A stretch of DNA of 64,000 bases from assembly GCA_021323915.1 (NCBI GenBank), contig JAJPKB010000256.1:1-64000 (forward strand). The letters run 5' to 3'. The notes under the pieces were generated by a model that was not told the DNA's origin, did no database searches, and saw only the letters and a program-made list of their open reading frames with translations. Shown here in pieces: positions 1 through 64,000 of the stretch; within the stretch, counting starts at the first letter, position 1, and each line of letters starts with the position of its first letter. Made by a program: the position numbers and the translations under genes. This stretch comes from Chloroflexota bacterium (lineage in GTDB: Bacteria > Chloroflexota > UBA6077 > FW602-bin22 > CADDYW01).

Positions 1-3
1 CCG

Positions 4-378
4 ATGTATTCAGACAGCCCGAAGGCGAAGCGCATCGAGTTCCGATGCCCGGATGCGACGTGCAACCCGTATCTGACGATGGCCGCGCTTTTGATGGCTG
101 GCCTCGATGGCATCCAGAACAAGATCGAGCCTCCGACGCCAATCGACAAGGATCTCTACGAGCTGGAACCGGAAGAGGCGGTGAAGATCAAGTCGACGCC
201 GGGCTCGCTTGGCGAGGTGCTCGAGGCCCTCGAGCAGGATCACGCCTTCCTGCTGAAGGGCGACGTGTTCACGCCCGACCTGATTCAGAATTACATCAGC
301 TACAAGCGCGAGCGCGAGGTCGATCCGGTCGCCCTTCGCCCGCATCCGTACGAGTTCCACCTCTATTACGACGCGTAG
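4..378 (+). CDS. glnA: Glutamine synthetase type I, C-terminal part (truncated by window start)
   Basis: Protein contains [28 protein letters not shown] and ends [10 protein letters not shown], typical of the bacterial GS C-terminal region; the 5' part lies outside the window. Confidence 0.9.
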
Positions 379-411
379 TCGTCGGTCCTTCCTCGAACGC
401 GACGCGGTAAG

Positions 412-447
412 AGAGCCCCACCAGCACGGCGGGGCTCTTGCTTTTCA
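412..447 (+). terminator. Rho-independent-like terminator after glnA
   Basis: Inverted repeat agagcccc (412-419) / ggggctct (431-438), followed by tgcttttc. Confidence 0.7.
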
Positions 448-478
448 ACCTGCCTCTTTGTCGGCCGATCCAATCCTC

Positions 479-484
479 TATAAT
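479..484 (+). promoter_or_regulatory. Putative -10 box (TATAAT) upstream of the gamma-glutamyltransferase gene
   Basis: Exact TATAAT 26 nt before the ATG at 510; no clear -35 box. Confidence 0.4.
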
Positions 485-509
485 GGCTGACTGAGCGCCG
501 AGGAGGAGA

Positions 510-2195
510 ATGGCCATGGGATTGGGTCCGCACGGAAGACGTGGCGAAGCGCACCGTCCAGCTGTGACGGGGCGTCGGGGAATGGTGTGCGCCGGGCATC
601 CCCTGGCGGCCGAAGCGGGCATCGCGATTCTGCGGGACGGTGGGACCGCCGTGGACGCGGCGCTCGCGGTGGCTGCCGCGTTGAACGTTGTCGAGCCGAA
701 CATGTCCGGCGTCGGAGGCGATGGCTTCATCATGGTCTACGACGCGGCCGCGCGCCGGATTCAGGTCATAAACGCCACCGGACCGGCGCCCCGCCGGGCG
801 AGGCGCGAGGAATATCTGGCGACCGGCATTCCGATGAAGGGGATGCGCAGCGTGTCGGTGCCGGGTCTGGTCAGCGGTTGGCTCCAGGTTCACGCGCGGT
901 TTGGCCGCCGGCCATTAACCCAGGTGTTTGAACCGGCGATTGACCTCGCGTCGGAGGGGTTCCCGATCACCCCGAAGCTTGCCACGGCGATTTCGGACGA
1001 GGCCGCTTTCCGCGAGTTCCCGTCGTCACGCGCCATCTTTACCCGGGATGGCGAGCCGCTGGCCGCGGGGGACGTTCTCGTGCAGAAGGATTTGGCCGAC
1101 TCGCTGCTGGCGGTCGCCGAGGAGGGGGCGGAGGTCTTTTACCGAGGCCGGATCGCACGAGCGATCGCTCGCTGTTCCGAGCAATACGATGGCCTCCTCG
1201 GCGAAGACGATCTGGCCGGGTTTCACGCTCGCTGGCAGGAGCCGATTCAGGTTGACTACCGCGGCTACACGGTGTGCGAGGCGCCACCCAACTCGAGCGG
1301 CCACGTCCTGCTTCAGATGTTGAACCTGGTCGAGCCGTTCGACCTGGCCGGACTCGGCGTCAACAGCGCCGAGAGCGTTCACCTGATGGTCGAAGCCAAG
1401 AAGCTCGCCTTCGCCGACCGAGAAGCGTACCTCGCTGATCCGGACTTCGTCGAGGTACCGATCGACGGCCTGCTCTCAAAGGAGTACGCCCGTGAGCGCG
1501 GTCGCGCGATCGATCTCGGGCGCGCGGCACGGTCGGTCTCGGCCGGGAATCCCTGGCGCGATGGTTGGCCATCGCGCGCGCCACGCCTGGCGACCAGCCC
1601 GGATCGTGAGGATACCACCTGCTTCGTGGTGATGGATCGTTGGGGCAACGCGGTCTGTCAGCTGCAGAGCCTGCAATCCGGCTTCGGATCCGGACTCGTC
1701 GCGCCCGGGACCGGCATCCTGCTCAACAACCGCATGACCTACTGGCACCTGGATCCCGATCACGTGGATTGCCTGGCTCCCGGTAAGCGCGTGCGACACA
1801 CCATGAATCCGGTCATTGTGCTGCGTGATGGCCGTCCCGTCTTCGTCTTCGGGACGCCGGGCGCCGACACCCAGGTACAGAGCAACCTCCAGGTCTTGAC
1901 CCACGTGCTCGACGGCGGCTACGACGTGGTCGAAGCGGTCGAGGCTCCGCGCTGGCGCCACCTGCAGAACGGTACAGAATCAACGGTCCCGCACGAGTGC
2001 ATCGACGCGCTTCGGCTCGAAGAGCGCTTCCCGCAGACGGTCCGAGACCGGCTGGCAGCGCTGGGTCACCCGGTCGAGGTGATCGGTCCCTGGGCGGCGA
2101 CCGGAAGCATGATGATGATTCGGGCGAATCCCGAGACCGGCGCGCTCTTCGGCGGAAGCGACCCCCGCCGGGACGGCTACGCGATCGGATGGTAG
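510..2195 (+). CDS. ggt: Gamma-glutamyltransferase family protein
   Basis: GMVCAGHPLAAEAGIAILRDGGTAVDAALA near the N-terminus; autoprocessing-site-like DTTCFVVMDRWGNAV; GSGLVAPGTGILLNNRM; ends in GGSDPRRDGYAIGW. Confidence 0.9.
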   Translation: MAMGLGPHGRRGEAHRPAVTGRRGMVCAGHPLAAEAGIAILRDGGTAVDAALAVAAALNVVEPNMSGVGGDGFIMVYDAAARRIQVINATGPAPRRARREEYLATGIPMKGMRSVSVPGLVSGWLQVHARFGRRPLTQVFEPAIDLASEGFPITPKLATAISDEAAFREFPSSRAIFTRDGEPLAAGDVLVQKDLADSLLAVAEEGAEVFYRGRIARAIARCSEQYDGLLGEDDLAGFHARWQEPIQVDYRGYTVCEAPPNSSGHVLLQMLNLVEPFDLAGLGVNSAESVHLMVEAKKLAFADREAYLADPDFVEVPIDGLLSKEYARERGRAIDLGRAARSVSAGNPWRDGWPSRAPRLATSPDREDTTCFVVMDRWGNAVCQLQSLQSGFGSGLVAPGTGILLNNRMTYWHLDPDHVDCLAPGKRVRHTMNPVIVLRDGRPVFVFGTPGADTQVQSNLQVLTHVLDGGYDVVEAVEAPRWRHLQNGTESTVPHECIDALRLEERFPQTVRDRLAALGHPVEVIGPWAATGSMMMIRANPETGALFGGSDPRRDGYAIGW

Positions 2196-2220
2196 CGATG
2201 GTACAATATTATTCGATCAT

Positions 2221-3699
2221 ATGACAGGTGACCGGGGAGGGCTGGTGAATCCGCGGACGGTTCGGATCGCACTGTCTCAAATGAACGCCGTGGTCGGCGA
2301 CCTCGACGGGAACGTGGAGCACATCGCGTCCGACGTTTCCCGGGCGCGGGAGGTGGGCGCGGAGATCATCGTTTTTCCGGAGCTGGCGCTCACCGGCTAC
2401 CCTCCGGAGGATCTGTTGCTCAAGCCGCGCTTCATCGCCGACAACCTGAACCGTCTCGAACGGCTCGCCGGTCGTTGCGAGGGGATCACTGCCGTCGTGG
2501 GCTTCGTCGACGCTCGGACCGACATCTACAACGCCGCGGCGATCATCCACGACGGACGCGTCGCCGGCGTCTACCACAAGCGCTTCCTTCCCAACTACGG
2601 TGTATTCGACGAGGATCGGTACTTTCAAGTTGGCGAGGATGCCCCGATCTTCGAACTCGGCGACGTAACCTTCGGGGTCAACATCTGCGAGGATGTTTGG
2701 TACCCGACCGGACCGGCGGTCGCCCAGGTGCGGGCCGGCGCGGATTTGATCCTCAACCTGAACGCTTCGCCGTATCACCGCGGCAAGAAACAGATCCGGG
2801 AGGCGATGCTCGCCACCCGCGCGGCCGACAACGCCGCCGTGGTTGCTTACACGAATATGGTCGGCGGTCAAGATGAGCTCGTCTTCGACGGAAACGCGAT
2901 GGTGTTCGATGCTGAGGGCCGGTTGATCGCCGAAGGACCCCAGTTCGAAGAAGACCTGCTGGTGGTCGACCTGGACCTCGGCGCGGTGTTTCGACGGCGC
3001 CTCCACGATCCTCGGCGGCGCAAGGAGCGCCTTGCCATGGCCGACGACGGGCTTCTGACGCCGCGGGTCTCCCTCGCGCGGTCTCGCCCGGAAGCGCCGC
3101 CGCTGCCGGTACAAGACGTTCGCCCGCTTGACCCGACCGCCGAGGTTTACGCGGCGCTCGTGCTCGGGACCCGTGATTACGTCCGAAAGAACGGCTTTCG
3201 CGGAGCGCTGATCGCGCTTTCGGGCGGGATCGACAGCAGCGTGGTGGCGGTGGTCGCGGCGGATGCCCTCGGACCGGACAACGTGGTCGGGGTATCGATG
3301 CCGTCGCGGTATTCGTCGGTGGGCTCGAAGGACGACGCGCGTGACCTGGCAAGCAATCTCGGCATTGATTACTGGACCATCCCAATCGAGCCGGCGCACC
3401 AGGCAATGACCGAGATGTTGGCCGAGCGTTTCGCCGGAACGTCGCCGGGCATCGCCGAGGAGAACGTTCAGACCCGCCTGCGCGGCTTGATTCTCATGAC
3501 GATCTCGAACAAGTTCGGCTGGCTGGTGCTGACGACCGGGAACAAGAGCGAGATGGCCACCGGCTACGCGACGCTGTACGGCGACATGGCCGGCGGATTC
3601 GCCGTCCTCAAGGACGTTCCGAAGATGCTCGTGTACGAGCTCGCGAAGTGGAGGAACGCCCAGAGCGACCGACCGGTCATCCCCCTGGCCTCGATCTAA
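2221..3699 (+). CDS. nadE: Glutamine-dependent NAD+ synthetase, interrupted by an in-frame TAA
   Basis: N-terminal nitrilase domain (FPELALTGYPPEDLLLK, NICEDVWYP) and C-terminal synthetase domain (LSGGIDSSVVAVVA, TTGNKSEMATGYATLYGDMAGGFAVLKDVPK). ORF stops at 3697-3699 before the expected KxPSAELRPxQxDxDSLPPY segment. Confidence 0.85.
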   Translation: MTGDRGGLVNPRTVRIALSQMNAVVGDLDGNVEHIASDVSRAREVGAEIIVFPELALTGYPPEDLLLKPRFIADNLNRLERLAGRCEGITAVVGFVDARTDIYNAAAIIHDGRVAGVYHKRFLPNYGVFDEDRYFQVGEDAPIFELGDVTFGVNICEDVWYPTGPAVAQVRAGADLILNLNASPYHRGKKQIREAMLATRAADNAAVVAYTNMVGGQDELVFDGNAMVFDAEGRLIAEGPQFEEDLLVVDLDLGAVFRRRLHDPRRRKERLAMADDGLLTPRVSLARSRPEAPPLPVQDVRPLDPTAEVYAALVLGTRDYVRKNGFRGALIALSGGIDSSVVAVVAADALGPDNVVGVSMPSRYSSVGSKDDARDLASNLGIDYWTIPIEPAHQAMTEMLAERFAGTSPGIAEENVQTRLRGLILMTISNKFGWLVLTTGNKSEMATGYATLYGDMAGGFAVLKDVPKMLVYELAKWRNAQSDRPVIPLASI

Positions 3700-3981
3700 A
3701 AAGAGCCGAGCGCCGAGCTGCGACCAAACCAACGCGACGTCGACAGCTTGCCGCCCTATCCGATTCTCGATCCAATTCTTCAGGCCTACGTCGAGGAAGA
3801 CCGAAGCCTCGAGGAGATCGTCGCGATGGGGTACGACGAGGCGACGGTTCGGAAGTCAATTCAGCTGGTGGACCGCAGCGAGTACAAACGCCGTCAGGCC
3901 GCGCCAGGGGTCAAGATCACGCCTCGTGCCTTCGGTCGAGATCGCCGGCTGCCGATCACCAACCGGTATCGAGGCGCCTGA
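3700..3981 (+). pseudogene. nadE: Remaining C-terminal segment of NAD+ synthetase, same frame, after the TAA at 3697-3699
   Basis: The same reading frame continues [93 protein letters not shown], the standard NadE C-terminus. Confidence 0.7.
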
Positions 3982-4100
3982 TCCCCCATTCCATTAATGC
4001 AATCAGCCAGGGCGATCAGCCGGCGAGCGTCCAGTCCCCCCTCCCTTTGGGAGAGGGAGGAGCACGCCGGGTCGCCGGTTGAATCACCCGTCCGTTTGCT

Positions 4101-4394
4101 CTACTCTTTCCAGAGCTCCCACCAGGCGCTGGAACGGGGCGGACGCGCGGTCGTCACCGAAACGCCGACGCCAAGTCCGACCAGGAGCGGGAACAGCGCA
4201 ATCTGCCAGAGGCCAGCCAGCCCCAGCAGGTCCAGAGCTCGCTCGGCGACGATCGCGACGATGACGATTCCGACGATGACCGTCCAGAACGAAAAGGCGA
4301 GACGCCGCCGAATCCACAGCCAGCGGCCGCACCCGTAACCCACCAGGATTCCCAGCACCACCGCCGCGATTCGCCAGGAGTCAGCGCCGCTCAC
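4101..4394 (-). CDS. Small hypothetical membrane protein
   Basis: 97 aa with several hydrophobic segments (AAVVLGILVGYGCG, FWTVIVGIVIVAIVA, IALFPLLVGLGVGVSV). Confidence 0.5.
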   Translation of the reverse strand: MSGADSWRIAAVVLGILVGYGCGRWLWIRRRLAFSFWTVIVGIVIVAIVAERALDLLGLAGLWQIALFPLLVGLGVGVSVTTARPPRSSAWWELWKE

Positions 4395-4514
4395 CTGCTG
4401 GAACCTGACTCACGCGTCGGACTTTCTTCGAGCGAGGGCCTCGGGAACGTGGAGCACGAGGAGCCGCCGGTGACCGCCGGGCGGGGCGGACGAACGCGAT
4501 CAAGGTCGGGCACG

Positions 4515-4979
4515 TTAGCCCTCCGGCTTGCGCGACGAGCCGCTGGCGCAGGTCGGGCAGACGCCGTCGAAATGAATTCGCGGTTGCAGGTCGCCGAAGG
4601 CGGTGGACGTTCGCGCCGCTTCGACGAAGCGCTCCAGCCCGTCGAGATCGAGGTCGGCAACTCGCCCGCAGACCCGGCAAATGACGTGTGGATGAGCGCC
4701 CGGGCGGCGAACATCGTACCGAGTACACCCCTCGCTCAGGTCGAGGGTGAGCGCCTCTCCAAGCTCGACCAGCATGTCGAGGGTGTTGTAAACCGTGGCG
4801 AGGCTGACCGTCGGGTATTCGGCGCGCAGCCGAGCGAAGATCTGGTCCGCGCTCGGATGGGAATCGTCGCGGGAGAGGAGGTGGACCAATGCCAGACGCT
4901 GAGGAGTAAGACGATATCCCGCGGCTTGCAAGCGAGCCACGAGCTCAACATCCCGGGAGGTTTGCGCTGAGTTTGCCAT
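4515..4979 (-). CDS. Fur/PerR family transcriptional regulator
   Basis: RLTPQRLALVHLL, HPSADQIFARLR, SLATVYNTLDMLVE, HPHVICRVCG and CPTC (paired CxxC), as in the Fur family. Confidence 0.9.
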   Translation of the reverse strand: MANSAQTSRDVELVARLQAAGYRLTPQRLALVHLLSRDDSHPSADQIFARLRAEYPTVSLATVYNTLDMLVELGEALTLDLSEGCTRYDVRRPGAHPHVICRVCGRVADLDLDGLERFVEAARTSTAFGDLQPRIHFDGVCPTCASGSSRKPEG

Positions 4980-5014
4980 TGGAAGGGCTGCTCTTACTTG
5001 ATAATCGTCCTAAA

Positions 5015-5029
5015 CAATAATTATTCTAG
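5015..5029 (-). promoter_or_regulatory. Putative Per/Fur-box upstream of the Fur-family gene
   Basis: Minus-strand CTAGAATAATTATTG matches 10-11 of 14 defined positions of the Per-box TTATAATnATTATAA; it sits about 36 nt upstream of the regulator start in an AT-rich patch. Confidence 0.5.
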
Positions 5030-5216
5030 GCGCCGATTTGCACCCTGTCAACGCCCACGGACCCGAATTCAATAATCTGACCAAAGATGACCTTAGATTA
5101 GGGTAACCGAAGGTGCTTCTGGGCATTCGACAGGTATCGCCGAACGGTCATCGGGCCGGGTTGGATTCGATTCCGACGACCGTTGGATCCACCGGGGACG
5201 GGCGCGCCGCGGGTGC

Positions 5217-6053
5217 CTATGCGGACGGCTTCGTCGTGCCAGCTCGCTCGAACGTCTCCGGCGTGACGATGGGGCGGAGCTCGGCGCACGGCGCCCGTCC
5301 CTGGACCAGAAGCCCTCCGTCGACTTCAAACAGCTGGCCGGTCACGTAGGCCGCGTCGTCGGCGGCAAAAAAGACCGCCGCCCAGGCCACGTCGGCGGGA
5401 TAGCCTTCTCGTCCCAGCGGGATCACGCCGCGGCGCCGATTCTTCTCCGCTTCGCTCAGATCCTCCCAGTTGTCCACCGCGATGAGGCCCGGTCGAATCG
5501 CGTTGACGCGGATCCCCCACGGCGCGAGATCGACGGCGACGGCCTTGGTAAAGCTGTCCATCGCGCCCTTGACCGAGTCGTAGGCGATCGTGTAGCGATG
5601 GGCGCGCGAGGCGCCGTTGCTGCTGATGTTGATGATCGACCCACGGCGGCGCGGCGCCATGATCTGGACCGCTCGGTAGGTGCAGTAGAACAGCGCGCCC
5701 AGGTTAGCGACGACGTACGCGTCCCAGCCGTCCGGGGTCATCGACAGGAACGGCCCGCTCTCGCCTCGGTGAACCGGCGTTTGCGCATTGTTCACCAGGA
5801 TGTCGACGGTTCCGAAGGCTTCGATCGTCTGGTCGAAGAGACGGTCGACGTCCTGCCGTACGGTCACGTCTCCCACGACGGCGATCACCGGCGCGCCGGC
5901 GTCGCGGATTTCCGCCGCCGTGCGCTCGACTGCTTCACGTCCACGGCCGTTGACCACGATCTTCGCGCCCTCGCGCGCGAACCGATGGGCGATTCCTCGT
6001 CCAATCCCCTTGCTCGATCCGGTGATGACGGCGACCTTATCGCGCAGCAACAT
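5217..6053 (-). CDS. SDR family oxidoreductase
   Basis: VAVITGSSKGIGRGIAHRFA, NNAQT, YDSVKGAMDSF, VNAIRPGLI, TGQLFEVDGG. GGAGCC precedes the ATG at 6053. Confidence 0.88.
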   Translation of the reverse strand: MLLRDKVAVITGSSKGIGRGIAHRFAREGAKIVVNGRGREAVERTAAEIRDAGAPVIAVVGDVTVRQDVDRLFDQTIEAFGTVDILVNNAQTPVHRGESGPFLSMTPDGWDAYVVANLGALFYCTYRAVQIMAPRRRGSIINISSNGASRAHRYTIAYDSVKGAMDSFTKAVAVDLAPWGIRVNAIRPGLIAVDNWEDLSEAEKNRRRGVIPLGREGYPADVAWAAVFFAADDAAYVTGQLFEVDGGLLVQGRAPCAELRPIVTPETFERAGTTKPSA

Positions 6054-6138
6054 GCTGGCTCCTCCCATTTTCGTGCTGCCGCTAACCTATCATGGGATCC
6101 ACGTTCGGGGCAATCGAATCAACCCGGATCGGGGTCGC

Positions 6139-6160
6139 GGGCAGGCACCCGTGCCTGCCC
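6139..6160. repeat. Intergenic palindrome GGGCAGGCACCCGTGCCTGCCC
   Basis: Perfect 10-bp arms (6139-6148 / 6151-6160) with a 2-nt spacer, between two minus-strand genes. Confidence 0.7.
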
Positions 6161-6198
6161 CCACGAAGACGATCACCGGCCGGATCCAACGCCCAGGG

Positions 6199-7104
6199 TT
6201 AGTAGCCGAACACGATGGTGACCTGCGCGGTCACCGCCTGTTGTCCTGGCTCGATCGGTACCGAGGGCGCGGCCGCCGAGGCGGTTGCCGCGGAGGCGGC
6301 AAAGGGACGCGGGATGACCACCTGACCCTCGGTCACCGACTCGACCCCGGTGACTTGTAATCCTAGCGCACTGGCGAGCGCCTGGGCTTTCGATTTGGCA
6401 TCGGCGGCGGCGGCCGCGAGCGCCTGGTTTCGTAGCCCGGTCTGGTCCTTGAACGTGAATTGTACGCTGGTCGACGTGTTCGCGCCGGCCTTCACCGCCG
6501 CGTCCAGGACCGTTCCGGTCTGGTCGATATTCTCGACGGTCACCATTACGTTGTTCGAGGCGTTGTAACCCGACACGGTGTTGTTCCGATCGATGATCGG
6601 GTAAAGCGAGACTCCAGTGGTTCGGATATCCTTGTCGGGAATGTTGAGCGCTTTGATCGCGTTAAGAACCGACTGCATCGTGGTGTTGTTCGTCGCCTGC
6701 GCCTCCTGGGCGGTCGCCGCTCGAGTTTGGACGCCCACTTCGACGATAGCCTCGTCGGGTCGTGCCTCGATTTCTCCGTTGCCGGTCACCTGGATGCCAC
6801 GCGGAGCGCTTGACGCGACCGGAGGCTGGCTCACGATCGCCGCGCTAACGCGCGCCGGGGCGGCGGAGGGAACGCCGACCGCGGTAATCGGGGCCGGTTG
6901 CGCTTGAACCACCGGAGCGGGACCCGCGACGGCCACGCGCGCGGCTCCCGAGGATCCATTGACCGCGGCGGCGGGCGTTGGGGTGGTCGCCGCGCGGAGC
7001 GTCAGGCTATCCGGTCCACACCCGACCAAGCCAACGGCGAAAAGGAGCGCTCCCATGGCGGTTCCGATAAAGGCGAGCGAATGACGCGACTTCGTTTTCA
7101 TCAT
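6199..7104 (-). CDS. SIMPL domain (DUF541) lipoprotein
   Basis: Signal peptide with lipobox LVGC; QVTGNGEIEARPDEAIVEVGVQTRAATAQEAQATNNTTMQSVLNAIK is typical of SIMPL/DUF541. Confidence 0.85.
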   Translation of the reverse strand: MMKTKSRHSLAFIGTAMGALLFAVGLVGCGPDSLTLRAATTPTPAAAVNGSSGAARVAVAGPAPVVQAQPAPITAVGVPSAAPARVSAAIVSQPPVASSAPRGIQVTGNGEIEARPDEAIVEVGVQTRAATAQEAQATNNTTMQSVLNAIKALNIPDKDIRTTGVSLYPIIDRNNTVSGYNASNNVMVTVENIDQTGTVLDAAVKAGANTSTSVQFTFKDQTGLRNQALAAAAADAKSKAQALASALGLQVTGVESVTEGQVVIPRPFAASAATASAAAPSVPIEPGQQAVTAQVTIVFGY

Positions 7105-7577
7105 TTCCCAGTCCTTGTCTGTCGTTCTCGTGCGCGCTGACCATCCGATGCTCATCGCGAGATGGCGCCTCGTTCGTCGCCCCGGCGACCGTCCGCCGCC
7201 GACGCGGTGGTCGTATACTTAACGAGGAGGTACCGTCGGTTGTTCCCGTCAGGCTCTAACGCGCTTCCAAGCCTTTCGATGGGTACTCTAGCCGAGCATT
7301 AATTCGGGGCGTGCTAGACTTCGTTCGCACATAGCGGCTTTCGACGGGTTTCAAGCTAATGACACGGCGATTCCGAGGCTCGCCGCAAGGTTGGGCATCA
7401 CGGCGAACGCTCCGGGCCGGTGTCTGCTACGGTTGGCGGGTTCCCCCTCGCTCGATCACGAGAAAGCCGCTGTGTTCTTCTTACGGACGTATGCGCTCCG
7501 TGGCCGGTCTAATGCCCTATCGACGGCCGGCTACCCGTGCGAGACGTTAGTTTCGGCGCGGCGACGAGAGGAACGGG

Positions 7578-8153
7578 ATGATCTTAAGCGACCGATCGAT
7601 TCGCGAGGCGATCGAGTCTGGACGACTGGGTGTCCAACCCTACGATCCATCCTTGATCCAGCCGGCGAGTTTGGACGTTCGTCTAGATAACAAATTTCTG
7701 GTTTTTCGTAATACCAAGCGCCCGTTCATCGACGTGAAGGAGCCAGCCGACGACCTCATGGAGATGATCGAGGTAGCGCCGAACGAGCCGATGTATCTTC
7801 ATCCGCGCGAATTCATTCTCGCGAGCACCGTCGAGCGCGTTCGTCTTCCCAGCGACCTCGTCGCCCGCCTCGAGGGCCGAAGCTCGCTCGGAAGGCTGGG
7901 AATCGTCATTCACAGCACGGCCGGCTTCATCGATCCATGCTTCGACGGCAACGTGACGCTGGAGATCAGCAACATGGCGAGCATGCCGGTCACCCTGTAT
8001 CCCGGCATGCGCATCGGTCAGCTCAGCTTTGTCCAGATGACGACGCCGGCCGAGCGGCCGTATGGCCCGGCCCGGGGAAGCAAGTACGGCGGACAGACGC
8101 TTCCGACCGCCAGCCGCCTTTACCTGGATTTTCAGAACGAGCGTCGGTCGTGA
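7578..8153 (+). CDS. dcd: dCTP deaminase
   Basis: MILSDRSIREAI, IQPASLDVRLDNKFLVF, LEGRSSLGRLGIVIHSTAGFIDPCFDGNVTLEISN, GSKYGGQ. Confidence 0.93.
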   Translation: MILSDRSIREAIESGRLGVQPYDPSLIQPASLDVRLDNKFLVFRNTKRPFIDVKEPADDLMEMIEVAPNEPMYLHPREFILASTVERVRLPSDLVARLEGRSSLGRLGIVIHSTAGFIDPCFDGNVTLEISNMASMPVTLYPGMRIGQLSFVQMTTPAERPYGPARGSKYGGQTLPTASRLYLDFQNERRS

Positions 8154-8776
8154 GCGTCGCTCGGTCGGCTGACGAATCGCTGATCGTCGTTCCCGCCGAT
8201 CATCTTCGCGCGACCGACCTTGGCCAGGGGTTCGTTCCGTCAGCTGAGCCGTTTCTGACGGCCGCGCTAGGTCCGGGACTCGCCCGGATCATGCTCCGCT
8301 CGTCGGCGGAAACGGATCCACGGTTCAAGCAGATCGTCGGCTACGTCATCCTCAGGTACGCCGATCAGGTCTTCCACTATCGACGATCGGGCAGCGTGGG
8401 CGAGAGACGGCTGGCGGGGCTGCGCTCGCTCGGCGTCGGCGGCCATTTGAACGCCGACGACGTAGCTGGTGACCTCGATCTGGAGAGCATCCGTCGGGCG
8501 ATTCGGCGAGAGCTGAGCGAGGAAGTAACGCTGTCGGAGCAACCGCGGCTGCGCTTCGTCGGCGTTATCAACGACGATTCCACCGAGGTTGGGAAAGTTC
8601 ACCTCGGGGTGGTGGCGGTCGCGGAGCTGGAAAGCCCGGAGGCGACCCTCCGCGACCCGACGCTGCTCGACGGACAGTTTGACCCGGTCGCCCACCTGAT
8701 CGAGCAAGCCGAGGCATTCGAGAACTGGTCTCGGCTGTGCTTCGCGGCGCTCCTCAGTCCCCGGGAAACTTCTTGA
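8150..8776 (+). CDS. NUDIX-like / predicted phosphoesterase family protein
   Basis: GTG start overlaps the dcd stop; GGHLNADD...RAIRRELSEEVTL resembles a diverged Nudix box (GX5EX7REUXEEXGU). Confidence 0.6.
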   Translation: MSVARSADESLIVVPADHLRATDLGQGFVPSAEPFLTAALGPGLARIMLRSSAETDPRFKQIVGYVILRYADQVFHYRRSGSVGERRLAGLRSLGVGGHLNADDVAGDLDLESIRRAIRRELSEEVTLSEQPRLRFVGVINDDSTEVGKVHLGVVAVAELESPEATLRDPTLLDGQFDPVAHLIEQAEAFENWSRLCFAALLSPRETS

Positions 8777-9758
8777 GCACCTCGTCGATCACCCGGTCGG
8801 TGGTCAATCCCTCCATCTCGGCCTGGAAGTTGAGGATAATCCGATGGCGGAGGGCGGAGTGCGCCGCGACCCGGATATCCTCGAACGACACGTTGTAACG
8901 GCCCTCGATGAGCGCTCGGATCTTTCCCGCGAGATCCAGCGCCTGGGCGCCACGCGGGCTTGGCCCCAGGCGCACGAACTGCTGGACGACCTTCGGCGCA
9001 TCGTTCGCATTAGGATGGGAAGCCATCACCACGCGAATCGCGTAGTCGCGGACGTGGCTCGCGATCGGCACGTCCCGGGCCAGGCCGGAGATCCGCAGCA
9101 GGGTCGGTCCATCGCAGACCTTTTGGACCTGTGAGCGGTTCGCCGTCGTCGTTCGATCGACGATTTCGCTGAGCTCTGCTTCGGATGGGAAGTTCACCAG
9201 CAGCTTGTAGAAGAACCGGTCGAGCTGCGCCTCTGGCAGCGGGTAGGTGCCTTCCATCTCCACCGGGTTCTGCGTCGCCAGCACGAAGAATGGCTGGGGA
9301 AGCTGGTGCATGGACTTGCTGACGGTCACGGTATGCTCTTGCATCGCCTCGAGCAAGGCCGACTGGGTCTTGGGGGTCGCTCGGTTGATCTCGTCCGCGA
9401 GGACGATATTGGCGAAGATCGGACCGGGCTCGAAGTGAAACGATCGCGATCCGGCCTCGTCGACGCTGATAACATTCGTGCCGATGATGTCGGCCGGCAT
9501 CAGGTCGGGCGTAAACTGAACGCGCATGTACTGGAGACTCAGCGAGTCCGCCAGGGCTTTCACCAGGATTGTCTTGCCGAGGCCGGGCACGCCCTCCAGG
9601 AGGACATGCCCGCCCGCGAGCATCGTGATCAGGACGCCCCGAACGATCTCTTTTTGACCGACGATGACTTTCGAGATCTCCGCTTCGATCTTCTGGAGGG
9701 TTGTCTGGAGCTGCTCCGCGGTGGCGACGTCGACCATCGACTCAACCTGCCTTCTCAT
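8754..9758 (-). CDS. MoxR family AAA+ ATPase
   Basis: GHVLLEGVPGLGKTILVKALA (Walker A), IVLADEINRATPKTQSALLEAMQE (Walker B), FVLATQNPVEMEGTYPLPEAQLDRF. Start chosen at MRRQVESM. Confidence 0.9.
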   Translation of the reverse strand: MRRQVESMVDVATAEQLQTTLQKIEAEISKVIVGQKEIVRGVLITMLAGGHVLLEGVPGLGKTILVKALADSLSLQYMRVQFTPDLMPADIIGTNVISVDEAGSRSFHFEPGPIFANIVLADEINRATPKTQSALLEAMQEHTVTVSKSMHQLPQPFFVLATQNPVEMEGTYPLPEAQLDRFFYKLLVNFPSEAELSEIVDRTTTANRSQVQKVCDGPTLLRISGLARDVPIASHVRDYAIRVVMASHPNANDAPKVVQQFVRLGPSPRGAQALDLAGKIRALIEGRYNVSFEDIRVAAHSALRHRIILNFQAEMEGLTTDRVIDEVLKKFPGD

Positions 9759-9891
9759 CGCTTCCAACCGTCCTAGGGGCAAATTGGGTGCCACTTCGTC
9801 ATGGCCCGCCCGCCGCGGCCGCGATTTGCCATGAGGTCGCGTTAGGGCGAGGGAAATCTCGACCCGCTTCCCTCGCCTTTATCGATCGAGA

Positions 9892-10965
9892 TCAACCCCC
9901 GCGCACGAGCTCACCGACGCGGGTGAACATGAAGTGATCGAAGTAATAGTGAATGAGCAAACAGGAGAGAATCACGATGTAATAGCACTGAATCCACGCG
10001 AAGTGAAAGACGACGTTCAGGAACACCACCATGGCGCCCGCGGCCAGAGTGAGCCCGACGTTGAAGAGATAGAACTGCGTGCCTCGATGGCTCCCGGCGA
10101 TCTTCTGGACGACCGGGCTCGTGATCTCGCCGCGCTCCTGGCGAAGGCGGTTCAAGTACCAGGTCAATCCCAGGTATTGGAACGAGTGCCAGACGTTCAT
10201 TCCCTGAAAGGCGATGTCGAGGTTGTCGGCACTGGGGATGACGTAGGCAATCGCGATCGTGATGCCCATCAGAAGGGTCTTCGGAAAGTTGGCGCGGCGA
10301 TGCTGAAACTCCATCGCCGTCTTCCCGATGTAGAGCACCAGGAACGTGAAGAACAACGCGTTGGCCAGGTAGATCGCCCACGGCTGTCCGACGATGAATG
10401 GGATCGTGATGCGTGTTCCGCCGATGACAAAATTGTCGTTGACCAGCCTCACCATTGCCAGCGGATAAAGGCTGGTGAAGATAACCCCGTAGTCGATGCC
10501 CCTACTGGCGATCGAATGGAACTCGCTGCCCTTGGCGCGGTAGCAGTCCGCGATGTAGACGATCTGGTGCAGGACGTGAACTGATGCCCACATCATGAAG
10601 ATCGTTAAAAGGAGCGTGAGATTGACGATGCCCAGGATCGTGACCAGCACCGGCAGCGCCAGGGCCAACGCGACGTACACCGGGTACCGCTGAGTGAAGT
10701 TTTGATCCATGAAGGTCAACGTATAGGTCGAGCACATATGAGGTCCACCGACTACCAGCGCAACGAGAATATCGACGGCCGCCGCGGGGTCGACGATGTG
10801 TCCGGGGACGCCATATTTGCTGAACAACTGGAACAGCAGGAAGGGAACCGGTACCAGAATCGCGCTGAGACTGATATACGTCAGATCCCAGCGCTTACTC
10901 AACAACCACGGAGCTTGCCAGCTCGAGACGGCACCTCCGCCCAGCCACGCTCGTTCGGCGTACAT
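9892..10965 (-). CDS. Polytopic membrane protein with several conserved-looking His residues, unknown function
   Basis: Many hydrophobic segments; His in GGPHMCS, ASVHVLHQIVYIADCYR, NVWHSFQYLGLTWYLNR and LIHYYFDHFMFTR. Confidence 0.75.
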   Translation of the reverse strand: MYAERAWLGGGAVSSWQAPWLLSKRWDLTYISLSAILVPVPFLLFQLFSKYGVPGHIVDPAAAVDILVALVVGGPHMCSTYTLTFMDQNFTQRYPVYVALALALPVLVTILGIVNLTLLLTIFMMWASVHVLHQIVYIADCYRAKGSEFHSIASRGIDYGVIFTSLYPLAMVRLVNDNFVIGGTRITIPFIVGQPWAIYLANALFFTFLVLYIGKTAMEFQHRRANFPKTLLMGITIAIAYVIPSADNLDIAFQGMNVWHSFQYLGLTWYLNRLRQERGEITSPVVQKIAGSHRGTQFYLFNVGLTLAAGAMVVFLNVVFHFAWIQCYYIVILSCLLIHYYFDHFMFTRVGELVRGG

Positions 10966-11070
10966 TTATCGGGGAACCCTCCTTCCTGTGGGTGTTCGGC
11001 GCTCAGGCCAGTCATTGGCCATTATAGCGCACGAGCGTGTCCCTGGCACCTGAGGGCGGGAGGATTTCGG

Positions 11071-11886
11071 TCAGGGGTTTGGCGTCTGGACAGCGGATGA
11101 AAGACGAATCGGAATCTCGAAGAAGAACGTCGAGCCCTGGCCCGGACCGCGGCTGGTGGCCCGGACTCGGCCACTCAGGAGCATGGCTAGCTGATCCGCG
11201 ATGAAAAGTCCGAGACCAAGCCCTTCACGCCGGATCTCGCGCGCCCGCTCCGGCCGGTAGAACTGTTCGAATATTCGGGACTGTTCCTGGTCGTCGAGGC
11301 CGATCCCGTGATCTTCAACCGCGATGACGATTCGATCGAGCTCGGGCCTGGCGGTCACGATTACAGGTGATGGCTCGGACGAGAATACCACCGCGTTGGA
11401 GATCAGGATCGAGATGATCTGGCCAGCCCGTCGCGCATCGGTCTCGACGTTGGGGAGACGATGGGCGATGCTCGCTCGAATGATGCGACCGGGGTATCGC
11501 CGAAGCGACTTCCGAATTGCCTCGCGGACGATCGGAGCAAGCTCGGTCTCGACTGGCTCCAGCACGATGAGGCGGGCCTCCAGGCGCGCCGCGTCGACGA
11601 TCTCGCCGATCATCTTGTCAAGACGCTGGGTGGCTGCGATCGCGGCGGTGAGATCGCGCCGCGCCTCCTCCCAGTCCGGGCCATCAGGCAGGCTGTGGAG
11701 CACCGTCTGGGTGTAGCCGAGCATCAACGTAAGCGGTCCACGAAAGTCGTGAGAGATCAGTCGGAGCCAGTGTTCCCAGTGTTGCCCGAGTCGGGCAAGC
11801 CGGGAGTCGCGCTCGGCAAGCTCGGCTTCGAGACGAGCGATGCGTGATTCAAGGCGCCGCTGTTCTTCGAGAGGATCAGTCGGCAT
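11071..11886 (-). CDS. Sensor histidine kinase (HisKA + HATPase)
   Basis: H-box LRLISHDFRGPLTLMLGYTQ; N-box IISILISNAVVFSSEPSPV; VEDHGIGLDDQEQSRIFEQFYR; GLGLGLFIADQLA. No transmembrane or sensor domain. Confidence 0.88.
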   Translation of the reverse strand: MPTDPLEEQRRLESRIARLEAELAERDSRLARLGQHWEHWLRLISHDFRGPLTLMLGYTQTVLHSLPDGPDWEEARRDLTAAIAATQRLDKMIGEIVDAARLEARLIVLEPVETELAPIVREAIRKSLRRYPGRIIRASIAHRLPNVETDARRAGQIISILISNAVVFSSEPSPVIVTARPELDRIVIAVEDHGIGLDDQEQSRIFEQFYRPERAREIRREGLGLGLFIADQLAMLLSGRVRATSRGPGQGSTFFFEIPIRLSSAVQTPNP

Positions 11887-11966
11887 TCGGGAGAAGCTGC
11901 CAGGGGAGTGAGGACGTCATCGAGCTCACCACCGGGAGGATCGAACTGGAGAATTCGCTTCGTGAG

Positions 11967-12040
11967 TGGCTGCCGAGCCAGGATTCGAACCTGGAACAAC
12001 AGATCCAAAGTCTGCTGTGTTACCGTTACACCACTCGGCA
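11967..12040 (-). tRNA. tRNA-Gln (anticodon TTG)
   Basis: Minus strand TGCCGAGTGGTGTAACGGTAACACAGCAGACTTTGGATCTGTTGTTCCAGGTTCGAATCCTGGCTCGGCAGCCA: 7-bp acceptor stem, anticodon loop CTTTGGA, T-loop GGTTCGAATCC, encoded CCA. Confidence 0.95.
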
Positions 12041-12216
12041 AAGATGGCGACGGTTAATTCTATCACGTCCGCGTTCGAATCGTCAACCGGCCAGGCTCTA
12101 TCCTGACCGCTCGCATGCTTGCCGTTCGAGCCAACTTTCCGTTGGCATCTTGATTCCGTGTTTCCGCGCCGCCGCGGCGCCGGTCTCTCCGTTTCCAAAG
12201 CATGGGGCCCTGCGCG

Positions 12217-13077
12217 TTAGTCGGTCGGAAGGGCGTAGCGGAGGAAAAGGTGGTCGCTCGCGCGCTTCAGGCTCACCAATCGGGCCCACGTCGGAGATCC
12301 GGGGGCAAAGACTCGCCCGGCAACCAAGCCGGGGCGACCGTCGTCGTCCCTCCCCGCGATCTGGGGCGCCACGGTCAGGAAAAGCTCGTCGACGCGGCGC
12401 GCGGCGACAAAATCTCCGAAGAGCTTCGGTCCTCCTTCGACCAGGACGAGGCTGGAAGGGCGGACCGAGACAATGGCCGCCAACACCTCGCTCGGCTGGA
12501 TCGGGAACGTATCGGCGACTGCCCTCACGGTTACGGACGGAGGAATCGTGCGCTCCCGGATGCGATTTAGTCCGGGCTCCGTCGTCACGATCAGAGTCGA
12601 GATGGCATCGGATTGAAAGACCGGTAGATCGAGATCGAGCTCGCCGAGCGCGGTCACGATCACATTGAGGGGCTCGCCGGACTTTCCCACCGCGCGGCGC
12701 AGTTGGCGATACGATGCGCCGAGCTCAGAGAAGACGTATTCGGGGGTCCAGAGGTGATGTGGCACCGCGCGAAGGGTCCCGGCGCCGACCACGACCGCGT
12801 CGGCCACCGCGCGCAAGATCCCCATCACCATCCGGTCATGCCGATTGAATCCGCTTATCTCGCCCCCACCCGACTGCCCTGGTAGATTGAGCGAAACGAC
12901 GCCGTCGAGGGTCGACACGAAATTGCTGATGACGTGTGGCCGGTCGGGGTGGCCGGACCGAACGCGAAAGTCACCGTACAGAGCCGCGAGGTCGGCCGGC
13001 ACGTCAACCGGCGTGCCGTCGACTGCATCGTACAGCGATTCGAGGGGCGTCAGGTCGATCATTCCCGTGGTTCGCAA
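12217..13077 (-). CDS. RibD C-terminal/dihydrofolate-reductase-like pyrimidine reductase family protein
   Basis: PHVISNFVSTLDGVVSL, DRMVMGILRAVADAVVVGAGTLRA, SSLVLVEGGPKLFGDFVAARRVDELFLTVAPQIAG. Confidence 0.85.
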   Translation of the reverse strand: MRTTGMIDLTPLESLYDAVDGTPVDVPADLAALYGDFRVRSGHPDRPHVISNFVSTLDGVVSLNLPGQSGGGEISGFNRHDRMVMGILRAVADAVVVGAGTLRAVPHHLWTPEYVFSELGASYRQLRRAVGKSGEPLNVIVTALGELDLDLPVFQSDAISTLIVTTEPGLNRIRERTIPPSVTVRAVADTFPIQPSEVLAAIVSVRPSSLVLVEGGPKLFGDFVAARRVDELFLTVAPQIAGRDDDGRPGLVAGRVFAPGSPTWARLVSLKRASDHLFLRYALPTD

Positions 13078-13706
13078 ACTCTCAGAAACTCTACACGGAG
13101 CGCGGGATTCGAGTCATACTCTCCGCGCCAGAAGGTCGTGCGAGTCAGTGGCTCGGTCTCGCGGACACCACGCATCTGGGTGCAAAGGTGGGCTGCCTCC
13201 AGGTAAACCGCGACGCCGTGCGGTTCCAAGATCGCTTCAAGGGTGTCGGCGATCTGCCGACCGAGTCGTTCCTGAACTGTGAAGCGCTTGGCGAAAAGCC
13301 GGACCAATCTAGTCAGCTTGGAGATGCCGATGATGTGCTCGTGCGCGATGTACCCGACGTAAGCGCGCCCGTGAAACGGAAACGCGTGGTGCTCACAAAG
13401 GGCGAAGAATTGAATCGGCCCTTCGATGATCTGGCTGAGCCGACAGTCCGGGCCGCCACGGCACTCGGTCTCGAAGACGGTCAAGAGCTTCGGGTCGCCC
13501 TCGTACCCTTCGGTTACGTCGTAGAGCGCGCGCACGAAGCGCCGCGGAGTCTCTCTGGTAGCTGGCGTATTCAGGTCCATGCCGAAGGCGCCGAACATCT
13601 CGGCGACGTAACCTTCGAACTTCTTGAGCTGCTCGTCGGAGACCCGACGACGACGCAGCTCCATCGTCGTTCGAACCTGTTTGTCGTCAACGTCAAGATT
13701 GGACAA
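13059..13706 (-). CDS. folE: GTP cyclohydrolase I
   Basis: TPRRFVRALYDVTEGYEGDP, FFALCEHHAFPFHGRAYVGYI, GISKLTRLVRLFAKRFTVQERLGRQIADTL, EAAHLCTQMRGVRE. Start uncertain (13706 or 13664). Confidence 0.92.
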   Translation of the reverse strand: MSNLDVDDKQVRTTMELRRRRVSDEQLKKFEGYVAEMFGAFGMDLNTPATRETPRRFVRALYDVTEGYEGDPKLLTVFETECRGGPDCRLSQIIEGPIQFFALCEHHAFPFHGRAYVGYIAHEHIIGISKLTRLVRLFAKRFTVQERLGRQIADTLEAILEPHGVAVYLEAAHLCTQMRGVRETEPLTRTTFWRGEYDSNPALRVEFLRVCEPRE

Positions 13707-13801
13707 TCTGGTGCTCCTTCGGGTGCGGGTCAAGATTATCGTAGCCGTCTTTCCGGGGAATCGCAAGATTATCGCGTACCGACGCGACACTGCCCCCGGC
13801 T

Positions 13802-14572
13802 TCAGTCCATGACCAGTCCACCGTCAACCGAGAGGATCTGACCGGTGATGAACCGTGCCCGGTCCGAGGCGAGGAAGGCCACGGCATCGGCGACGTCGTC
13901 GGGCTGACCCACGTCACGCAGCGGGGTGATCGAGGCATACTTCTCTGCAACGGCAGGCGGCATGGGTTGGGGCTTCGAGGCGATGATTCCGGGGGCAACC
14001 GCGTTCACCCGAACCGCGGGAGCGAGATCCAGCGCCAGGATTCGGGTGAGCATGACGATCCCGGCTTTCGACGCGGCGTACGGAGCTGAGACCGCGAATC
14101 CGGGGCGAGGGCTCAGTCCTCCTCCCGAGGCGAGATTGACGATGCATCCGTGGCCACTCGCACGCAGTGGACCTGCCGACGCCTGACACAGAAAGAAGAC
14201 GGCGCGGAGGTTCACGGCCAGCGTTTTCTCCCAGAGCGCGGGCGTCACCGCGCCAAATGGCGTAGAGGAGTAGACCCCGGCGTTGTTCACGAGGAGATCG
14301 AGTCGGTGGAACGCGGCCAGCGTCTGGTCGACCAGCCTCCCGACTTGATCGAGGTCGGTCAGGTCGGCGACCAGGGGGATTGCCTCCACGCCGGCGCGGC
14401 CGAGCTGATCGACCGTCTGGACGAGCGTGTCGCGCGACCGATTCGCGTGAAGCGCCAGCCGCATCCCGGATTCCGCGAGCTTCCACGCGATCGCGCGCCC
14501 AATTCCCCGTCCTGCACCGGTGACGAGCGCGACTGCGCCCGTCGGATCGTGTCTTGGAGGGCTCACTCTCAT
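13802..14572 (-). CDS. SDR family oxidoreductase, pteridine-reductase-like
   Basis: ALVTGAGRGIGRAIAWKL, LALHANRS, LDLLVNNAGVYSSTPFGAVTPALWEKTLAVNLRAVFFLCQAS, VNAVAPGII, TPLRDVGQPDDVADAVAFLASDRARFITGQILSVDGG. Confidence 0.85.
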   Translation of the reverse strand: MRVSPPRHDPTGAVALVTGAGRGIGRAIAWKLAESGMRLALHANRSRDTLVQTVDQLGRAGVEAIPLVADLTDLDQVGRLVDQTLAAFHRLDLLVNNAGVYSSTPFGAVTPALWEKTLAVNLRAVFFLCQASAGPLRASGHGCIVNLASGGGLSPRPGFAVSAPYAASKAGIVMLTRILALDLAPAVRVNAVAPGIIASKPQPMPPAVAEKYASITPLRDVGQPDDVADAVAFLASDRARFITGQILSVDGGLVMD

Positions 14573-14703
14573 AACACCTACCTGACGCCGTCGCCGATCG
14601 CGTGTCGAGAGGTGCACCATGCGTACCCTCGCGCCGTCATATGGTACAATGGCCAGCGTCGCGCCGCCGGTAATCCTCCGCGCGTGAGGTGCAGCCTGCT
14701 CCG

Positions 14704-15870
14704 ATGAGCGTCCTCGTATCCGAGCGGTCCACGCGTTTCACCGAATCGGTCATTCGCGAGATGACCCGCCTCTGCCTCCTTTACCAGGGGGAGCGTGGGA
14801 TCAATCTCGCCCAGGGCTTTCCCGATTTCCCATCCCCCGCGGCCGTCAAAGATGCCGCGTGCGCAGCGATTCAGAACGACGTGAATCAGTACGCGATTAC
14901 CTGGGGCTCCAAGCCGTTTCGCGACGCCGTCGCGGCCAAGACGCGACGGTTCTACGGCGTTGAGCTAGATCCCGAGCGTGAGATCACGGTTTGCTGTGGG
15001 GCGACCGAGACGATGCTGTCCGTGCTTCTCGCGGTGGTGAACCCGGGCGATGAGATCATCGTCATCGCGCCCTACTACGAGAATTACTGGCCGGATTCGG
15101 TGTTGGCGGGAGCGACCCCCCGATTCGTTAGTCTTCACGGGCCAAAAGCAACTTTGGATCTCGACGAGCTACGCGCGGCGTTTAACGCGAAGACCAAGGC
15201 GATTATCGTGAACACGCCAAACAACCCCTCCGGAAAGGTTTTCAGTCGCGCGGAGATGGAGGCGATCGCCAGCTTGTGCCAGGAGTTCGACTGCCTGGCG
15301 ATCACCGATGAGATCTACGAGCACCTCGTCTACGAGGGAGAGCACACGTCCATGCTGGGTTTGCCCGGCATGCGCGAGCGCACGATTGCGATCAGCGGAT
15401 TATCCAAGAGCTACAGCGTGACCGGGTGGCGGGTCGGCTACGCGATGGCCGCGCCCCCGCTGACCGACGCGATTCGAAAAGTCCACGATTTCGTGACAGT
15501 CGGCGCCCCGGCCCCGCTCCAGGCGGCCGGGGTCGTCGCGCTCGGGCTTCCCGATAACTATTACGTCGAGTTACTCGCGGCGTACCGTGAACGGCGCTCG
15601 TTCCTCGTGGAGAATCTTCGACGGCTAGGATTCGGCTGCGAGGCCCCGGCCGGCGCGTATTACGTGATGTGCGACTTCGACCGGTTCGGCTTCGATGACG
15701 ACACCGCGTTCGCGCGTTACCTTGTGAAGGAGGTCGGCGTCGCGGTAGTTCCTGGTAGCAGCTTTTACCCGGATCCCGCGCTCGGTCGAACAAAAGTGCG
15801 ATTCTCGTTCTGCAAGAAGCTGACGACGCTGGAGCGAGCCGTCGAGCTGCTCGAGCGCTTGCGGGCGTAG
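14704..15870 (+). CDS. Class I/II PLP-dependent aminotransferase (aspartate aminotransferase-like)
   Basis: INLAQGFPDFPSPAAVKDAA, NTPNNPSGKVFSRAEME, ISGLSKSYSVTGWRVGYAMA, RFSFCK. Confidence 0.93.
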   Translation: MSVLVSERSTRFTESVIREMTRLCLLYQGERGINLAQGFPDFPSPAAVKDAACAAIQNDVNQYAITWGSKPFRDAVAAKTRRFYGVELDPEREITVCCGATETMLSVLLAVVNPGDEIIVIAPYYENYWPDSVLAGATPRFVSLHGPKATLDLDELRAAFNAKTKAIIVNTPNNPSGKVFSRAEMEAIASLCQEFDCLAITDEIYEHLVYEGEHTSMLGLPGMRERTIAISGLSKSYSVTGWRVGYAMAAPPLTDAIRKVHDFVTVGAPAPLQAAGVVALGLPDNYYVELLAAYRERRSFLVENLRRLGFGCEAPAGAYYVMCDFDRFGFDDDTAFARYLVKEVGVAVVPGSSFYPDPALGRTKVRFSFCKKLTTLERAVELLERLRA

Positions 15871-15872
15871 GG

Positions 15873-15890
15873 GCGAACCGGACGGTTCGC
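15873..15890. repeat. Hairpin GCGAACC-ggac-GGTTCGC just after the aminotransferase stop
   Basis: Perfect 7-bp arms with a 4-nt loop; no strong T-tract. May be a weak terminator or REP-like palindrome. Confidence 0.5.
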
Positions 15891-15960
15891 GGTGGGGCCG
15901 GTCGTCGACGGAGTCTGATTCGGGCGTATACTTCATGCTAGAGGCAGGTGCCGATTACCC

Positions 15961-16761
15961 ATGAGGCCGAGCTCCCCGGCGATGACGAGCAGCACAACCA
16001 TCGAGGTCGAGCAGCTCCCGCTCCACTACGTCACTACCGTGGGCGCGGGCCAGCCGGTGGTGCTTCTGCACGGCTGGGGTGGCCAGATCGCAAGCTTTGG
16101 GCCGATTCCGGACATTCTCGGGAGCCGGTTTCGAGTCGTGGCCGTCGATCTGCCGGGGTTTGGCGCGACGCCCCTCCCTTCCAGTCCCTGGGGAACGCTT
16201 GACTACGCTGATTTCATGGTATCGTTCCTGCGGCAATCCGAACTGGCGCCGTGTACGCTGGTCGGCCATTCGTTCGGGGGCAAGGTCAGCCTCGCGCTTG
16301 CCGCTCGGAACCCGGAGCTGGTGAGCAAGCTGATTCTGGTGGATAGCGCCGGCATCCGCCCGCCGCGTGGGCCCGGCTACTACGCGAGAGTGGGCCTGGT
16401 CAAGGGAGCCCGACGGCTGCTGTCGCTGCCGGGCGCGGGGGCGATTAGGGAGCCGTCCCTGACCCGCCTTTATCGAATGCTCGGATCGAGCGATTACAAC
16501 GCGGCGGTCAACCCGATCCTTCGCGCGACGTTTGTCCGAGTCGTGAACGAGGATCTTCGCCACTTACTTCCGTCGATCAAGGCACCAACCCTGCTGATCT
16601 GGGGCGATCGGGATCGCGACACGCCCCTTGCGGACGGACGGTTGATGGAGCGTTTGATTCCAGACGCCGGCCTCGTCGTGTTCGAGGGGGCCGGCCACTT
16701 CGCCTATCTCGACCGAATCGATCAGTTCTGTCGAGTGGTGGCCCACTTCGTCGAGCATTGA
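15961..16761 (+). CDS. Alpha/beta hydrolase
   Basis: VVLLHGWGGQIASFGPIPDIL, CTLVGHSFGGKVSLALA (GHSFGG nucleophile elbow), LIWGDRDRDTPL, FEGAGHFAYLD. Confidence 0.9.
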   Translation: MRPSSPAMTSSTTIEVEQLPLHYVTTVGAGQPVVLLHGWGGQIASFGPIPDILGSRFRVVAVDLPGFGATPLPSSPWGTLDYADFMVSFLRQSELAPCTLVGHSFGGKVSLALAARNPELVSKLILVDSAGIRPPRGPGYYARVGLVKGARRLLSLPGAGAIREPSLTRLYRMLGSSDYNAAVNPILRATFVRVVNEDLRHLLPSIKAPTLLIWGDRDRDTPLADGRLMERLIPDAGLVVFEGAGHFAYLDRIDQFCRVVAHFVEH

Positions 16762-18389
16762 TGGCGGCACTCCTGGTCCTGGTTTCGGCGATCCTGGTGG
16801 TCGCGGCGTGGGGGCGCCCGGTCGCTCTGGATGGCCTTCGGGCGCTCCACGTTCTTCAGCTCGAAGAGTACCAGACGGCTCGATTCTGGCGTTGGCTGTC
16901 GACCCATCCGCCGGCGGCGCTGGACGCCCCCTTCGTGGCGACGCTGGCGGTGGCAACGGTTGCCGTTTGGCTCCTGCCGACCCCGATCTGGGTTATCGCG
17001 TGCGCGGTGGCCTTCCTGGTCGGGATTCGCCAGAGTCTTCGCTCGAAGGCCCCGGAGGCCAAGAAGCCGCTGGTGCTGACCGCTCGGGCGCGTCGCTTGC
17101 TGGCCGGCTGGGCCGTCTGCGAGGTTGCCGTCGCACTTCTGGCCTGGGCGGTCATCCGCGGCCCTCTGGGAAGCGCAGCGTCCGCTCCGGTCCCGTCCAT
17201 CCTGTCCGCGGTTACCGTGGCCGGCGCGATGTGCTGGCCGCTCATGTCGCTCGGCAATCTGCTGGTGTACCCGGTCGAGGCGGGGTTTCGACGATACTAC
17301 CTCTCGTCAGCGCGAGCCGTCCTTCGGAGGCATCGTCCGGTCGTCATCGGGGTGGCGGGCAGTTACGGCAAAACCAGCACGAAGTCAATCCTGGCTCAAA
17401 TCCTGTCGACCCGATATCCGGCGCTGGCGACGCCGCGCAGTTTCAACACCCCGATGGGGCTTTGCCGGGTGATTCGGGAGCAGCTTCGGCCGGAGCACCG
17501 ATATTTCGTCGCCGAGCTTGGCGCGTACCGTCGCGGCGAGGTCCGCCAGCTTTGCCGCCTGGTGATTCCGACCGTGGGGGTGTTGACCGCGGTTGGACCG
17601 GAGCACCTCGAACGGTTCGGCTCGATGGAAAACGTGGTGAAGGCCGAGTTCGAGCTGATCGAAGCCCTTCCCCCGGATGGGGTCGCGATCTTCAACGGCG
17701 AGGATCCGACCTGCCGTGAACTGGCAGCCAAAGCGCGCTGTCGGTACGTTCTGGCTGGTGGCGATGCCGATGACCATCGAGCGATCTGGGCTGAGGACGT
17801 CGTTTTGACCAGCGCCGGCCTGGGCTTTATCCTGTGCCTCGCCGACGGGCGGCGCGCTCCGGTGAGCACCAGGCTTCTCGGCCGTCACAACGTGTCGAAC
17901 ATCCTGGTGGCCAGCGCCGCGGCGCTCGAGGCCGGCCTCGGTCTTGACGACGTGGCCGCCGCGATTCCGCGCCTGGAGCCGGTCGAGCATCGCCTTCAGC
18001 TAGTTCCGAACGAAAACGGCGTCGTGGTGATCGACGATACCTACAACTCGAATCCCCGGGGCGCGGCGACGGCGCTGGAAACGCTGGCCGCGTTCCAGGG
18101 AGGGCGTCGGTACCTGGTTACCCCGGGAATGATCGAGCTTGCCGACCTTCAGGACGCGGCGCACCGGGAGTTTGGACGTCAGGCCGCGCGGGTGTGCGAC
18201 GGAATCATCCTGATTGGTCCCAGGCAGACCCGCGCGATCGCCGAGGGGCTGGCCGAGGCGGGGTTCCCCGACCAGCGATTGATCGTTGCGCGGAGCCTGG
18301 ACGAGGCAACCGTGCACCTCCGAGGACTACTTCAGCGCGGCGACGCCGTGCTCTTCGAGAACGACCTGCCCGATCAGTACAACGAGTGA
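16761..18389 (+). CDS. murF: Membrane-anchored MurF-like Mur ligase (UDP-MurNAc-tripeptide:D-Ala-D-Ala ligase family)
   Basis: About 180 aa hydrophobic N-terminus, then VVIGVAGSYGKTSTKSILAQIL (P-loop), ATPRSFNTPMGLCRVI, GRHNVSNILVASAAAL, VVVIDDTYNSNPRGAATAL. ATG at 16761 overlaps the preceding TGA. Confidence 0.82.
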   Translation: MAALLVLVSAILVVAAWGRPVALDGLRALHVLQLEEYQTARFWRWLSTHPPAALDAPFVATLAVATVAVWLLPTPIWVIACAVAFLVGIRQSLRSKAPEAKKPLVLTARARRLLAGWAVCEVAVALLAWAVIRGPLGSAASAPVPSILSAVTVAGAMCWPLMSLGNLLVYPVEAGFRRYYLSSARAVLRRHRPVVIGVAGSYGKTSTKSILAQILSTRYPALATPRSFNTPMGLCRVIREQLRPEHRYFVAELGAYRRGEVRQLCRLVIPTVGVLTAVGPEHLERFGSMENVVKAEFELIEALPPDGVAIFNGEDPTCRELAAKARCRYVLAGGDADDHRAIWAEDVVLTSAGLGFILCLADGRRAPVSTRLLGRHNVSNILVASAAALEAGLGLDDVAAAIPRLEPVEHRLQLVPNENGVVVIDDTYNSNPRGAATALETLAAFQGGRRYLVTPGMIELADLQDAAHREFGRQAARVCDGIILIGPRQTRAIAEGLAEAGFPDQRLIVARSLDEATVHLRGLLQRGDAVLFENDLPDQYNE

Positions 18390-18398
18390 GGAGACGGT

Positions 18399-19595
18399 GT
18401 GAGCAAGTTACGCGTTGGCGTCATCTACGGCAGCCGCTCGGTCGAGCATGAGGTATCGATCATCACCGCGCTGCAGGCGATGGACGCGATGGACCCCACA
18501 CGATACGAGCCGGTTCCCCTCTACATCACCAAGCAGGGCGAATGGCTGACCGGCCCCGCGTTGCGTAAGCTGGAAACCTACAAGGCCGGCCCTGACGCGG
18601 TGAAGAGTCTGGTGAAGGCCTCGCTTCCGCCGGCTCCCAGTCAAGGTGTTCTCAGCGTGACCCAGCAGCGCGGTCGATTTCTTCCACTGTCGGGGGGTCT
18701 ATCCGGCGCGTCGCGGATCTCGATCGACGTCGCGTTTCCCTGCGTCCACGGCACGTTCGGCGAGGACGGTACCCTGCAGGGGCTGTTCGAGCTCGCGAAT
18801 CTACCCTACGTGGGCTCGGGCGTCCTGGCTTCCGCGGTTGGCATGGACAAGATCGTGATGAAGGCGGTTTTCCGAGCGTCCGGCCTGCCGGTCATCGACT
18901 GTTTGCCGCTCACTCGCGGTGCCTGGGAAGCCGGACCAGACGCGGTCGTCGACCGAGTCGAAAGTGAGGTCGGCTATCCCGCGTTCGTCAAACCGGCGAA
19001 CCTGGGCTCGAGCGTTGGCATCTCGCGGGCGACCGATCGTGACTCGCTGCGCTCCGCGCTGGAGGTCGCGGCCCAATACGATACACGGCTTCTCGTCGAA
19101 CGCGGGATCGAGAGCGCCGTCGACATCAACTGCTCGGTGCTCGGACACGGAGACGACCTCCGGGCGTCGGTGTGCGAGCAGCCGGTATCCTGGGAAGCTT
19201 TCCTGAGCTACGAAGACAAATACATCCGGGGCGGCAAATCGCAGGGCATGAAGGGCGCCAGCCGACGGATTCCCGCGCCGATCTCGCCCGGGTTGACGAG
19301 CAAGATCCAGGATCTGGCGAAGCGAGCGTTTCGCGCGGTCGACGCGGCTGGCGTCGCTCGAATTGACTTTCTCCTCGCCCCGAACGAGGAAGTCTACGTC
19401 AACGAGATCAACACGCTTCCCGGTTCGCTGTCGTTCTATCTCTGGGAAGCTACGGATCTTCCGTTCCCGCGACTGGTCGAGCGCTTGATCGAGATCGCAC
19501 TCGCCCGTCACGCGGCTCAACAGAAGACCACCTACTCGTTCGATTCCGCTTTGCTCGCGAAGACGCTGGAGAGCAGCGGCAAGGGACGACGCTGA
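18399..19595 (+). CDS. ddl: D-alanine--D-alanine ligase
   Basis: RVGVIYGSRSVEHEVSIITA, FPCVHGTFGEDGTLQGLFELANLPYVGSGVLASAVGMDK, VKPANLGSSVGISRA, VNEINTLPGSLSFYLWEA. Confidence 0.93.
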   Translation: MSKLRVGVIYGSRSVEHEVSIITALQAMDAMDPTRYEPVPLYITKQGEWLTGPALRKLETYKAGPDAVKSLVKASLPPAPSQGVLSVTQQRGRFLPLSGGLSGASRISIDVAFPCVHGTFGEDGTLQGLFELANLPYVGSGVLASAVGMDKIVMKAVFRASGLPVIDCLPLTRGAWEAGPDAVVDRVESEVGYPAFVKPANLGSSVGISRATDRDSLRSALEVAAQYDTRLLVERGIESAVDINCSVLGHGDDLRASVCEQPVSWEAFLSYEDKYIRGGKSQGMKGASRRIPAPISPGLTSKIQDLAKRAFRAVDAAGVARIDFLLAPNEEVYVNEINTLPGSLSFYLWEATDLPFPRLVERLIEIALARHAAQQKTTYSFDSALLAKTLESSGKGRR

Positions 19596-19605
19596 GCGTC
19601 ACCAA

Positions 19606-21165
19606 TCAGAAGCCGTAGATCTGACCGTACTTCTCGCCGAGATACCGCGTCAGGTAGACGGGGTTCGGCGCCTCGCCGGTTGCGCGCTCGATCAGCTCTC
19701 CCGGTCGGTACCGCCGTCCGTAGCGATGAATGCGATCCCGCAGCCAGGCCAGGATCGGTGCGAACTCTCCCCGGGAAATTCGCTCGTCGACGTCCGGGAT
19801 CTCGCGACGGATCGTGGCCCATAGTTGGGCCGCGTAGAGGTTGCCCAGCGAATACGTCGGGAAGTACCCGAACAGGCCGGACGCCCAGTGAGTGTCCTGC
19901 AGGACCCCCATCGCGTCGTTCGGGACGTCGATGCCGAGGTAATCCTTCGTCAAACGGTTCCAGAGGGATGGGAGGTCGTCGACGTCGACCTCGCCAGCGA
20001 TGATCCGCCGTTCGATCTCGAAGCGAAGGATGATGTGCAGGTTGTACGTGATCTCGTCAGCCTCGACTCGAATCAGCGAGCGCTCGACCTGATTCACGGC
20101 CCCAAACATATCTTCGGGTGTAACGTTGGCGACCTGGGCCGGGAAGAGCGTCTTTAGCTCGGGAAGGGCGAAGCGCCAGAACGCGATGCTGCGGCCAATC
20201 AGGTTTTCCCAGAGTCGCGATTGCGATTCGTGGATGCCGAGCGAGGCGCACTCGCCAAGGCCCGTCCGTGCCAGATCGATCGGAATTCCCTGATCGTACA
20301 GGCCGTGCCCGCCCTCGTGGATTGTCGCGTAGAAGGCGACCGCCAGATCGTGCTCGTCGTAACGGGTGGTGATCCGCACGTCGGTTGGGCCGAAGCTCGT
20401 CGTGAACGGGTGGGCAGACACGTCTTCGCGACCGGCCTCGAAGTCGAATCCCATCCGCCGAAGAACACGCTCGCCGAAGGTGGCCTGCTTCGCACGATCG
20501 AACGTCTGGGTGAGCGGCGCTCGACTGGGCCGACGCGGCGACCGATCGATGCGTTCGAGCAGCGAGACTGTTTGTCGGCGCAAATCGTCGAACAACGGGA
20601 TGAGCTGAGCGCAGGTCGCCCCCGGCTCGTACTCGTCGAGGAGCGCATCGTAAGGGTGTTCGGCGAAGCCGACGCACCGGGCTTCCTGGCGCTTGAGCTC
20701 GACGATCTTTCGGAGATCGGGCGCGAAGATGTCCCACCGCGACTCGGATCGTGCTCGATGCCACGATTCAACACCTTCGGTCGTCGCGATGGCGAGATCC
20801 TTGACCAGGGAATCCGGCAGCTTGGTCGCACGGTCGAAATCGCGACGGATGACTCTCAAAAAAGCGCGGTCGAGCTCGGCGAGCTCTTTCTGTGCGCTGG
20901 CGTTCTCCAGCGAGGTCAGCAATTGGCCGACTTTCGGGTCGACGAGTCGCTCGTGGATAATTCCGTGGAGCGCGGCCTTCTGAGTCGCGCGAAAATGAGC
21001 TCCCTTCGGAGGCATCATCGTCTCCTGATCCCAGCCGAGCACGGCAGCGGCCTGTCCCAGGTCGACAATCTCCGCCACGCGACGACGCAGCTCGGCAAGT
21101 TGGTCGTTCGTCTTCGCTGACACTGACAAGGTGCCCTCTTCTGATAATGTTTTCGATTTACTCAT
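19606..21165 (-). CDS. M32 family carboxypeptidase (thermostable carboxypeptidase 1 type)
   Basis: AVLGWDQETMMPPKGAHFRA, FYATIHEGGHGLYDQG (HExxH-type site), GIHESQSRLWENLIGRS, WASGLFGYFPTYSLGNLYAAQ. Confidence 0.93.
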   Translation of the reverse strand: MSKSKTLSEEGTLSVSAKTNDQLAELRRRVAEIVDLGQAAAVLGWDQETMMPPKGAHFRATQKAALHGIIHERLVDPKVGQLLTSLENASAQKELAELDRAFLRVIRRDFDRATKLPDSLVKDLAIATTEGVESWHRARSESRWDIFAPDLRKIVELKRQEARCVGFAEHPYDALLDEYEPGATCAQLIPLFDDLRRQTVSLLERIDRSPRRPSRAPLTQTFDRAKQATFGERVLRRMGFDFEAGREDVSAHPFTTSFGPTDVRITTRYDEHDLAVAFYATIHEGGHGLYDQGIPIDLARTGLGECASLGIHESQSRLWENLIGRSIAFWRFALPELKTLFPAQVANVTPEDMFGAVNQVERSLIRVEADEITYNLHIILRFEIERRIIAGEVDVDDLPSLWNRLTKDYLGIDVPNDAMGVLQDTHWASGLFGYFPTYSLGNLYAAQLWATIRREIPDVDERISRGEFAPILAWLRDRIHRYGRRYRPGELIERATGEAPNPVYLTRYLGEKYGQIYGF

Positions 21166-21399
21166 ACTCGCGGCGTAGTGAAAGGGTGAGAAGCCAGGGC
21201 GGACGCGCCTCCGCTGTTGGCTATCCAAAGTATATCACGTGGTCTTACCACGAGATTTCAACTTGACAGAGAATCGCCGCAGTCATTAGAATTGGCAGCC
21301 GTCAGCGCCCTTCGTCCCCAGGGTGCTGCTGCTCTCCAGGACTGGCACTGAGGCGAGTGGGGAGCCAACGAGTTGACCCGCGCATGAGTCGAGGGCAGC

Positions 21400-23199
21400 A
21401 TGGAATTGGCACGTGGCCCCGTCGTCGCGACGCCACGGCGCCCGACAATGGTCGCCAGGGTTGCCGCGTCTTCGCGGCGTCAGAACCGTACCCGCACGAG
21501 TCACGCGGCTTTCGTCGTGGGCGGACTCGGGGCCGCGACTCTTGTCGGCGTCCTCGCGTTCACTGTCGGTCGGCCGACTGCTCCGGTTGGAACGCTGATC
21601 GCGCCGCTGTGCATCTTGACGCTCGCGATAACCGCGGTTGCCGTGTCGAGCATCGTGGTGGCCGGACAACCGGAGCAGCGCTCGCTCAATCTCCTTCATC
21701 GTAGCGCGTGTCGGATCCTGAATGGCGATACCCTCGGATTCGTTCCGCCCGCGGTCTCTTCCCCGTTTCAGACCCTCGCGAGCGATTTGACCAGCCTCGC
21801 GTCCGAGTTGGAGCATGTGCGCTCCGACCTCGATCGGACCGCTCGAGAGCTCCGCTTCGCTCTGCAAGGGCGTGAGCACCTCGTCAACACGCTGGCAATC
21901 GAAAACAAGCGGCTGCGGACCGAGGCATCGGTCGTTCACGAATTCGTCGAAACGGTAAACCGCCCACTTGATCGGGAGCAAGTCTGCCTTCAGCTCCTGA
22001 ACGCCCTCGACGACGAGATCACTTATCGCGAGGCGCTGATCTATCTCGTAGACTCGGAAGCTGGCCAGCTGCGTCCCGCGGCGGTCTGCGATCGGGATCA
22101 GAATTATCGTCACGTCGGGCGGTACGTGCAGAGCTTGCCCAACGTCGCCGGCGAAGCGATCTCGGGACGTGGTCTGGCTGCCGTGGTGTTTCAGACCGGC
22201 AAGGCGATCATCGTGGCCGATGCGCGCACCGATGGGCGCTTCTCCGGCCTGCGAACCGAGCGTCGCAGCTACCTTGCCGTGCCCATCGAGGTAAAGTCGC
22301 GAACGATTGGCGTGTTACAGCTCGGAACGGGAGAGCCAAACGTCTACGACGACCACGATGAGCGCCGACTGTCGACCCTGGCACGCTACGCCGCCGTTTG
22401 GATCGAGAACGTTCGCCTGTTCGAGGAAGCGGCAAAGGTCGAGGCGCTGCGGAAAGTCGACCGCCTCAAGTCGGAGCTTCTCTCGACGGTTTCTCACGAG
22501 CTGCGAACGCCCCTGGCCTCCATCAAGGGATACGCGACCAGTCTGCTACGTACCGACGTCGAGTGGGACGACGAAACCCGGCGGGAGTTCCTCCAGATTA
22601 TCGACGAGGAGAGCGATCGATTGACCGGCCTGATCGCGGACTTGCTGGAGATGTCGGAGATCGAGGCCGGGATGCTCCGCGTAGAAAAGGAACCGGTGCT
22701 CCTGCCGCGCCTGGTTCAGAAGGTAGTGAAGAAGCTGCGGCCGGCCGCCGGCGACCACGTCATTTCGTTCAGCTCGGGATCGGACGTGCCGGAGACGATG
22801 GGAGATCCGCGCCGCCTCGAGCAGGTTCTCCACAATCTCATCGTCAACGCGATTAAGTACTCGGCCAACGGAACGCCGATCTCGATCCGGGTGGAGCGGG
22901 TGAACCACGACGTTCAAGTATCGGTCAAGGATCAGGGGGTCGGAATCGCCCCCGACCACCTCGAACACGTCTTCGAGCGCTTCTATCGGGTCCATGGAGA
23001 GCTAACCCGGGAAACCGGGGGCTCGGGCCTGGGGCTACCAATCTGCCGGGGCCTCGTGGAGGCCCATGGTGGAAAGATTAGCGTCGAAAGCAAGCTGGGC
23101 GTCGGCAGTACGTTCTATTTCACAATTCCGATTGTCGAGGTCGTTCGGCAATCAGACGTTCAACCTTCGCCGTTAATCGCGGCCGGCAGCGTGCGTTGA
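21400..23199 (+). CDS. Membrane sensor histidine kinase with GAF domain
   Basis: Two hydrophobic segments, GAF-like region ([48 protein letters not shown]), H-box [26 protein letters not shown] boxes [17 protein letters not shown] and [18 protein letters not shown]. Confidence 0.93.
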
Positions 23200-23281
23200 G
23201 CCCGGTCGACCGACGCGGGGTTAACGAAGAGGGAAGACGACCAGGTCCCCGAAGGGGATCAAGCTCAGGTGCGGAGGGGAA

Positions 23282-24016
23282 ATGCCCAAAGAAAAGATCT
23301 TGATCGTGGACGACGAGGCTCGAATTCTTCGGCTCGTGCGGAGCAATCTCGAACCGGTCGGTTACAAAGTGCTGACCGCGATGGACGGCGAGTCGGCGCT
23401 GACCGCGGCGGAGATGAACGATCCCGACCTGATCATCCTCGACTTGATGCTGCCCCGCCTTGACGGATTCGAAGTGTGCCGACGCTTACGCGAGTTCTCC
23501 ACCGTCCCGATTATCATTCTGACGGCGAAGGGCGAAGAGGTCGACAAAGTCAAGGGATTGGAGCTGGGGGCAGATGACTACTTGACCAAGCCGTTCAGCG
23601 TCCAGGAGCTGCTCGCCCGGATCAAGGCGGTCCTTCGGCGGACCCGCGTGCCGCCCACCCAGAAGCTCGAACCTGTCTTCAATCTGGCCGGTTTTTCGGT
23701 GAACTTTGCCCAGCGGCGGGTAGTCTCGAACGGGGCGGATGTGAAGCTCAGTCCGACCGAATACAAGCTGCTGTACGAGCTCGTCACCAACGCCGGACGG
23801 GTCGTCTTGCACCAGGACTTGCTCGCGCGGGTTTGGGGACGAGAGTACCGGGACGAAACCGAGTACCTTCGGGTTTATATCCGTTACCTGAGGCAGAAGA
23901 TCGAAGAGGATCCGTCTCGCCCGAAGCTGATCCTGACCGAGCCCGGCGTCGGCTACCGATTCGCCGCTCCCGCCGAGCCACCCGCGGCCGCGGTAGCCGC
24001 GCCATCCGCGACTTAG
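23282..24016 (+). CDS. OmpR/PhoB-family response regulator
   Basis: KILIVDDEARILRLVRSNL, DLIILDLMLPRLDGFEVCRRLR, ILTAKGEEVDKVKGLELGADDYLTKPFS; winged helix LSPTEYKLLYELVTNAGRVV...RVYIRYLRQKIEEDP...GVGYRF. Confidence 0.95.
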   Translation: MPKEKILIVDDEARILRLVRSNLEPVGYKVLTAMDGESALTAAEMNDPDLIILDLMLPRLDGFEVCRRLREFSTVPIIILTAKGEEVDKVKGLELGADDYLTKPFSVQELLARIKAVLRRTRVPPTQKLEPVFNLAGFSVNFAQRRVVSNGADVKLSPTEYKLLYELVTNAGRVVLHQDLLARVWGREYRDETEYLRVYIRYLRQKIEEDPSRPKLILTEPGVGYRFAAPAEPPAAAVAAPSAT

Positions 24017-24136
24017 AGCAGCCGCGGGTTCCAAAAAGGAGACGCACGACCAACCAGTAGTACGGTAGCTTGTCCTCCGCCCGTCCCGGTGCCCGGAGCA
24101 GGGGCCACGGCGTTGCACGCGTGCCGCGCATCCGAG

Positions 24137-24991
24137 TCAGGCAGGACTGTCCCCATCGCTTCCCGGTCGGTTGAGGACGTATCTTTCAAGCGCGACGGCG
24201 ACGCCGTCCTCGCTGACGCTGGGTACCGTCGCGATGGCTGCAAGGGCCAGCACGTCGGGATGGGCGTTGGCGACCGCGACGCCGAGTCCGGCGAAGCGGA
24301 GCATCTCCAGGTCGTTCCAGTCGTCGCCGATAGCGAGAGTTTGCTCCCGGGACACGCCGACTTCGCTCGCCAGCCAGGCAAGGGCGGAGCCTTTGTGTAC
24401 GTCGGGGTGGCTGAACTCGGTCAGCAGCGGGTGCCCGGTCGTTACGTGAAGCGCGGGGCTGAAGACGCGCCGCATCTCCTCGACCAGGGCACGGGTCCGC
24501 TCGGGAGGGGCGTCGATCGCGAGGTGGGTCGGATCTCGGTCGACGTGGGCCACGAGATCCGGGACCTTCACCGCGTTGACCCGCTGAAGCGATTCGAAGT
24601 TGTAGGCGCCGGGCGCCATCTGCTCGACAAAAACTTGCTCGCCAACGTAAACGCGCGCGGTCAGGTCGCGTCGGCGTGCCTCCTGAATCACTGCCCGGGC
24701 CAGGTCGAGCGGAACTCCCCGCTCGTAAAGCGACCTTCGGGTGCCCGGATCGACCACCAGCGCGCCACCGTAACAGATGACCGGCGACGTGATCTTCAGA
24801 TCGGAGACGAGGTGCTCCAGCAGGGGAAACATGCGGCCGCTGGCGAGAGTGACGATCGTTCCCTGATTCTGGGCACGCTCGATCGCCCGCCGCACGTTCG
24901 AGGAAACCGGCTTCCCCCGCTCCATTAGCGTGCCATCCACGTCGATCGCGACCAGCCGGTATTCTGCCAAACTCCCACACCTTCCTAACAA
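24137..24991 (-). CDS. Cof-type HAD-superfamily hydrolase
   Basis: YRLVAIDVDGTLMERGKPVSSNVRRAIERA, TLASGRMFP, GVSREQTLAIGDDWNDLEMLRFAGLGVAVANAHP. Confidence 0.92.
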   Translation of the reverse strand: MLGRCGSLAEYRLVAIDVDGTLMERGKPVSSNVRRAIERAQNQGTIVTLASGRMFPLLEHLVSDLKITSPVICYGGALVVDPGTRRSLYERGVPLDLARAVIQEARRRDLTARVYVGEQVFVEQMAPGAYNFESLQRVNAVKVPDLVAHVDRDPTHLAIDAPPERTRALVEEMRRVFSPALHVTTGHPLLTEFSHPDVHKGSALAWLASEVGVSREQTLAIGDDWNDLEMLRFAGLGVAVANAHPDVLALAAIATVPSVSEDGVAVALERYVLNRPGSDGDSPA

Positions 24992-25049
24992 GCGGGCTGC
25001 CGCTTTTAATCGGGGTCTAATTCAAGGGGCGTAGCATGCACGTCGTGGA

Positions 25050-25135
25050 GGGATGAGAGCGCTGCCACGAGGCTGAGGCCAGCCCCGAAGGGCGAAATCG
25101 TCGCGAAAGGAGGTGTCGAGCCGCGCTCTCATCCC
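25050..25135. other. 86-nt intergenic element closed by a perfect 13-bp inverted repeat; candidate structured RNA
   Basis: gggatgagagcgc (25050-25062) pairs with gcgctctcatccc (25123-25135); the interior holds short GC hairpins (ggctgaggccagcc, gccccgaagggc). Confidence 0.45.
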
Positions 25136-25198
25136 GGGGGTTCCACGGAATCGTTCCGCTCATTTCTCGTATCGAGCGCGTCGGCGCCCTACCTCCGA

Positions 25199-25657
25199 CT
25201 ACCCCTCGTCGTCCGCCTCTTCGAATTCTGCCTCGATGCCTTCCTTCAGCCTCTCCAACAATGACTCATCAGCCTGGCGGAGCTGGTTTTCGGCAAACCG
25301 GCTGAGAAAGTTCCAGATTCCGGCAAACCGGTACTCGCTTTCCAGGGTAAGGCGGGTCTGGTCGTTCTCTTCCGGTTCCAGCCGAGTGATGACTCGGATC
25401 ATGCCGGTGGTCGCGTCGACCACCTCCTCTTCGATGCGCTCTTTCGGGAAGAGGGTATACTTGCGCCGCTGCTGGATCCGCTTTCCGTCGCGCTCCCATT
25501 CGTTGTCGCAGACGACGACGTTGTCGCGTCGCTCGACGACGATCTGAGACTTCAGGCTCGGGTTGATCCGCAGCCTGACCGGGCCACCGTATTCGGTCAG
25601 TATGTCGAAGACGTCGTCACGTGGAGCGTCGATGACGATACTTGCGTGGATGAGCAC
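25199..25657 (-). CDS. SRPBCC/START-like domain protein
   Basis: Starts MLIHASIVIDAPRDDVFDILTEYGGPVRLRINPSL, typical SRPBCC N-terminus; basic/acidic C-terminus. Confidence 0.7.
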   Translation of the reverse strand: MLIHASIVIDAPRDDVFDILTEYGGPVRLRINPSLKSQIVVERRDNVVVCDNEWERDGKRIQQRRKYTLFPKERIEEEVVDATTGMIRVITRLEPEENDQTRLTLESEYRFAGIWNFLSRFAENQLRQADESLLERLKEGIEAEFEEADDEG

Positions 25658-25797
25658 GGAAACCTCGCGAAGTTGGGACAGACTACCTCCATTGTAGGAC
25701 GTCAGACTTTCAGACGCCAGTCATTGGTCTCGGTTGACACGGCCGCGAAGCACCCATTATAGTTCAGCCTGGATTTCCCGAAGGACAAAGGTTTACC

Positions 25798-26505
25798 GTG
25801 GTTAACCCTTTCGCGATCATCTGGCGCGGGATCGTCGACGTTTACGGCGAATTGTTCCCGATGGTCGGCATGAACTTGCTCTGGCTCCTGATCAGCATCC
25901 CACTGGTCGCGGTTATGACCCTGATCCTGGTTCTCTTTCGGGTGCCGGGAGAAGTCGCGTTCCCGATCGCCTTGCTGTTCGCGGTCATCGCGCCGAGCCC
26001 GGCTTCCGTCGGCATACACAACTACGCGAATCAGCTGGCCAAGGAAGAACGGGTCGAGTTCGATCTGTTCTGGGTGGGCTTGAAGACGCTGGGAAAGCGT
26101 AGCCTCGTCTTGCTCGGCATCGGAGTGCTCGGGACGATTCTCCTGGGGGTGAACCTGGCGTTTTACCTCAGCAGTAGCGTTCCCGCGCTCCATTACCTCG
26201 CGATACTCTGGTTCTACGTGCTCATCCTTTGGCTCATCATGCTGATGTATATGAACCCACTCCTGGTCGAGCAGCACACGAAGAGTTACAAGCTGATCCT
26301 GCGTAACAGCTTTATTCTGGCGCTGGACAACATCATCGCGAGTCTGCTCCTGTTCATCGTCGTGGTGGCCCTCAGCGTGGCGAGTATCGTCGTCACCTTG
26401 TTGATCGCGCTGGTCAGCGGATCTCTCGTCGCGGACGTTCAGACCCGTGCCGTCCTCGCCTATCTGGAGAAATACGAATCCCGGGCCGCCAGGCGCTCTC
26501 CCTGA
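25798..26505 (+). CDS. DUF624 (YesL)-like membrane protein
   Basis: Five hydrophobic segments; NLLWLLISIPLV and a YMNPLLVEQ segment fit the YesL/DUF624 pattern. GTG start. Confidence 0.65.
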   Translation: MVNPFAIIWRGIVDVYGELFPMVGMNLLWLLISIPLVAVMTLILVLFRVPGEVAFPIALLFAVIAPSPASVGIHNYANQLAKEERVEFDLFWVGLKTLGKRSLVLLGIGVLGTILLGVNLAFYLSSSVPALHYLAILWFYVLILWLIMLMYMNPLLVEQHTKSYKLILRNSFILALDNIIASLLLFIVVVALSVASIVVTLLIALVSGSLVADVQTRAVLAYLEKYESRAARRSP

Positions 26506-26523
26506 CGCCTGTTATCCGTGTGG

Positions 26524-26529
26524 TATAAT
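26524..26529 (+). promoter_or_regulatory. Putative -10 box (TATAAT) upstream of yebC-ruvC-ruvA
   Basis: gtgTGGTATAATcg in the intergenic region before 26661. Confidence 0.45.
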
Positions 26530-26660
26530 CGTTAGTCGGACTTCAAATGAGTTTACTGGAGGCCGGGCGTCGACCGACGCCCGGCTTGAGGCTTATGACG
26601 AGTCTTTTACCGTCTTCGCTTCTCGCCTGACCGTGGGCTCCAGAGAAAGGATGGTCAAAG

Positions 26661-27410
26661 ATGTCGGGACACAGTAAGTGGGCGCAAATCAAGCATCAGA
26701 AAGCCGGCAACGACGCGAAGCGCGGCCAGCTTTTCACCAAGCTCGGACGTGAGATCACGATCGCCGCCCGTGAGGGCGGGGCCGATGCCGAGTCGAACGT
26801 TCGCTTGCGCCTGGCAATCCAACGGGCCCGCGATGCCAACATGCCGGGAGAAAACATCGACCGCGCGATCAAGCGCGGGTCGGGAACCGGCGATGGCGCC
26901 GCGCTCGAGGAAGCGACCTACGAAGGGTACGGTCCGGGCGGAGCGGCCATGATGGTCGAGGTCGCGACCGACAACCGCAACCGGGCTGCCGCCGAAGTGC
27001 GTAACGCCTTCGCCCGGGCGGGTGGAAACATGGGCGAGAGCGGGTGCGTCGCTTGGATCTTCGAGCCGAGGGGCGTGATCGAAGTCGCGACGAACGGACA
27101 CGATCCCGACGAGCTCGCTCTGCAGGCGATCGACGCCGGCGCGGAAGACGTGCAGACCGAAGGCGACGTCGTCGCGATTTACACGAGCCCGTCGAGTCTC
27201 GAGCCGGTTCGCAAGGCGCTCGCCGCCCAGAACGTGACGATCGCATCGGCCGAGTCGACGATGGTGCCGAAGACAACGGTTTCGACGGATGACGAGACGG
27301 CGCTCAAGGTTTTGCGGCTCGTCGATCGGCTCGAAGAGCTCGACGACGTGCAGAAGGTTTACACAAACCTGGAAATACCGGACGCCGTTCTGGAACAATA
27401 CAGCAAGTGA
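26661..27410 (+). CDS. yebC: YebC/PmpR family protein
   Basis: MSGHSKWAQIKHQKAGNDAKRGQLFTKLGREI, RDANMPGENIDRAIKRGSG, YEGYGPGGAAMMVE. Confidence 0.96.
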   Translation: MSGHSKWAQIKHQKAGNDAKRGQLFTKLGREITIAAREGGADAESNVRLRLAIQRARDANMPGENIDRAIKRGSGTGDGAALEEATYEGYGPGGAAMMVEVATDNRNRAAAEVRNAFARAGGNMGESGCVAWIFEPRGVIEVATNGHDPDELALQAIDAGAEDVQTEGDVVAIYTSPSSLEPVRKALAAQNVTIASAESTMVPKTTVSTDDETALKVLRLVDRLEELDDVQKVYTNLEIPDAVLEQYSK

Positions 27411-27426
27411 GGGCGGCCTGATCTCG

Positions 27427-27939
27427 ATGCGTCGGGTTCTTGGCGTCGATCCCGGGACCGCGCGCATGGGATACGCGGTGGTTCACCAGAGCGGCGAACG
27501 ATTGCAGTTGCTGACCTGCGGCGCGCTCGAGACCGCGAGCTCGCTTCCGCTGCAAGATCGACTTGCGCTCCTCTACGACGGTCTGAAGGATCTCGTCGAC
27601 GCGTGGCACCCGACCGAGCTGGCGATCGAAGATCTCTTCTTCAACCGAAACGTCCGAAGCGCGCTCTCGGTTGGTCAGGCGCGCGGAGTGGCCCTGCTCC
27701 TGGCAGCACACCGAGGGCTGACAGTGAGTAGTTACACGCCGCTCCAGGTCAAAGAGGCGGTGACCGGATTTGGGCGGGCGCGCAAAGAACAAATCCAGGA
27801 AATGGTGCGGGTGCTGCTCGATCTGACGTACGTCCCGCAGCCAGACGACGCTGCCGATGCCGCCGCGCTCGCGGTGTGCCACCTGAACAGCGCGGCCGGA
27901 CGGGAAGCGATCCGGCAGCTCACCCGCGACGCCCGCTGA
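27427..27939 (+). CDS. ruvC: Crossover junction endodeoxyribonuclease RuvC
   Basis: RRVLGVDPGTARMGYAVV, LAIEDLFFNRNVRSALSVGQARGVALL, DDAADAAALAVCHL. Confidence 0.95.
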   Translation: MRRVLGVDPGTARMGYAVVHQSGERLQLLTCGALETASSLPLQDRLALLYDGLKDLVDAWHPTELAIEDLFFNRNVRSALSVGQARGVALLLAAHRGLTVSSYTPLQVKEAVTGFGRARKEQIQEMVRVLLDLTYVPQPDDAADAAALAVCHLNSAAGREAIRQLTRDAR

Positions 27940-27965
27940 TCGAGCCTCAACATCCGGGGGGAACG

Positions 27966-28547
27966 GTGATCGCTGGAATTCGGGGAACGCTGGAAGCGGT
28001 TGGCGTCGATTGGGCGGTGATCGACGTCAGCGGAGTTAGTTACCGAGTCTTCGCGCCGACGAGCACCTTGAATCGGCTCCCGTCGATCGGCCAGGGCGTT
28101 CGCCTCCTCACTCACCTCTATCTACGTGAAGACCAGGTATCGCTTTACGGATTCCTCTCGGCTGAAGAGCTTGCGATGTTCGAGCAATTGCTCGGCGTTT
28201 CCGGGGTCGGACCGAAGCTCGCCTTGACAATGCTGTCGGCGGCGTCGGCCGCGAATCTCCGACAGGCTATCGCGAGCGAAAACGTGGAGAATCTGACGGC
28301 GATCCCGGGCATCGGCCGAAAGCTGGCCGGCCGGTTGATCCTCGAGCTCCGCGGCAAGCTGACGACCCCCGATGGCGTCAAGCCACCAACCGAGCGTCCG
28401 GTCGACGCCGACGTCGCCGAGGCCCTGATTGGCCTGGGATACAGTCCGGTGGACGCCCAGGCAGCGATCAAGAGCCTGCCCACCGGCCGTTCGCTCGACC
28501 TCGAAGAGCGAATCCGCCTGGCGCTACAGTTCTTCGCCAAGCGTTAA
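27966..28547 (+). CDS. ruvA: Holliday junction branch migration protein RuvA
   Basis: MIAGIRGTLEAVGVDWAVIDVSGVSYRV, YGFLSAEELAMFEQLLGVSGVGPKLALTMLSA, TAIPGIGRKLAGRLILEL, EALIGLGYSPVDAQAAI. GTG start. Confidence 0.95.
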   Translation: MIAGIRGTLEAVGVDWAVIDVSGVSYRVFAPTSTLNRLPSIGQGVRLLTHLYLREDQVSLYGFLSAEELAMFEQLLGVSGVGPKLALTMLSAASAANLRQAIASENVENLTAIPGIGRKLAGRLILELRGKLTTPDGVKPPTERPVDADVAEALIGLGYSPVDAQAAIKSLPTGRSLDLEERIRLALQFFAKR

Positions 28548-28554
28548 TGTGGAC

Positions 28555-30309
28555 TCAAGGAACGCTCTCGTCGGGCCCGAAGAAGTCCTCGAATGACCTC
28601 GGCTGGGCAGGAGCCGCGCGGGGTCGCTCGTTGTAGAACAGCGGGTGGTCCTGGACGTCGGCCGCCGGCGGCGCTGTTTCGCGCTCTTGCTCGGCGCGGC
28701 GCGACGGGTTGCTGTATTCGACCCAGATCCGGGGCGCGTCCTGATCCTGGCCTCCGTGCGGCGTGTGCCGCTCGCGAACCGAGACGAGGACCGGCGCGTT
28801 GACGCTCTGGCCGACAATAACCGCCTGACCTTTAGAAAGCGCCGGTAACTCGTCGAGAACGTCGCGGCTGGCGCCCTCCACCGCGGCCGCGACGTTTGCC
28901 TGGTCGATCGGGTTGACGATACGCAGCATAAACTGCGTCATGCACTGCGAGAGGACGTCCTGGTCCAGCTTGCCCGGACGCTGACTGATCAGCCCGACGC
29001 CGACCCCGAACTTCCTGCCCTCGGCAAGGATCGTCCGCAGGATCTCGGCACTGACCACGCGCCCGGCGCTCTCACCCGACGGAGCGAAGTGGTGCGCTTC
29101 TTCCAGCAGAACGAAGGCTGGATAAGGCAGGAAAAGCTCGTCCCCGCGATGAACCCGGCCGCGATCGGTGTCCTGGCGCGCCTGGTAGAGGCGCCGAAGC
29201 AGAACCGCGACCACCACCTGCTGCTCGCGCTGATCGACCTCGTCGAGCTGCAGCACCGTACACTGTCCCGGTTGGAAGAGCGCACGCAGGTCCAGGTGGC
29301 GCGTGTCGTCGAGAATCTGGGCGTTCCGGACGAGTTGCTCGATCCGCCATTCCAGGGCGCCGGCGCTGCTCCGAAAGTCGGTCGCGTCGTCCTCGTCCTT
29401 CTTCTGGGCCGCGAACTTCTGAACCTCGCGGATCAGATCGTCGGTCGTCCAGTGGTCGGCCAGTCCGGATTCCTGGCCCTTCCGACGGGACAGCGACCGG
29501 TGGGCGTGGCCGAGCACGTATTCCATCCGGTCGGTCATATCGATCAGATAGCGCAGATCGCCAAGCCGCAGGCTCGAGAACCGTACGCGGATATCCTTGG
29601 GACGGAGCACTCGGACGACCGGCTCGTACCCGTCCGAGGCCCGAAATGCGGGATGGCGCGCCATCTCGGCCAGGGTATCGTATTCGGCGTGGGGATCGAC
29701 GATCAAGACGCAGGCGCGATTGTGCGGCTTCATCAGCTCTTCGATCAACACCGCCGCGAGGTAGCTCTTGCCGGCGCCGGTCGAGGCCACGATCGCGAGG
29801 TGGGTCGAGGTGAAATCACGCGCGGCCAGGACGATCGGGACGGCGTCGATTCCCCGGCTGAGCAGCGAGCCGACGTGCGCCGCGCCGACTTCACCCGGCG
29901 ACCGCTTGTTCAGGATAGATGCGAGCTGCCGATCGGTCGCAAGGTAGATCGACCAGCCGACCCGCGGCGAGATCCGCGGGTTCACGAAGGTGCCGAGGTG
30001 CTCGTCGAAGAAGCCGAGGGTTCGAACGCTGATCTCGAACAGCTCGGCGTCGCCCTGGTAGCCGAACAGGTCAGCCATCGATCGCGGCGCGACCGCCGGA
30101 TCTGCCATGAACTCGTCCGGATACAGACGGACCGGTTGCCGTCCGACGATCCGTCCGTAGATTGGACGACGTTCGAGATCGTCTGGTGCGACGTAATAGA
30201 CGAACTCTCCTGCCTTCAAGGTCTGGTCGACGTCGGGACTGATGAAGACGTATTCGAGGGGAGTCTCGCCCGGCCCTTTGGCCGTGCCGATAGGACTGGC
30301 TTCGTTCAT
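28555..30309 (-). CDS. herA: HerA-like hexameric ATPase/bipolar helicase (HAS-barrel + FtsK/HerA ATPase)
   Basis: LAIVASTGAGKSYLAAVLIEELM (Walker A), CVLIVDPHAEYDTLAEM, FVLLEEAHHFAP (Walker B), ILRTILAEGRKFGVGVGLISQRPGKLDQDVLSQCMTQFMLRI. Start chosen at MNEASPIG. Confidence 0.9.
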   Translation of the reverse strand: MNEASPIGTAKGPGETPLEYVFISPDVDQTLKAGEFVYYVAPDDLERRPIYGRIVGRQPVRLYPDEFMADPAVAPRSMADLFGYQGDAELFEISVRTLGFFDEHLGTFVNPRISPRVGWSIYLATDRQLASILNKRSPGEVGAAHVGSLLSRGIDAVPIVLAARDFTSTHLAIVASTGAGKSYLAAVLIEELMKPHNRACVLIVDPHAEYDTLAEMARHPAFRASDGYEPVVRVLRPKDIRVRFSSLRLGDLRYLIDMTDRMEYVLGHAHRSLSRRKGQESGLADHWTTDDLIREVQKFAAQKKDEDDATDFRSSAGALEWRIEQLVRNAQILDDTRHLDLRALFQPGQCTVLQLDEVDQREQQVVVAVLLRRLYQARQDTDRGRVHRGDELFLPYPAFVLLEEAHHFAPSGESAGRVVSAEILRTILAEGRKFGVGVGLISQRPGKLDQDVLSQCMTQFMLRIVNPIDQANVAAAVEGASRDVLDELPALSKGQAVIVGQSVNAPVLVSVRERHTPHGGQDQDAPRIWVEYSNPSRRAEQERETAPPAADVQDHPLFYNERPRAAPAQPRSFEDFFGPDESVP

Positions 30310-30386
30310 ACTTCGTCTCACTTCCCCGATCCCAACAAACAGGGGTCGACCGCGCTTGGTTTTTCCCGACACCCGTCGGAGCTTGG

Positions 30387-30989
30387 CTATCTCGTTTGGA
30401 CGGCGGCGCGCCAGCGGATGTTCTGCCGGGCGACTTCGAGGCGCCGGTGCTCCTCGGGAAAGCTAGCGGCCAGCCGATCGATAACGCCACAGAGCAAGTC
30501 CGGCAAAGAGGGAAACGGTCGCGCGAGCAGTCGAGGGAAATAGGACAGGCGCAGTCCACGCTCACCGCGGTGGAACGCGATCACCCGATCGTCGGGGAGA
30601 GCGTGTACCTCGGCGTCGACGCTTGCCGCCAAACGAGGCGTGGCCTGATCGTAGATCGGTTGGCCGTCGAGGCGGGTCGCCGACCCGACGATCGCCACGC
30701 CGACGAGGGTCGCGGTTTCCGCGAGGTAATCCGGACTGAACACCGGTAGCTCCCCCGGCGTGCTCAGCCGCGGTCCCATCGTGCCGAACTCCGGATTGAC
30801 GAGCTCGGTGGTGTAGATGATCCCGATCAGCGATTCGGTCTCGTCGATCGGAATCTCCACGAACTGGCCGAAGGCGTGATCCGACGCCGTCGGAGGATGG
30901 GCGATCTCCGCCGGCCCGTACACCTGGACGACGTAGTCAGAGTGATCGCGCGACGCGACGACTCGACCAATCTCCATCTCCATCCCCAC
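30387..30989 (-). CDS. Small HAS-barrel-like protein of the HerA/NurA cluster
   Basis: EIGRVVASRDHSDYVVQVYGP...GQFVEIPIDETESLIGIIYTTELVNPEF resembles the HAS beta-barrel of HerA and ATP synthases; lies between herA and nurA. Confidence 0.65.
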   Translation of the reverse strand: MGMEMEIGRVVASRDHSDYVVQVYGPAEIAHPPTASDHAFGQFVEIPIDETESLIGIIYTTELVNPEFGTMGPRLSTPGELPVFSPDYLAETATLVGVAIVGSATRLDGQPIYDQATPRLAASVDAEVHALPDDRVIAFHRGERGLRLSYFPRLLARPFPSLPDLLCGVIDRLAASFPEEHRRLEVARQNIRWRAAVQTR

Positions 30990-31004
30990 CCCACGCGCTT
31001 GAGC

Positions 31005-32330
31005 TCAGACGCGGCGACGACGCTTGCTCGCCGCCTTGGGAACGATCTGAAGGGCGATTCCCTGCCGGCCGGCGAAATCGTGCAGGATACGGTAGAAGCG
31101 CTCTCGATCGTGGATGCCCAGCACCGCGCAGGCGTCCGCGGTCTCGATGCAGTATGGATAGCCATTTCCGACGATCACCTCGGCTCGGACGACGTCGACG
31201 ACGTAATCGAGCAAACCATCCCGAACGATCCAGCGGGGCACGTCGAGGCGGGCCGGCGGCATGAGCCCGTTTGTCTTCAGGTAGACGAAGCAGATCTCAT
31301 GCGAATAGTCGAGGAGCAGCTCGCCGTTGGGCATGGCGGACAATCGTCGGGCGTCCTCGCGGAGCGCAGGCGTCTCGCCCGCTTCCGTCCGGTTCCCCCG
31401 GGCGGGCGAGACGCCCGCGCTCCCGGGTCGGGCACCCCCAAACGAAGCGAGGTGGTATCGATCCAGGACGTCTCCGCGGGCGCACACCAGGGCGCGTGTT
31501 CGATCGCCCCAGCCCATGCGTTGGGCGAGGAGTCGACTGTCGGGCACCCGCTGGGGGCGTGGCAGATTGCCGATCACCGCGAGGAGCGTCGTCACGTCCT
31601 TGGCGAGCGAGGTATCGATGAACCCGACCAGGGGGATTCTCGTCTCCTCAGACGCCCGGACGAGACGACAGATCGCCTGGATGTAGTGGTCTCCAACATC
31701 CTGCAGGACGCCCGCCGCGAAGCTCACCACCAGGCTGCCGTCGAAAAACGCGACCGGTGGACGCTCGTCCCATCCCCGCTCCGCGAGCAGGATCATCCGC
31801 TCGATCAAGGCGGTTACCTCAAACTCGAAGCGGCGAAGCGCGAGATTTTGATCGGCGCTGCCGAATCCATCTCCAGCCTCGCCGGTCAGCTCGTCCGGGT
31901 GAATCACCTCGAACCGAACGTCCTTGACGTAGGCGCGGTCTTCCCGATGCGGGTTCTCGAACCAGGCGACCTGAACCGCCGCGACCGGTAGCGAATAGTC
32001 CTTGGTGGGCTTGATCTCGCTGCCATCCACCGCGACGGTCGTGACGTTGGCGATTCGGTCGAGCGCCCATTGTCGGGCGGCACGGTGATTGTCGAGCCGT
32101 CCGTCGAACGGGATGAAGAAGCCGGTGCGCTCCTGCCATTCTTCGCTTGGCGTCGCACCAGGGTGGGAGACGTCGGCGACCAGCGATTCGAGCTCGTCGG
32201 CGTCGAGCCGATCGAGGCGAGCCAACGCCCGCTCGAACCGACGGAAGGCAGCCGACTCATTCTCGGCGAACGCGCGAAACCGATCTGCGCTCGCCTCGAG
32301 CTGCTGATTTACCCGAGCCGTATACAGCAT
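31005..32330 (-). CDS. nurA: NurA-domain nuclease with an in-frame repeat-derived insertion
   Basis: VTTVAVDGSEIKPTKDYSLPVAAVQVAWF (DGS motif), VAFFDGSLVV, VGFIDTSLAKDV; position beside HerA/Rad50/Mre11. Confidence 0.85.
   Translation of the reverse strand: MLYTARVNQQLEASADRFRAFAENESAAFRRFERALARLDRLDADELESLVADVSHPGATPSEEWQERTGFFIPFDGRLDNHRAARQWALDRIANVTTVAVDGSEIKPTKDYSLPVAAVQVAWFENPHREDRAYVKDVRFEVIHPDELTGEAGDGFGSADQNLALRRFEFEVTALIERMILLAERGWDERPPVAFFDGSLVVSFAAGVLQDVGDHYIQAICRLVRASEETRIPLVGFIDTSLAKDVTTLLAVIGNLPRPQRVPDSRLLAQRMGWGDRTRALVCARGDVLDRYHLASFGGARPGSAGVSPARGNRTEAGETPALREDARRLSAMPNGELLLDYSHEICFVYLKTNGLMPPARLDVPRWIVRDGLLDYVVDVVRAEVIVGNGYPYCIETADACAVLGIHDRERFYRILHDFAGRQGIALQIVPKAASKRRRRV
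31361..31423. repeat. REP-like inverted-repeat element inside the nurA coding sequence
   Basis: ggagcgcaggcgtctcgcccgc (31361-31382) versus gcgggcgagacgcccgcgctcc (31402-31423): 21/22 complementary, 19-nt loop. On the nurA strand it encodes GSAGVSPARGNRTEAGETPALRE. Confidence 0.8.
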
Positions 32331-32332
32331 GC

Positions 32333-35300
32333 TCAGCTCTGATCGAGCACGCGCGAGCGACCGTTCTCTCGGCCGATCCGAATCACGTGTCCGAACAATC
32401 CATCGAAGGTGTCGTCGTGGCTGATCACGACGAGCTGGTCGAAGCCCTGAAGACGCTGGACCTGATCGCCCAGATTCGCCCGTCGCTCCTGATCGAGGTG
32501 GGCGGTCGGCTCGTCCAGAAAGGCGATGCGGATGTTGCTCAAATCACGAAGGATCGCCAGGCGAACGGCCAGAGCGGCTGCCATCTGCTCGCCGCCGGAA
32601 AGCTGGGCGAAGCCGCGCGTCTCGCCTCCCCGTCGGGTGACGATCTCGTAGCTGGTCGTCCACTCCAGCTCGATGCCGGCTTGGTTCAGGATCTCGGCGT
32701 TGATCCGGGTGGCCATGCGGCTGATCCGGGCGAGGAGCTGACGCGTGATCTCCGGTCCGGCCGCGCGAATCGATTTACGGAGCGCGTCCGCGAGCTGGCG
32801 CTCGTCGTCGATCCGTTCGAGCTTGCGACGGTGCTCTTCCAGCTCCAGCTCGATCCGCCGCGCGTCCTCGATCTCGCGCTCCAGGTCCTCCTGCTTTTTT
32901 TCTTCCTCGGTGATGCGCCCCTGGGTAACTCCGATTGCGTGGTCCAATTCGCCAAGGCGCTGACGCGCTTGCTTCTGGGCGTCCTGGTCGTAGCTCGCGG
33001 CGGCGGAGTCGGCGACCTCACGGCAGCGTTCGGCCTCGCGCCGTGCTTCGGCCGCACTTGCCTCCGCGCTGGCGAGGGCGGTTTCGCGATCCGTCAACGT
33101 CGCGGCGAGCGGGGACGCGGCGACGAACTCGTCGTGGTCGGACCGGCACCGGTCGCGACTGCCGCGAAGCTCCTCGAGTCGACGGTCGAGATCCTGGAAC
33201 GGCACGAGCGCCTGATCGGCGCTCGCCAGGCGTGCTGCCGCGCGTTCTTGCTCGGCGATCGCTTCCTGCCGCCTGGCGCGAAGCGGTCCTAGCTTCGTGG
33301 CTTCCCGATCCAGGTTGGAGGCGCGCTCGCGCGGGCTGTTCAGAGCGTTCAACGCCGTGACCGCGGCTGCCAGATCGGCGACGGCCGGCGTGAGGGCCTC
33401 GATCCGGGCCCGGGCTTCGCGTTGCTCCTGCTCCAGCGTCTGTTGATCCCGTCGCGCCTCGGCGACCCCGCTTCGGAGCTCGGACAGGCGAGAGACCTCC
33501 TGGGCCGCGCGCTGCGCCTCCTCGAGGAGACGCTGTGCCGCCAGCGCCGTTCTCTCTACCTCGGTGCGCTCGCTGGCGAGCCGCGCGGCGGCGCGGAGCT
33601 TTTCTCGGTCATCGTCCAGGCGGCCGAGGTCGTCGGCCAGGTCTTGCTCCAGGCGCGAACGCTCGGCGCGAAGCCGCGGCAACGCCGCGATTCGGTCCCG
33701 GGCATCGCGGGCCACGCTCAGCTTTCGCTCCAGAGTTTGGAGGCGATGGTTGAGTCGCTCGACCTCGATCTGCCAGCGTTCAATCTCGCCGTCGAAGTAG
33801 GTCTCCAGGGTCACGCCCGGGCGAAGGTTTCGACAGGCCTCGTGAAGGAACGGGCAGAGACCGCCCCCGACTTGTTCGCGTGTCGCTTTCGAGTGCCCCA
33901 GTTGGGCGCTCGCCGCGGCGCGACCATCGGAGACCTCCCGGTGGGCGGCTTCCACGCTGGCGAGCTCGGCCACGTCCGCTTCGAGCGCCGCGAGGGCGGC
34001 GATGTCACGGTCGAGCTCGGCCGCCCGTTTCTGCCCGGCCTCGACCCTCCGCTGGGTCTGGGCGATTGACTGGCGGAGCGCCCTGACCTCTCCTTCGGCG
34101 CGGTTGGCCTCGGCGAGCCTGGCGGCGGCATGATCGTTTCCAAGACGGCGGGCCGGAAGCTCGTCCGCGATGGAATGAAGGGCCAGCGCGTCGGCGACGG
34201 CCTTCTCGGACAGTTCCACGCGGCGTTGGGCCCGCTTCAGCTGATCCTCCAGAGTGGGCAGTCGCTTGCGAATCTGGTCGAATTCCGCCTTCGCGTCGCG
34301 CGCCAACTGGAGGCGGCGCTCCGCCGCCTCCTGCTCCGGGATCTTCCGGCGCAGCTCGGCCGCCTCGCTGGCCGCCTGCTCGGCGCGCTCGATCTCGTCG
34401 TCGAGACGGCCGACGCGGTCGGTCGCCGACTGCAACGCGCGCTCGGCCGCGTGGCGCAGGTCGACCAGCTCGTCCCGGCGTTTTTGATCCGCTTCGAGCA
34501 GCAGCAGCTTCTCGGTCACCTCCACGTACCGGTCGTGGCTTGCTCGGGTCCGCGCGCAAGTATTGGCGGCGGCGAGGGCGCGCTGACGCTCCGCCTCGGT
34601 TCGCTCGAGGATCGCGTTGGCGGTCCGCAGGCGCTCCGCGGCGAGATCAAGCGCGGCCCGCGCGGCTTGCCAGGCCTGCTCGGCTCGCCCCAGGTCTTCG
34701 ATCTCTCGCGCGCACGCCGCCCGCTCGGCGACGTGCCGCTGGAGCTCTTTCACCAGGGCGAAGATTCGGTCGCGGACCTCTTCCCGCTGGGATTCCTTGG
34801 TGATTCGCGCCTGAGCGAGCGGCTCCAGCCCGGCGATCGCGATCTCGGCCTGGTGCTGCTCTTCGTCGAGGGCGCTTTCGAGCGCCGCGAGCTTGCGGTA
34901 AGCGTCCTCGTACTCCGCGACGCGAAGCAGTCGATCGAACTTCGAGCGTCGCTCCTGGGCGGCCTCGAGGAATACCGCGGTCAGGGTGCCCTGGGGCGGA
35001 CCAACCGAGTCGAGAAACAACGACCGCAGGTCGACCTCCGCGTCGAGGCGAAGATGGGTGTGCAGCCAGCTTCGTACCTCGGCCTCGCCCCGGGCGACAG
35101 TTTGAGAGATATCCGGATCGAACACCTGCTGCGACGACGGCTTTCCGACTCGTCGGACGACCTCGTAGGTGCGACCGTCGAGGCGGGACTCGACGACGAC
35201 GACGATCGTCCCGCTGGACTGGCCTTCGCGGACGAAATCCTCCTGCCGATAAGGAAGGTGCTGGAACAGGACGGAGCCGATGGCCTCGAGGACGGTCGAC

Positions 35301-35413
35301 TTGCCGGCGCCGTTGGCCCCGCAGATCGCGTTGACGCCGGTCGTGAGCCGAATCACCTCGGCCGGGCTTCCGTAGGACTTGACGTTTTCCAGGCGAACTT
35401 CGCGAACGATCAT
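32333..35413 (-). CDS. Rad50/SbcC-like SMC-family ATPase
   Basis: VNAICGANGAGKSTVLEAIGSVLF (Walker A), about 700 aa of coiled coil, ABC signature AQLSGGEQMAAALAVRLAI, Walker B IRIAFLDEPTAHLD; hook-like CPFLHEAC mid-protein. Confidence 0.92.
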   Translation of the reverse strand: MIVREVRLENVKSYGSPAEVIRLTTGVNAICGANGAGKSTVLEAIGSVLFQHLPYRQEDFVREGQSSGTIVVVVESRLDGRTYEVVRRVGKPSSQQVFDPDISQTVARGEAEVRSWLHTHLRLDAEVDLRSLFLDSVGPPQGTLTAVFLEAAQERRSKFDRLLRVAEYEDAYRKLAALESALDEEQHQAEIAIAGLEPLAQARITKESQREEVRDRIFALVKELQRHVAERAACAREIEDLGRAEQAWQAARAALDLAAERLRTANAILERTEAERQRALAAANTCARTRASHDRYVEVTEKLLLLEADQKRRDELVDLRHAAERALQSATDRVGRLDDEIERAEQAASEAAELRRKIPEQEAAERRLQLARDAKAEFDQIRKRLPTLEDQLKRAQRRVELSEKAVADALALHSIADELPARRLGNDHAAARLAEANRAEGEVRALRQSIAQTQRRVEAGQKRAAELDRDIAALAALEADVAELASVEAAHREVSDGRAAASAQLGHSKATREQVGGGLCPFLHEACRNLRPGVTLETYFDGEIERWQIEVERLNHRLQTLERKLSVARDARDRIAALPRLRAERSRLEQDLADDLGRLDDDREKLRAAARLASERTEVERTALAAQRLLEEAQRAAQEVSRLSELRSGVAEARRDQQTLEQEQREARARIEALTPAVADLAAAVTALNALNSPRERASNLDREATKLGPLRARRQEAIAEQERAAARLASADQALVPFQDLDRRLEELRGSRDRCRSDHDEFVAASPLAATLTDRETALASAEASAAEARREAERCREVADSAAASYDQDAQKQARQRLGELDHAIGVTQGRITEEEKKQEDLEREIEDARRIELELEEHRRKLERIDDERQLADALRKSIRAAGPEITRQLLARISRMATRINAEILNQAGIELEWTTSYEIVTRRGGETRGFAQLSGGEQMAAALAVRLAILRDLSNIRIAFLDEPTAHLDQERRANLGDQVQRLQGFDQLVVISHDDTFDGLFGHVIRIGRENGRSRVLDQS

Positions 35414-36738
35414 CGTTCGATGCCCACCGGTCCTTCGACCGGCGGGATTACGCCGGCCAGACCATCGATCCGGTCCAGGGAATCACGGAGCGCCTCGAGA
35501 AGCCGCGGCCCGTCTTCGCCTCGCAGGGCGCGCTCTTTCAGATCGAGCGCGAGGGTGGCGAGCTGATTCGCGTAGGGCGCGTACCGCTCGTCGCTGGCGA
35601 GTCGATCCCGCAGCACGGAACGCTCGAGGAACGCGCGGTCGATCGGCTCGTCGTCGTCAGCGCCCTCGGTCGCGAAGTCCCGCGGGTCGTATTCTTCGCG
35701 GATCTGCACCACCAGCGGATCGAAGTTTTCGCGACAGGCATCCTCCAGCTGATTGATCGGAAGGGCCTCCTGGCCGAACCGAAGCCGGCCGCGCATGGTG
35801 ACGAAGACGACCGGTCGCTGGTCTGCCAGCAGCCGCGCTCGCTCGCGCTCCAGCCGCTCGAAGCACCCTCGAAGCAATGCACGTGGGCTCTCGTACTGAT
35901 CCACGTTGAGCTGAACGACCACAAACGGACGGCGCGGCACGTCGATCAGCCGAAAGGTCACCGGATGGGGCTGGCTGGTGTCGACCTCCACGTGCAGCAG
36001 GCCGCGATCCCAGGACCATTCGTTGAGCGCCCAGGTTTCGAGGCTTCCTCCGTTATAGGCGAGGTTCGAGGTGGTGAAGTGCTTGTGCAGGTGACCCAGG
36101 GCAAGGTAATCAACCGTGCCCCTCAGCGGCTCGATCGAATTGGCGGTCAGCTCGGCGTTGACGCGGGGGACGATGCCCTCGATGCCGGCGTGGAGCACCA
36201 GAATCGTGAACGCGCCGTCGTTGCCGAACTCCTCGAGGCGAGGCTGAAGCTCGCGCAGGACTCGCTCGGTGGACGCGCCCAGGTACCGCACGCCGACGAT
36301 CCGGCAGCCACTCCACTCGACGTAGCTGCCGTGGTGCTTGCCGCGCTCGACCGGCCGAAGCCGGACGCCGTCCGGTCCGGTCAGCACGTCGAGGTGGGTA
36401 AGCAAACCCTGATCGGCGAAGCTGTCGAGCCAGCTTTTCGCCTCGCCGTAGCGGGTGCGGTCGTGGTTGCCCTGGATATCGACGATGGGCACGCCGGCCT
36501 CGCGCAGCATCGACAGGCCGGCGTGTGCCTGATCGAAGGTCACCGGGTTGATCGTGAATCGATTGAAGAGATCGCCTGCGCAGATCGCGAAGTCGGGCCG
36601 AGCGTTCGCGACGTACTCACAGGCGAAGAGCCAGGCGCGACCAAAATCGTTGAGGCGCTCCGGGCAGTCGTACTGCTGGGTGCCGAGATGAACGTCTCCA
36701 AAATGAACGAAGGAGCACCGCACGACCGAGCTCTCCAT
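35410..36738 (-). CDS. Mre11/SbcD-like DNA repair exonuclease (metallophosphoesterase)
   Basis: FVHFGDVHLGTQQYD, AICAGDLFN, IVDIQGNHDRTRYG, LVLHAGIEG, LALGHLHKHF. Start chosen at MESSVVR; stop overlaps the rad50-like start by 4 nt. Confidence 0.92.
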   Translation of the reverse strand: MESSVVRCSFVHFGDVHLGTQQYDCPERLNDFGRAWLFACEYVANARPDFAICAGDLFNRFTINPVTFDQAHAGLSMLREAGVPIVDIQGNHDRTRYGEAKSWLDSFADQGLLTHLDVLTGPDGVRLRPVERGKHHGSYVEWSGCRIVGVRYLGASTERVLRELQPRLEEFGNDGAFTILVLHAGIEGIVPRVNAELTANSIEPLRGTVDYLALGHLHKHFTTSNLAYNGGSLETWALNEWSWDRGLLHVEVDTSQPHPVTFRLIDVPRRPFVVVQLNVDQYESPRALLRGCFERLERERARLLADQRPVVFVTMRGRLRFGQEALPINQLEDACRENFDPLVVQIREEYDPRDFATEGADDDEPIDRAFLERSVLRDRLASDERYAPYANQLATLALDLKERALRGEDGPRLLEALRDSLDRIDGLAGVIPPVEGPVGIER

Positions 36739-36774
36739 TGCCAACCGGTTAGAACGGACCTTTCGACTAGCGGT

Positions 36775-36780
36775 ATTATA
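36775..36780 (-). promoter_or_regulatory. Putative -10 box (TATAAT) for the mre11-rad50-nurA-HAS-herA cluster
   Basis: Minus-strand gcgcTATAATaccgc upstream of the mre11-like start; same GCGCTATAAT context as 11021-11026. Confidence 0.4.
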
Positions 36781-36826
36781 GCGCACTACCGTTCGACGGG
36801 TACCGACGAACGCCGCATCGGTGCGT

Positions 36827-36832
36827 TATAAT
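36827..36832 (+). promoter_or_regulatory. Putative -10 box (TATAAT) for the ROK kinase gene
   Basis: gcgtTATAATtggcg 27 nt before the ATG at 36859. Confidence 0.4.
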
Positions 36833-36858
36833 TGGCGAAGAGTCAGGTCGAGCAGGGT

Positions 36859-37779
36859 ATGCGGTTGACGAACAGACTGATATACGGGGCGGTGGAAGGC
36901 GGCGGCACCAAGTTCGTGTGCATGGTCGGAACCGGACCCGCCGACGTCGTGGACGAAGTCACGATACCGACGACCAGTCCCACCGAGACGATCGGCGCGG
37001 TCATCGAGTTCCTGGCCAGAAAGCGGTCGGGGGTTGAGCTCGCCGCGGTCGGCGTCGCGACCTTCGGGCCGATCGGGCTGGATCCCGAATCCGATACCTA
37101 CGGCTGCGTTTTGAAGACGACCAAGGTGGAATGGTCCGGAGCCAGAATCCTTTCGCCAATCGGCCGTCGCCTCGGCGTTCCGATCGGCTGGGATACCGAC
37201 GTGAACGGCGCCATTCTCGGGGAAGCGCGATGGGGCGCTGCCCGGGGCGTCGACCCTGCTCTGTACCTGACGATCGGCACCGGAATTGGCGGAGGCGCGC
37301 TGGTGAACGGCTCGACGATCCACGGCCTCCTTCACCCCGAGATGGGCCACGTCCCCGTCCCCGTGTTACCGGGCGACCCATTTCCGGGGATTTGCTCGTT
37401 CCACGGCCACTGTCTGGAAGGCGTGGCGTCGGGCCCGGCCCTCGCGGCGCGTCTAGGACGCCCGGTCGAGGAGATCCCGTCCGACGATCCGGCCTGGGAT
37501 CTCGAGGCGCGCTATCTCGCGTACGGAATCAGCGGGCTGGTGCTGGCGCTTTCGCCAAAGCGGGTCGTCCTGGGTGGCGGAGTGATGAAGCAGGCGCGCC
37601 TGCTTCCGAAGGTGCGACGTGCCTTCGTCGACGTGCTCAACGGCTACGTCGACGTGCCGGACATCGTCGAGCACGTCGACGACTATCTGGTGCTATCGGC
37701 GCTCGACCAGCGCGCCGGTCTGTACGGCGCGCTGGTACTTGCCGAGCGAGCGCTGGCCGCCCCAAAGCGAGGTTTGTGA
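36859..37779 (+). CDS. ROK family sugar kinase (fructokinase-like)
   Basis: YGAVEGGGTKFVCMVG, LTIGTGIGGGALVNGSTIHGLLHPEMGHVPV, CSFHGHCLEGVASGPALAAR. Confidence 0.9.
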   Translation: MRLTNRLIYGAVEGGGTKFVCMVGTGPADVVDEVTIPTTSPTETIGAVIEFLARKRSGVELAAVGVATFGPIGLDPESDTYGCVLKTTKVEWSGARILSPIGRRLGVPIGWDTDVNGAILGEARWGAARGVDPALYLTIGTGIGGGALVNGSTIHGLLHPEMGHVPVPVLPGDPFPGICSFHGHCLEGVASGPALAARLGRPVEEIPSDDPAWDLEARYLAYGISGLVLALSPKRVVLGGGVMKQARLLPKVRRAFVDVLNGYVDVPDIVEHVDDYLVLSALDQRAGLYGALVLAERALAAPKRGL

Positions 37780-38192
37780 TGCAGCTTCCAGTCGAAAGTC
37801 TACGGCGGGCCACCCTCGGATTGGGAATCGGAACGCTGGTCGTCGGGACCGTGCCGTGGATCGCGCCGCGTCCGTTTGCCCGGGCGTTCGGCCTGTCGAC
37901 GGGCGAAAGCACGGTGACCGACCTGTTGATCCGCTCGGTGAGCGCGCGCGACGCGATTAGCGGAATCGGGATTCTCTCCGCGACGATCCATGGCGGTCGC
38001 GTCGCTCCCTGGATCCTCGCCCGGGCGCTGAGCGACGGGACAGACACCCTGGCGGTCGGCATCGCCTGGAAGTCCGGGGCTCGAAGCTCGGGTTTAGCCG
38101 CCCTGGGTGGAATCGCGCTGGCGGCGACCATCCTCGACGTGGCGCTCTACCTTGCCCACAAACAGTTAGCGCGTCGCCCTCTTCCGGGCTGA
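37779..38192 (+). CDS. Small hypothetical membrane protein (DUF4267-like)
   Basis: ATG overlaps the stop of the ROK gene; hydrophobic segments; RSVSARDAISGIGIL. Confidence 0.6.
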   Translation: MQLPVESLRRATLGLGIGTLVVGTVPWIAPRPFARAFGLSTGESTVTDLLIRSVSARDAISGIGILSATIHGGRVAPWILARALSDGTDTLAVGIAWKSGARSSGLAALGGIALAATILDVALYLAHKQLARRPLPG

Positions 38193-38220
38193 TCGGCCGA
38201 GTCGGTCAGAACATCCGCGA

Positions 38221-40014
38221 TCAACCGGTGATGACGGTCGGCGCCGGCAAGGCAATCGACGCGGCGGGCCGTCCGTGGACCTGGAAGGTGACCGGCTGGT
38301 AGCTACCGAGGTCGTCGTGGCTGAGAATCTCGTAGCGATAGCCCTGCTCGGTCAGGAATAGCTGGCGCTTGGCCGCGAACTCCTGGTCCTTGGTATCTCG
38401 GGTGACCAGGGTGTAGAAGTGGGCCAGCAAGCCGTTTCGCTTCGGTCGGAGGATCCGACCGAGCCGCTGGGCTTCCTCCTGCCGCGAGCCGTAGGTGCCG
38501 GACACCTGGATCGCGACGTTGGCGTCGGGCAGATCGATCGCGAAGTTCGCGACTTTCGAGACGATCAGACGGGTGATCTCCCCGGTTCGGAACTTCTCAT
38601 AGAGCGCCTCGCGGTCGCGAACCGGCGTCTTGCCGGTGATGATCGGCGCGTCGAGCACCTCTTTGATCGCCGTCAACTGGTCGAGGTATTGCCCGATCAC
38701 GAGGATCTGATCGTCCGGGTGCTTGTCGAGAATGACGCGCATGGCCTCCAGCTTCAGCGGGTTCTCCGCCGCGACTCGGAATTTGTCTTTTTCCTCGCTC
38801 ATGGCGTAGGCCATCCGGTGCTCGCCGGGAAGCGGCAGACGCACCTCGTGGCACTCCGCGGTCGCGATCCATCCCTGCTGCTCGAGATCCTTCCAGGGGA
38901 CGTCGTATTTCTTCGGCCCGATCAAGGAGAAGACGTCCTCTTCGCGGCCGTCCTCGCGGACGAGCGTCGCGGTGAGCCCGAGTCGGCGGCGCGCCTGGAT
39001 CTCCGCGGTGATGCGAAAGACCGGCGCCGGGAGAAGGTGCACCTCGTCGTAGATGATCAGCCCCCAGTCGCGCTCGTCGAAGAGGTGAAAGTGCGGAAAC
39101 TCGGTATCCTTCGAAGACCGGTGAGTCAGAATCTGGTAGGTCGCGACGGTGACCGGCTTGATCTCCTTGCGCTGGCCGGTGTATTCCCCGATCGCGTCCC
39201 GGGGAATGCGCGTCTTGTCGACGATCTCCTCGATCCACTGGCGCGCGGCGACGGTGTTCGGAGTGAGAATGAGGGTCGCGCACTGAAGCTTATCCATGAC
39301 CGCCAGGCCGACCACCGTCTTGCCGGCTCCGCAGGGCAGGACGATGACGCCACTGCCCCCGCGAACTCCGCCCGAGGCGTAGAACACGTCTACCGCCTCC
39401 ACCTGATACGGCCGAAGCTGGAAGCGTTCTCCGTCCCCGGTCTCCGGTCGCAGCGCGACGTCGAGCGGCGCGCCATCAACGTAGCCGGCCAGGTCTTCAG
39501 CCGGAAAGCCGAATTGAACGAGCGCGTGCTTGATGTGCCCGCGCAGGGCGGGATCGATCACCAGGGTGTGCTCGTCGCGTTGCCCGGCGATGAAACCGAC
39601 GAACCGCTTGTGATTGGCGATCTCGGCCAGGAGCGGCACGTCGTCCGAGATCAGGAGGAGATCGGCGCCCTCGCGTACCAGCTTGAGACGACCGTAGCGT
39701 CCGACGTAATCGTAGATGTCGGTCCGAATGTTCGCCGGGACGTCGTATTTCCCGAAGCGGGTAAGCGCCTCGACGATGTTCTCGGCGCTGAGACCGGTCG
39801 CGGCGGCGTTCCAGAGCGACAGCGGAGTGATCCGATAGGTGTGGATGTGCTCCGGACTCTTTTCTAGCTCGGCGAACCGCGCCAGCGCGTCGCGCGCCTC
39901 GGTGTAAAGCGGATTGTTCACTTCGAGCAGTACGGTCCGGTCGCTCTGCACAATGATCGGTCCGGTCGAGCTTCTCGCCACGCCACGTCCCTCGGTTGAT
40001 AGAGCAGGAGACAT
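38221..40014 (-). CDS. XPB/Rad25-family DEAD-box helicase
   Basis: LRPYQVEAVDVFYA, GSGVIVLPCGAGKTVVGLAVM, LIIYDEVHLLPAPVFR (DEVH), RLGLTATLVREDGRE, QYLDQLTAIKEVL; XPB-type N-terminal domain (YRITPLSLWNAAATGLS). Confidence 0.9.
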   Translation of the reverse strand: MSPALSTEGRGVARSSTGPIIVQSDRTVLLEVNNPLYTEARDALARFAELEKSPEHIHTYRITPLSLWNAAATGLSAENIVEALTRFGKYDVPANIRTDIYDYVGRYGRLKLVREGADLLLISDDVPLLAEIANHKRFVGFIAGQRDEHTLVIDPALRGHIKHALVQFGFPAEDLAGYVDGAPLDVALRPETGDGERFQLRPYQVEAVDVFYASGGVRGGSGVIVLPCGAGKTVVGLAVMDKLQCATLILTPNTVAARQWIEEIVDKTRIPRDAIGEYTGQRKEIKPVTVATYQILTHRSSKDTEFPHFHLFDERDWGLIIYDEVHLLPAPVFRITAEIQARRRLGLTATLVREDGREEDVFSLIGPKKYDVPWKDLEQQGWIATAECHEVRLPLPGEHRMAYAMSEEKDKFRVAAENPLKLEAMRVILDKHPDDQILVIGQYLDQLTAIKEVLDAPIITGKTPVRDREALYEKFRTGEITRLIVSKVANFAIDLPDANVAIQVSGTYGSRQEEAQRLGRILRPKRNGLLAHFYTLVTRDTKDQEFAAKRQLFLTEQGYRYEILSHDDLGSYQPVTFQVHGRPAASIALPAPTVITG

Positions 40015-40187
40015 GACATGATCGCGGAATCTCGACGCCCTGTCAAATCGGTTCCGGTGCGGCCTTGCCCCGCCAAAACCTCGTCTCGCTGGATAGATGC
40101 AGCGCAAGAGGATTGGTTCTAGAATCGGTTCGCACGGAGAATTGACCATCGGCTGAATCGGGTATGCTTTGACGTAGGAGTCGAGAT

Positions 40188-41042
40188 ATGCGCATCTTTC
40201 TTGCCGGCGCCGCCGGTGTCATCGGCCGATCGCTGGTGCCCATGCTCGTAGCGGTTGGCCACGAGGTTATCGGAACGACCCGTTCTCCCGCCAAGGTCGA
40301 TCTCCTGGCGTCGCTGGGGGCGCGACCGGTGCTGGTGGACGTCTTCGACCGCGAGCGGCTGCTCGCGGTGCTCGCCGCGGAACGTCCCGATGCGGTGATC
40401 CATCAGCTGACCGATCTGAGCGCACGCGACCTGGCGGGAAATGCCCGCGTTCGCGTCGAGGGCACCCACAACCTGGTCGACGCCGCGCTGGCCGCGGACG
40501 TTCGCCGAGTGATCGTGCAAAGCATTGCTTTTGTCATGGTACCGGGCAGCGAGCCCGCGCGAGAAGACGAGCCGCTCGACCTCGACGCGCCCCATCCCCG
40601 CCGCCGAACCGTCGAAGGGGTGTACGCGCTCGAAAAGGCGGTTCGCGACGTGCCGGATGCGGTCGTGCTTCGCTACGGCACCCTTTACGGCCCGGGAACC
40701 TGGTACGCACGCGACGGCGCGATTGCCGAAAAGGTGCGGCGCGGTCAATTGACCGCGAACGACGGGATAACCTCGTTCGTTCACGTGAGCGACGCGGCTC
40801 GGGCCGCGCTTCTCGCCCTCACCTGGCCCACCGGGACGTTCAATATCGTGGACGACGAGCCCGCCCCGTCGAAGGAGTGGTTGCCGATGTATGCCGAGCT
40901 GCTTGGCGCGCCGCCGCCCCGGATCGAGTCCGGCCGTCGGCCGTGGGAACGCGGCGCAGCCAACGCTCGCGCGCGGCGCTTGCTGGGCTGGCAGCCGCTC
41001 TACGCTAGCTGGCGGGAGGGTTTCCGGACAGCGCTTGGCTGA
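40188..41042 (+). CDS. NAD(P)-dependent epimerase/dehydratase
   Basis: MRIFLAGAAGVIGRSLVPMLVAVGHEVIGTTRS (Rossmann motif), VVLRYGTLYGPGTWY, SFVHVSDAARAAL. Confidence 0.88.
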   Translation: MRIFLAGAAGVIGRSLVPMLVAVGHEVIGTTRSPAKVDLLASLGARPVLVDVFDRERLLAVLAAERPDAVIHQLTDLSARDLAGNARVRVEGTHNLVDAALAADVRRVIVQSIAFVMVPGSEPAREDEPLDLDAPHPRRRTVEGVYALEKAVRDVPDAVVLRYGTLYGPGTWYARDGAIAEKVRRGQLTANDGITSFVHVSDAARAALLALTWPTGTFNIVDDEPAPSKEWLPMYAELLGAPPPRIESGRRPWERGAANARARRLLGWQPLYASWREGFRTALG

Positions 41043-42702
41043 CGTCGACTCCGTAGTCGGTCAATGCCCGATCCGGGCTCACCAAGCCGGCCGAGACGTC
41101 TGCCTGAACCGACTCGGACGAGCGTTCTTGGGGATTACCGAGCCCCCCGCCTCCGGGCAGCTCGATCCAGAGCTCGGTCGATGGATCAGGATACACCGTT
41201 GCCTTGGGATTCGGACGCTCGACCGAGCCGTCGGCGTGTTTGAGAAAGTAGTCACCGGGCGCGCCGGGCAGGCCGCCACGCAAGCCACGCGCTGGAAAGC
41301 GGAGTCGGTCGAAAAACGGCGAAAACGAGTACGGCTGGTCAGTCCGCAAACCGGCGATGACCAGCCGATGGCCCAATCCGCCTCGAAAACGCCCCGGTCC
41401 GCCGGAATCGACGCGCAGTGATTTTTCCAGTACGACCAAGGGCGAGCGGTTCTCGACGATTTCCACCGGAGTGCCGGAAATGCCCGAGGGAAACGCCGTC
41501 GAAGTGAGGCCATCGAGGCCGGTCCGCGCGCCGGTTCCCCCGGCGTTGAAAAAGAGAAGGTTGAAGCGACTTCCATCCCGATTGAAGCCGTGAAACTGGG
41601 TGTTCCACAGGTTTGCCGATCCTTCCGCCATCATCCGGTCCGGGACGACGTCGGCCAGCGCGCCGAAGATCAGGGCCGGCAGAAAGTGGCCGAGGATGTG
41701 GCGGGCGGCGACCGGAGCCGGTCGTCGGCAGTTCAAGATGCAGCCTTCCGGGGCGCTCACGGTGAGCGAGCGAAAGCTTCCCTCATTGTTGGGCACGTCC
41801 GGCGCGAGAAGCGCCTTCAAAGCGAACGTAGCGTAGGCGTGGGTGTAGTTCATCACCACGTTAATGCCGCGAGGACTTTCCGGCGACGTGCCCGCGAAGT
41901 CCACGAGAACGCCGTCCCCTTTTACCTCGACCCGAACCTGGAGCCGGATCGGCTCCTCGTAGCCGTCGGTCATCGCCGCGTTCTCGTAGGAGCCATCGGG
42001 CAGATTGGCGATGGCTCGCCGCATCGCGCGGTCGGATCGATCGATGATCTCGTCGGCCAACGGCTCGATCGTCGACATGCCAAACTCGTCCATGAACTCG
42101 ATCAGGCGGGCGGCTCCGACCTCGTTGGCGGCGGCCATCGAATGAAGCTCCGCGGTGACTTCGCTGGGCGCGCGGATGTTGTTCTGCAGGATTCGTAACA
42201 GCTCCTCGTTCGGCTTTCCCTCGACGAAGAGTCGGGTGATCGGAATGAATAGTCCCTCTTCGTACAGCTCGCGCGCGTCCGCCGAAAACACGCGACCGCC
42301 GATGTCGGCCACGTGACAGATGTTGCCAAAAAATGCGACGAGACGGCCCCGGTGAAAGGTCGGCGTGATGATAGTTATGTCTAGTAGATGCCCGGACGTC
42401 TTCCAGGGGTCGTTGGTGATCCAGACGTCGCCGGGACGAATCGAATCGGCCGGGAAGGCGTCCAGAAAATGACGAATGCAGTTCGCCATCGAGTTGATGT
42501 GACCGGGGGTGCCGGTCACCGCCTGGGCCAGCAAGTACCCACGGACATCGAACACGCAGGCGGAGAGATCTCCCGCCTCGGCGACCGGCGGTGAGAATGA
42601 CGTGCGAATCAGGGCGGTCGCCTGCTCGTTGACGACCGAGATGAGTCGACTCCAGAAGACTTCCAGCGATAAAGGATCGACCGGATCGATCACCCGGGCC
42701 AT
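41005..42702 (-). CDS. hyuB: Hydantoinase B/oxoprolinase family protein
   Basis: FSPPVAEAGDLSACVFDVRGYLLAQAVTGTPGHINSM, DVWITNDPWKTSGHLLDITIITPTFH, SPESPRGINVVMNYTHAYATFALKALL. Confidence 0.92.
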   Translation of the reverse strand: MARVIDPVDPLSLEVFWSRLISVVNEQATALIRTSFSPPVAEAGDLSACVFDVRGYLLAQAVTGTPGHINSMANCIRHFLDAFPADSIRPGDVWITNDPWKTSGHLLDITIITPTFHRGRLVAFFGNICHVADIGGRVFSADARELYEEGLFIPITRLFVEGKPNEELLRILQNNIRAPSEVTAELHSMAAANEVGAARLIEFMDEFGMSTIEPLADEIIDRSDRAMRRAIANLPDGSYENAAMTDGYEEPIRLQVRVEVKGDGVLVDFAGTSPESPRGINVVMNYTHAYATFALKALLAPDVPNNEGSFRSLTVSAPEGCILNCRRPAPVAARHILGHFLPALIFGALADVVPDRMMAEGSANLWNTQFHGFNRDGSRFNLLFFNAGGTGARTGLDGLTSTAFPSGISGTPVEIVENRSPLVVLEKSLRVDSGGPGRFRGGLGHRLVIAGLRTDQPYSFSPFFDRLRFPARGLRGGLPGAPGDYFLKHADGSVERPNPKATVYPDPSTELWIELPGGGGLGNPQERSSESVQADVSAGLVSPDRALTDYGVDVSQALSGNPPAS

Positions 42703-44804
42703 GGCGCGCCCTCCAGGTCGACGACCACGTTGGCCCACTCGTCGATGTGAGCGCGTGCCCCGACGCCGACGACGATGGTCGACTCGCGTTCTTCGACGAT
42801 CGCCGGCCCGTCGAAGCGAGCGCCGTTGCCGAGCAGGTAGCGATCGTACACCGGTACGGTCACGAAGGAATTTCGCTCGGGTAAATAAATCGGACGGCGG
42901 CCTTTAACGGCTGCCCCGGCGTCGCCGCGAGCGGCCACCCGAAACGGCTGCATAACCGGAGGCGGCCCGGAGACGTGGACGCGCCAGTTGAGCGCTTCGA
43001 TCGGCACGCCCGGCGCAGCCCGCTTAAAGAGCCCGAGGTACGTGTCATCGAATTGGCGCCGAATGGCGTCGGCGCTCGCGGGCGTCAACTGGCCGGCCGG
43101 GATCGCCACCGAGATTTGGTGCGCCTGGCCCGCCAGGCGCATGTCGCAGGAGCGGGAGACCACGATTTCATCCGGGGCGATTCGCGCCTGGGCCAGGAGC
43201 GCTCGTCCGTCCGCTTCCATCTCGGCGTACAGTCGATCCACGTCCGCCCAGCTCAGGCGATCGAGTAATCCCACTCCACCACGGACGAAGTCGAAGGCGA
43301 TCGGCGCCGCCAGAAAGCCGAGGCTGGAACCAACTCCGGCCGCGAAGGGCGCGATGATTCGACCGAGGCGGAGAATCCGCGCCACGTGAAAGGCGTGGAC
43401 CGGCCCGGCGCCCCCGAACGCGAAGAGCGGAAACCGACGGACGTTCCGACCACGCTCCACCGTGTGGACGCGGGCGGCCGAGGCCATGCTTTCGTCGACG
43501 ATCTGGTGAACCGCCCAGGCCGCCTCGGTGAGTGATAGGCCCAGGGGACTGGCTATCTGGGAGACCAGCGCTCGCTCCGCCGCGGCGACGTCGAGCGGCA
43601 TGCGTCCGCCAAGGAAGAATCCCGGATCGAGATAGCCTAGAACGAGGTCGGCGTCGGTCACCGTGGGACGGTCACCGCCGAGCCCGTAACACGCGGGCCC
43701 GGGCGACGCCCCGGCGCTCTCCGGCCCGACCTTGATCAGATCAAATTGATCGACTCGGGCGATCGATCCGCCTCCCGCGCCGATCTCGATCATGTCGATC
43801 GCCGGCGCTTTGATCGGCAGACCGCTTCCCGGTTTGAAACGATAGCGGCGATCGACTTCAAACTCGTGACTGATGAACGGGTGACCGTTCTCGATCAAGC
43901 ACGCCTTCGCGGTTGTGCCGCCCATATCGAACGAGAGCAAATTCGGTTGACCGGCGCGTCGACCGACCTCGGCGGCGGCCAGCGCGCCGGCGGCCGGCCC
44001 CGACTCGACGATCCGAATCGGGAAGCGCCGGGCGGTCTCGGCGGTCGCGATACCGCCGTTCGATAGCATGATCAAGAGGCGCCCCGCGAAGCCGGTCCGT
44101 CGTAGCTTGTCTTCGAGATCGTCGAGGTAATGATCCACGAGCGCCTGGACGTAGGCGTTCGCGGTGGTCGTCGAGGTTCGCTCGTACTCTCGGATCTCGC
44201 CCGCGACGTTAGACGAAAGCGAGATCCGCAGGTCCGGCAAACGCTCGCGAATCCGCCCGCCGGCCAGGCGCTCGTGGTCTGGATTCCGGAACGAGTGGAG
44301 AAATACGATCGCCAGGCTGTGAATCTCGCGCCGCTTCAGATCGTCCGCGACCGCGTCGACCTGGTCGAGATTCAGCGAACGATACACCTCGCCGTCGGCC
44401 AGGATTCGTTCGTCGACTTCGTAGCGGTCCTCGCGCGCGACCAGTGGCGTTGGTGGCTCGAGAAGGAGGTCGTACATGTCGAACCGATGCTCGCGGGCGA
44501 TGTCGAGCACGTCTTTGAAGCCGCGAGTGGTGAGCAGGGCCGTCCGGGCTCCTCGGCGCTGGATGATCGCGTTGGTCACCAGAGTCGTGCCGTGAATCAC
44601 GTTGCGCACGTCAGCGGCTGATACGCCGGAGGCGTCCAGACTCGCTTCGATCGCGCGAATCACCCCGACGGACGGATCGTCGGAGGTCGTCAACGTCTTG
44701 GCGACGTGGTACTCTCCGGTCGCATCGTCGACCAGAAGCACGTCGGTGAAGGTGCCGCCGACGTCGACGCCGATGCGGACGTTCATGGGCCGCTCGTTTG
44801 CCAC
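42690..44804 (-). CDS. hyuA: Hydantoinase A/oxoprolinase family protein
   Basis: VRIGVDVGGTFTDVLLVDDATGEYHVAKTLTT, IHGTTLVTNAIIQRRGARTALLTTRGFKDVLDI, LLSFDMGGTTAKACLI, FGGAGPVHAFHVARIL. Confidence 0.93.
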   Translation of the reverse strand: MANERPMNVRIGVDVGGTFTDVLLVDDATGEYHVAKTLTTSDDPSVGVIRAIEASLDASGVSAADVRNVIHGTTLVTNAIIQRRGARTALLTTRGFKDVLDIAREHRFDMYDLLLEPPTPLVAREDRYEVDERILADGEVYRSLNLDQVDAVADDLKRREIHSLAIVFLHSFRNPDHERLAGGRIRERLPDLRISLSSNVAGEIREYERTSTTTANAYVQALVDHYLDDLEDKLRRTGFAGRLLIMLSNGGIATAETARRFPIRIVESGPAAGALAAAEVGRRAGQPNLLSFDMGGTTAKACLIENGHPFISHEFEVDRRYRFKPGSGLPIKAPAIDMIEIGAGGGSIARVDQFDLIKVGPESAGASPGPACYGLGGDRPTVTDADLVLGYLDPGFFLGGRMPLDVAAAERALVSQIASPLGLSLTEAAWAVHQIVDESMASAARVHTVERGRNVRRFPLFAFGGAGPVHAFHVARILRLGRIIAPFAAGVGSSLGFLAAPIAFDFVRGGVGLLDRLSWADVDRLYAEMEADGRALLAQARIAPDEIVVSRSCDMRLAGQAHQISVAIPAGQLTPASADAIRRQFDDTYLGLFKRAAPGVPIEALNWRVHVSGPPPVMQPFRVAARGDAGAAVKGRRPIYLPERNSFVTVPVYDRYLLGNGARFDGPAIVEERESTIVVGVGARAHIDEWANVVVDLEGAPWPG

Positions 44805-44841
44805 GAGACTTCCTCGGATCAGTTTGAAGAGCCGTGCTATT

Positions 44842-45645
44842 CTAACGGGCCAGCGGCGATGAGGGCAATCGCGCGGTTACGATGGGCTGGAAGAACCCGG
44901 TCTCGTCGGGCATTCGCCAGCGGATCTCGTCGAAACCGTCGTCCCGCAGCACGCGGGTCAACTCGCCACGTTGGATCGCGCGGTATCGAGTCGCGCTGTG
45001 CCGCATAGTCCAGCCCCGCGCGGTGTGGCGAAGAATGAATAGCTCGACGCGGTAGGTCTGGCCGTGGGTTTCCCAATCCCATAACTGAAACACGATCCGT
45101 CGCCCGCTGGGACCGTCGAAGACGCGCGGCGGGTCCAGCCTGGGCCTTTCGACCAGCAGCCGGTCGTAGTCTCGGATGCTGGCGAGGAAGAGGCCGCCCG
45201 TGCGCAGCTTGGCACGGATCGCCCGAGCCGCACGGCCAAGGTCTTCGTCGGTCAGCAGATGCGGAAGGGCGTTGTCGCACGAGAGCACGACGTCGAATGA
45301 TCCGGGAACGCTCGCGTCCAGCTCTCGAACGTCGGCCACCGTGAACTGGATCCGGATACCACGGCTTCGGGCTTCTCGGATCGCGCGCCGCACCGCCGAC
45401 GGACTCAGGTCGGATCCATTCACCTGATAGCCGCGCTCGGCCAGGCCGATCGCCTGAGTCCCGATACCGCAGGTGCAGTCGAGAACCGACAGCGGCGGTC
45501 CTGTTAGCTCGGAACGGATGATTCGATCGAGCGCGTGTGCCTGCCGCTGGATCGACTGCTCCCAGTTGGCGAAGATCTGGTGGTAGTTGCTGGCAAGCTC
45601 GTCGTAGAACTGTCGAGTCATGGCGATGACGTCGGATTCGGACAC
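44842..45645 (-). CDS. Class I SAM-dependent methyltransferase
   Basis: FYDELASNYHQIFANWEQSIQRQ, LSVLDCTCGIGTQAIGLAERGYQVNGSDLS, FDVVLSCDNALPHLLTDE. Confidence 0.85.
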   Translation of the reverse strand: MSESDVIAMTRQFYDELASNYHQIFANWEQSIQRQAHALDRIIRSELTGPPLSVLDCTCGIGTQAIGLAERGYQVNGSDLSPSAVRRAIREARSRGIRIQFTVADVRELDASVPGSFDVVLSCDNALPHLLTDEDLGRAARAIRAKLRTGGLFLASIRDYDRLLVERPRLDPPRVFDGPSGRRIVFQLWDWETHGQTYRVELFILRHTARGWTMRHSATRYRAIQRGELTRVLRDDGFDEIRWRMPDETGFFQPIVTARLPSSPLAR

Positions 45646-45721
45646 GTGACGTCTCCCGGAGTGCCCGAGTCAGCTCGCGAGCCACGGCTGGGATCGAGGG
45701 GCGGTCCAGAGCAGCATCGAG

Positions 45722-46537
45722 TTACCTCCGAACGGTTGCCCGGATAAGCCCGGCCAACGACAAGGCGAAGAGCACGCCAATCGCGACCAGTAGAGGAACG
45801 TACCAGGTCGGGAGGGCGCGGTTGGCCGGTTCTGGCTGGACTCGCGTCGCATTGACCGGTCCAGGTGATTGGGCAGCCGCCCCCGATACGACGGTTGGCT
45901 GGACCTGCCCGGCGTCGCTCTGCTGAGCCTGCCGCGCGTTCGATTCCGCGGCTGCTCCGACCGCCCCGGCCGGCGGCGTGGCTGGGCGAGTGCTCGCCTG
46001 CGCGGCCAGCGAGACCGCCGGCGCGGCAGCTGGCGCAGGCACTGGAGCAGACGTCGGCGCAGCCGCAGATGCGCCAGCGGTGTGAGCCGGAGCCTGGGCG
46101 GCGACCGCGCGAAGAGGTGCGGCTGCGGCCGCGCTTGACGACGCGTCCGAACGCGCTGACAGGGCCCGGGTCTCGTCCGTTGGCCTGCTAGCGGAGGCCG
46201 CCGGCGCGCTGGCCGTCGGAAACACCAGTTGAATGGCCAGAACGGCGACGAACAGCGCCGCGAGGGCGCCCGTCGAGGCCCGAAGCCACACCAGCGACCA
46301 CGAACGGCGCGGAGGCGGGGCCGGAATAGTGAACGCGCGAGGGACCGGCTGCAACGGCGCCTGGCGCACGAGCAGGACGGTGAGCCTCAGGCTTTCGAAG
46401 TCTCGACGACAGTCGCTGCAAGTGGCGAGGTGCGCCTGAATCGCCTGCCGCTGGTCGTCCGACAGATCGCCGTTCAGATAGTCCGATAGGAGGTCGTGGA
46501 CGTGCTCCGCCCCGTCGATCGATACCGGCTCGCTCAT
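45722..46537 (-). CDS. Anti-sigma factor (zinc-finger type) with Ala/Pro-rich linker
   Basis: SDYLNGDLSDDQRQAIQAHLATCSDCRRDFESLR (HxxxCxxC), transmembrane segments, Ala/Pro/Ser-rich region; next to the ECF sigma gene. Start at MSEPVS. Confidence 0.8.
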   Translation of the reverse strand: MSEPVSIDGAEHVHDLLSDYLNGDLSDDQRQAIQAHLATCSDCRRDFESLRLTVLLVRQAPLQPVPRAFTIPAPPPRRSWSLVWLRASTGALAALFVAVLAIQLVFPTASAPAASASRPTDETRALSARSDASSSAAAAAPLRAVAAQAPAHTAGASAAAPTSAPVPAPAAAPAVSLAAQASTRPATPPAGAVGAAAESNARQAQQSDAGQVQPTVVSGAAAQSPGPVNATRVQPEPANRALPTWYVPLLVAIGVLFALSLAGLIRATVRR

Positions 46538-46607
46538 CGTCGGTAGATTCCTGTGGCCACGTGCCGCCACCTGTTCGTGCCGAGTATTCGCTGCATCATG
46601 GACGGAC

Positions 46608-47279
46608 TCACGGCTTCCAAAGTTCCGGATGGCCAACGAGATAGTCGCGCAACCGGCCGCGAGCCCGGCTCAACCGAGATTTGACGGTTCCCAGGTTGAT
46701 CTGGAGCGCTGCGCCGATTTCGTCGTAGCTCAAACCGTGGATGTCGTACATAATCAAGACGGCGCGCTGGTCCAGCGGCAGCCGATCAAGTCCGGCCTGG
46801 ATATGTTCGGCGAACTCGCGCCTCAGGGTGACTGCCTCGGGCAACTCGCCAGGATCTGGCGGATCGAATGCCGTGTCCTCGATCAGGTCGTCGAGAGACT
46901 GGCCGCGACGGTGCTGCCTGCTCCGGAGCACGTCATAGCTCGCGTTGGTGACGATTCGGAGAAGCCACGAACGGAACGAGCCTCCCTTGAACTGGTCGAG
47001 GTGTCGGTAGGCGGAAAAGAAGGCATCCTGAGTGACGTCCGCGGCGGTATCGCCATCGCCGACGAGGCGCAGAGCAACGTTGAAGGCGAGATCCTGGTAG
47101 GCGAGCACCAGCTGATTGAAGGCGAGGGTGTCGCCTGCCCGAGCCTTTGCGATGCGCTGATCGTCGTCGTTCCCGCCGAACGTCGCGGTGGACGCGGCAG
47201 GCTGCTGCCTTGACGTCACTTTTCCGGGTGCCCTATACTCTACGACAGTTGTGTATATAGGATGAAGGTTGTTCTCCAC
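46608..47279 (-). CDS. ECF-type RNA polymerase sigma factor
   Basis: DTLAFNQLVLAYQDLAFNVALRLVGDGDTAADVTQDAFFSAYRHLDQFKGGSFRSWLLRIVTNASYDVLR, LPLDQRAVLIMYDIHGLSYDEIGAALQINLGTVKSRLSRARGRLR. Exact start uncertain. Confidence 0.92.
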   Translation of the reverse strand: MENNLHPIYTTVVEYRAPGKVTSRQQPAASTATFGGNDDDQRIAKARAGDTLAFNQLVLAYQDLAFNVALRLVGDGDTAADVTQDAFFSAYRHLDQFKGGSFRSWLLRIVTNASYDVLRSRQHRRGQSLDDLIEDTAFDPPDPGELPEAVTLRREFAEHIQAGLDRLPLDQRAVLIMYDIHGLSYDEIGAALQINLGTVKSRLSRARGRLRDYLVGHPELWKP

Positions 47280-47319
47280 CGGTCCTGGTCACTCGTAGTG
47301 TAACAGGTGGGACCGGTGG
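47276..47319. promoter_or_regulatory. Palindromic leader/operator upstream of pfkA
   Basis: Perfect 10-bp inverted repeat ccaccggtcc (47276-47285) / ggaccggtgg (47310-47319) around a smaller hairpin cact-cgt-agtg. Confidence 0.5.
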
Positions 47320-47347
47320 TGGCTACTACACCAAGGGGGATATTCTC

Positions 47348-48376
47348 GTGAGAATCGGCGTCCTCACCGGGGGGGGCGACTGCCCGGGCTTGAATCCCGC
47401 GATCCGGGCCGTCGTTCGGCGTGCGGATCACTATGGTTACGAAGTACTCGGAATTCACAACGGCTGGGCCGGTTTGCTGGGCGAAGGAAGCATCGAGCCG
47501 TTGTCGGTTCGGGATGTCTCGGGCATCCTTCCCCTGGGCGGGACCGTGCTCGGCACTTCTCGGACGAATCCCTTCAAGAATCCCGATCACGTGCAGCAGG
47601 TTCACGCCAATTTCGAGCGGCATCGTCTGGACGCGTTGGTGGCGATCGGCGGGGACGACACCCTTGGCGTGGCGGCCAAGCTCTACGAACAGGGTGCGCG
47701 CGTCGTGGGGATTCCCAAGACGATGGACAACGACGTGAACGGAACCGATTACACCATCGGTTTCAACTCGGCGGTGACGATCGTCGCGGACGCCCTGGAT
47801 AAGCTGCACACCACGGCGAGCTCGCACCATCGCGTGCTGGTCGTCGAGGTGATGGGACGGGATGCCGGCTGGGTCGCCGTCGTCGGAGGACTGGCCGGTG
47901 GCGCCGACTTCATTCTCATTCCGGAGCGGCCAACCAACGTCGAAACGGTGTGCAAGCACCTCCAGCGGCGCCGCGAGATGGGGAAGGACTTCAGCATCAT
48001 CGTGGTATCCGAGGGCGCGGTCGTCCCAGACCTGCAAACCACCGACGAGAGCAGCACCGACCAGTTCGGGCATGTGCGGCTCGACCGTCGAAATATCGGC
48101 GAGCTGGTGGGCCGCGAGATCGAGCGTCGGACGGGCTTCGAGACGCGGGTGACCGTCCTTGGCCACCTCCAGCGCGGCGGCACGCCATCTCTCTTCGATC
48201 GTGTCCTGGCGACCCGCTATGGCGTGGCCGCCGTGGATTACGTCAACGAGGGGAAGTTCGGCTACATGCCGGCGCTTCGCGGGGTCGACATCGTGCCGTG
48301 CAAGCTCTCCGACGCGGTCTCGTCCAATCGTCGAGTTGACCTCAATCTCTACGAGCTCGCGCAGCTCTTCTACTGA
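47348..48376 (+). CDS. pfkA: 6-phosphofructokinase, predicted PPi-type by active-site residues
   Basis: MRIGVLTGGGDCPGLNPAIRAVV, IGGDDTLGVAAKL, GIPKTMDNDVNGTDYTIGFNSA, VEVMGRDAGWVAVVGG. Confidence 0.93.
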   Translation: MRIGVLTGGGDCPGLNPAIRAVVRRADHYGYEVLGIHNGWAGLLGEGSIEPLSVRDVSGILPLGGTVLGTSRTNPFKNPDHVQQVHANFERHRLDALVAIGGDDTLGVAAKLYEQGARVVGIPKTMDNDVNGTDYTIGFNSAVTIVADALDKLHTTASSHHRVLVVEVMGRDAGWVAVVGGLAGGADFILIPERPTNVETVCKHLQRRREMGKDFSIIVVSEGAVVPDLQTTDESSTDQFGHVRLDRRNIGELVGREIERRTGFETRVTVLGHLQRGGTPSLFDRVLATRYGVAAVDYVNEGKFGYMPALRGVDIVPCKLSDAVSSNRRVDLNLYELAQLFY

Positions 48377-49436
48377 TCTTTCGTTCCAAGCGAACGATCC
48401 GCCGGTCCAGGTCGTCACTTGGCGCGAGTCCGGGCAGGAGCAGGGCGCGCTTCGCATAGACGAGCGCCTGCTCCGGACGTCGGATTTCATGCTCGTATAG
48501 CTTCGCAAGCTCGATGGCCGCCGTTGCCGCGCGATCGGACGTGTGACGCGATAGGGCGTCGAATAGCTGGATCGCCCGGTCGGTATCGTTCGCCTTTCGG
48601 GCGAGCGAGGCGAGTCGATAGAGAGCTTCCGCGCGCTCGCCGGAGGCCGCGCCGACGAGCGCCGACTCGTAGCACCGTCGTGCCCGATCCCCGTGGCCGG
48701 CGGCTTCGAGCAGTCGACCGACGCCAAGGAGGTCGCTGGGCGTTGTCTGGCGGTCAGCCGCATGATCGCCGAGCAGACGTCCCATGACCCCGGCCAGCCG
48801 CGCCAGGCTGACGATGTCCTGCCAGTTGTGGTCGAGAACCGGCTCGATGAGACCGCGGTTCTCCTCGCGAAGATAGGCGTAATATCGCGGCGGAATGTCA
48901 TCTCCCGGAACGTCGCTCTCGCGAACGATTCCCAATACCCTCGCCTCCAGGGTGGTCAGGTTTCCTCGCCCGAGCCGCCGTCGCCAGATTTGACGGGCGG
49001 GATGGAGTAGATCGACGTGGCGCGACGGCAGCGGAGGATGAAGGCGATGCATCCGATAACGGCTCACCAGCATCGGAGCGTCAAATCGTTTGCCGTTAAA
49101 CGTGAAGATGCGATCGAATCGTCCAAGGTAATCGGCGATGGCTTCGAGCATCGCTCGCTCGCCTCCTGGATCGGACAAAAAGAACTGCCTGACGGTGAAA
49201 CCGTGCTCGTCGAGGTGGCCCAGACCGACCAGGATGACCAGGGTACCCGCCGTGAGGCCGAGTCCGGTCGTTTCCACGTCAAGGAAGGCGCTTGCCTCGC
49301 CGCCCGTTGCGCGATCGAGCACCGAGACGAGGGAGGAGGAAAAGGTCGCGAGTGCCGCGATGCCATCGTCGACCGCCGATCGCCGCTCGATGATCTCAAA
49401 CGTCGACGGGCGCGGACCCGACGCTGCGATCTCCAT
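48342..49436 (-). CDS. YprB/MrfB-like DEDD exonuclease domain protein with C-terminal helical repeats
   Basis: ASAFLDVETTGLGLTAGTLVILVGLGHLDEHGFTVRQFFL, RIFTFNGKRFDAPMLVSRYRMH, DIPPRYYAYLREENRGLIEPVLDHNWQDIVSLARL. Confidence 0.88.
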   Translation of the reverse strand: MEIAASGPRPSTFEIIERRSAVDDGIAALATFSSSLVSVLDRATGGEASAFLDVETTGLGLTAGTLVILVGLGHLDEHGFTVRQFFLSDPGGERAMLEAIADYLGRFDRIFTFNGKRFDAPMLVSRYRMHRLHPPLPSRHVDLLHPARQIWRRRLGRGNLTTLEARVLGIVRESDVPGDDIPPRYYAYLREENRGLIEPVLDHNWQDIVSLARLAGVMGRLLGDHAADRQTTPSDLLGVGRLLEAAGHGDRARRCYESALVGAASGERAEALYRLASLARKANDTDRAIQLFDALSRHTSDRAATAAIELAKLYEHEIRRPEQALVYAKRALLLPGLAPSDDLDRRIVRLERKISRRAARARRD

Positions 49437-49448
49437 GGATCAGTCGGA

Positions 49449-51713
49449 TCAGCCGTGCCGAGGCGCCGCGGCAAGTAAGCCGCGCAAGAGATCGAGCGCG
49501 ACCGCCTTCGCGCCGTCACCGTCGCCGGCAGGCGCGCCAATGCAGCTCGGACAACCGTCATCGCAAGGACAGGCGCGAACGACCTCGTAGGCGGCCTGAA
49601 TCAACTGGTCGTGACTGTGGTACAGCTTCTCGGCGAAGCCGACGCCGCCCGGGATGGCATCGTACAGAAAGAGGGTTGGCGTGTCGGTATAGGGGCTTCG
49701 CGTCTCCGCGTAGATTCCGAGATCGCCTGGGCTGCACATCAGGAACAGGGGCGCGACCTGCGCCAGGACGTGGCCCACGCCGGCCAGGCCGTGCTCGACC
49801 TCGCTCGGGCTTCCCTCGGCGGCGCCGCGCGGGAGCGTTAGCCAGAAGGCGCTCGTGTGGAAGGTATCCTCGGGAAGCCGGATCTTGCCCCAGCCGACGT
49901 TCTCGTGAGTGTCGAGCTTGATCTTCTTGAAAATCGTCGCGAGGAAGGTGACGCTCACCTCGCCCCAGGATCGCTGCCCGTCGAATGCGAATCGGTCGAG
50001 GACCGCCAACCGAACGGCGAGCTCGGCATCGGTGTAATAGTCCGCCTCGACGGACCGGACGAACGCCTTTTTCTCCTCCCAATCGAGGCGCAGGACTTCG
50101 AACTGGCGCCCAGCATGGAGATAGATGGCCTCATCGTGCAGCATCGTCGACGCGCTCGGTCGGTCCATCTCGCCAATGACCCGCGTGTTGGTCGGATCGG
50201 TCACGTCGACGATGACTACGTTCTCGCTTGCCGCGCTTCGCAAGCTCACTTCCTGGGCCGGGAACGCCTCGGCCATCCAGTACCAGCAATCGGCCGATCG
50301 GTACAGGATGCGCTCTTCGCACAGCCTCGTCAGTAGCTCGTCGAGCGGCGCCGAGCCGAAACGATCGCCCTCGCGAAACGGAAGCTCGAACGCGGCGCAC
50401 TTCACGTGACTCATCAGGATGAGTAAGTTGTCCGGGTTGATCAACCCGCTCTCGACGGGCGAGGAGAAGAAATAATCGGGATGACGGGCGACGAACTGAT
50501 CGAGCGGGTTGCTCGAAGCGACCAGGATCGCCAGCGACGGCGAGTCCCGCCGTCCAACTCTGCCGACCTGTTGCCAGGTGCTCGCCACCGTGCCGGGATA
50601 GCCAACCATCACACAGGCGTCCAGGCTGCCCACGTCGATGCCCAGCTCCAGGGCGTTTGTGCTGATGACCCCGATGATGCTGCCATCGCGCAGCCCGCGC
50701 TCGATCGCCCGCCGCTCATTCGGAAGATAACCACCACGGTATCCATGGATCGCCTGTTCGGGAAGGTAGGCCCGGTGGGCATCTTCCCGCAGGTAGCGCA
50801 ATAAGATCTCTACGCTCAATCGGCTCCGGGCGAAGACGATCGTGTGAATCCGGTTGGCGATCGTCTGCCCGGCGAGCCATCGGGCGGTATTGATCGACCC
50901 GGCGCGGATGCCGAGCGCCTGATTAACGACCGGGGGATTGTAAAAGATCAGGTGCTTTTCGCCGACCGGCGCACCGCTATCGACGATCGCCGTCGCCTCG
51001 TCTTCGATCAGCTTGCTGGCGAGATCCTCGGGGTTGGCGATGCTTGCCGAGGCGAGAATGAAGCGAGGCGAGGATCCGTAGTGAGCGCAGACCCGTTTGA
51101 GCCGTCGAATGACGTTGGCTACGTGTGACCCGAACACGCCACGGTAGACGTGCATCTCGTCGATCACGATGAATCGAAGGTTGGCGAACAGGCGATGCCA
51201 CTGCGTATGGTTCGGCAGGATACCGGTGTGGAGCATATCCGGATTCGTGATGACGACGTGGCCTGCCTGCTTCACGACTCGGCGCGCGTTCGCGGGGGTA
51301 TCTCCATCGTAGGTGTAGGTCTTGACGCCGACGTGCAGGCCGTCGACGATGCCCTGGAGCTCAGCCAGCTGATCCTGGGCCAGCGCTTTGGTGGGAAACA
51401 GATAGAGCGCACGGGACTCGAAATCGCTCAAGATGGCATTCAGAACCGGGAGGTTGTAGCAAAGCGTTTTTCCCGAGGCGGTCGGGGTGACGACAACGCA
51501 GTTTTCACCCCGGAGGATACGCTCGATCGCCTCCGCCTGATGGGTGTAGGGGCGTTCAATCCCGCGCTGCCCCATGGCGTTGACGATGCGCTCGTCCAAC
51601 CCGGTCGGCCACTCGGCGAATCGCGCGGGCCGTGCTGGCAGGCGGTGTATCGATTGAATATTTCGCGCGTGTTCGCCCGTCTGGATCCACTCGACGAGCT
51701 GGGCGGCATTCAT
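49449..51713 (-). CDS. YprA/MrfA-like DEAD/DEAH helicase with DUF1998 Zn-binding C-terminus
   Basis: YTHQAEAIERILRGENCVVVTPTASGKTLCYNLP, FIVIDEMHVYRGVFGSHVANVIRRL, QQVGRVGRRDSPSLAILVAS, C-terminal CPCDDGCPSCIG. Confidence 0.92.
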   Translation of the reverse strand: MNAAQLVEWIQTGEHARNIQSIHRLPARPARFAEWPTGLDERIVNAMGQRGIERPYTHQAEAIERILRGENCVVVTPTASGKTLCYNLPVLNAILSDFESRALYLFPTKALAQDQLAELQGIVDGLHVGVKTYTYDGDTPANARRVVKQAGHVVITNPDMLHTGILPNHTQWHRLFANLRFIVIDEMHVYRGVFGSHVANVIRRLKRVCAHYGSSPRFILASASIANPEDLASKLIEDEATAIVDSGAPVGEKHLIFYNPPVVNQALGIRAGSINTARWLAGQTIANRIHTIVFARSRLSVEILLRYLREDAHRAYLPEQAIHGYRGGYLPNERRAIERGLRDGSIIGVISTNALELGIDVGSLDACVMVGYPGTVASTWQQVGRVGRRDSPSLAILVASSNPLDQFVARHPDYFFSSPVESGLINPDNLLILMSHVKCAAFELPFREGDRFGSAPLDELLTRLCEERILYRSADCWYWMAEAFPAQEVSLRSAASENVVIVDVTDPTNTRVIGEMDRPSASTMLHDEAIYLHAGRQFEVLRLDWEEKKAFVRSVEADYYTDAELAVRLAVLDRFAFDGQRSWGEVSVTFLATIFKKIKLDTHENVGWGKIRLPEDTFHTSAFWLTLPRGAAEGSPSEVEHGLAGVGHVLAQVAPLFLMCSPGDLGIYAETRSPYTDTPTLFLYDAIPGGVGFAEKLYHSHDQLIQAAYEVVRACPCDDGCPSCIGAPAGDGDGAKAVALDLLRGLLAAAPRHG

Positions 51714-51818
51714 GGCGGGGATTGTACCGGGCGAACGCCTGGCATTGCAAGCCGGACGGCACGTTTATTGCGCACCGGAGCGAATTTTCAGACTATCGTC
51801 AGATCCCAGGAGGAAGAG

Positions 51819-52295
51819 ATGGCTGATGAAGTCCGGGGCGAGAGCTTCGAAGGGCGAGAGCCGTATCGCCAGACGCCGCCAGAGCCGCGCGTCTACTGGT
51901 TGGGCGACCATGAACGGTTACCTGGCCAGGCCCCATCCCGGTCGGACGACGACATCCGTCGCGACGTGGAGACAGCCTTGTTTTATGACGACGCGGTTAG
52001 CTCGCTCGGAATCCAGGTATCCGTTCAGGGCGGTATCGTCACGTTGAACGGAACGGCTAGCTCGGACCTGGCAAAGCACCTGGCCGGGGAAGATGCCTGG
52101 AAGGTTGGCGGCGTTCGGGACGTGAAGAACGAGCTACAGGTACATGAATCGCCAACTCCCAGCCGCGCCGCTGGTCAGGACATGGTCTCGACGAAGCCAC
52201 CGGCCGCGATCAACGGCGAGCCTCCGGCCGAGGATCTCGCGAAGCACAATCAGCCGTTGGCTAACCAACCCGGGCAGTCAATAGGACGCGACTGA
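51819..52295 (+). CDS. BON domain protein
   Basis: DDDIRRDVETALFYDDAVSSLGIQVSVQGGIVTLNGTASSDLAKHLAGEDAWKVGGVRDVKNELQV. Confidence 0.85.
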   Translation: MADEVRGESFEGREPYRQTPPEPRVYWLGDHERLPGQAPSRSDDDIRRDVETALFYDDAVSSLGIQVSVQGGIVTLNGTASSDLAKHLAGEDAWKVGGVRDVKNELQVHESPTPSRAAGQDMVSTKPPAAINGEPPAEDLAKHNQPLANQPGQSIGRD

Positions 52296-52391
52296 CCGGG
52301 GGGCCGAGCGTTCCAACGAGCGGGCGTGACACTCGGCGGTTAACCCGACAGGCAAAACGTTCGCGCTCGTTCGTCTGCCACTCTGAAAATG

Positions 52392-52437
52392 GCGCAGGGG
52401 AGCGGCCAGGGCGGTTGCCCCGGCCGCTCCCCTGCGC
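52392..52437. terminator. Bidirectional terminator-like hairpin between convergent genes
   Basis: Perfect 16-bp arms gcgcaggggagcggcc (52392-52407) / ggccgctcccctgcgc (52422-52437) between a + gene ending at 52295 and a - gene ending at 52460; T-rich cattttc follows on the minus strand. Confidence 0.7.
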
Positions 52438-52459
52438 TCGCTTGACCGCCGGACGTAAC

Positions 52460-54442
52460 TTAGCTCGTGACGCCTAGCCCGCGGCCGCCGATCCCGAGCC
52501 CGTCGTTCGTGGCCTCGAACGATAGCGGGTTCGCGCGGAACAGGACGCGCGAGACGATAAGGTCCTGCTGGTCCGTCCGGAGCGACCCGGACGAGTTCTC
52601 GTGTCCGGGATCGAGGAGGAAGATTCCCTCGGACACCAGAAGGTCGATCCAGGCGCCCGCGTCTTCGAACGACCCGTGAAGGACGTCGGAAACCGCGGAC
52701 TGGAAGACCGTTCGCGAGACGGTGGGACGGTTCACCAGCATGCTCGCCAACCGTCGAATCAGGGTGTCGCGCAACGAGAGCAGCTCGATCACACGAGGCT
52801 CCTCGCGGTTGAGCCGCGCGACCGTGGTCGTTCCACCGGTTTTCAGGTTGGGAATCTGCTCGACGGTTAAGTATTCGCGCTCCTGAGCCAGGGCGATGGC
52901 GAGCTTCGCATCCTGGCGGGTCATCGCCATGGCCGGCAAGGCTCCGGGGCCAACCGTGCCAGCCATGCGGTTGAGAAGCTGAGACAACGCCATCCAGGCG
53001 AAGTGCGGGTGCCGATCCAGGAAATCGGCGAGTCGCACCACCGAAAACTCTCCCGCCCTGATCAGGCGGTCCTGATCGGATTCCCCGTCAGCACGATTCG
53101 GTTCTCCCCACGCCCCCGGCGTTTGCCGAAGGAGGGTCACCGTGATGCCTTCCTTACGAAAGTGTGGGACCTGATCTGCCTGGAGAAACCCGGCGTCGCT
53201 GAACCAGGTCAGCCAGTTCTTCGCCTGAACGTCGGATAGGCGAATCTGGGAGTCGTTGATCAACCGATCGACGACGACGCCGAACGCCAGGCCACGGCCT
53301 CCCTGGGGAACGATCTCGCCGACTCGGTTCCTGATCGTCCAGGCTCGCTCGACCATCGGATGCCGATGGTTGAGGTAGAAACGCCGCGCGATTCGCGTCG
53401 AGTCGGTTGGATCGTCGACGATTTCCTCGCGGATGACTGCCGTCTCTTTCGCATGGGAAAGCCAGGCTAGCTGCTCCTCGCGGGTCTGACCGAAGACCCC
53501 GGTCTCGTCAAGGAAGCCGAGAAAGCGAACGAAAGTAATGAAGGACCAGGAACGCGCCTGCAAGTAACGCGTGAGATGGATCGCGAGCGCCTCGAGACGG
53601 CTGACGTCGTTGCCGACCGGCGGGTCTCGGTCGTCGGCCGGGCCGGGGAAGCTATCCGCTTCCACGCTCTCTTCGGACCGAATCGAATCTGCGAGGCCAA
53701 GCATGTCGTCGATCCAGGCGACGTCGGTGGCGTTCCGAGCAAGAAGCTGATTCGTCGCGCCGTGGACTCCCCAAACGTAGACACGCTTTTGTCGCCGCAG
53801 GAGGGTCTCGAGAACCGTCAGATACCCTCCGTCGCCAGTGACCAGCACGTAGGTGTCGACGTCGTCGTACTCGTCGTCCTCGAGAACGTTGCGGATCGCG
53901 TCGCTGAGCTTGAGATCGGCGTTGTTTCGACCGGTGAGGTTGTAGTCGACTTGATAGCGAAGCTTGAGATACTCTTTGACTTGCCCGGCCGGCAGCCGCT
54001 CCCAATCTGCCACCGCGAGCGCGGCCTTGACCCAGCCGATTTCTTCGGCGGCGGATCGAATTTGAAGGGCCAGGGTTGCCGGCTCGATCCTTCGTCGAGC
54101 CAGCGGCTGGGCATCCGGAGGAAGCGATCGAACGAGGTCTTGAAGTGCAATGTACACGTTTTCGTGGTCGACGAAGATCGCGACGCGGTGCGTCTCTTCC
54201 GCGTCGCCGTTGCGCGACCGATACGGTAGGTGGTTGGCCGACCAGAGCAGCTCGTCGGTCTGAGCGTCGTTGAGGTCGAGCGCGCGGGCCAGATCGAGAA
54301 CGAGGCGTCGCTCGGGTGTTCGATACTCTCCACGTTCGATCTGGGCGACCATGTCGGGCTCGACGCCGATGGCCTGGGCAAGTCCCGCCGCCGTTCGACC
54401 GGCACTCTTTCGCAAACGGGCCAGAGTATCCCCAAACTCCAC
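52460..54442 (-). CDS. XRE-type HTH + NYN (PIN-like) nuclease domain protein with a long uncharacterised C-terminus
   Basis: N-terminal HTH DTLARLRKSAGRTAAGLAQAIGVEPDMVAQIERGEYRTP; NYN-like VAIFVDHENVYIAL...DLKLSDAIRNVLE...DTYVLVTGDGGYLTVLETLLRRQKRVYVWG; about 400 aa tail with possible winged-helix repeats. Confidence 0.8.
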   Translation of the reverse strand: MEFGDTLARLRKSAGRTAAGLAQAIGVEPDMVAQIERGEYRTPERRLVLDLARALDLNDAQTDELLWSANHLPYRSRNGDAEETHRVAIFVDHENVYIALQDLVRSLPPDAQPLARRRIEPATLALQIRSAAEEIGWVKAALAVADWERLPAGQVKEYLKLRYQVDYNLTGRNNADLKLSDAIRNVLEDDEYDDVDTYVLVTGDGGYLTVLETLLRRQKRVYVWGVHGATNQLLARNATDVAWIDDMLGLADSIRSEESVEADSFPGPADDRDPPVGNDVSRLEALAIHLTRYLQARSWSFITFVRFLGFLDETGVFGQTREEQLAWLSHAKETAVIREEIVDDPTDSTRIARRFYLNHRHPMVERAWTIRNRVGEIVPQGGRGLAFGVVVDRLINDSQIRLSDVQAKNWLTWFSDAGFLQADQVPHFRKEGITVTLLRQTPGAWGEPNRADGESDQDRLIRAGEFSVVRLADFLDRHPHFAWMALSQLLNRMAGTVGPGALPAMAMTRQDAKLAIALAQEREYLTVEQIPNLKTGGTTTVARLNREEPRVIELLSLRDTLIRRLASMLVNRPTVSRTVFQSAVSDVLHGSFEDAGAWIDLLVSEGIFLLDPGHENSSGSLRTDQQDLIVSRVLFRANPLSFEATNDGLGIGGRGLGVTS

Positions 54443-54601
54443 GAAACTACCTCCAAACCAGTCAGACCTGATGCTAGCCCGTCACGAGTTCGCGGACACT
54501 ATAGCATCGCTCCCTTGGGCTTGTCTATCGACGTTTCTCCTTCTTTCCCTCCGTCAGACAACAAGTTTCTTGCCAGCGCAAAAGCGCGCGCCCGCGCGGG
54601 G

Positions 54602-54607
54602 TATAAT
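54602..54607 (+). promoter_or_regulatory. Putative -10 box (TATAAT) for purC-purS
   Basis: ggggTATAATgatctgg about 33 nt before the purC ORF start. Confidence 0.45.
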
Positions 54608-54639
54608 GATCTGGACGGCGCCGAGGGGGAGCGAACCCA

Positions 54640-55584
54640 TTGCCCGCGTCGCCGATCGATGCGGCTGAGGTGGCAAACGTGTCCGAACTGTTGATGACTG
54701 AATCTCACCTCGGGGGCGTCCCGCTTCTTTTTCGCGGCAAGGTTCGGGATATCTACGATCTGGGCGATCGATTACTCCTCGTCGCCACCGATCGAATCTC
54801 CGCTTTCGACGTGGTATTACCCACTCCGATTCCCGACAAAGGAGTGGTGCTGACGCAGCTGAGCGCTTTCTGGTTCGGAAAGACCCGGTCGATTATTGCC
54901 AATCACTTGATCGGCGTAGCCGTCCGTGAATATCCGGAGCAGGTTCGCGAAGCCGTGGACGAGCTCGCGGGGCGGTCGATGCTTGTTTGGAAAACCCGAC
55001 GCATCGACGTCGAATGCGTCGTCCGTGGCTACCTTGCCGGATCGGCGTGGGCTGAGTACCGGCGAAGCGGAACGGTCTGCGGACAGGAGCTTCCCCCGGG
55101 CCTGGCGTGGAACGCGCGGCTGCCTAACCCGATCTTCACGCCGGCGACGAAGGCGGCGAGCGGCCACGACGAGAATATCAGCGTGGAACGCATGGCCGAC
55201 GTGGTAGGGTCCGAGCTCACCCAAAAGATCATCGAAGTGTCGCTCGCGCTGTACCGGTTCGCCCACGATTACGCGCGCAGCCGCGGGCTGATCCTTGCCG
55301 ACACGAAGCTCGAGTTCGGAATCCTCGACGACCGTCTGATTCTGATCGACGAGCTGCTCACGCCCGACTCGTCTCGGTACTGGGATCTGGAGCTCTACGA
55401 GCCCGGGCGTGAGCAGCCCAGTTTCGACAAGCAATACGTTCGCGATTGGCTCGATGCGAGCGGCTGGAACCGAAAGCCTCCGGCGCCGGTCCTTCCACCC
55501 GACGTCGTCGAGCGCACCAGTCAGAAGTACCGCGACGCCTACCGGCGAATCGTCGGGACGTCACTTCCAGGGAGCGCGCCGTGA
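54640..55584 (+). CDS. purC: Phosphoribosylaminoimidazole-succinocarboxamide synthase
   Basis: LLFRGKVRDIYDLGDRLLLVATDRISAFDVVLPTPIPDKGVVLTQLSAFWF, VECVVRGYLAGSAWAEYRRSGTVCG, DTKLEFGILDDRLILIDELLTPDSSRYWD. Confidence 0.95.
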   Translation: MPASPIDAAEVANVSELLMTESHLGGVPLLFRGKVRDIYDLGDRLLLVATDRISAFDVVLPTPIPDKGVVLTQLSAFWFGKTRSIIANHLIGVAVREYPEQVREAVDELAGRSMLVWKTRRIDVECVVRGYLAGSAWAEYRRSGTVCGQELPPGLAWNARLPNPIFTPATKAASGHDENISVERMADVVGSELTQKIIEVSLALYRFAHDYARSRGLILADTKLEFGILDDRLILIDELLTPDSSRYWDLELYEPGREQPSFDKQYVRDWLDASGWNRKPPAPVLPPDVVERTSQKYRDAYRRIVGTSLPGSAP

Positions 55585-55889
55585 GACGCTGGATTGCTCG
55601 GGTTCGGGTCGTTCTGAAGCCTGCCGTCAACGACCCGCAGGGCTTGGCGATCAAAGGGGGGCTGCACCAGCTCGGGTTCGGAGGAGTCGCGAGCGTGCGG
55701 GCCGGTAAGTTCTTCGAGTTGAGGCTCGAAGCGGCCGACCGCCAGTCGGCGGAGGCGCTCGTCGACAACATGTGCCGACGCCTGCTGTCGAACCCGGTCA
55801 TCGAGGACTTCACCTACGAAGTAGCGCCGGCGGAATCGGAGAGGTCGGACGCGATCGAAGCGGGAGCGGCATCCGATCCGTGCGCCTGA
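55581..55889 (+). CDS. purS: Phosphoribosylformylglycinamidine synthase subunit PurS
   Basis: WIARVRVVLKPAVNDPQGLAIKGGLHQLGFGGVASVRAGKFFELRLEAADRQSAEALVDNMCRRLLSNPVIEDFTYEV; GTG start overlaps the purC stop. Confidence 0.93.
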   Translation: MRRWIARVRVVLKPAVNDPQGLAIKGGLHQLGFGGVASVRAGKFFELRLEAADRQSAEALVDNMCRRLLSNPVIEDFTYEVAPAESERSDAIEAGAASDPCA

Positions 55890-55914
55890 ACGGGCTGTTG
55901 GGAGGGGCGATCGA

Positions 55915-56520
55915 TTAGCCGAGCGTCCCCTTCGTGCTTGGTACCGCATCGCCGAGGCGCGCATCCAGGCGAGTCGCGGCGTCGAGGGCACGGGCGAAGG
56001 CCTTGTAGAGGGCCTCGGCGCGGTGATGGCCATTCTGACCGGCGAGAATCCGGGCGTGCAGGGTTAGCCTGGCCTCGACGGCAAACGAGACCAGCATGTG
56101 TCGGACCAGATCGGAATCGAGAGTACCGAGCATTGGCTCGGCGATCGGCGCGTCGATCTCGCCGTGCCCGCGACCGCTGACGTCGACGACGGCCAGGGCG
56201 AGCGCCTCGTCGAGCGGAGCGTACGCGTGGGCGATCCGGACGATGCCGCGTCGGTCGCCGAGCGCCTGATCGAACGCGCGACCGAGCAGGATGGCCACGT
56301 CCTCGGCGGTATGGTGCGAGTCGATGTGAAGGTCGCCATCGGCCGTTACATTCAGGTCAAACATGCCGTGCCGCGCGACGGCATCCCAGAGGTGATCGAG
56401 GAAGCCGACGCCGGTGTGGATCGTCGCGGCGCCGCTGCCATCGACGTCGACGTCGACCGCGATCCGGGTCTCGCGGGTTACGCGCTCGAGGTGGGCGCGA
56501 CGAATCCGTTCGGTAGTCAT
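55915..56520 (-). CDS. hisB: Imidazoleglycerol-phosphate dehydratase
   Basis: HTGVGFLDHLWDAVARHGMFDLNVTADGDLHIDSHHTAEDVAILLGRAFDQALGD, NGHHRAEALYKAFARAL. Confidence 0.95.
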   Translation of the reverse strand: MTTERIRRAHLERVTRETRIAVDVDVDGSGAATIHTGVGFLDHLWDAVARHGMFDLNVTADGDLHIDSHHTAEDVAILLGRAFDQALGDRRGIVRIAHAYAPLDEALALAVVDVSGRGHGEIDAPIAEPMLGTLDSDLVRHMLVSFAVEARLTLHARILAGQNGHHRAEALYKAFARALDAATRLDARLGDAVPSTKGTLG

Positions 56521-57620
56521 TACGTCAAATCTCGAAGCGCCGCTAACAAGCGGTCGGTGTGCTCGGGGCGACCGACCGAGATGCGGAGGCTGTTCTCGAG
56601 ACGGGGAGAGTCGTAGCGTCGAACCAGAATCGCGCTTTTTGCAAGCGCGGCCTGGACCTCGCCGGCGGACCGTCCGACGACGTCGCAAAGAATGAAATTG
56701 GCGTCGGACGGATGGGGAGTCAGAAAGCCGGTCGCGGCGAGGCCATCCCTGAGCCTTTCGCGCTCGGCCAGGATCAGCTTGACGTTCGCCTGGAGATACG
56801 GTAGGTCGTCGAGCGACGCGAGGCCGGCGACCTCCGCGGCCTGACCGACGCTGTACGGTGGCTTGAGGCTGAGGGCGACCGGCACAAGGGAGGCCGGGAA
56901 GATTCCGTAGCCGAGGCGCAGTCCCGCCAGACCTGCCCACTTGCTGAAGGTCCTCAGCACGATCAGGTTCTCGGCCCCGTCCCGCGCGAAGCCGACCGCG
57001 GACTGGCCACTGAACTCGAAGTACGCTTCGTCGACGACGACCAGGACGTCGAGGCCGAGGAGCCGCTCGATCGTCTCCTGCGGCGTGGCGTTGCCGGTCG
57101 GATTATTCGGCGAGGCGAGAAAGACGACTTTTGTCCGCCCGTCGATCGCCTGGATCAACGCCGGTTCATCCACCTCGAAACGTGGTCCCCGAGGAATGAG
57201 CCGGTAGTCCGCTCCCACCGCCTGCGCGGCCGTGGTGTAGTAACCGAAGGTTGGACCAGCGCTCAGAACCCGGTCGCCCGGTTCGACGAACAGGTGGAGA
57301 ATCAGCTCGATCAGCTCATCCGAGCCGTTTCCGACGATGATCTGACTCGGCGGCACGTCGACGTAGGCTCCCAGCCGCGCGACCAATTCGCGATGAAGGG
57401 GATCGGGGTAGACGTGGAACCATTCATAGACCTTTAAGGCTTCTCTAACACGCGGAGAGCAGCCGTAGGGGTTCTCGTTCTGATCGAGCTTCACCACGTC
57501 GCCCGGCGCGACTCCGACGCTTCGGGCGAAGTCTTCGAGGGGCTGGGGCGCGGGATACGCCTCGAGGTGGCTCGCATCTCGGCGAAGAAGGTGATGAACG
57601 CCCGAGCGAATCTTTGCCAT
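56520..57620 (-). CDS. hisC: Histidinol-phosphate aminotransferase
   Basis: VVKLDQNENPYGCSPRVREAL, VGNGSDELIELILHLFVEPGDRVL, FLASPNNPTGNATPQETIERLL, LRTFSKWAGLAGLRLGYGI. Confidence 0.95.
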   Translation of the reverse strand: MAKIRSGVHHLLRRDASHLEAYPAPQPLEDFARSVGVAPGDVVKLDQNENPYGCSPRVREALKVYEWFHVYPDPLHRELVARLGAYVDVPPSQIIVGNGSDELIELILHLFVEPGDRVLSAGPTFGYYTTAAQAVGADYRLIPRGPRFEVDEPALIQAIDGRTKVVFLASPNNPTGNATPQETIERLLGLDVLVVVDEAYFEFSGQSAVGFARDGAENLIVLRTFSKWAGLAGLRLGYGIFPASLVPVALSLKPPYSVGQAAEVAGLASLDDLPYLQANVKLILAERERLRDGLAATGFLTPHPSDANFILCDVVGRSAGEVQAALAKSAILVRRYDSPRLENSLRISVGRPEHTDRLLAALRDLT

Positions 57621-57622
57621 CG

Positions 57623-58963
57623 CTACGCGGAACACTCCCCCTGTCGTAAACGGATCGCCGCGGCGTGTCCTTCCAGACCCTCTATCTGCGCCAGGCTGAC
57701 GGCGGCCGAACTGATCTTCGCGAAGACGCCGGCTGAGACGTCGAAGACGCTCGAGATCTTGACGAAGTCGAAGACGCTCAGCGGCGACGCGAACCTCGCG
57801 CTGCCGCCGGTGGGCATGACGTGACTTGGGCCGGCGGTATAGTCTCCGATCGCCTCGATCGAGCGCTCGCCCAAGAAGATGCCGCCCGCGTTTCGCAGCT
57901 TCGGGAGAGCCGTCCAGGCGTCGCGGATCATCAGACAAAGGTGCTCCGGAGCGAACGCGTTGGCAAGCTCAATCGCGACGTCGATCGAAGGGGCAACCAC
58001 GGCGGCGCCGCGGGAACGGATCGACTCGGCGATGATCTCACGCCGCGGAAGCAGCGGATACTGTCGCTCGACTTCGTTCGCGGTGGCCTCGGCGACGCCG
58101 CGACAGTCGGTGATCAGCAGCGCGGTCGCCATGGGATCGTGTTCTGCCTGCGCCAGAAGATCCGCGGCGAGGGCAACTGGCGATGCGCTCTCGTCGGCGA
58201 CGAGGAGGGTCTCGGTCGGCCCCGCGATCTGATCGATGCCGACCGCGCCGAACACCAGCCGCTTCGCGATGGCGACAAAGATGTTTCCGGGGCCGACCAC
58301 CTTGTCGACCGAGGGCACCGTTTCGGTCCCGTGGGCAAGCGCGGCGATTGCCTGAGCGCCGCCGACGCGAAATACTCGGTCGACGCCGGAGACGCGGGCC
58401 GCGGCAAGTACCGACGGGTGAGGCCAGCCCAGCGGACCGGGCGGAGAGCAGAGGATGACGGAGCTCACGCCGGCGACTCGCGCGGGGATCGCGGACATCA
58501 ATACCGTCGAGGGGTACACCGCTCGTCCCCCCGGCGCGTAGACTCCGACGCGCTCGATCGGGCGGAAGGTCTGGCCAAAGACGCTGTCCTCGTCGAAATC
58601 GAACCAGCTTCGCGGCAGCGAACGCTCGTGAAACCGCTGAATGCGCTGGGCTGCCAGAGTCATGGCCTCGCGCACGTCATTCGGCAGCTCGTTCCACGCC
58701 TGATCGATCACGGCGGGCGGCACTTCCAGGGAACCCACGTCCTGACCGTCGAAGGCGAGGCCAAAATGGTGAAGCGCGACGTCACCGTGGGATCGGACCT
58801 CGGCGATGATTCGACTTACCGCTTCGTCGGCCGTCAGATCGGTGCCAAATACCTCGTGGATTCGATTTCGAACTGGTTCCGGTAGCTCGGCTTCTTCCGG
58901 GAGGTGACGGCGCAAAACCGTGGCCCGGGCAACCTGGGGATCGTCGACGATTCGCAGCAACAT
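57623..58963 (-). CDS. hisD: Histidinol dehydrogenase
   Basis: VGVYAPGGRAVYPSTVLMSAIPARVAGVSSVILCSPPG, RVGGAQAIAALAHGTETVPSVDKVVGPGNIFVAIAKR, IAGPTETLLVADESA, GPSHVMPTGGSARF. Confidence 0.96.
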   Translation of the reverse strand: MLLRIVDDPQVARATVLRRHLPEEAELPEPVRNRIHEVFGTDLTADEAVSRIIAEVRSHGDVALHHFGLAFDGQDVGSLEVPPAVIDQAWNELPNDVREAMTLAAQRIQRFHERSLPRSWFDFDEDSVFGQTFRPIERVGVYAPGGRAVYPSTVLMSAIPARVAGVSSVILCSPPGPLGWPHPSVLAAARVSGVDRVFRVGGAQAIAALAHGTETVPSVDKVVGPGNIFVAIAKRLVFGAVGIDQIAGPTETLLVADESASPVALAADLLAQAEHDPMATALLITDCRGVAEATANEVERQYPLLPRREIIAESIRSRGAAVVAPSIDVAIELANAFAPEHLCLMIRDAWTALPKLRNAGGIFLGERSIEAIGDYTAGPSHVMPTGGSARFASPLSVFDFVKISSVFDVSAGVFAKISSAAVSLAQIEGLEGHAAAIRLRQGECSA

Positions 58964-59008
58964 ACCGCACATGCTAACACACGCGGAAGGCGGTGACTAT
59001 CCCTATGG

Positions 59009-59014
59009 TATAAT
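59009..59014 (+). promoter_or_regulatory. Putative -10 box (TATAAT) for hisS
   Basis: atggTATAATttcgg 30 nt before the ATG at 59044. Confidence 0.45.
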
Positions 59015-59043
59015 TTCGGCGTTCTCACCACCAAATTGGAGTA

Positions 59044-60399
59044 ATGACAACCATGAAGGCGACGCCGCAGGTGCTCAAGGGAATGCGTGACTTTCTCCCG
59101 TCGCGGATGATCCTGCGGCATTACGTGATCGACGAGCTCCGCCGGGTCTTCGAGCGCTTCGGGTTCGAGCCACTCCAAACTCCGGCGATCGAGTACGCTG
59201 AGACGCTGGAGGGAAAGTTCGGCGAGGAAGCGGACAAGCTCATCTACCGGTTCGAAGACCGCGGAGGACGCGAAGTCGGGCTGCGGTACGATCTCACCGT
59301 TCCCCTGGCGCGAGTCGTCTCGATGTACCCCGAGATGGTCAAGCCCTTCAAGCGCTATCAAATTGCGCCAGTCTGGCGCGCCGAGCGTCCCCAGAAGGGG
59401 CGCTATCGGGAGTTCTACCAGTGTGACGTCGACGTCGTCGGGAGCACCAGCATGATCGCCGATGCCGAGGTCGTCATCATCGCCTACCAGGCGCTCCGAC
59501 AGCTCGGGTTCCGCGGCTTTCTGATTCTCCTCAACAATCGGAAGATCCTCCAGGGCGTGGCGCTCAAGCTCGACCTGGACGAGGAACAGGCGGCGCGGGT
59601 TTGGCGGATCATCGACAAATGGGACAAAATCGGACCAGAGGGCGTGCGGTCGGAACTTAGCGATGCTGGCATTCCATCCGAAAAGGTCGAGCAGTTGTAT
59701 CGGCTGTTCGAGTCCGGGGCGACGAGCGTCGATACGCTCGAGAGCTTGAAGAATCGGCTGGGCGATGTCCCGATCGCGCTCGAGGGCATCCGGGAGTTGG
59801 AGCAGATCGTTCGCTATCTCGACCTCTCCGAGGTTCCCGCCGCGTTCGTTCGGGTTGATCCGCACATGGTTCGGGGGCTCGACTACTACACGGGACCGAT
59901 TTTCGAAGTGGTTGTCGAGCAGCCACGTATTGGTAGCATATGCGGTGGCGGACGGTACGATCGCCTGGTGGGGGCCCTGGGGCCCGCTCAATTCCCCGCC
60001 GTGGGCATTTCCATCGGGCTTGACCGTTTGATCGACGTGATCGACGAGCTCGGGATGGCCCCGGCCGACGTTCGGGATACCGTCACCCAGGTTCTGGTTA
60101 CCGTCTTCGAGCCATCGTTGCTCGGGGCGTCGCTTGGCGTGGCGGCGAGCCTTCGGGCGGCTGGCATCAACACCGAGGTGTACCTGGAGCCGGACAAGCT
60201 CGCGCATCAGCTGCGGTACGCGAGTCGGAAAAACGTGCCGGTCGTCGTCATCATGGGGCCTGATGAAGTCAGCCGCGGCGAGGTCGTCGTCCGAAACATG
60301 GTGACGGGGCGGCAAGACCAGATCGAGCGGGGCGCGCTGCTGAGCGCCATAGAAAACGAGTTAGAAACCGCGGTCACGACGGTGGTCGCACGGCCGTAA
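59044..60399 (+). CDS. hisS: Histidyl-tRNA synthetase
   Basis: LKGMRDFLPSRMILRHYVIDELRRVFERFGFEPLQTPAIEY, LRYDLTVPLARVV, WRAERPQKGRYREFYQCDVDVVGS, VRGLDYYTGPIFEVV, GGGRYDRLVG, plus a C-terminal anticodon-binding domain. Confidence 0.93.
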   Translation: MTTMKATPQVLKGMRDFLPSRMILRHYVIDELRRVFERFGFEPLQTPAIEYAETLEGKFGEEADKLIYRFEDRGGREVGLRYDLTVPLARVVSMYPEMVKPFKRYQIAPVWRAERPQKGRYREFYQCDVDVVGSTSMIADAEVVIIAYQALRQLGFRGFLILLNNRKILQGVALKLDLDEEQAARVWRIIDKWDKIGPEGVRSELSDAGIPSEKVEQLYRLFESGATSVDTLESLKNRLGDVPIALEGIRELEQIVRYLDLSEVPAAFVRVDPHMVRGLDYYTGPIFEVVVEQPRIGSICGGGRYDRLVGALGPAQFPAVGISIGLDRLIDVIDELGMAPADVRDTVTQVLVTVFEPSLLGASLGVAASLRAAGINTEVYLEPDKLAHQLRYASRKNVPVVVIMGPDEVSRGEVVVRNMVTGRQDQIERGALLSAIENELETAVTTVVARP

Positions 60400-60501
60400 C
60401 CGCTCCGTTAGCCAAACGGCCCATTGACAAAGTGGCCGGGGGTCGCTAGGATGCCTTACGAAATAAGGCCATCCGTGGCTGGGATCCCGTCCGCGCGCTG
60501 A

Positions 60502-61623
60502 GTGGTTGTCGATGGGCCGGACGCTAGGGTGACGAGAGTGGCCGAGGACATGCCAGCAGAGGATGAGTCCGGCGTCGTTTCCGCGACGATCGAGACCGCC
60601 CGGGCTTTGGCACTGGAGCACGTGGCGGCCCTCTTTAGACTTTACGAGCAGATTCGTCAGGTTCACCGCGAACACCTCACGCGCCTGCAGGACGTGGAGA
60701 ATCAGTTACAGGCGGTCACGCGGCAGATCGCGGCGATGCGCGCGGTGCCTCTTGATTCATTGGAATCCCGCCAGGTGTTGGACCTGGTAGATCTGGAAGA
60801 TCAGGTCCAACCCCTCAGACAGCAACAGGAATGGCTTGCCGAGCGATTGGTCCAGGAGGCTTCGGCCGCGCGGAAGATCCAAGCGGTGGCACACCAATCG
60901 GAGCTCGCGGCGGGCTACCTGGGTGGCGACCTGTCCGAGGGCGGCGGGGTGACCGATTTGACCGAGCTGGCCGAGGTGCAGATGCTCCAGGCTCAAGAAG
61001 ACGAGCGCCGACGTCTCGCGCGCGACGTTCACGATGGGCCGGCGCAGGTGCTTGCCAACGCGGTCTTCAGCCTCGAGTGGTGCAAGCGAATGCTCGACCG
61101 CAACCCCGGGCAGTTGAAGGCAGAGCTCGAAAACATCGAGCACGATCTCCGAATTGGTCTGGACGACGTACGCCAGTTTATCTATGATCTCAGTCCGGTG
61201 TCGTTCACCGAGCTCGGATTGGCGGTCACCCTGCGGCGCTACCTGCAAAAATTTTCCGATCGGACGCACATCGTGACGAACCTCTCGATCGATCCCGAGC
61301 TTGAGCGGGTGAACGCGCAGGTTGAGATGGGGGTTTTTCGGATCATTCAAGAAGCGCTCCAGAACGTACGGAAGCACAGTCGTGGGAGCTCGGTGAACTT
61401 GTCAGTGGTGCGGGAGAACGGATTGCTCGAAGTGGTCATCTCCGACGACGGGGTCGGATTTGATGCGAGCGCGCCGCGGGCCAGCGGAACTCACTTTGGC
61501 ATGGTCAGCATGAGCGAGCGGGCCCGACTGCTCCACGGCGAATTGACGATCGACAGCAAGCCGGGGGCAGGGACGAGGGTGTCGCTTCGCGTGCCGGTGA
61601 GCGAGCTGGCTCGCGAGATTTGA
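60502..61623 (+). CDS. Cytosolic NarL/DegS-type sensor histidine kinase (HisKA_3)
   Basis: DERRRLARDVHDGPAQVLANAVFSLEWC (H-box), FRIIQEALQNVRKHSRGSSVNLSV, VVISDDGVGFDASAPRASGTHFGMVSMSERARLLHGEL. Confidence 0.9.
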   Translation: MVVDGPDARVTRVAEDMPAEDESGVVSATIETARALALEHVAALFRLYEQIRQVHREHLTRLQDVENQLQAVTRQIAAMRAVPLDSLESRQVLDLVDLEDQVQPLRQQQEWLAERLVQEASAARKIQAVAHQSELAAGYLGGDLSEGGGVTDLTELAEVQMLQAQEDERRRLARDVHDGPAQVLANAVFSLEWCKRMLDRNPGQLKAELENIEHDLRIGLDDVRQFIYDLSPVSFTELGLAVTLRRYLQKFSDRTHIVTNLSIDPELERVNAQVEMGVFRIIQEALQNVRKHSRGSSVNLSVVRENGLLEVVISDDGVGFDASAPRASGTHFGMVSMSERARLLHGELTIDSKPGAGTRVSLRVPVSELAREI

Positions 61624-61682
61624 CGACGTGACGGTCTTAGAGGGCGCCTCGACCAAGACGTGACGAACGGGGGTGACCGAGA

Positions 61683-62366
61683 GTGGAAAAGATTCGCGTG
61701 TTGATCGCGGACGATCATCCGATTTTCCGTCAGGGCATCCGACGGATTCTCGAAGCTGAGCCCGACATCGAGGTGATCGCCGAGGTCGCCGACGGCAAGC
61801 AGGCCATCGGGCTGGCGCGCGCGCTCGCGCCGGACGTAGTGCTCGTGGACGTTCACATGCCGAACGGGGACGGCATGGAAGTGGCGCGGACGGTGAAGTT
61901 GCACCTTCCGCGGACGGCGGTGATTCTGCTCACGGCCTACGACGACGAGGAGCAGCTTTTCCAGGCGATCAAGGTCGGGGCGGCGGCGTTCTTCTTGAAG
62001 GACGTACGACCGGACGAGCTGCTGGAAGGAATTCGTCGCGCCAGCGCCGGCGAGTACTTGATCAACGAGAGCGTCCTCACCCGGCCGCTCGTCGCTTCCC
62101 GGGTACTCAAGCAGTTTCGTGATCTGAGCATGGTCGGCCAGGAGATCGAGCCACTGTTCGTGCCGCTTTCAGCACGGGAAATCGAAGTGCTCGACTACAT
62201 CGCGCGTGGGAACAGTAACAAGGAGATTGCTCGTGCGCTGAAGATCTCCGACCAAACGGTGAAGAACCACATCACGTCGATCCTGCGGAAACTGGCGGTC
62301 AACGACCGAACCCAGGCCGTGGTGTACGCGCTTCGCCGTGGCTGGATCAAGATGCAAGAGCTTTGA
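61683..62366 (+). CDS. NarL/FixJ-family response regulator
   Basis: RVLIADDHPIFRQGIRRILEAEPDIEVIAEVADG, VVLVDVHMPNGDGMEVAR, LSAREIEVLDYIARGNSNKEIARALKISDQTVKNHITSILRKLAVNDRTQAVVYALRRGWI. Confidence 0.95.
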   Translation: MEKIRVLIADDHPIFRQGIRRILEAEPDIEVIAEVADGKQAIGLARALAPDVVLVDVHMPNGDGMEVARTVKLHLPRTAVILLTAYDDEEQLFQAIKVGAAAFFLKDVRPDELLEGIRRASAGEYLINESVLTRPLVASRVLKQFRDLSMVGQEIEPLFVPLSAREIEVLDYIARGNSNKEIARALKISDQTVKNHITSILRKLAVNDRTQAVVYALRRGWIKMQEL

Positions 62367-62369
62367 CCG

Positions 62370-63455
62370 ATGGCCGTGGTACTCGAAGTAGAACAACTGA
62401 CCGCTGACATTCGTCAGCTGCGCCAACAACACGACGACGAGCTCGTCGAGCTCGACGACCTGATCCGTCAGACCGGCGCCGAAATCGACCGCTTGATGCC
62501 GGAGCGAAGTGACATCTCACGGAAGCTTCGCGAGATGGAAAGCAGCCCCGAGCAGGTTTCTCGCTCGGAGATGCGCCAGCTGTATAGCGTCGCTCAAGAG
62601 TCAAATATGCGGCTCTACATGATGCAGAGCCGTTTAGAGCAGCTCCAATACAAGCAGAAGGTGCTCCAACAGTCGGTCGCGGCATTCGATCAGATTCTTG
62701 CCGCCGTCGCTTCGCTCGCCCCGGCCGACGCCGGACCAGGCACGAACGGAATTTTATCAGGCCCGGAGCTGGCGCGTGCCGTGATCGCCGGGCGTGAAGT
62801 CGAGCGACGCGAAATTGCTCGCCAACTCCACGGCTTCACGGCGCAGCTATTGGCCAGCCTGGTCTTGCGTGCCCAAATCTGCGAACGAGCGGTCGAGGTC
62901 GATCAGGCCCGTGCCCGCGAGGAGCTGGCCCTGCTTCGCGAAGCCCTCGCCGACAAGCTTCAATCGACCCGATTGCTCATCTTCGAGCTGCAACCGCAGG
63001 TCCTCGATGATCTGGGATTGGTGCCGACGATCCGAAGGTATATTCAGTTAGTCGACCGACTGTCCCCAACCGACCACCGTCGTCAGGATCGATCGTTGGG
63101 CGCCTCGACGACCCCTCCGACGATCGATCTAACCGTCCTGGGTTTGGACCGACGCTTTTCCCACGCGGTCGAGATCGGTGCCTATCGTATCGTGCAGGAA
63201 GCGCTTCGGAATGCGCTGCGCCACTCCGGGGCCACGAAGATCGTGGTCGCGGTGGAAGATCGGGGTGACTACCTCTCGGTGGCGGTGTCCGACGATGGGA
63301 CCGGGTTCGATGCTCCAGCGGCGATCGCCAACGCAAAGAAGCAACAAACCGGCGGCCTCGCGGACCTCCTGGCCGAGGCCAGCGCCCTCGATGCGACCCT
63401 CGACATCGAGAGTCATCCTGGCGGCAGTGAGGTCCGGCTAACCGTTCCCCTGTGA
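62370..63455 (+). CDS. HisKA_3-like sensor kinase with altered H-box
   Basis: VERREIARQLHGFTAQLLASLVLRAQICERAVEVDQ, RIVQEALRNALRHSGATKIVVAV, VAVSDDGTGFDAPAA; begins 4 nt after the response regulator stop. Confidence 0.85.
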   Translation: MAVVLEVEQLTADIRQLRQQHDDELVELDDLIRQTGAEIDRLMPERSDISRKLREMESSPEQVSRSEMRQLYSVAQESNMRLYMMQSRLEQLQYKQKVLQQSVAAFDQILAAVASLAPADAGPGTNGILSGPELARAVIAGREVERREIARQLHGFTAQLLASLVLRAQICERAVEVDQARAREELALLREALADKLQSTRLLIFELQPQVLDDLGLVPTIRRYIQLVDRLSPTDHRRQDRSLGASTTPPTIDLTVLGLDRRFSHAVEIGAYRIVQEALRNALRHSGATKIVVAVEDRGDYLSVAVSDDGTGFDAPAAIANAKKQQTGGLADLLAEASALDATLDIESHPGGSEVRLTVPL

Positions 63456-63968
63456 GTATCGTAAGATAACCGCGGTCTTGTCCTTGTACCAGACCGACCA
63501 TCCTGGCTCCCGCTCCAGTTGGGCGGCCAGCCGAGATTCGGCTGGTACGACGACCAGGGTGATCCCCCAGGTTCGAAGCGCGTCGCGCCAGCCGGGATCG
63601 AGGTCGGCGATCTGCGCGTACGTTCGGGTTAGCGCCTCGCCGTAGAAATCGGTCTGTCCGTCGATGAAGACCTTTTGTTCGGGCCAGGCGTATAGGATGT
63701 AGCCGCCCCAGGCAAAATCGTTGAACAAGTGCCCGGTGAGGTTAGCCGCGCGCGCTCGATGGATCGCCGCGACCGGAAATCGCGCCGGGTCAAACCGAGC
63801 GTCGATCACTGGCGCTCCCCAGATAGTGCCGTGAAACGCGGCGACGCCGACCAGAAGGACGGCGGTTGCCGCTGGCCATCCGAGATCAACTCCTCGGCGC
63901 TCCCCCCTCGCGAATCCGTCGCCAATCCTTCGCATGCGGATCGCCAGTCCATTGGTCTCCTGCAACAA
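63438..63968 (-). CDS. C-terminal part of a large membrane protein (N-terminus likely beyond the window)
   Basis: Hydrophobic segment AATAVLLVGVAAFHGTIWG, then GHLFNDFAWGGYILYAWPEQKVFIDGQTDFYGEALTRTYAQIADLDPGW, a pattern I associate with C-termini of glycosyltransferase-like polytopic proteins. Confidence 0.5.
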   Translation of the reverse strand: MLQETNGLAIRMRRIGDGFARGERRGVDLGWPAATAVLLVGVAAFHGTIWGAPVIDARFDPARFPVAAIHRARAANLTGHLFNDFAWGGYILYAWPEQKVFIDGQTDFYGEALTRTYAQIADLDPGWRDALRTWGITLVVVPAESRLAAQLEREPGWSVWYKDKTAVILRYSQGNG

Positions 63969-64000
63969 CGTCCGCCAGGTCGGATCGAACTCAAGGGCGA

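Follow-up and report, generated by a model that had tools for sequence, protein, structure and literature searches.

The window analysed comprises 64000 of the 64796 bases of one contig (C271) from the metagenome assembly of a Chloroflexota bacterium (694 contigs, 94% complete, 8.8% contamination). Five minus-strand ORFs have been detected at positions 28555–36786, encoding Mre11, Rad50, NurA, a free-standing HAS-barrel protein (hereafter HASs) and HerA. The gene for the Mre11-type nuclease (35410–36786, minus strand) has a conserved start near 36738 and is followed by that of a 1026 aa Rad50-type ATPase (32333–35413, minus), with a 4-base overlap between its start and the stop of mre11. Next come the genes for a 441 aa NurA nuclease (31005–32330, minus), for HASs (30387–30989, minus; about 196–200 aa, likely start 30977) and for the hexameric DNA translocase HerA (28555–30372, minus). 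For the last of these, position 30309, the start chosen in a first-pass annotation of this DNA, agrees with relatives better than 30372 and is the likely start. The intergenic spacing amounts to −4, 2, 15 and 14 bases, the last value becoming 77 if herA starts at 30309.

These short gaps, taken together with the conserved gene order, suggest that the cluster may be read as one unit. A promoter scan of this high-GC genome returned no sites, a result of little weight. The same five genes occur in the same order in eight GTDB-type families (f1, f12, f24, f33, f36, f53, f60 and f94), with extra ORFs interrupting the series in f12 and f33, which indicates that the arrangement is not due to chance. 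The first-pass annotation had described five consecutive genes forming a full HerA–NurA–Mre11–Rad50 set in one directional unit, and gene content, order and spacing all agree with that description. The window's layout, mre11-rad50-nurA-HAS-herA, is referred to here as type A. A second one, nurA-HAS-herA-sbcD-sbcC (type B), also occurs around nurA in Chloroflexota and is common in the phylum. With NurA present in 35 of 41 relatives and nurA-herA-sbcDC layouts this frequent, the cluster is less unusual than the annotation had implied.

Relationships of Mre11, Rad50, HerA and NurA

The Mre11 protein carries a Pfam PF00149 domain (E 5e-10) and scores 94 bits against the NCBIfam model Mre11_Pyroc, as opposed to 34 bits against sbcd. 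Membership in SbcCD is not supported, the 33.6 bits obtained with TIGR00619 lying below the cut-off of 77.65. In the PDB the top match is Pyrococcus Mre11 (85 bits), the sole SbcD match reaching 31 bits. The catalytic, metal-related residues D31, H33, D72, N107, H108, H199, H232 and H234 are invariant across the family alignment. Rad50, which contains AAA_23/SMC_N domains, scores 200 bits against the archaeal Rad50 of NCBIfam and has no SbcC model among its best 25 matches. In a control with the type B cluster from a relative, sbcd scored 132 bits and sbcc 302 bits.

The Rad50 coiled-coil apex does not carry the canonical CxxC zinc hook; in its place, residues 520–527 read CPFLHEAC (C520-x6-C527; 33833–33856, minus). 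The pattern CPxxxxxC is found in most window-type Rad50s, while CPxC is found in type B SbcCs. No description of variant Rad50 hooks in cyanobacteria has been found in the open-access literature, where the sole hit was a tRNase paper on another subject.

HerA matches PF01935 (E 1e-35), with Walker residues invariant in the family, and scores 204 bits against the archaeal HerA of NCBIfam. Against PDB entries it reaches 161 bits with Thermococcus HerA and at most 94 bits with antiphage HerAs, whereas the HerA of a type B relative reaches only 61 bits with the same Thermococcus structure. As judged by sequence scores, Mre11, Rad50 and HerA are far closer to archaeal families than to SbcCD or antiphage HerA, in keeping with the archaeal style that had been attributed to them at first pass. 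A conserved N-terminal region is present ahead of the HerA ATPase core, and no PF09378 match occurs in the window genome. Since HerA appears to keep an N-terminal region of its own, HASs would represent an additional, free-standing domain.

The NurA protein matches PF09376 above the cut-off (E 2e-30, 106 bits), and its catalytic residues D102 and D197 are invariant across the family alignment. A sequence search of the PDB returned no match for it, but a fold search did: with the monomer structure predicted from 11 sequences (pLDDT 81), the top fold matches are Deinococcus NurA from the HerA-NurA complex (7f6d) and Pyrococcus NurA (3tal). The first-pass annotation had named the NurA identity of the 31005–32330 ORF beforehand as a point on which its reading could fail, and the fold is present. 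Within nurA, an in-frame palindromic insert has been detected (31357–31423, minus), with 22-base inverted arms containing one mismatch and a DNA hairpin energy of −37.3 kcal/mol (z −6.9). It forms part of a loop insertion of approximately 40 residues (around 299–338), which is without counterpart in relatives and disordered in the model.

The free-standing HAS-barrel protein and its probable partners

Pfam recognises domains of HerA, NurA, Rad50 and Mre11 in the cluster. The small ORF has no match in Pfam, NCBIfam or PADLOC, the Pfam HAS-barrel model missing the window-type protein. When HASs was modelled as a monomer with 37 relatives by AlphaFold (pLDDT 87.8), a Foldseek search of the PDB gave 51 matches with E <= 0.001, and the best 50 of these 51 are all HerA or HerA-complex chains. 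This indicates that the reading of the small ORF as a separate HAS-barrel protein, proposed at first pass, was correct. The small proteins encoded in type B clusters are related to HASs by profile comparison (hhalign E 1e-7), and several of them match PF09378. A loop at residues 72–89 is poorly resolved (pLDDT below 50) but constitutes the most conserved stretch of the protein (GPRL...FxPD), as would be expected of a binding surface. Solved complexes consist of six HerA and two NurA subunits joined through the HerA HAS domains, and HASs has the same fold as this NurA-contacting domain (PMC12977600).

Type A HASs occurs in 55 of 399 Chloroflexota genomes, spread over 34 genera. In the same 399 genomes, a matching type A HerA was found in 55/55 HASs genomes and as one fragment in a single other genome, a matching NurA in 54/55 and in four others (one weak), and a matching Mre11 in 55/55 and in 15 others. 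Each of the three is associated with HASs at Fisher <1e-50, a value obtained from genomes that share ancestry. Although the alignments behind the profiles drew on clustered loci, they recovered dispersed genes too, and the co-occurrence extends to genomes in which the genes are scattered. The almost constant company of HerA and NurA suggests that HASs is a missing third subunit.

The position of the gene after break-up of the cluster points in the same direction. In 52/55 genomes no more than about 1.2 kb separates HASs from herA, and in the loci read from families f23, f28, f30, f41, f43 and f95 the HASs-herA pair is the only one still adjacent; in f28, nurA and mre11 share another contig, some 3 kb apart. 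Co-inheritance with HerA, together with a place next to herA that is mostly retained when the other genes relocate, makes a subunit that docks on HerA the best reading of this free HAS-barrel. The three genomes in which the two genes are not adjacent (G025, G125 and G188) count against a subunit; in G025 they are separated by some 9 kb that contain CRISPR type III-like genes. HASs could instead be a negative regulator or a decoy, imitating the HAS-barrel of HerA and blocking NurA binding until damage occurs. The shared fold with the NurA-contacting domain makes such competition structurally plausible, but the gene adjoins herA, not nurA, once the cluster has broken up, which favours a partner of HerA, and in type B clusters, too, nurA and herA flank a small HAS gene. 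A decoy is therefore considered unlikely.

A scan of a genome collection revealed HASs relatives in many cyanobacteria and in one acidobacterium. At these loci herA is not beside HASs, and neither is nurA, save in the acidobacterium, where it lies upstream with one ORF between. Type A HerA (E <1e-212) and NurA (E <1e-114) are encoded in 7/7 cyanobacterial genomes searched and in the acidobacterium, and in Caldilineaceae a matching NurA was found in 1/2 genomes searched. Some of the cyanobacterial carriers of the HASs-HerA-NurA trio are culture-collection strains.

Other end-processing genes and genomic setting

The host genome also encodes AddAB, with a 1218 aa AddA and a fragment of AddB at the end of contig C469 (G000:C469), as well as a second Mre11-Rad50-like pair on contig C367 (L161). 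A related genome, G002, has a full-length AddAB pair with a Mre11-Rad50-like pair beside it (L164), and in G003 no PDDEXK_1 match was seen. The notion of the cluster as an AddAB replacement was rejected, AddAB being present in the host. Conservation of the cluster in relatives, a point on which the first-pass annotation had let its reading depend, was upheld. Since AddAB is also in the genome, resection may be redundant, which counts against the explanation favoured here.

SbcD scores above its cut-off in 2/51 HASs-positive Chloroflexota and in 28/33 HASs-negative relatives (Fisher 6e-15), a comparison between unlike groups, the former phylum-wide and the latter made up of near relatives. In Chloroflexota the window-type set mostly excludes SbcD, and no description of a replacement of SbcCD by such a set has been found in the open-access literature. 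The cyanobacteria that bear the trio speak against the favoured explanation, as SbcD is also present in 4/5 of their genomes tested.

The cluster lies in a housekeeping setting and not in a defence island. The genes yebC-ruvC-ruvA (26661–28547, plus strand; RuvA domains in Pfam) are convergent neighbours outside the unit and adjoin it in 4/4 family members. On the other side, an XPB/Rad25 DNA repair helicase gene (38221–40149, minus; NF045503 at 883 bits, over cut-off) is also found near the cluster in G001 and G002. GC content in the cluster is close to that of its surroundings. These observations bear on the suggestion of a defence role raised at first pass. In such a role the five proteins would act together against phages, capturing invading linear DNA and degrading it. 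HerA and nuclease pairs are common in defence, PADLOC HerA models match the window HerA, and double-strand digestion might destroy foreign DNA, an idea cited in work on Thermococcus (PMC12977600). The conserved neighbours, the even GC content, the conservation of the genes across genera, their unlinked state in cyanobacteria and the closer resemblance of HerA to the repair enzyme all argue against it. Moreover, the cluster holds no defence effector, the PADLOC matches being limited to HerA, the Rad50 ATPase and the XPB helicase. An antiphage function is thus highly improbable.

The same neighbourhood invites a further reading, in which the unit acts in the processing of replication forks or chromosome dimers and not in the resection of double-strand breaks. 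HerA is a relative of FtsK, the Holliday-junction genes ruvC-ruvA adjoin the unit and AddAB is already there for resection; even so, nucleases such as Mre11-Rad50 and NurA speak for the processing of ends, and none of the genes seen beside the cluster is a segregation gene, which makes this role decidedly unlikely.

Proposed function and comparison with known systems

Taking into account gene content, folds and co-occurrence, the locus is probably a chromosomal operon for the processing of broken DNA ends, with HASs as an obligate third subunit of this HerA-NurA lineage. From these same lines of evidence we infer the resection activity, the physical binding and the direction of regulation. Mre11-Rad50 would recognise and open the DNA end, after which the HerA hexamer would thread the duplex and feed the NurA dimer, giving single-stranded DNA for RecA. 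Through its barrel and the conserved flexible loop (about residues 72–92), HASs would most likely dock on the side of the HerA ring that bears the HAS-barrels and receives NurA, and may couple or regulate the contact between motor and nuclease, be it by activation, loading or gating.

The same four families are clustered in the herA-nurA-mre11-rad50 operon of archaea such as Sulfolobus, Pyrococcus and Thermococcus (PMC2288612; PMC12977600), whose Mre11, Rad50 and HerA models are the closest to the window proteins. The window differs in its fifth gene, in its bacterial host equipped with AddAB and in the CX6C hook of most window-type Rad50s. HerA-NurA also occurs in the bacteria Deinococcus and Thermus (PMC9960219; PMC5448004), and in Oceanithermus, a Thermales genus, a nurA-herA-sbcD-sbcC cluster has been noted in which HerA-NurA adjoins Mre11-Rad50 homologues, as in the window (PMC5448004). 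The Chloroflexota type B clusters resemble this layout with a small HAS gene added. The accessible portions of these reports describe no HAS-barrel third gene for Deinococcus, Thermus or Oceanithermus, and their Mre11-Rad50 is of the SbcCD type or absent (PMC9960219; PMC5448004). SbcCD shares the Mre11-Rad50 architecture with the window pair, which differs in the model scores given above. The antiphage systems HerA-DUF4297 and HerA-Sir2 share the HerA motor and have a HAS-barrel fold in the HerA N-terminus, which the window HerA may also possess, but the cluster lacks such an effector and a defence neighbourhood and shows lower HerA similarity to them.

So far HerA-NurA has been regarded as archaeal machinery with an outlying occurrence in Deinococcus-Thermus. 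There is no settled view of how it generates 3' overhangs, as the purified Thermococcus complex cuts both strands in vitro, and its role in resection has therefore been debated (PMC12977600). A third protein that accompanies essentially every HerA and NurA of this lineage, in cyanobacteria as well as in Chloroflexota, offers a direct test of whether the two-protein complex is incomplete. A HAS protein as third subunit of HerA-NurA was not found described in the open-access literature, an absence that speaks only weakly for novelty. The near exclusion of SbcD also suggests that, within a bacterial phylum, one Mre11-Rad50 lineage has naturally taken the place of another. More tentatively, and with considerable doubt, HASs might be a general, overlooked subunit of bacterial HerA-NurA systems that breaks the symmetry of HerA6-NurA2 and gives it a strand selectivity not shown by the two-protein archaeal complex in vitro. 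End processing by HerA-NurA in bacteria would then be far more widespread, spanning Chloroflexota and cyanobacteria, beyond the Deinococcus-Thermus range of the literature.

Palindromic insert in nurA and the Rad50 apex

Within the nurA gene of the window, a palindromic element has been detected on the minus strand (31357-31423), with inverted arms of 22 bases that differ by a single mismatch and a hairpin z of -6.9. The reading frame is kept across this insert, and translation of either strand yields an AGVSPA...AGETPAL motif. The resulting extra loop of NurA, which is lacking in relatives, is predicted to be disordered. One match resembling an arm of the palindrome occurs at locus L042. At the Rad50 apex (33833-33856, minus strand), the canonical CxxC zinc hook is replaced by CPFLHEAC, a CX6C pattern. 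Two type A Rad50s carry CxxC, and in another two neither a CX6C-type nor a CxxC pattern was matched.

Neighbouring genes and departures from the type A set

Upstream of the cluster, at 38221-40149 on the minus strand, the window encodes an XPB helicase that is eukaryote/archaea-like; in genomes G001 and G002 its gene is likewise close to the cluster. In the relative G025 (C44:145059-157469, locus L040), herA and the HAS gene are separated by approximately 9 kb, with CRISPR type III-like (Cmr1/RAMP-like) genes among the contents. Type A Mre11 is present in G047, G083 and other members of genus g44 of family f24, where type A HerA, NurA and HAS protein are missing, which indicates that Mre11 is able to persist in their absence.

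A second Mre11-Rad50-like pair

The family of the window's genome holds a further Mre11-Rad50-like pair, found at G000:C367 (L161) and G002:C6 (L164). In G002 this pair adjoins AddAB, where it may constitute an additional resection module.
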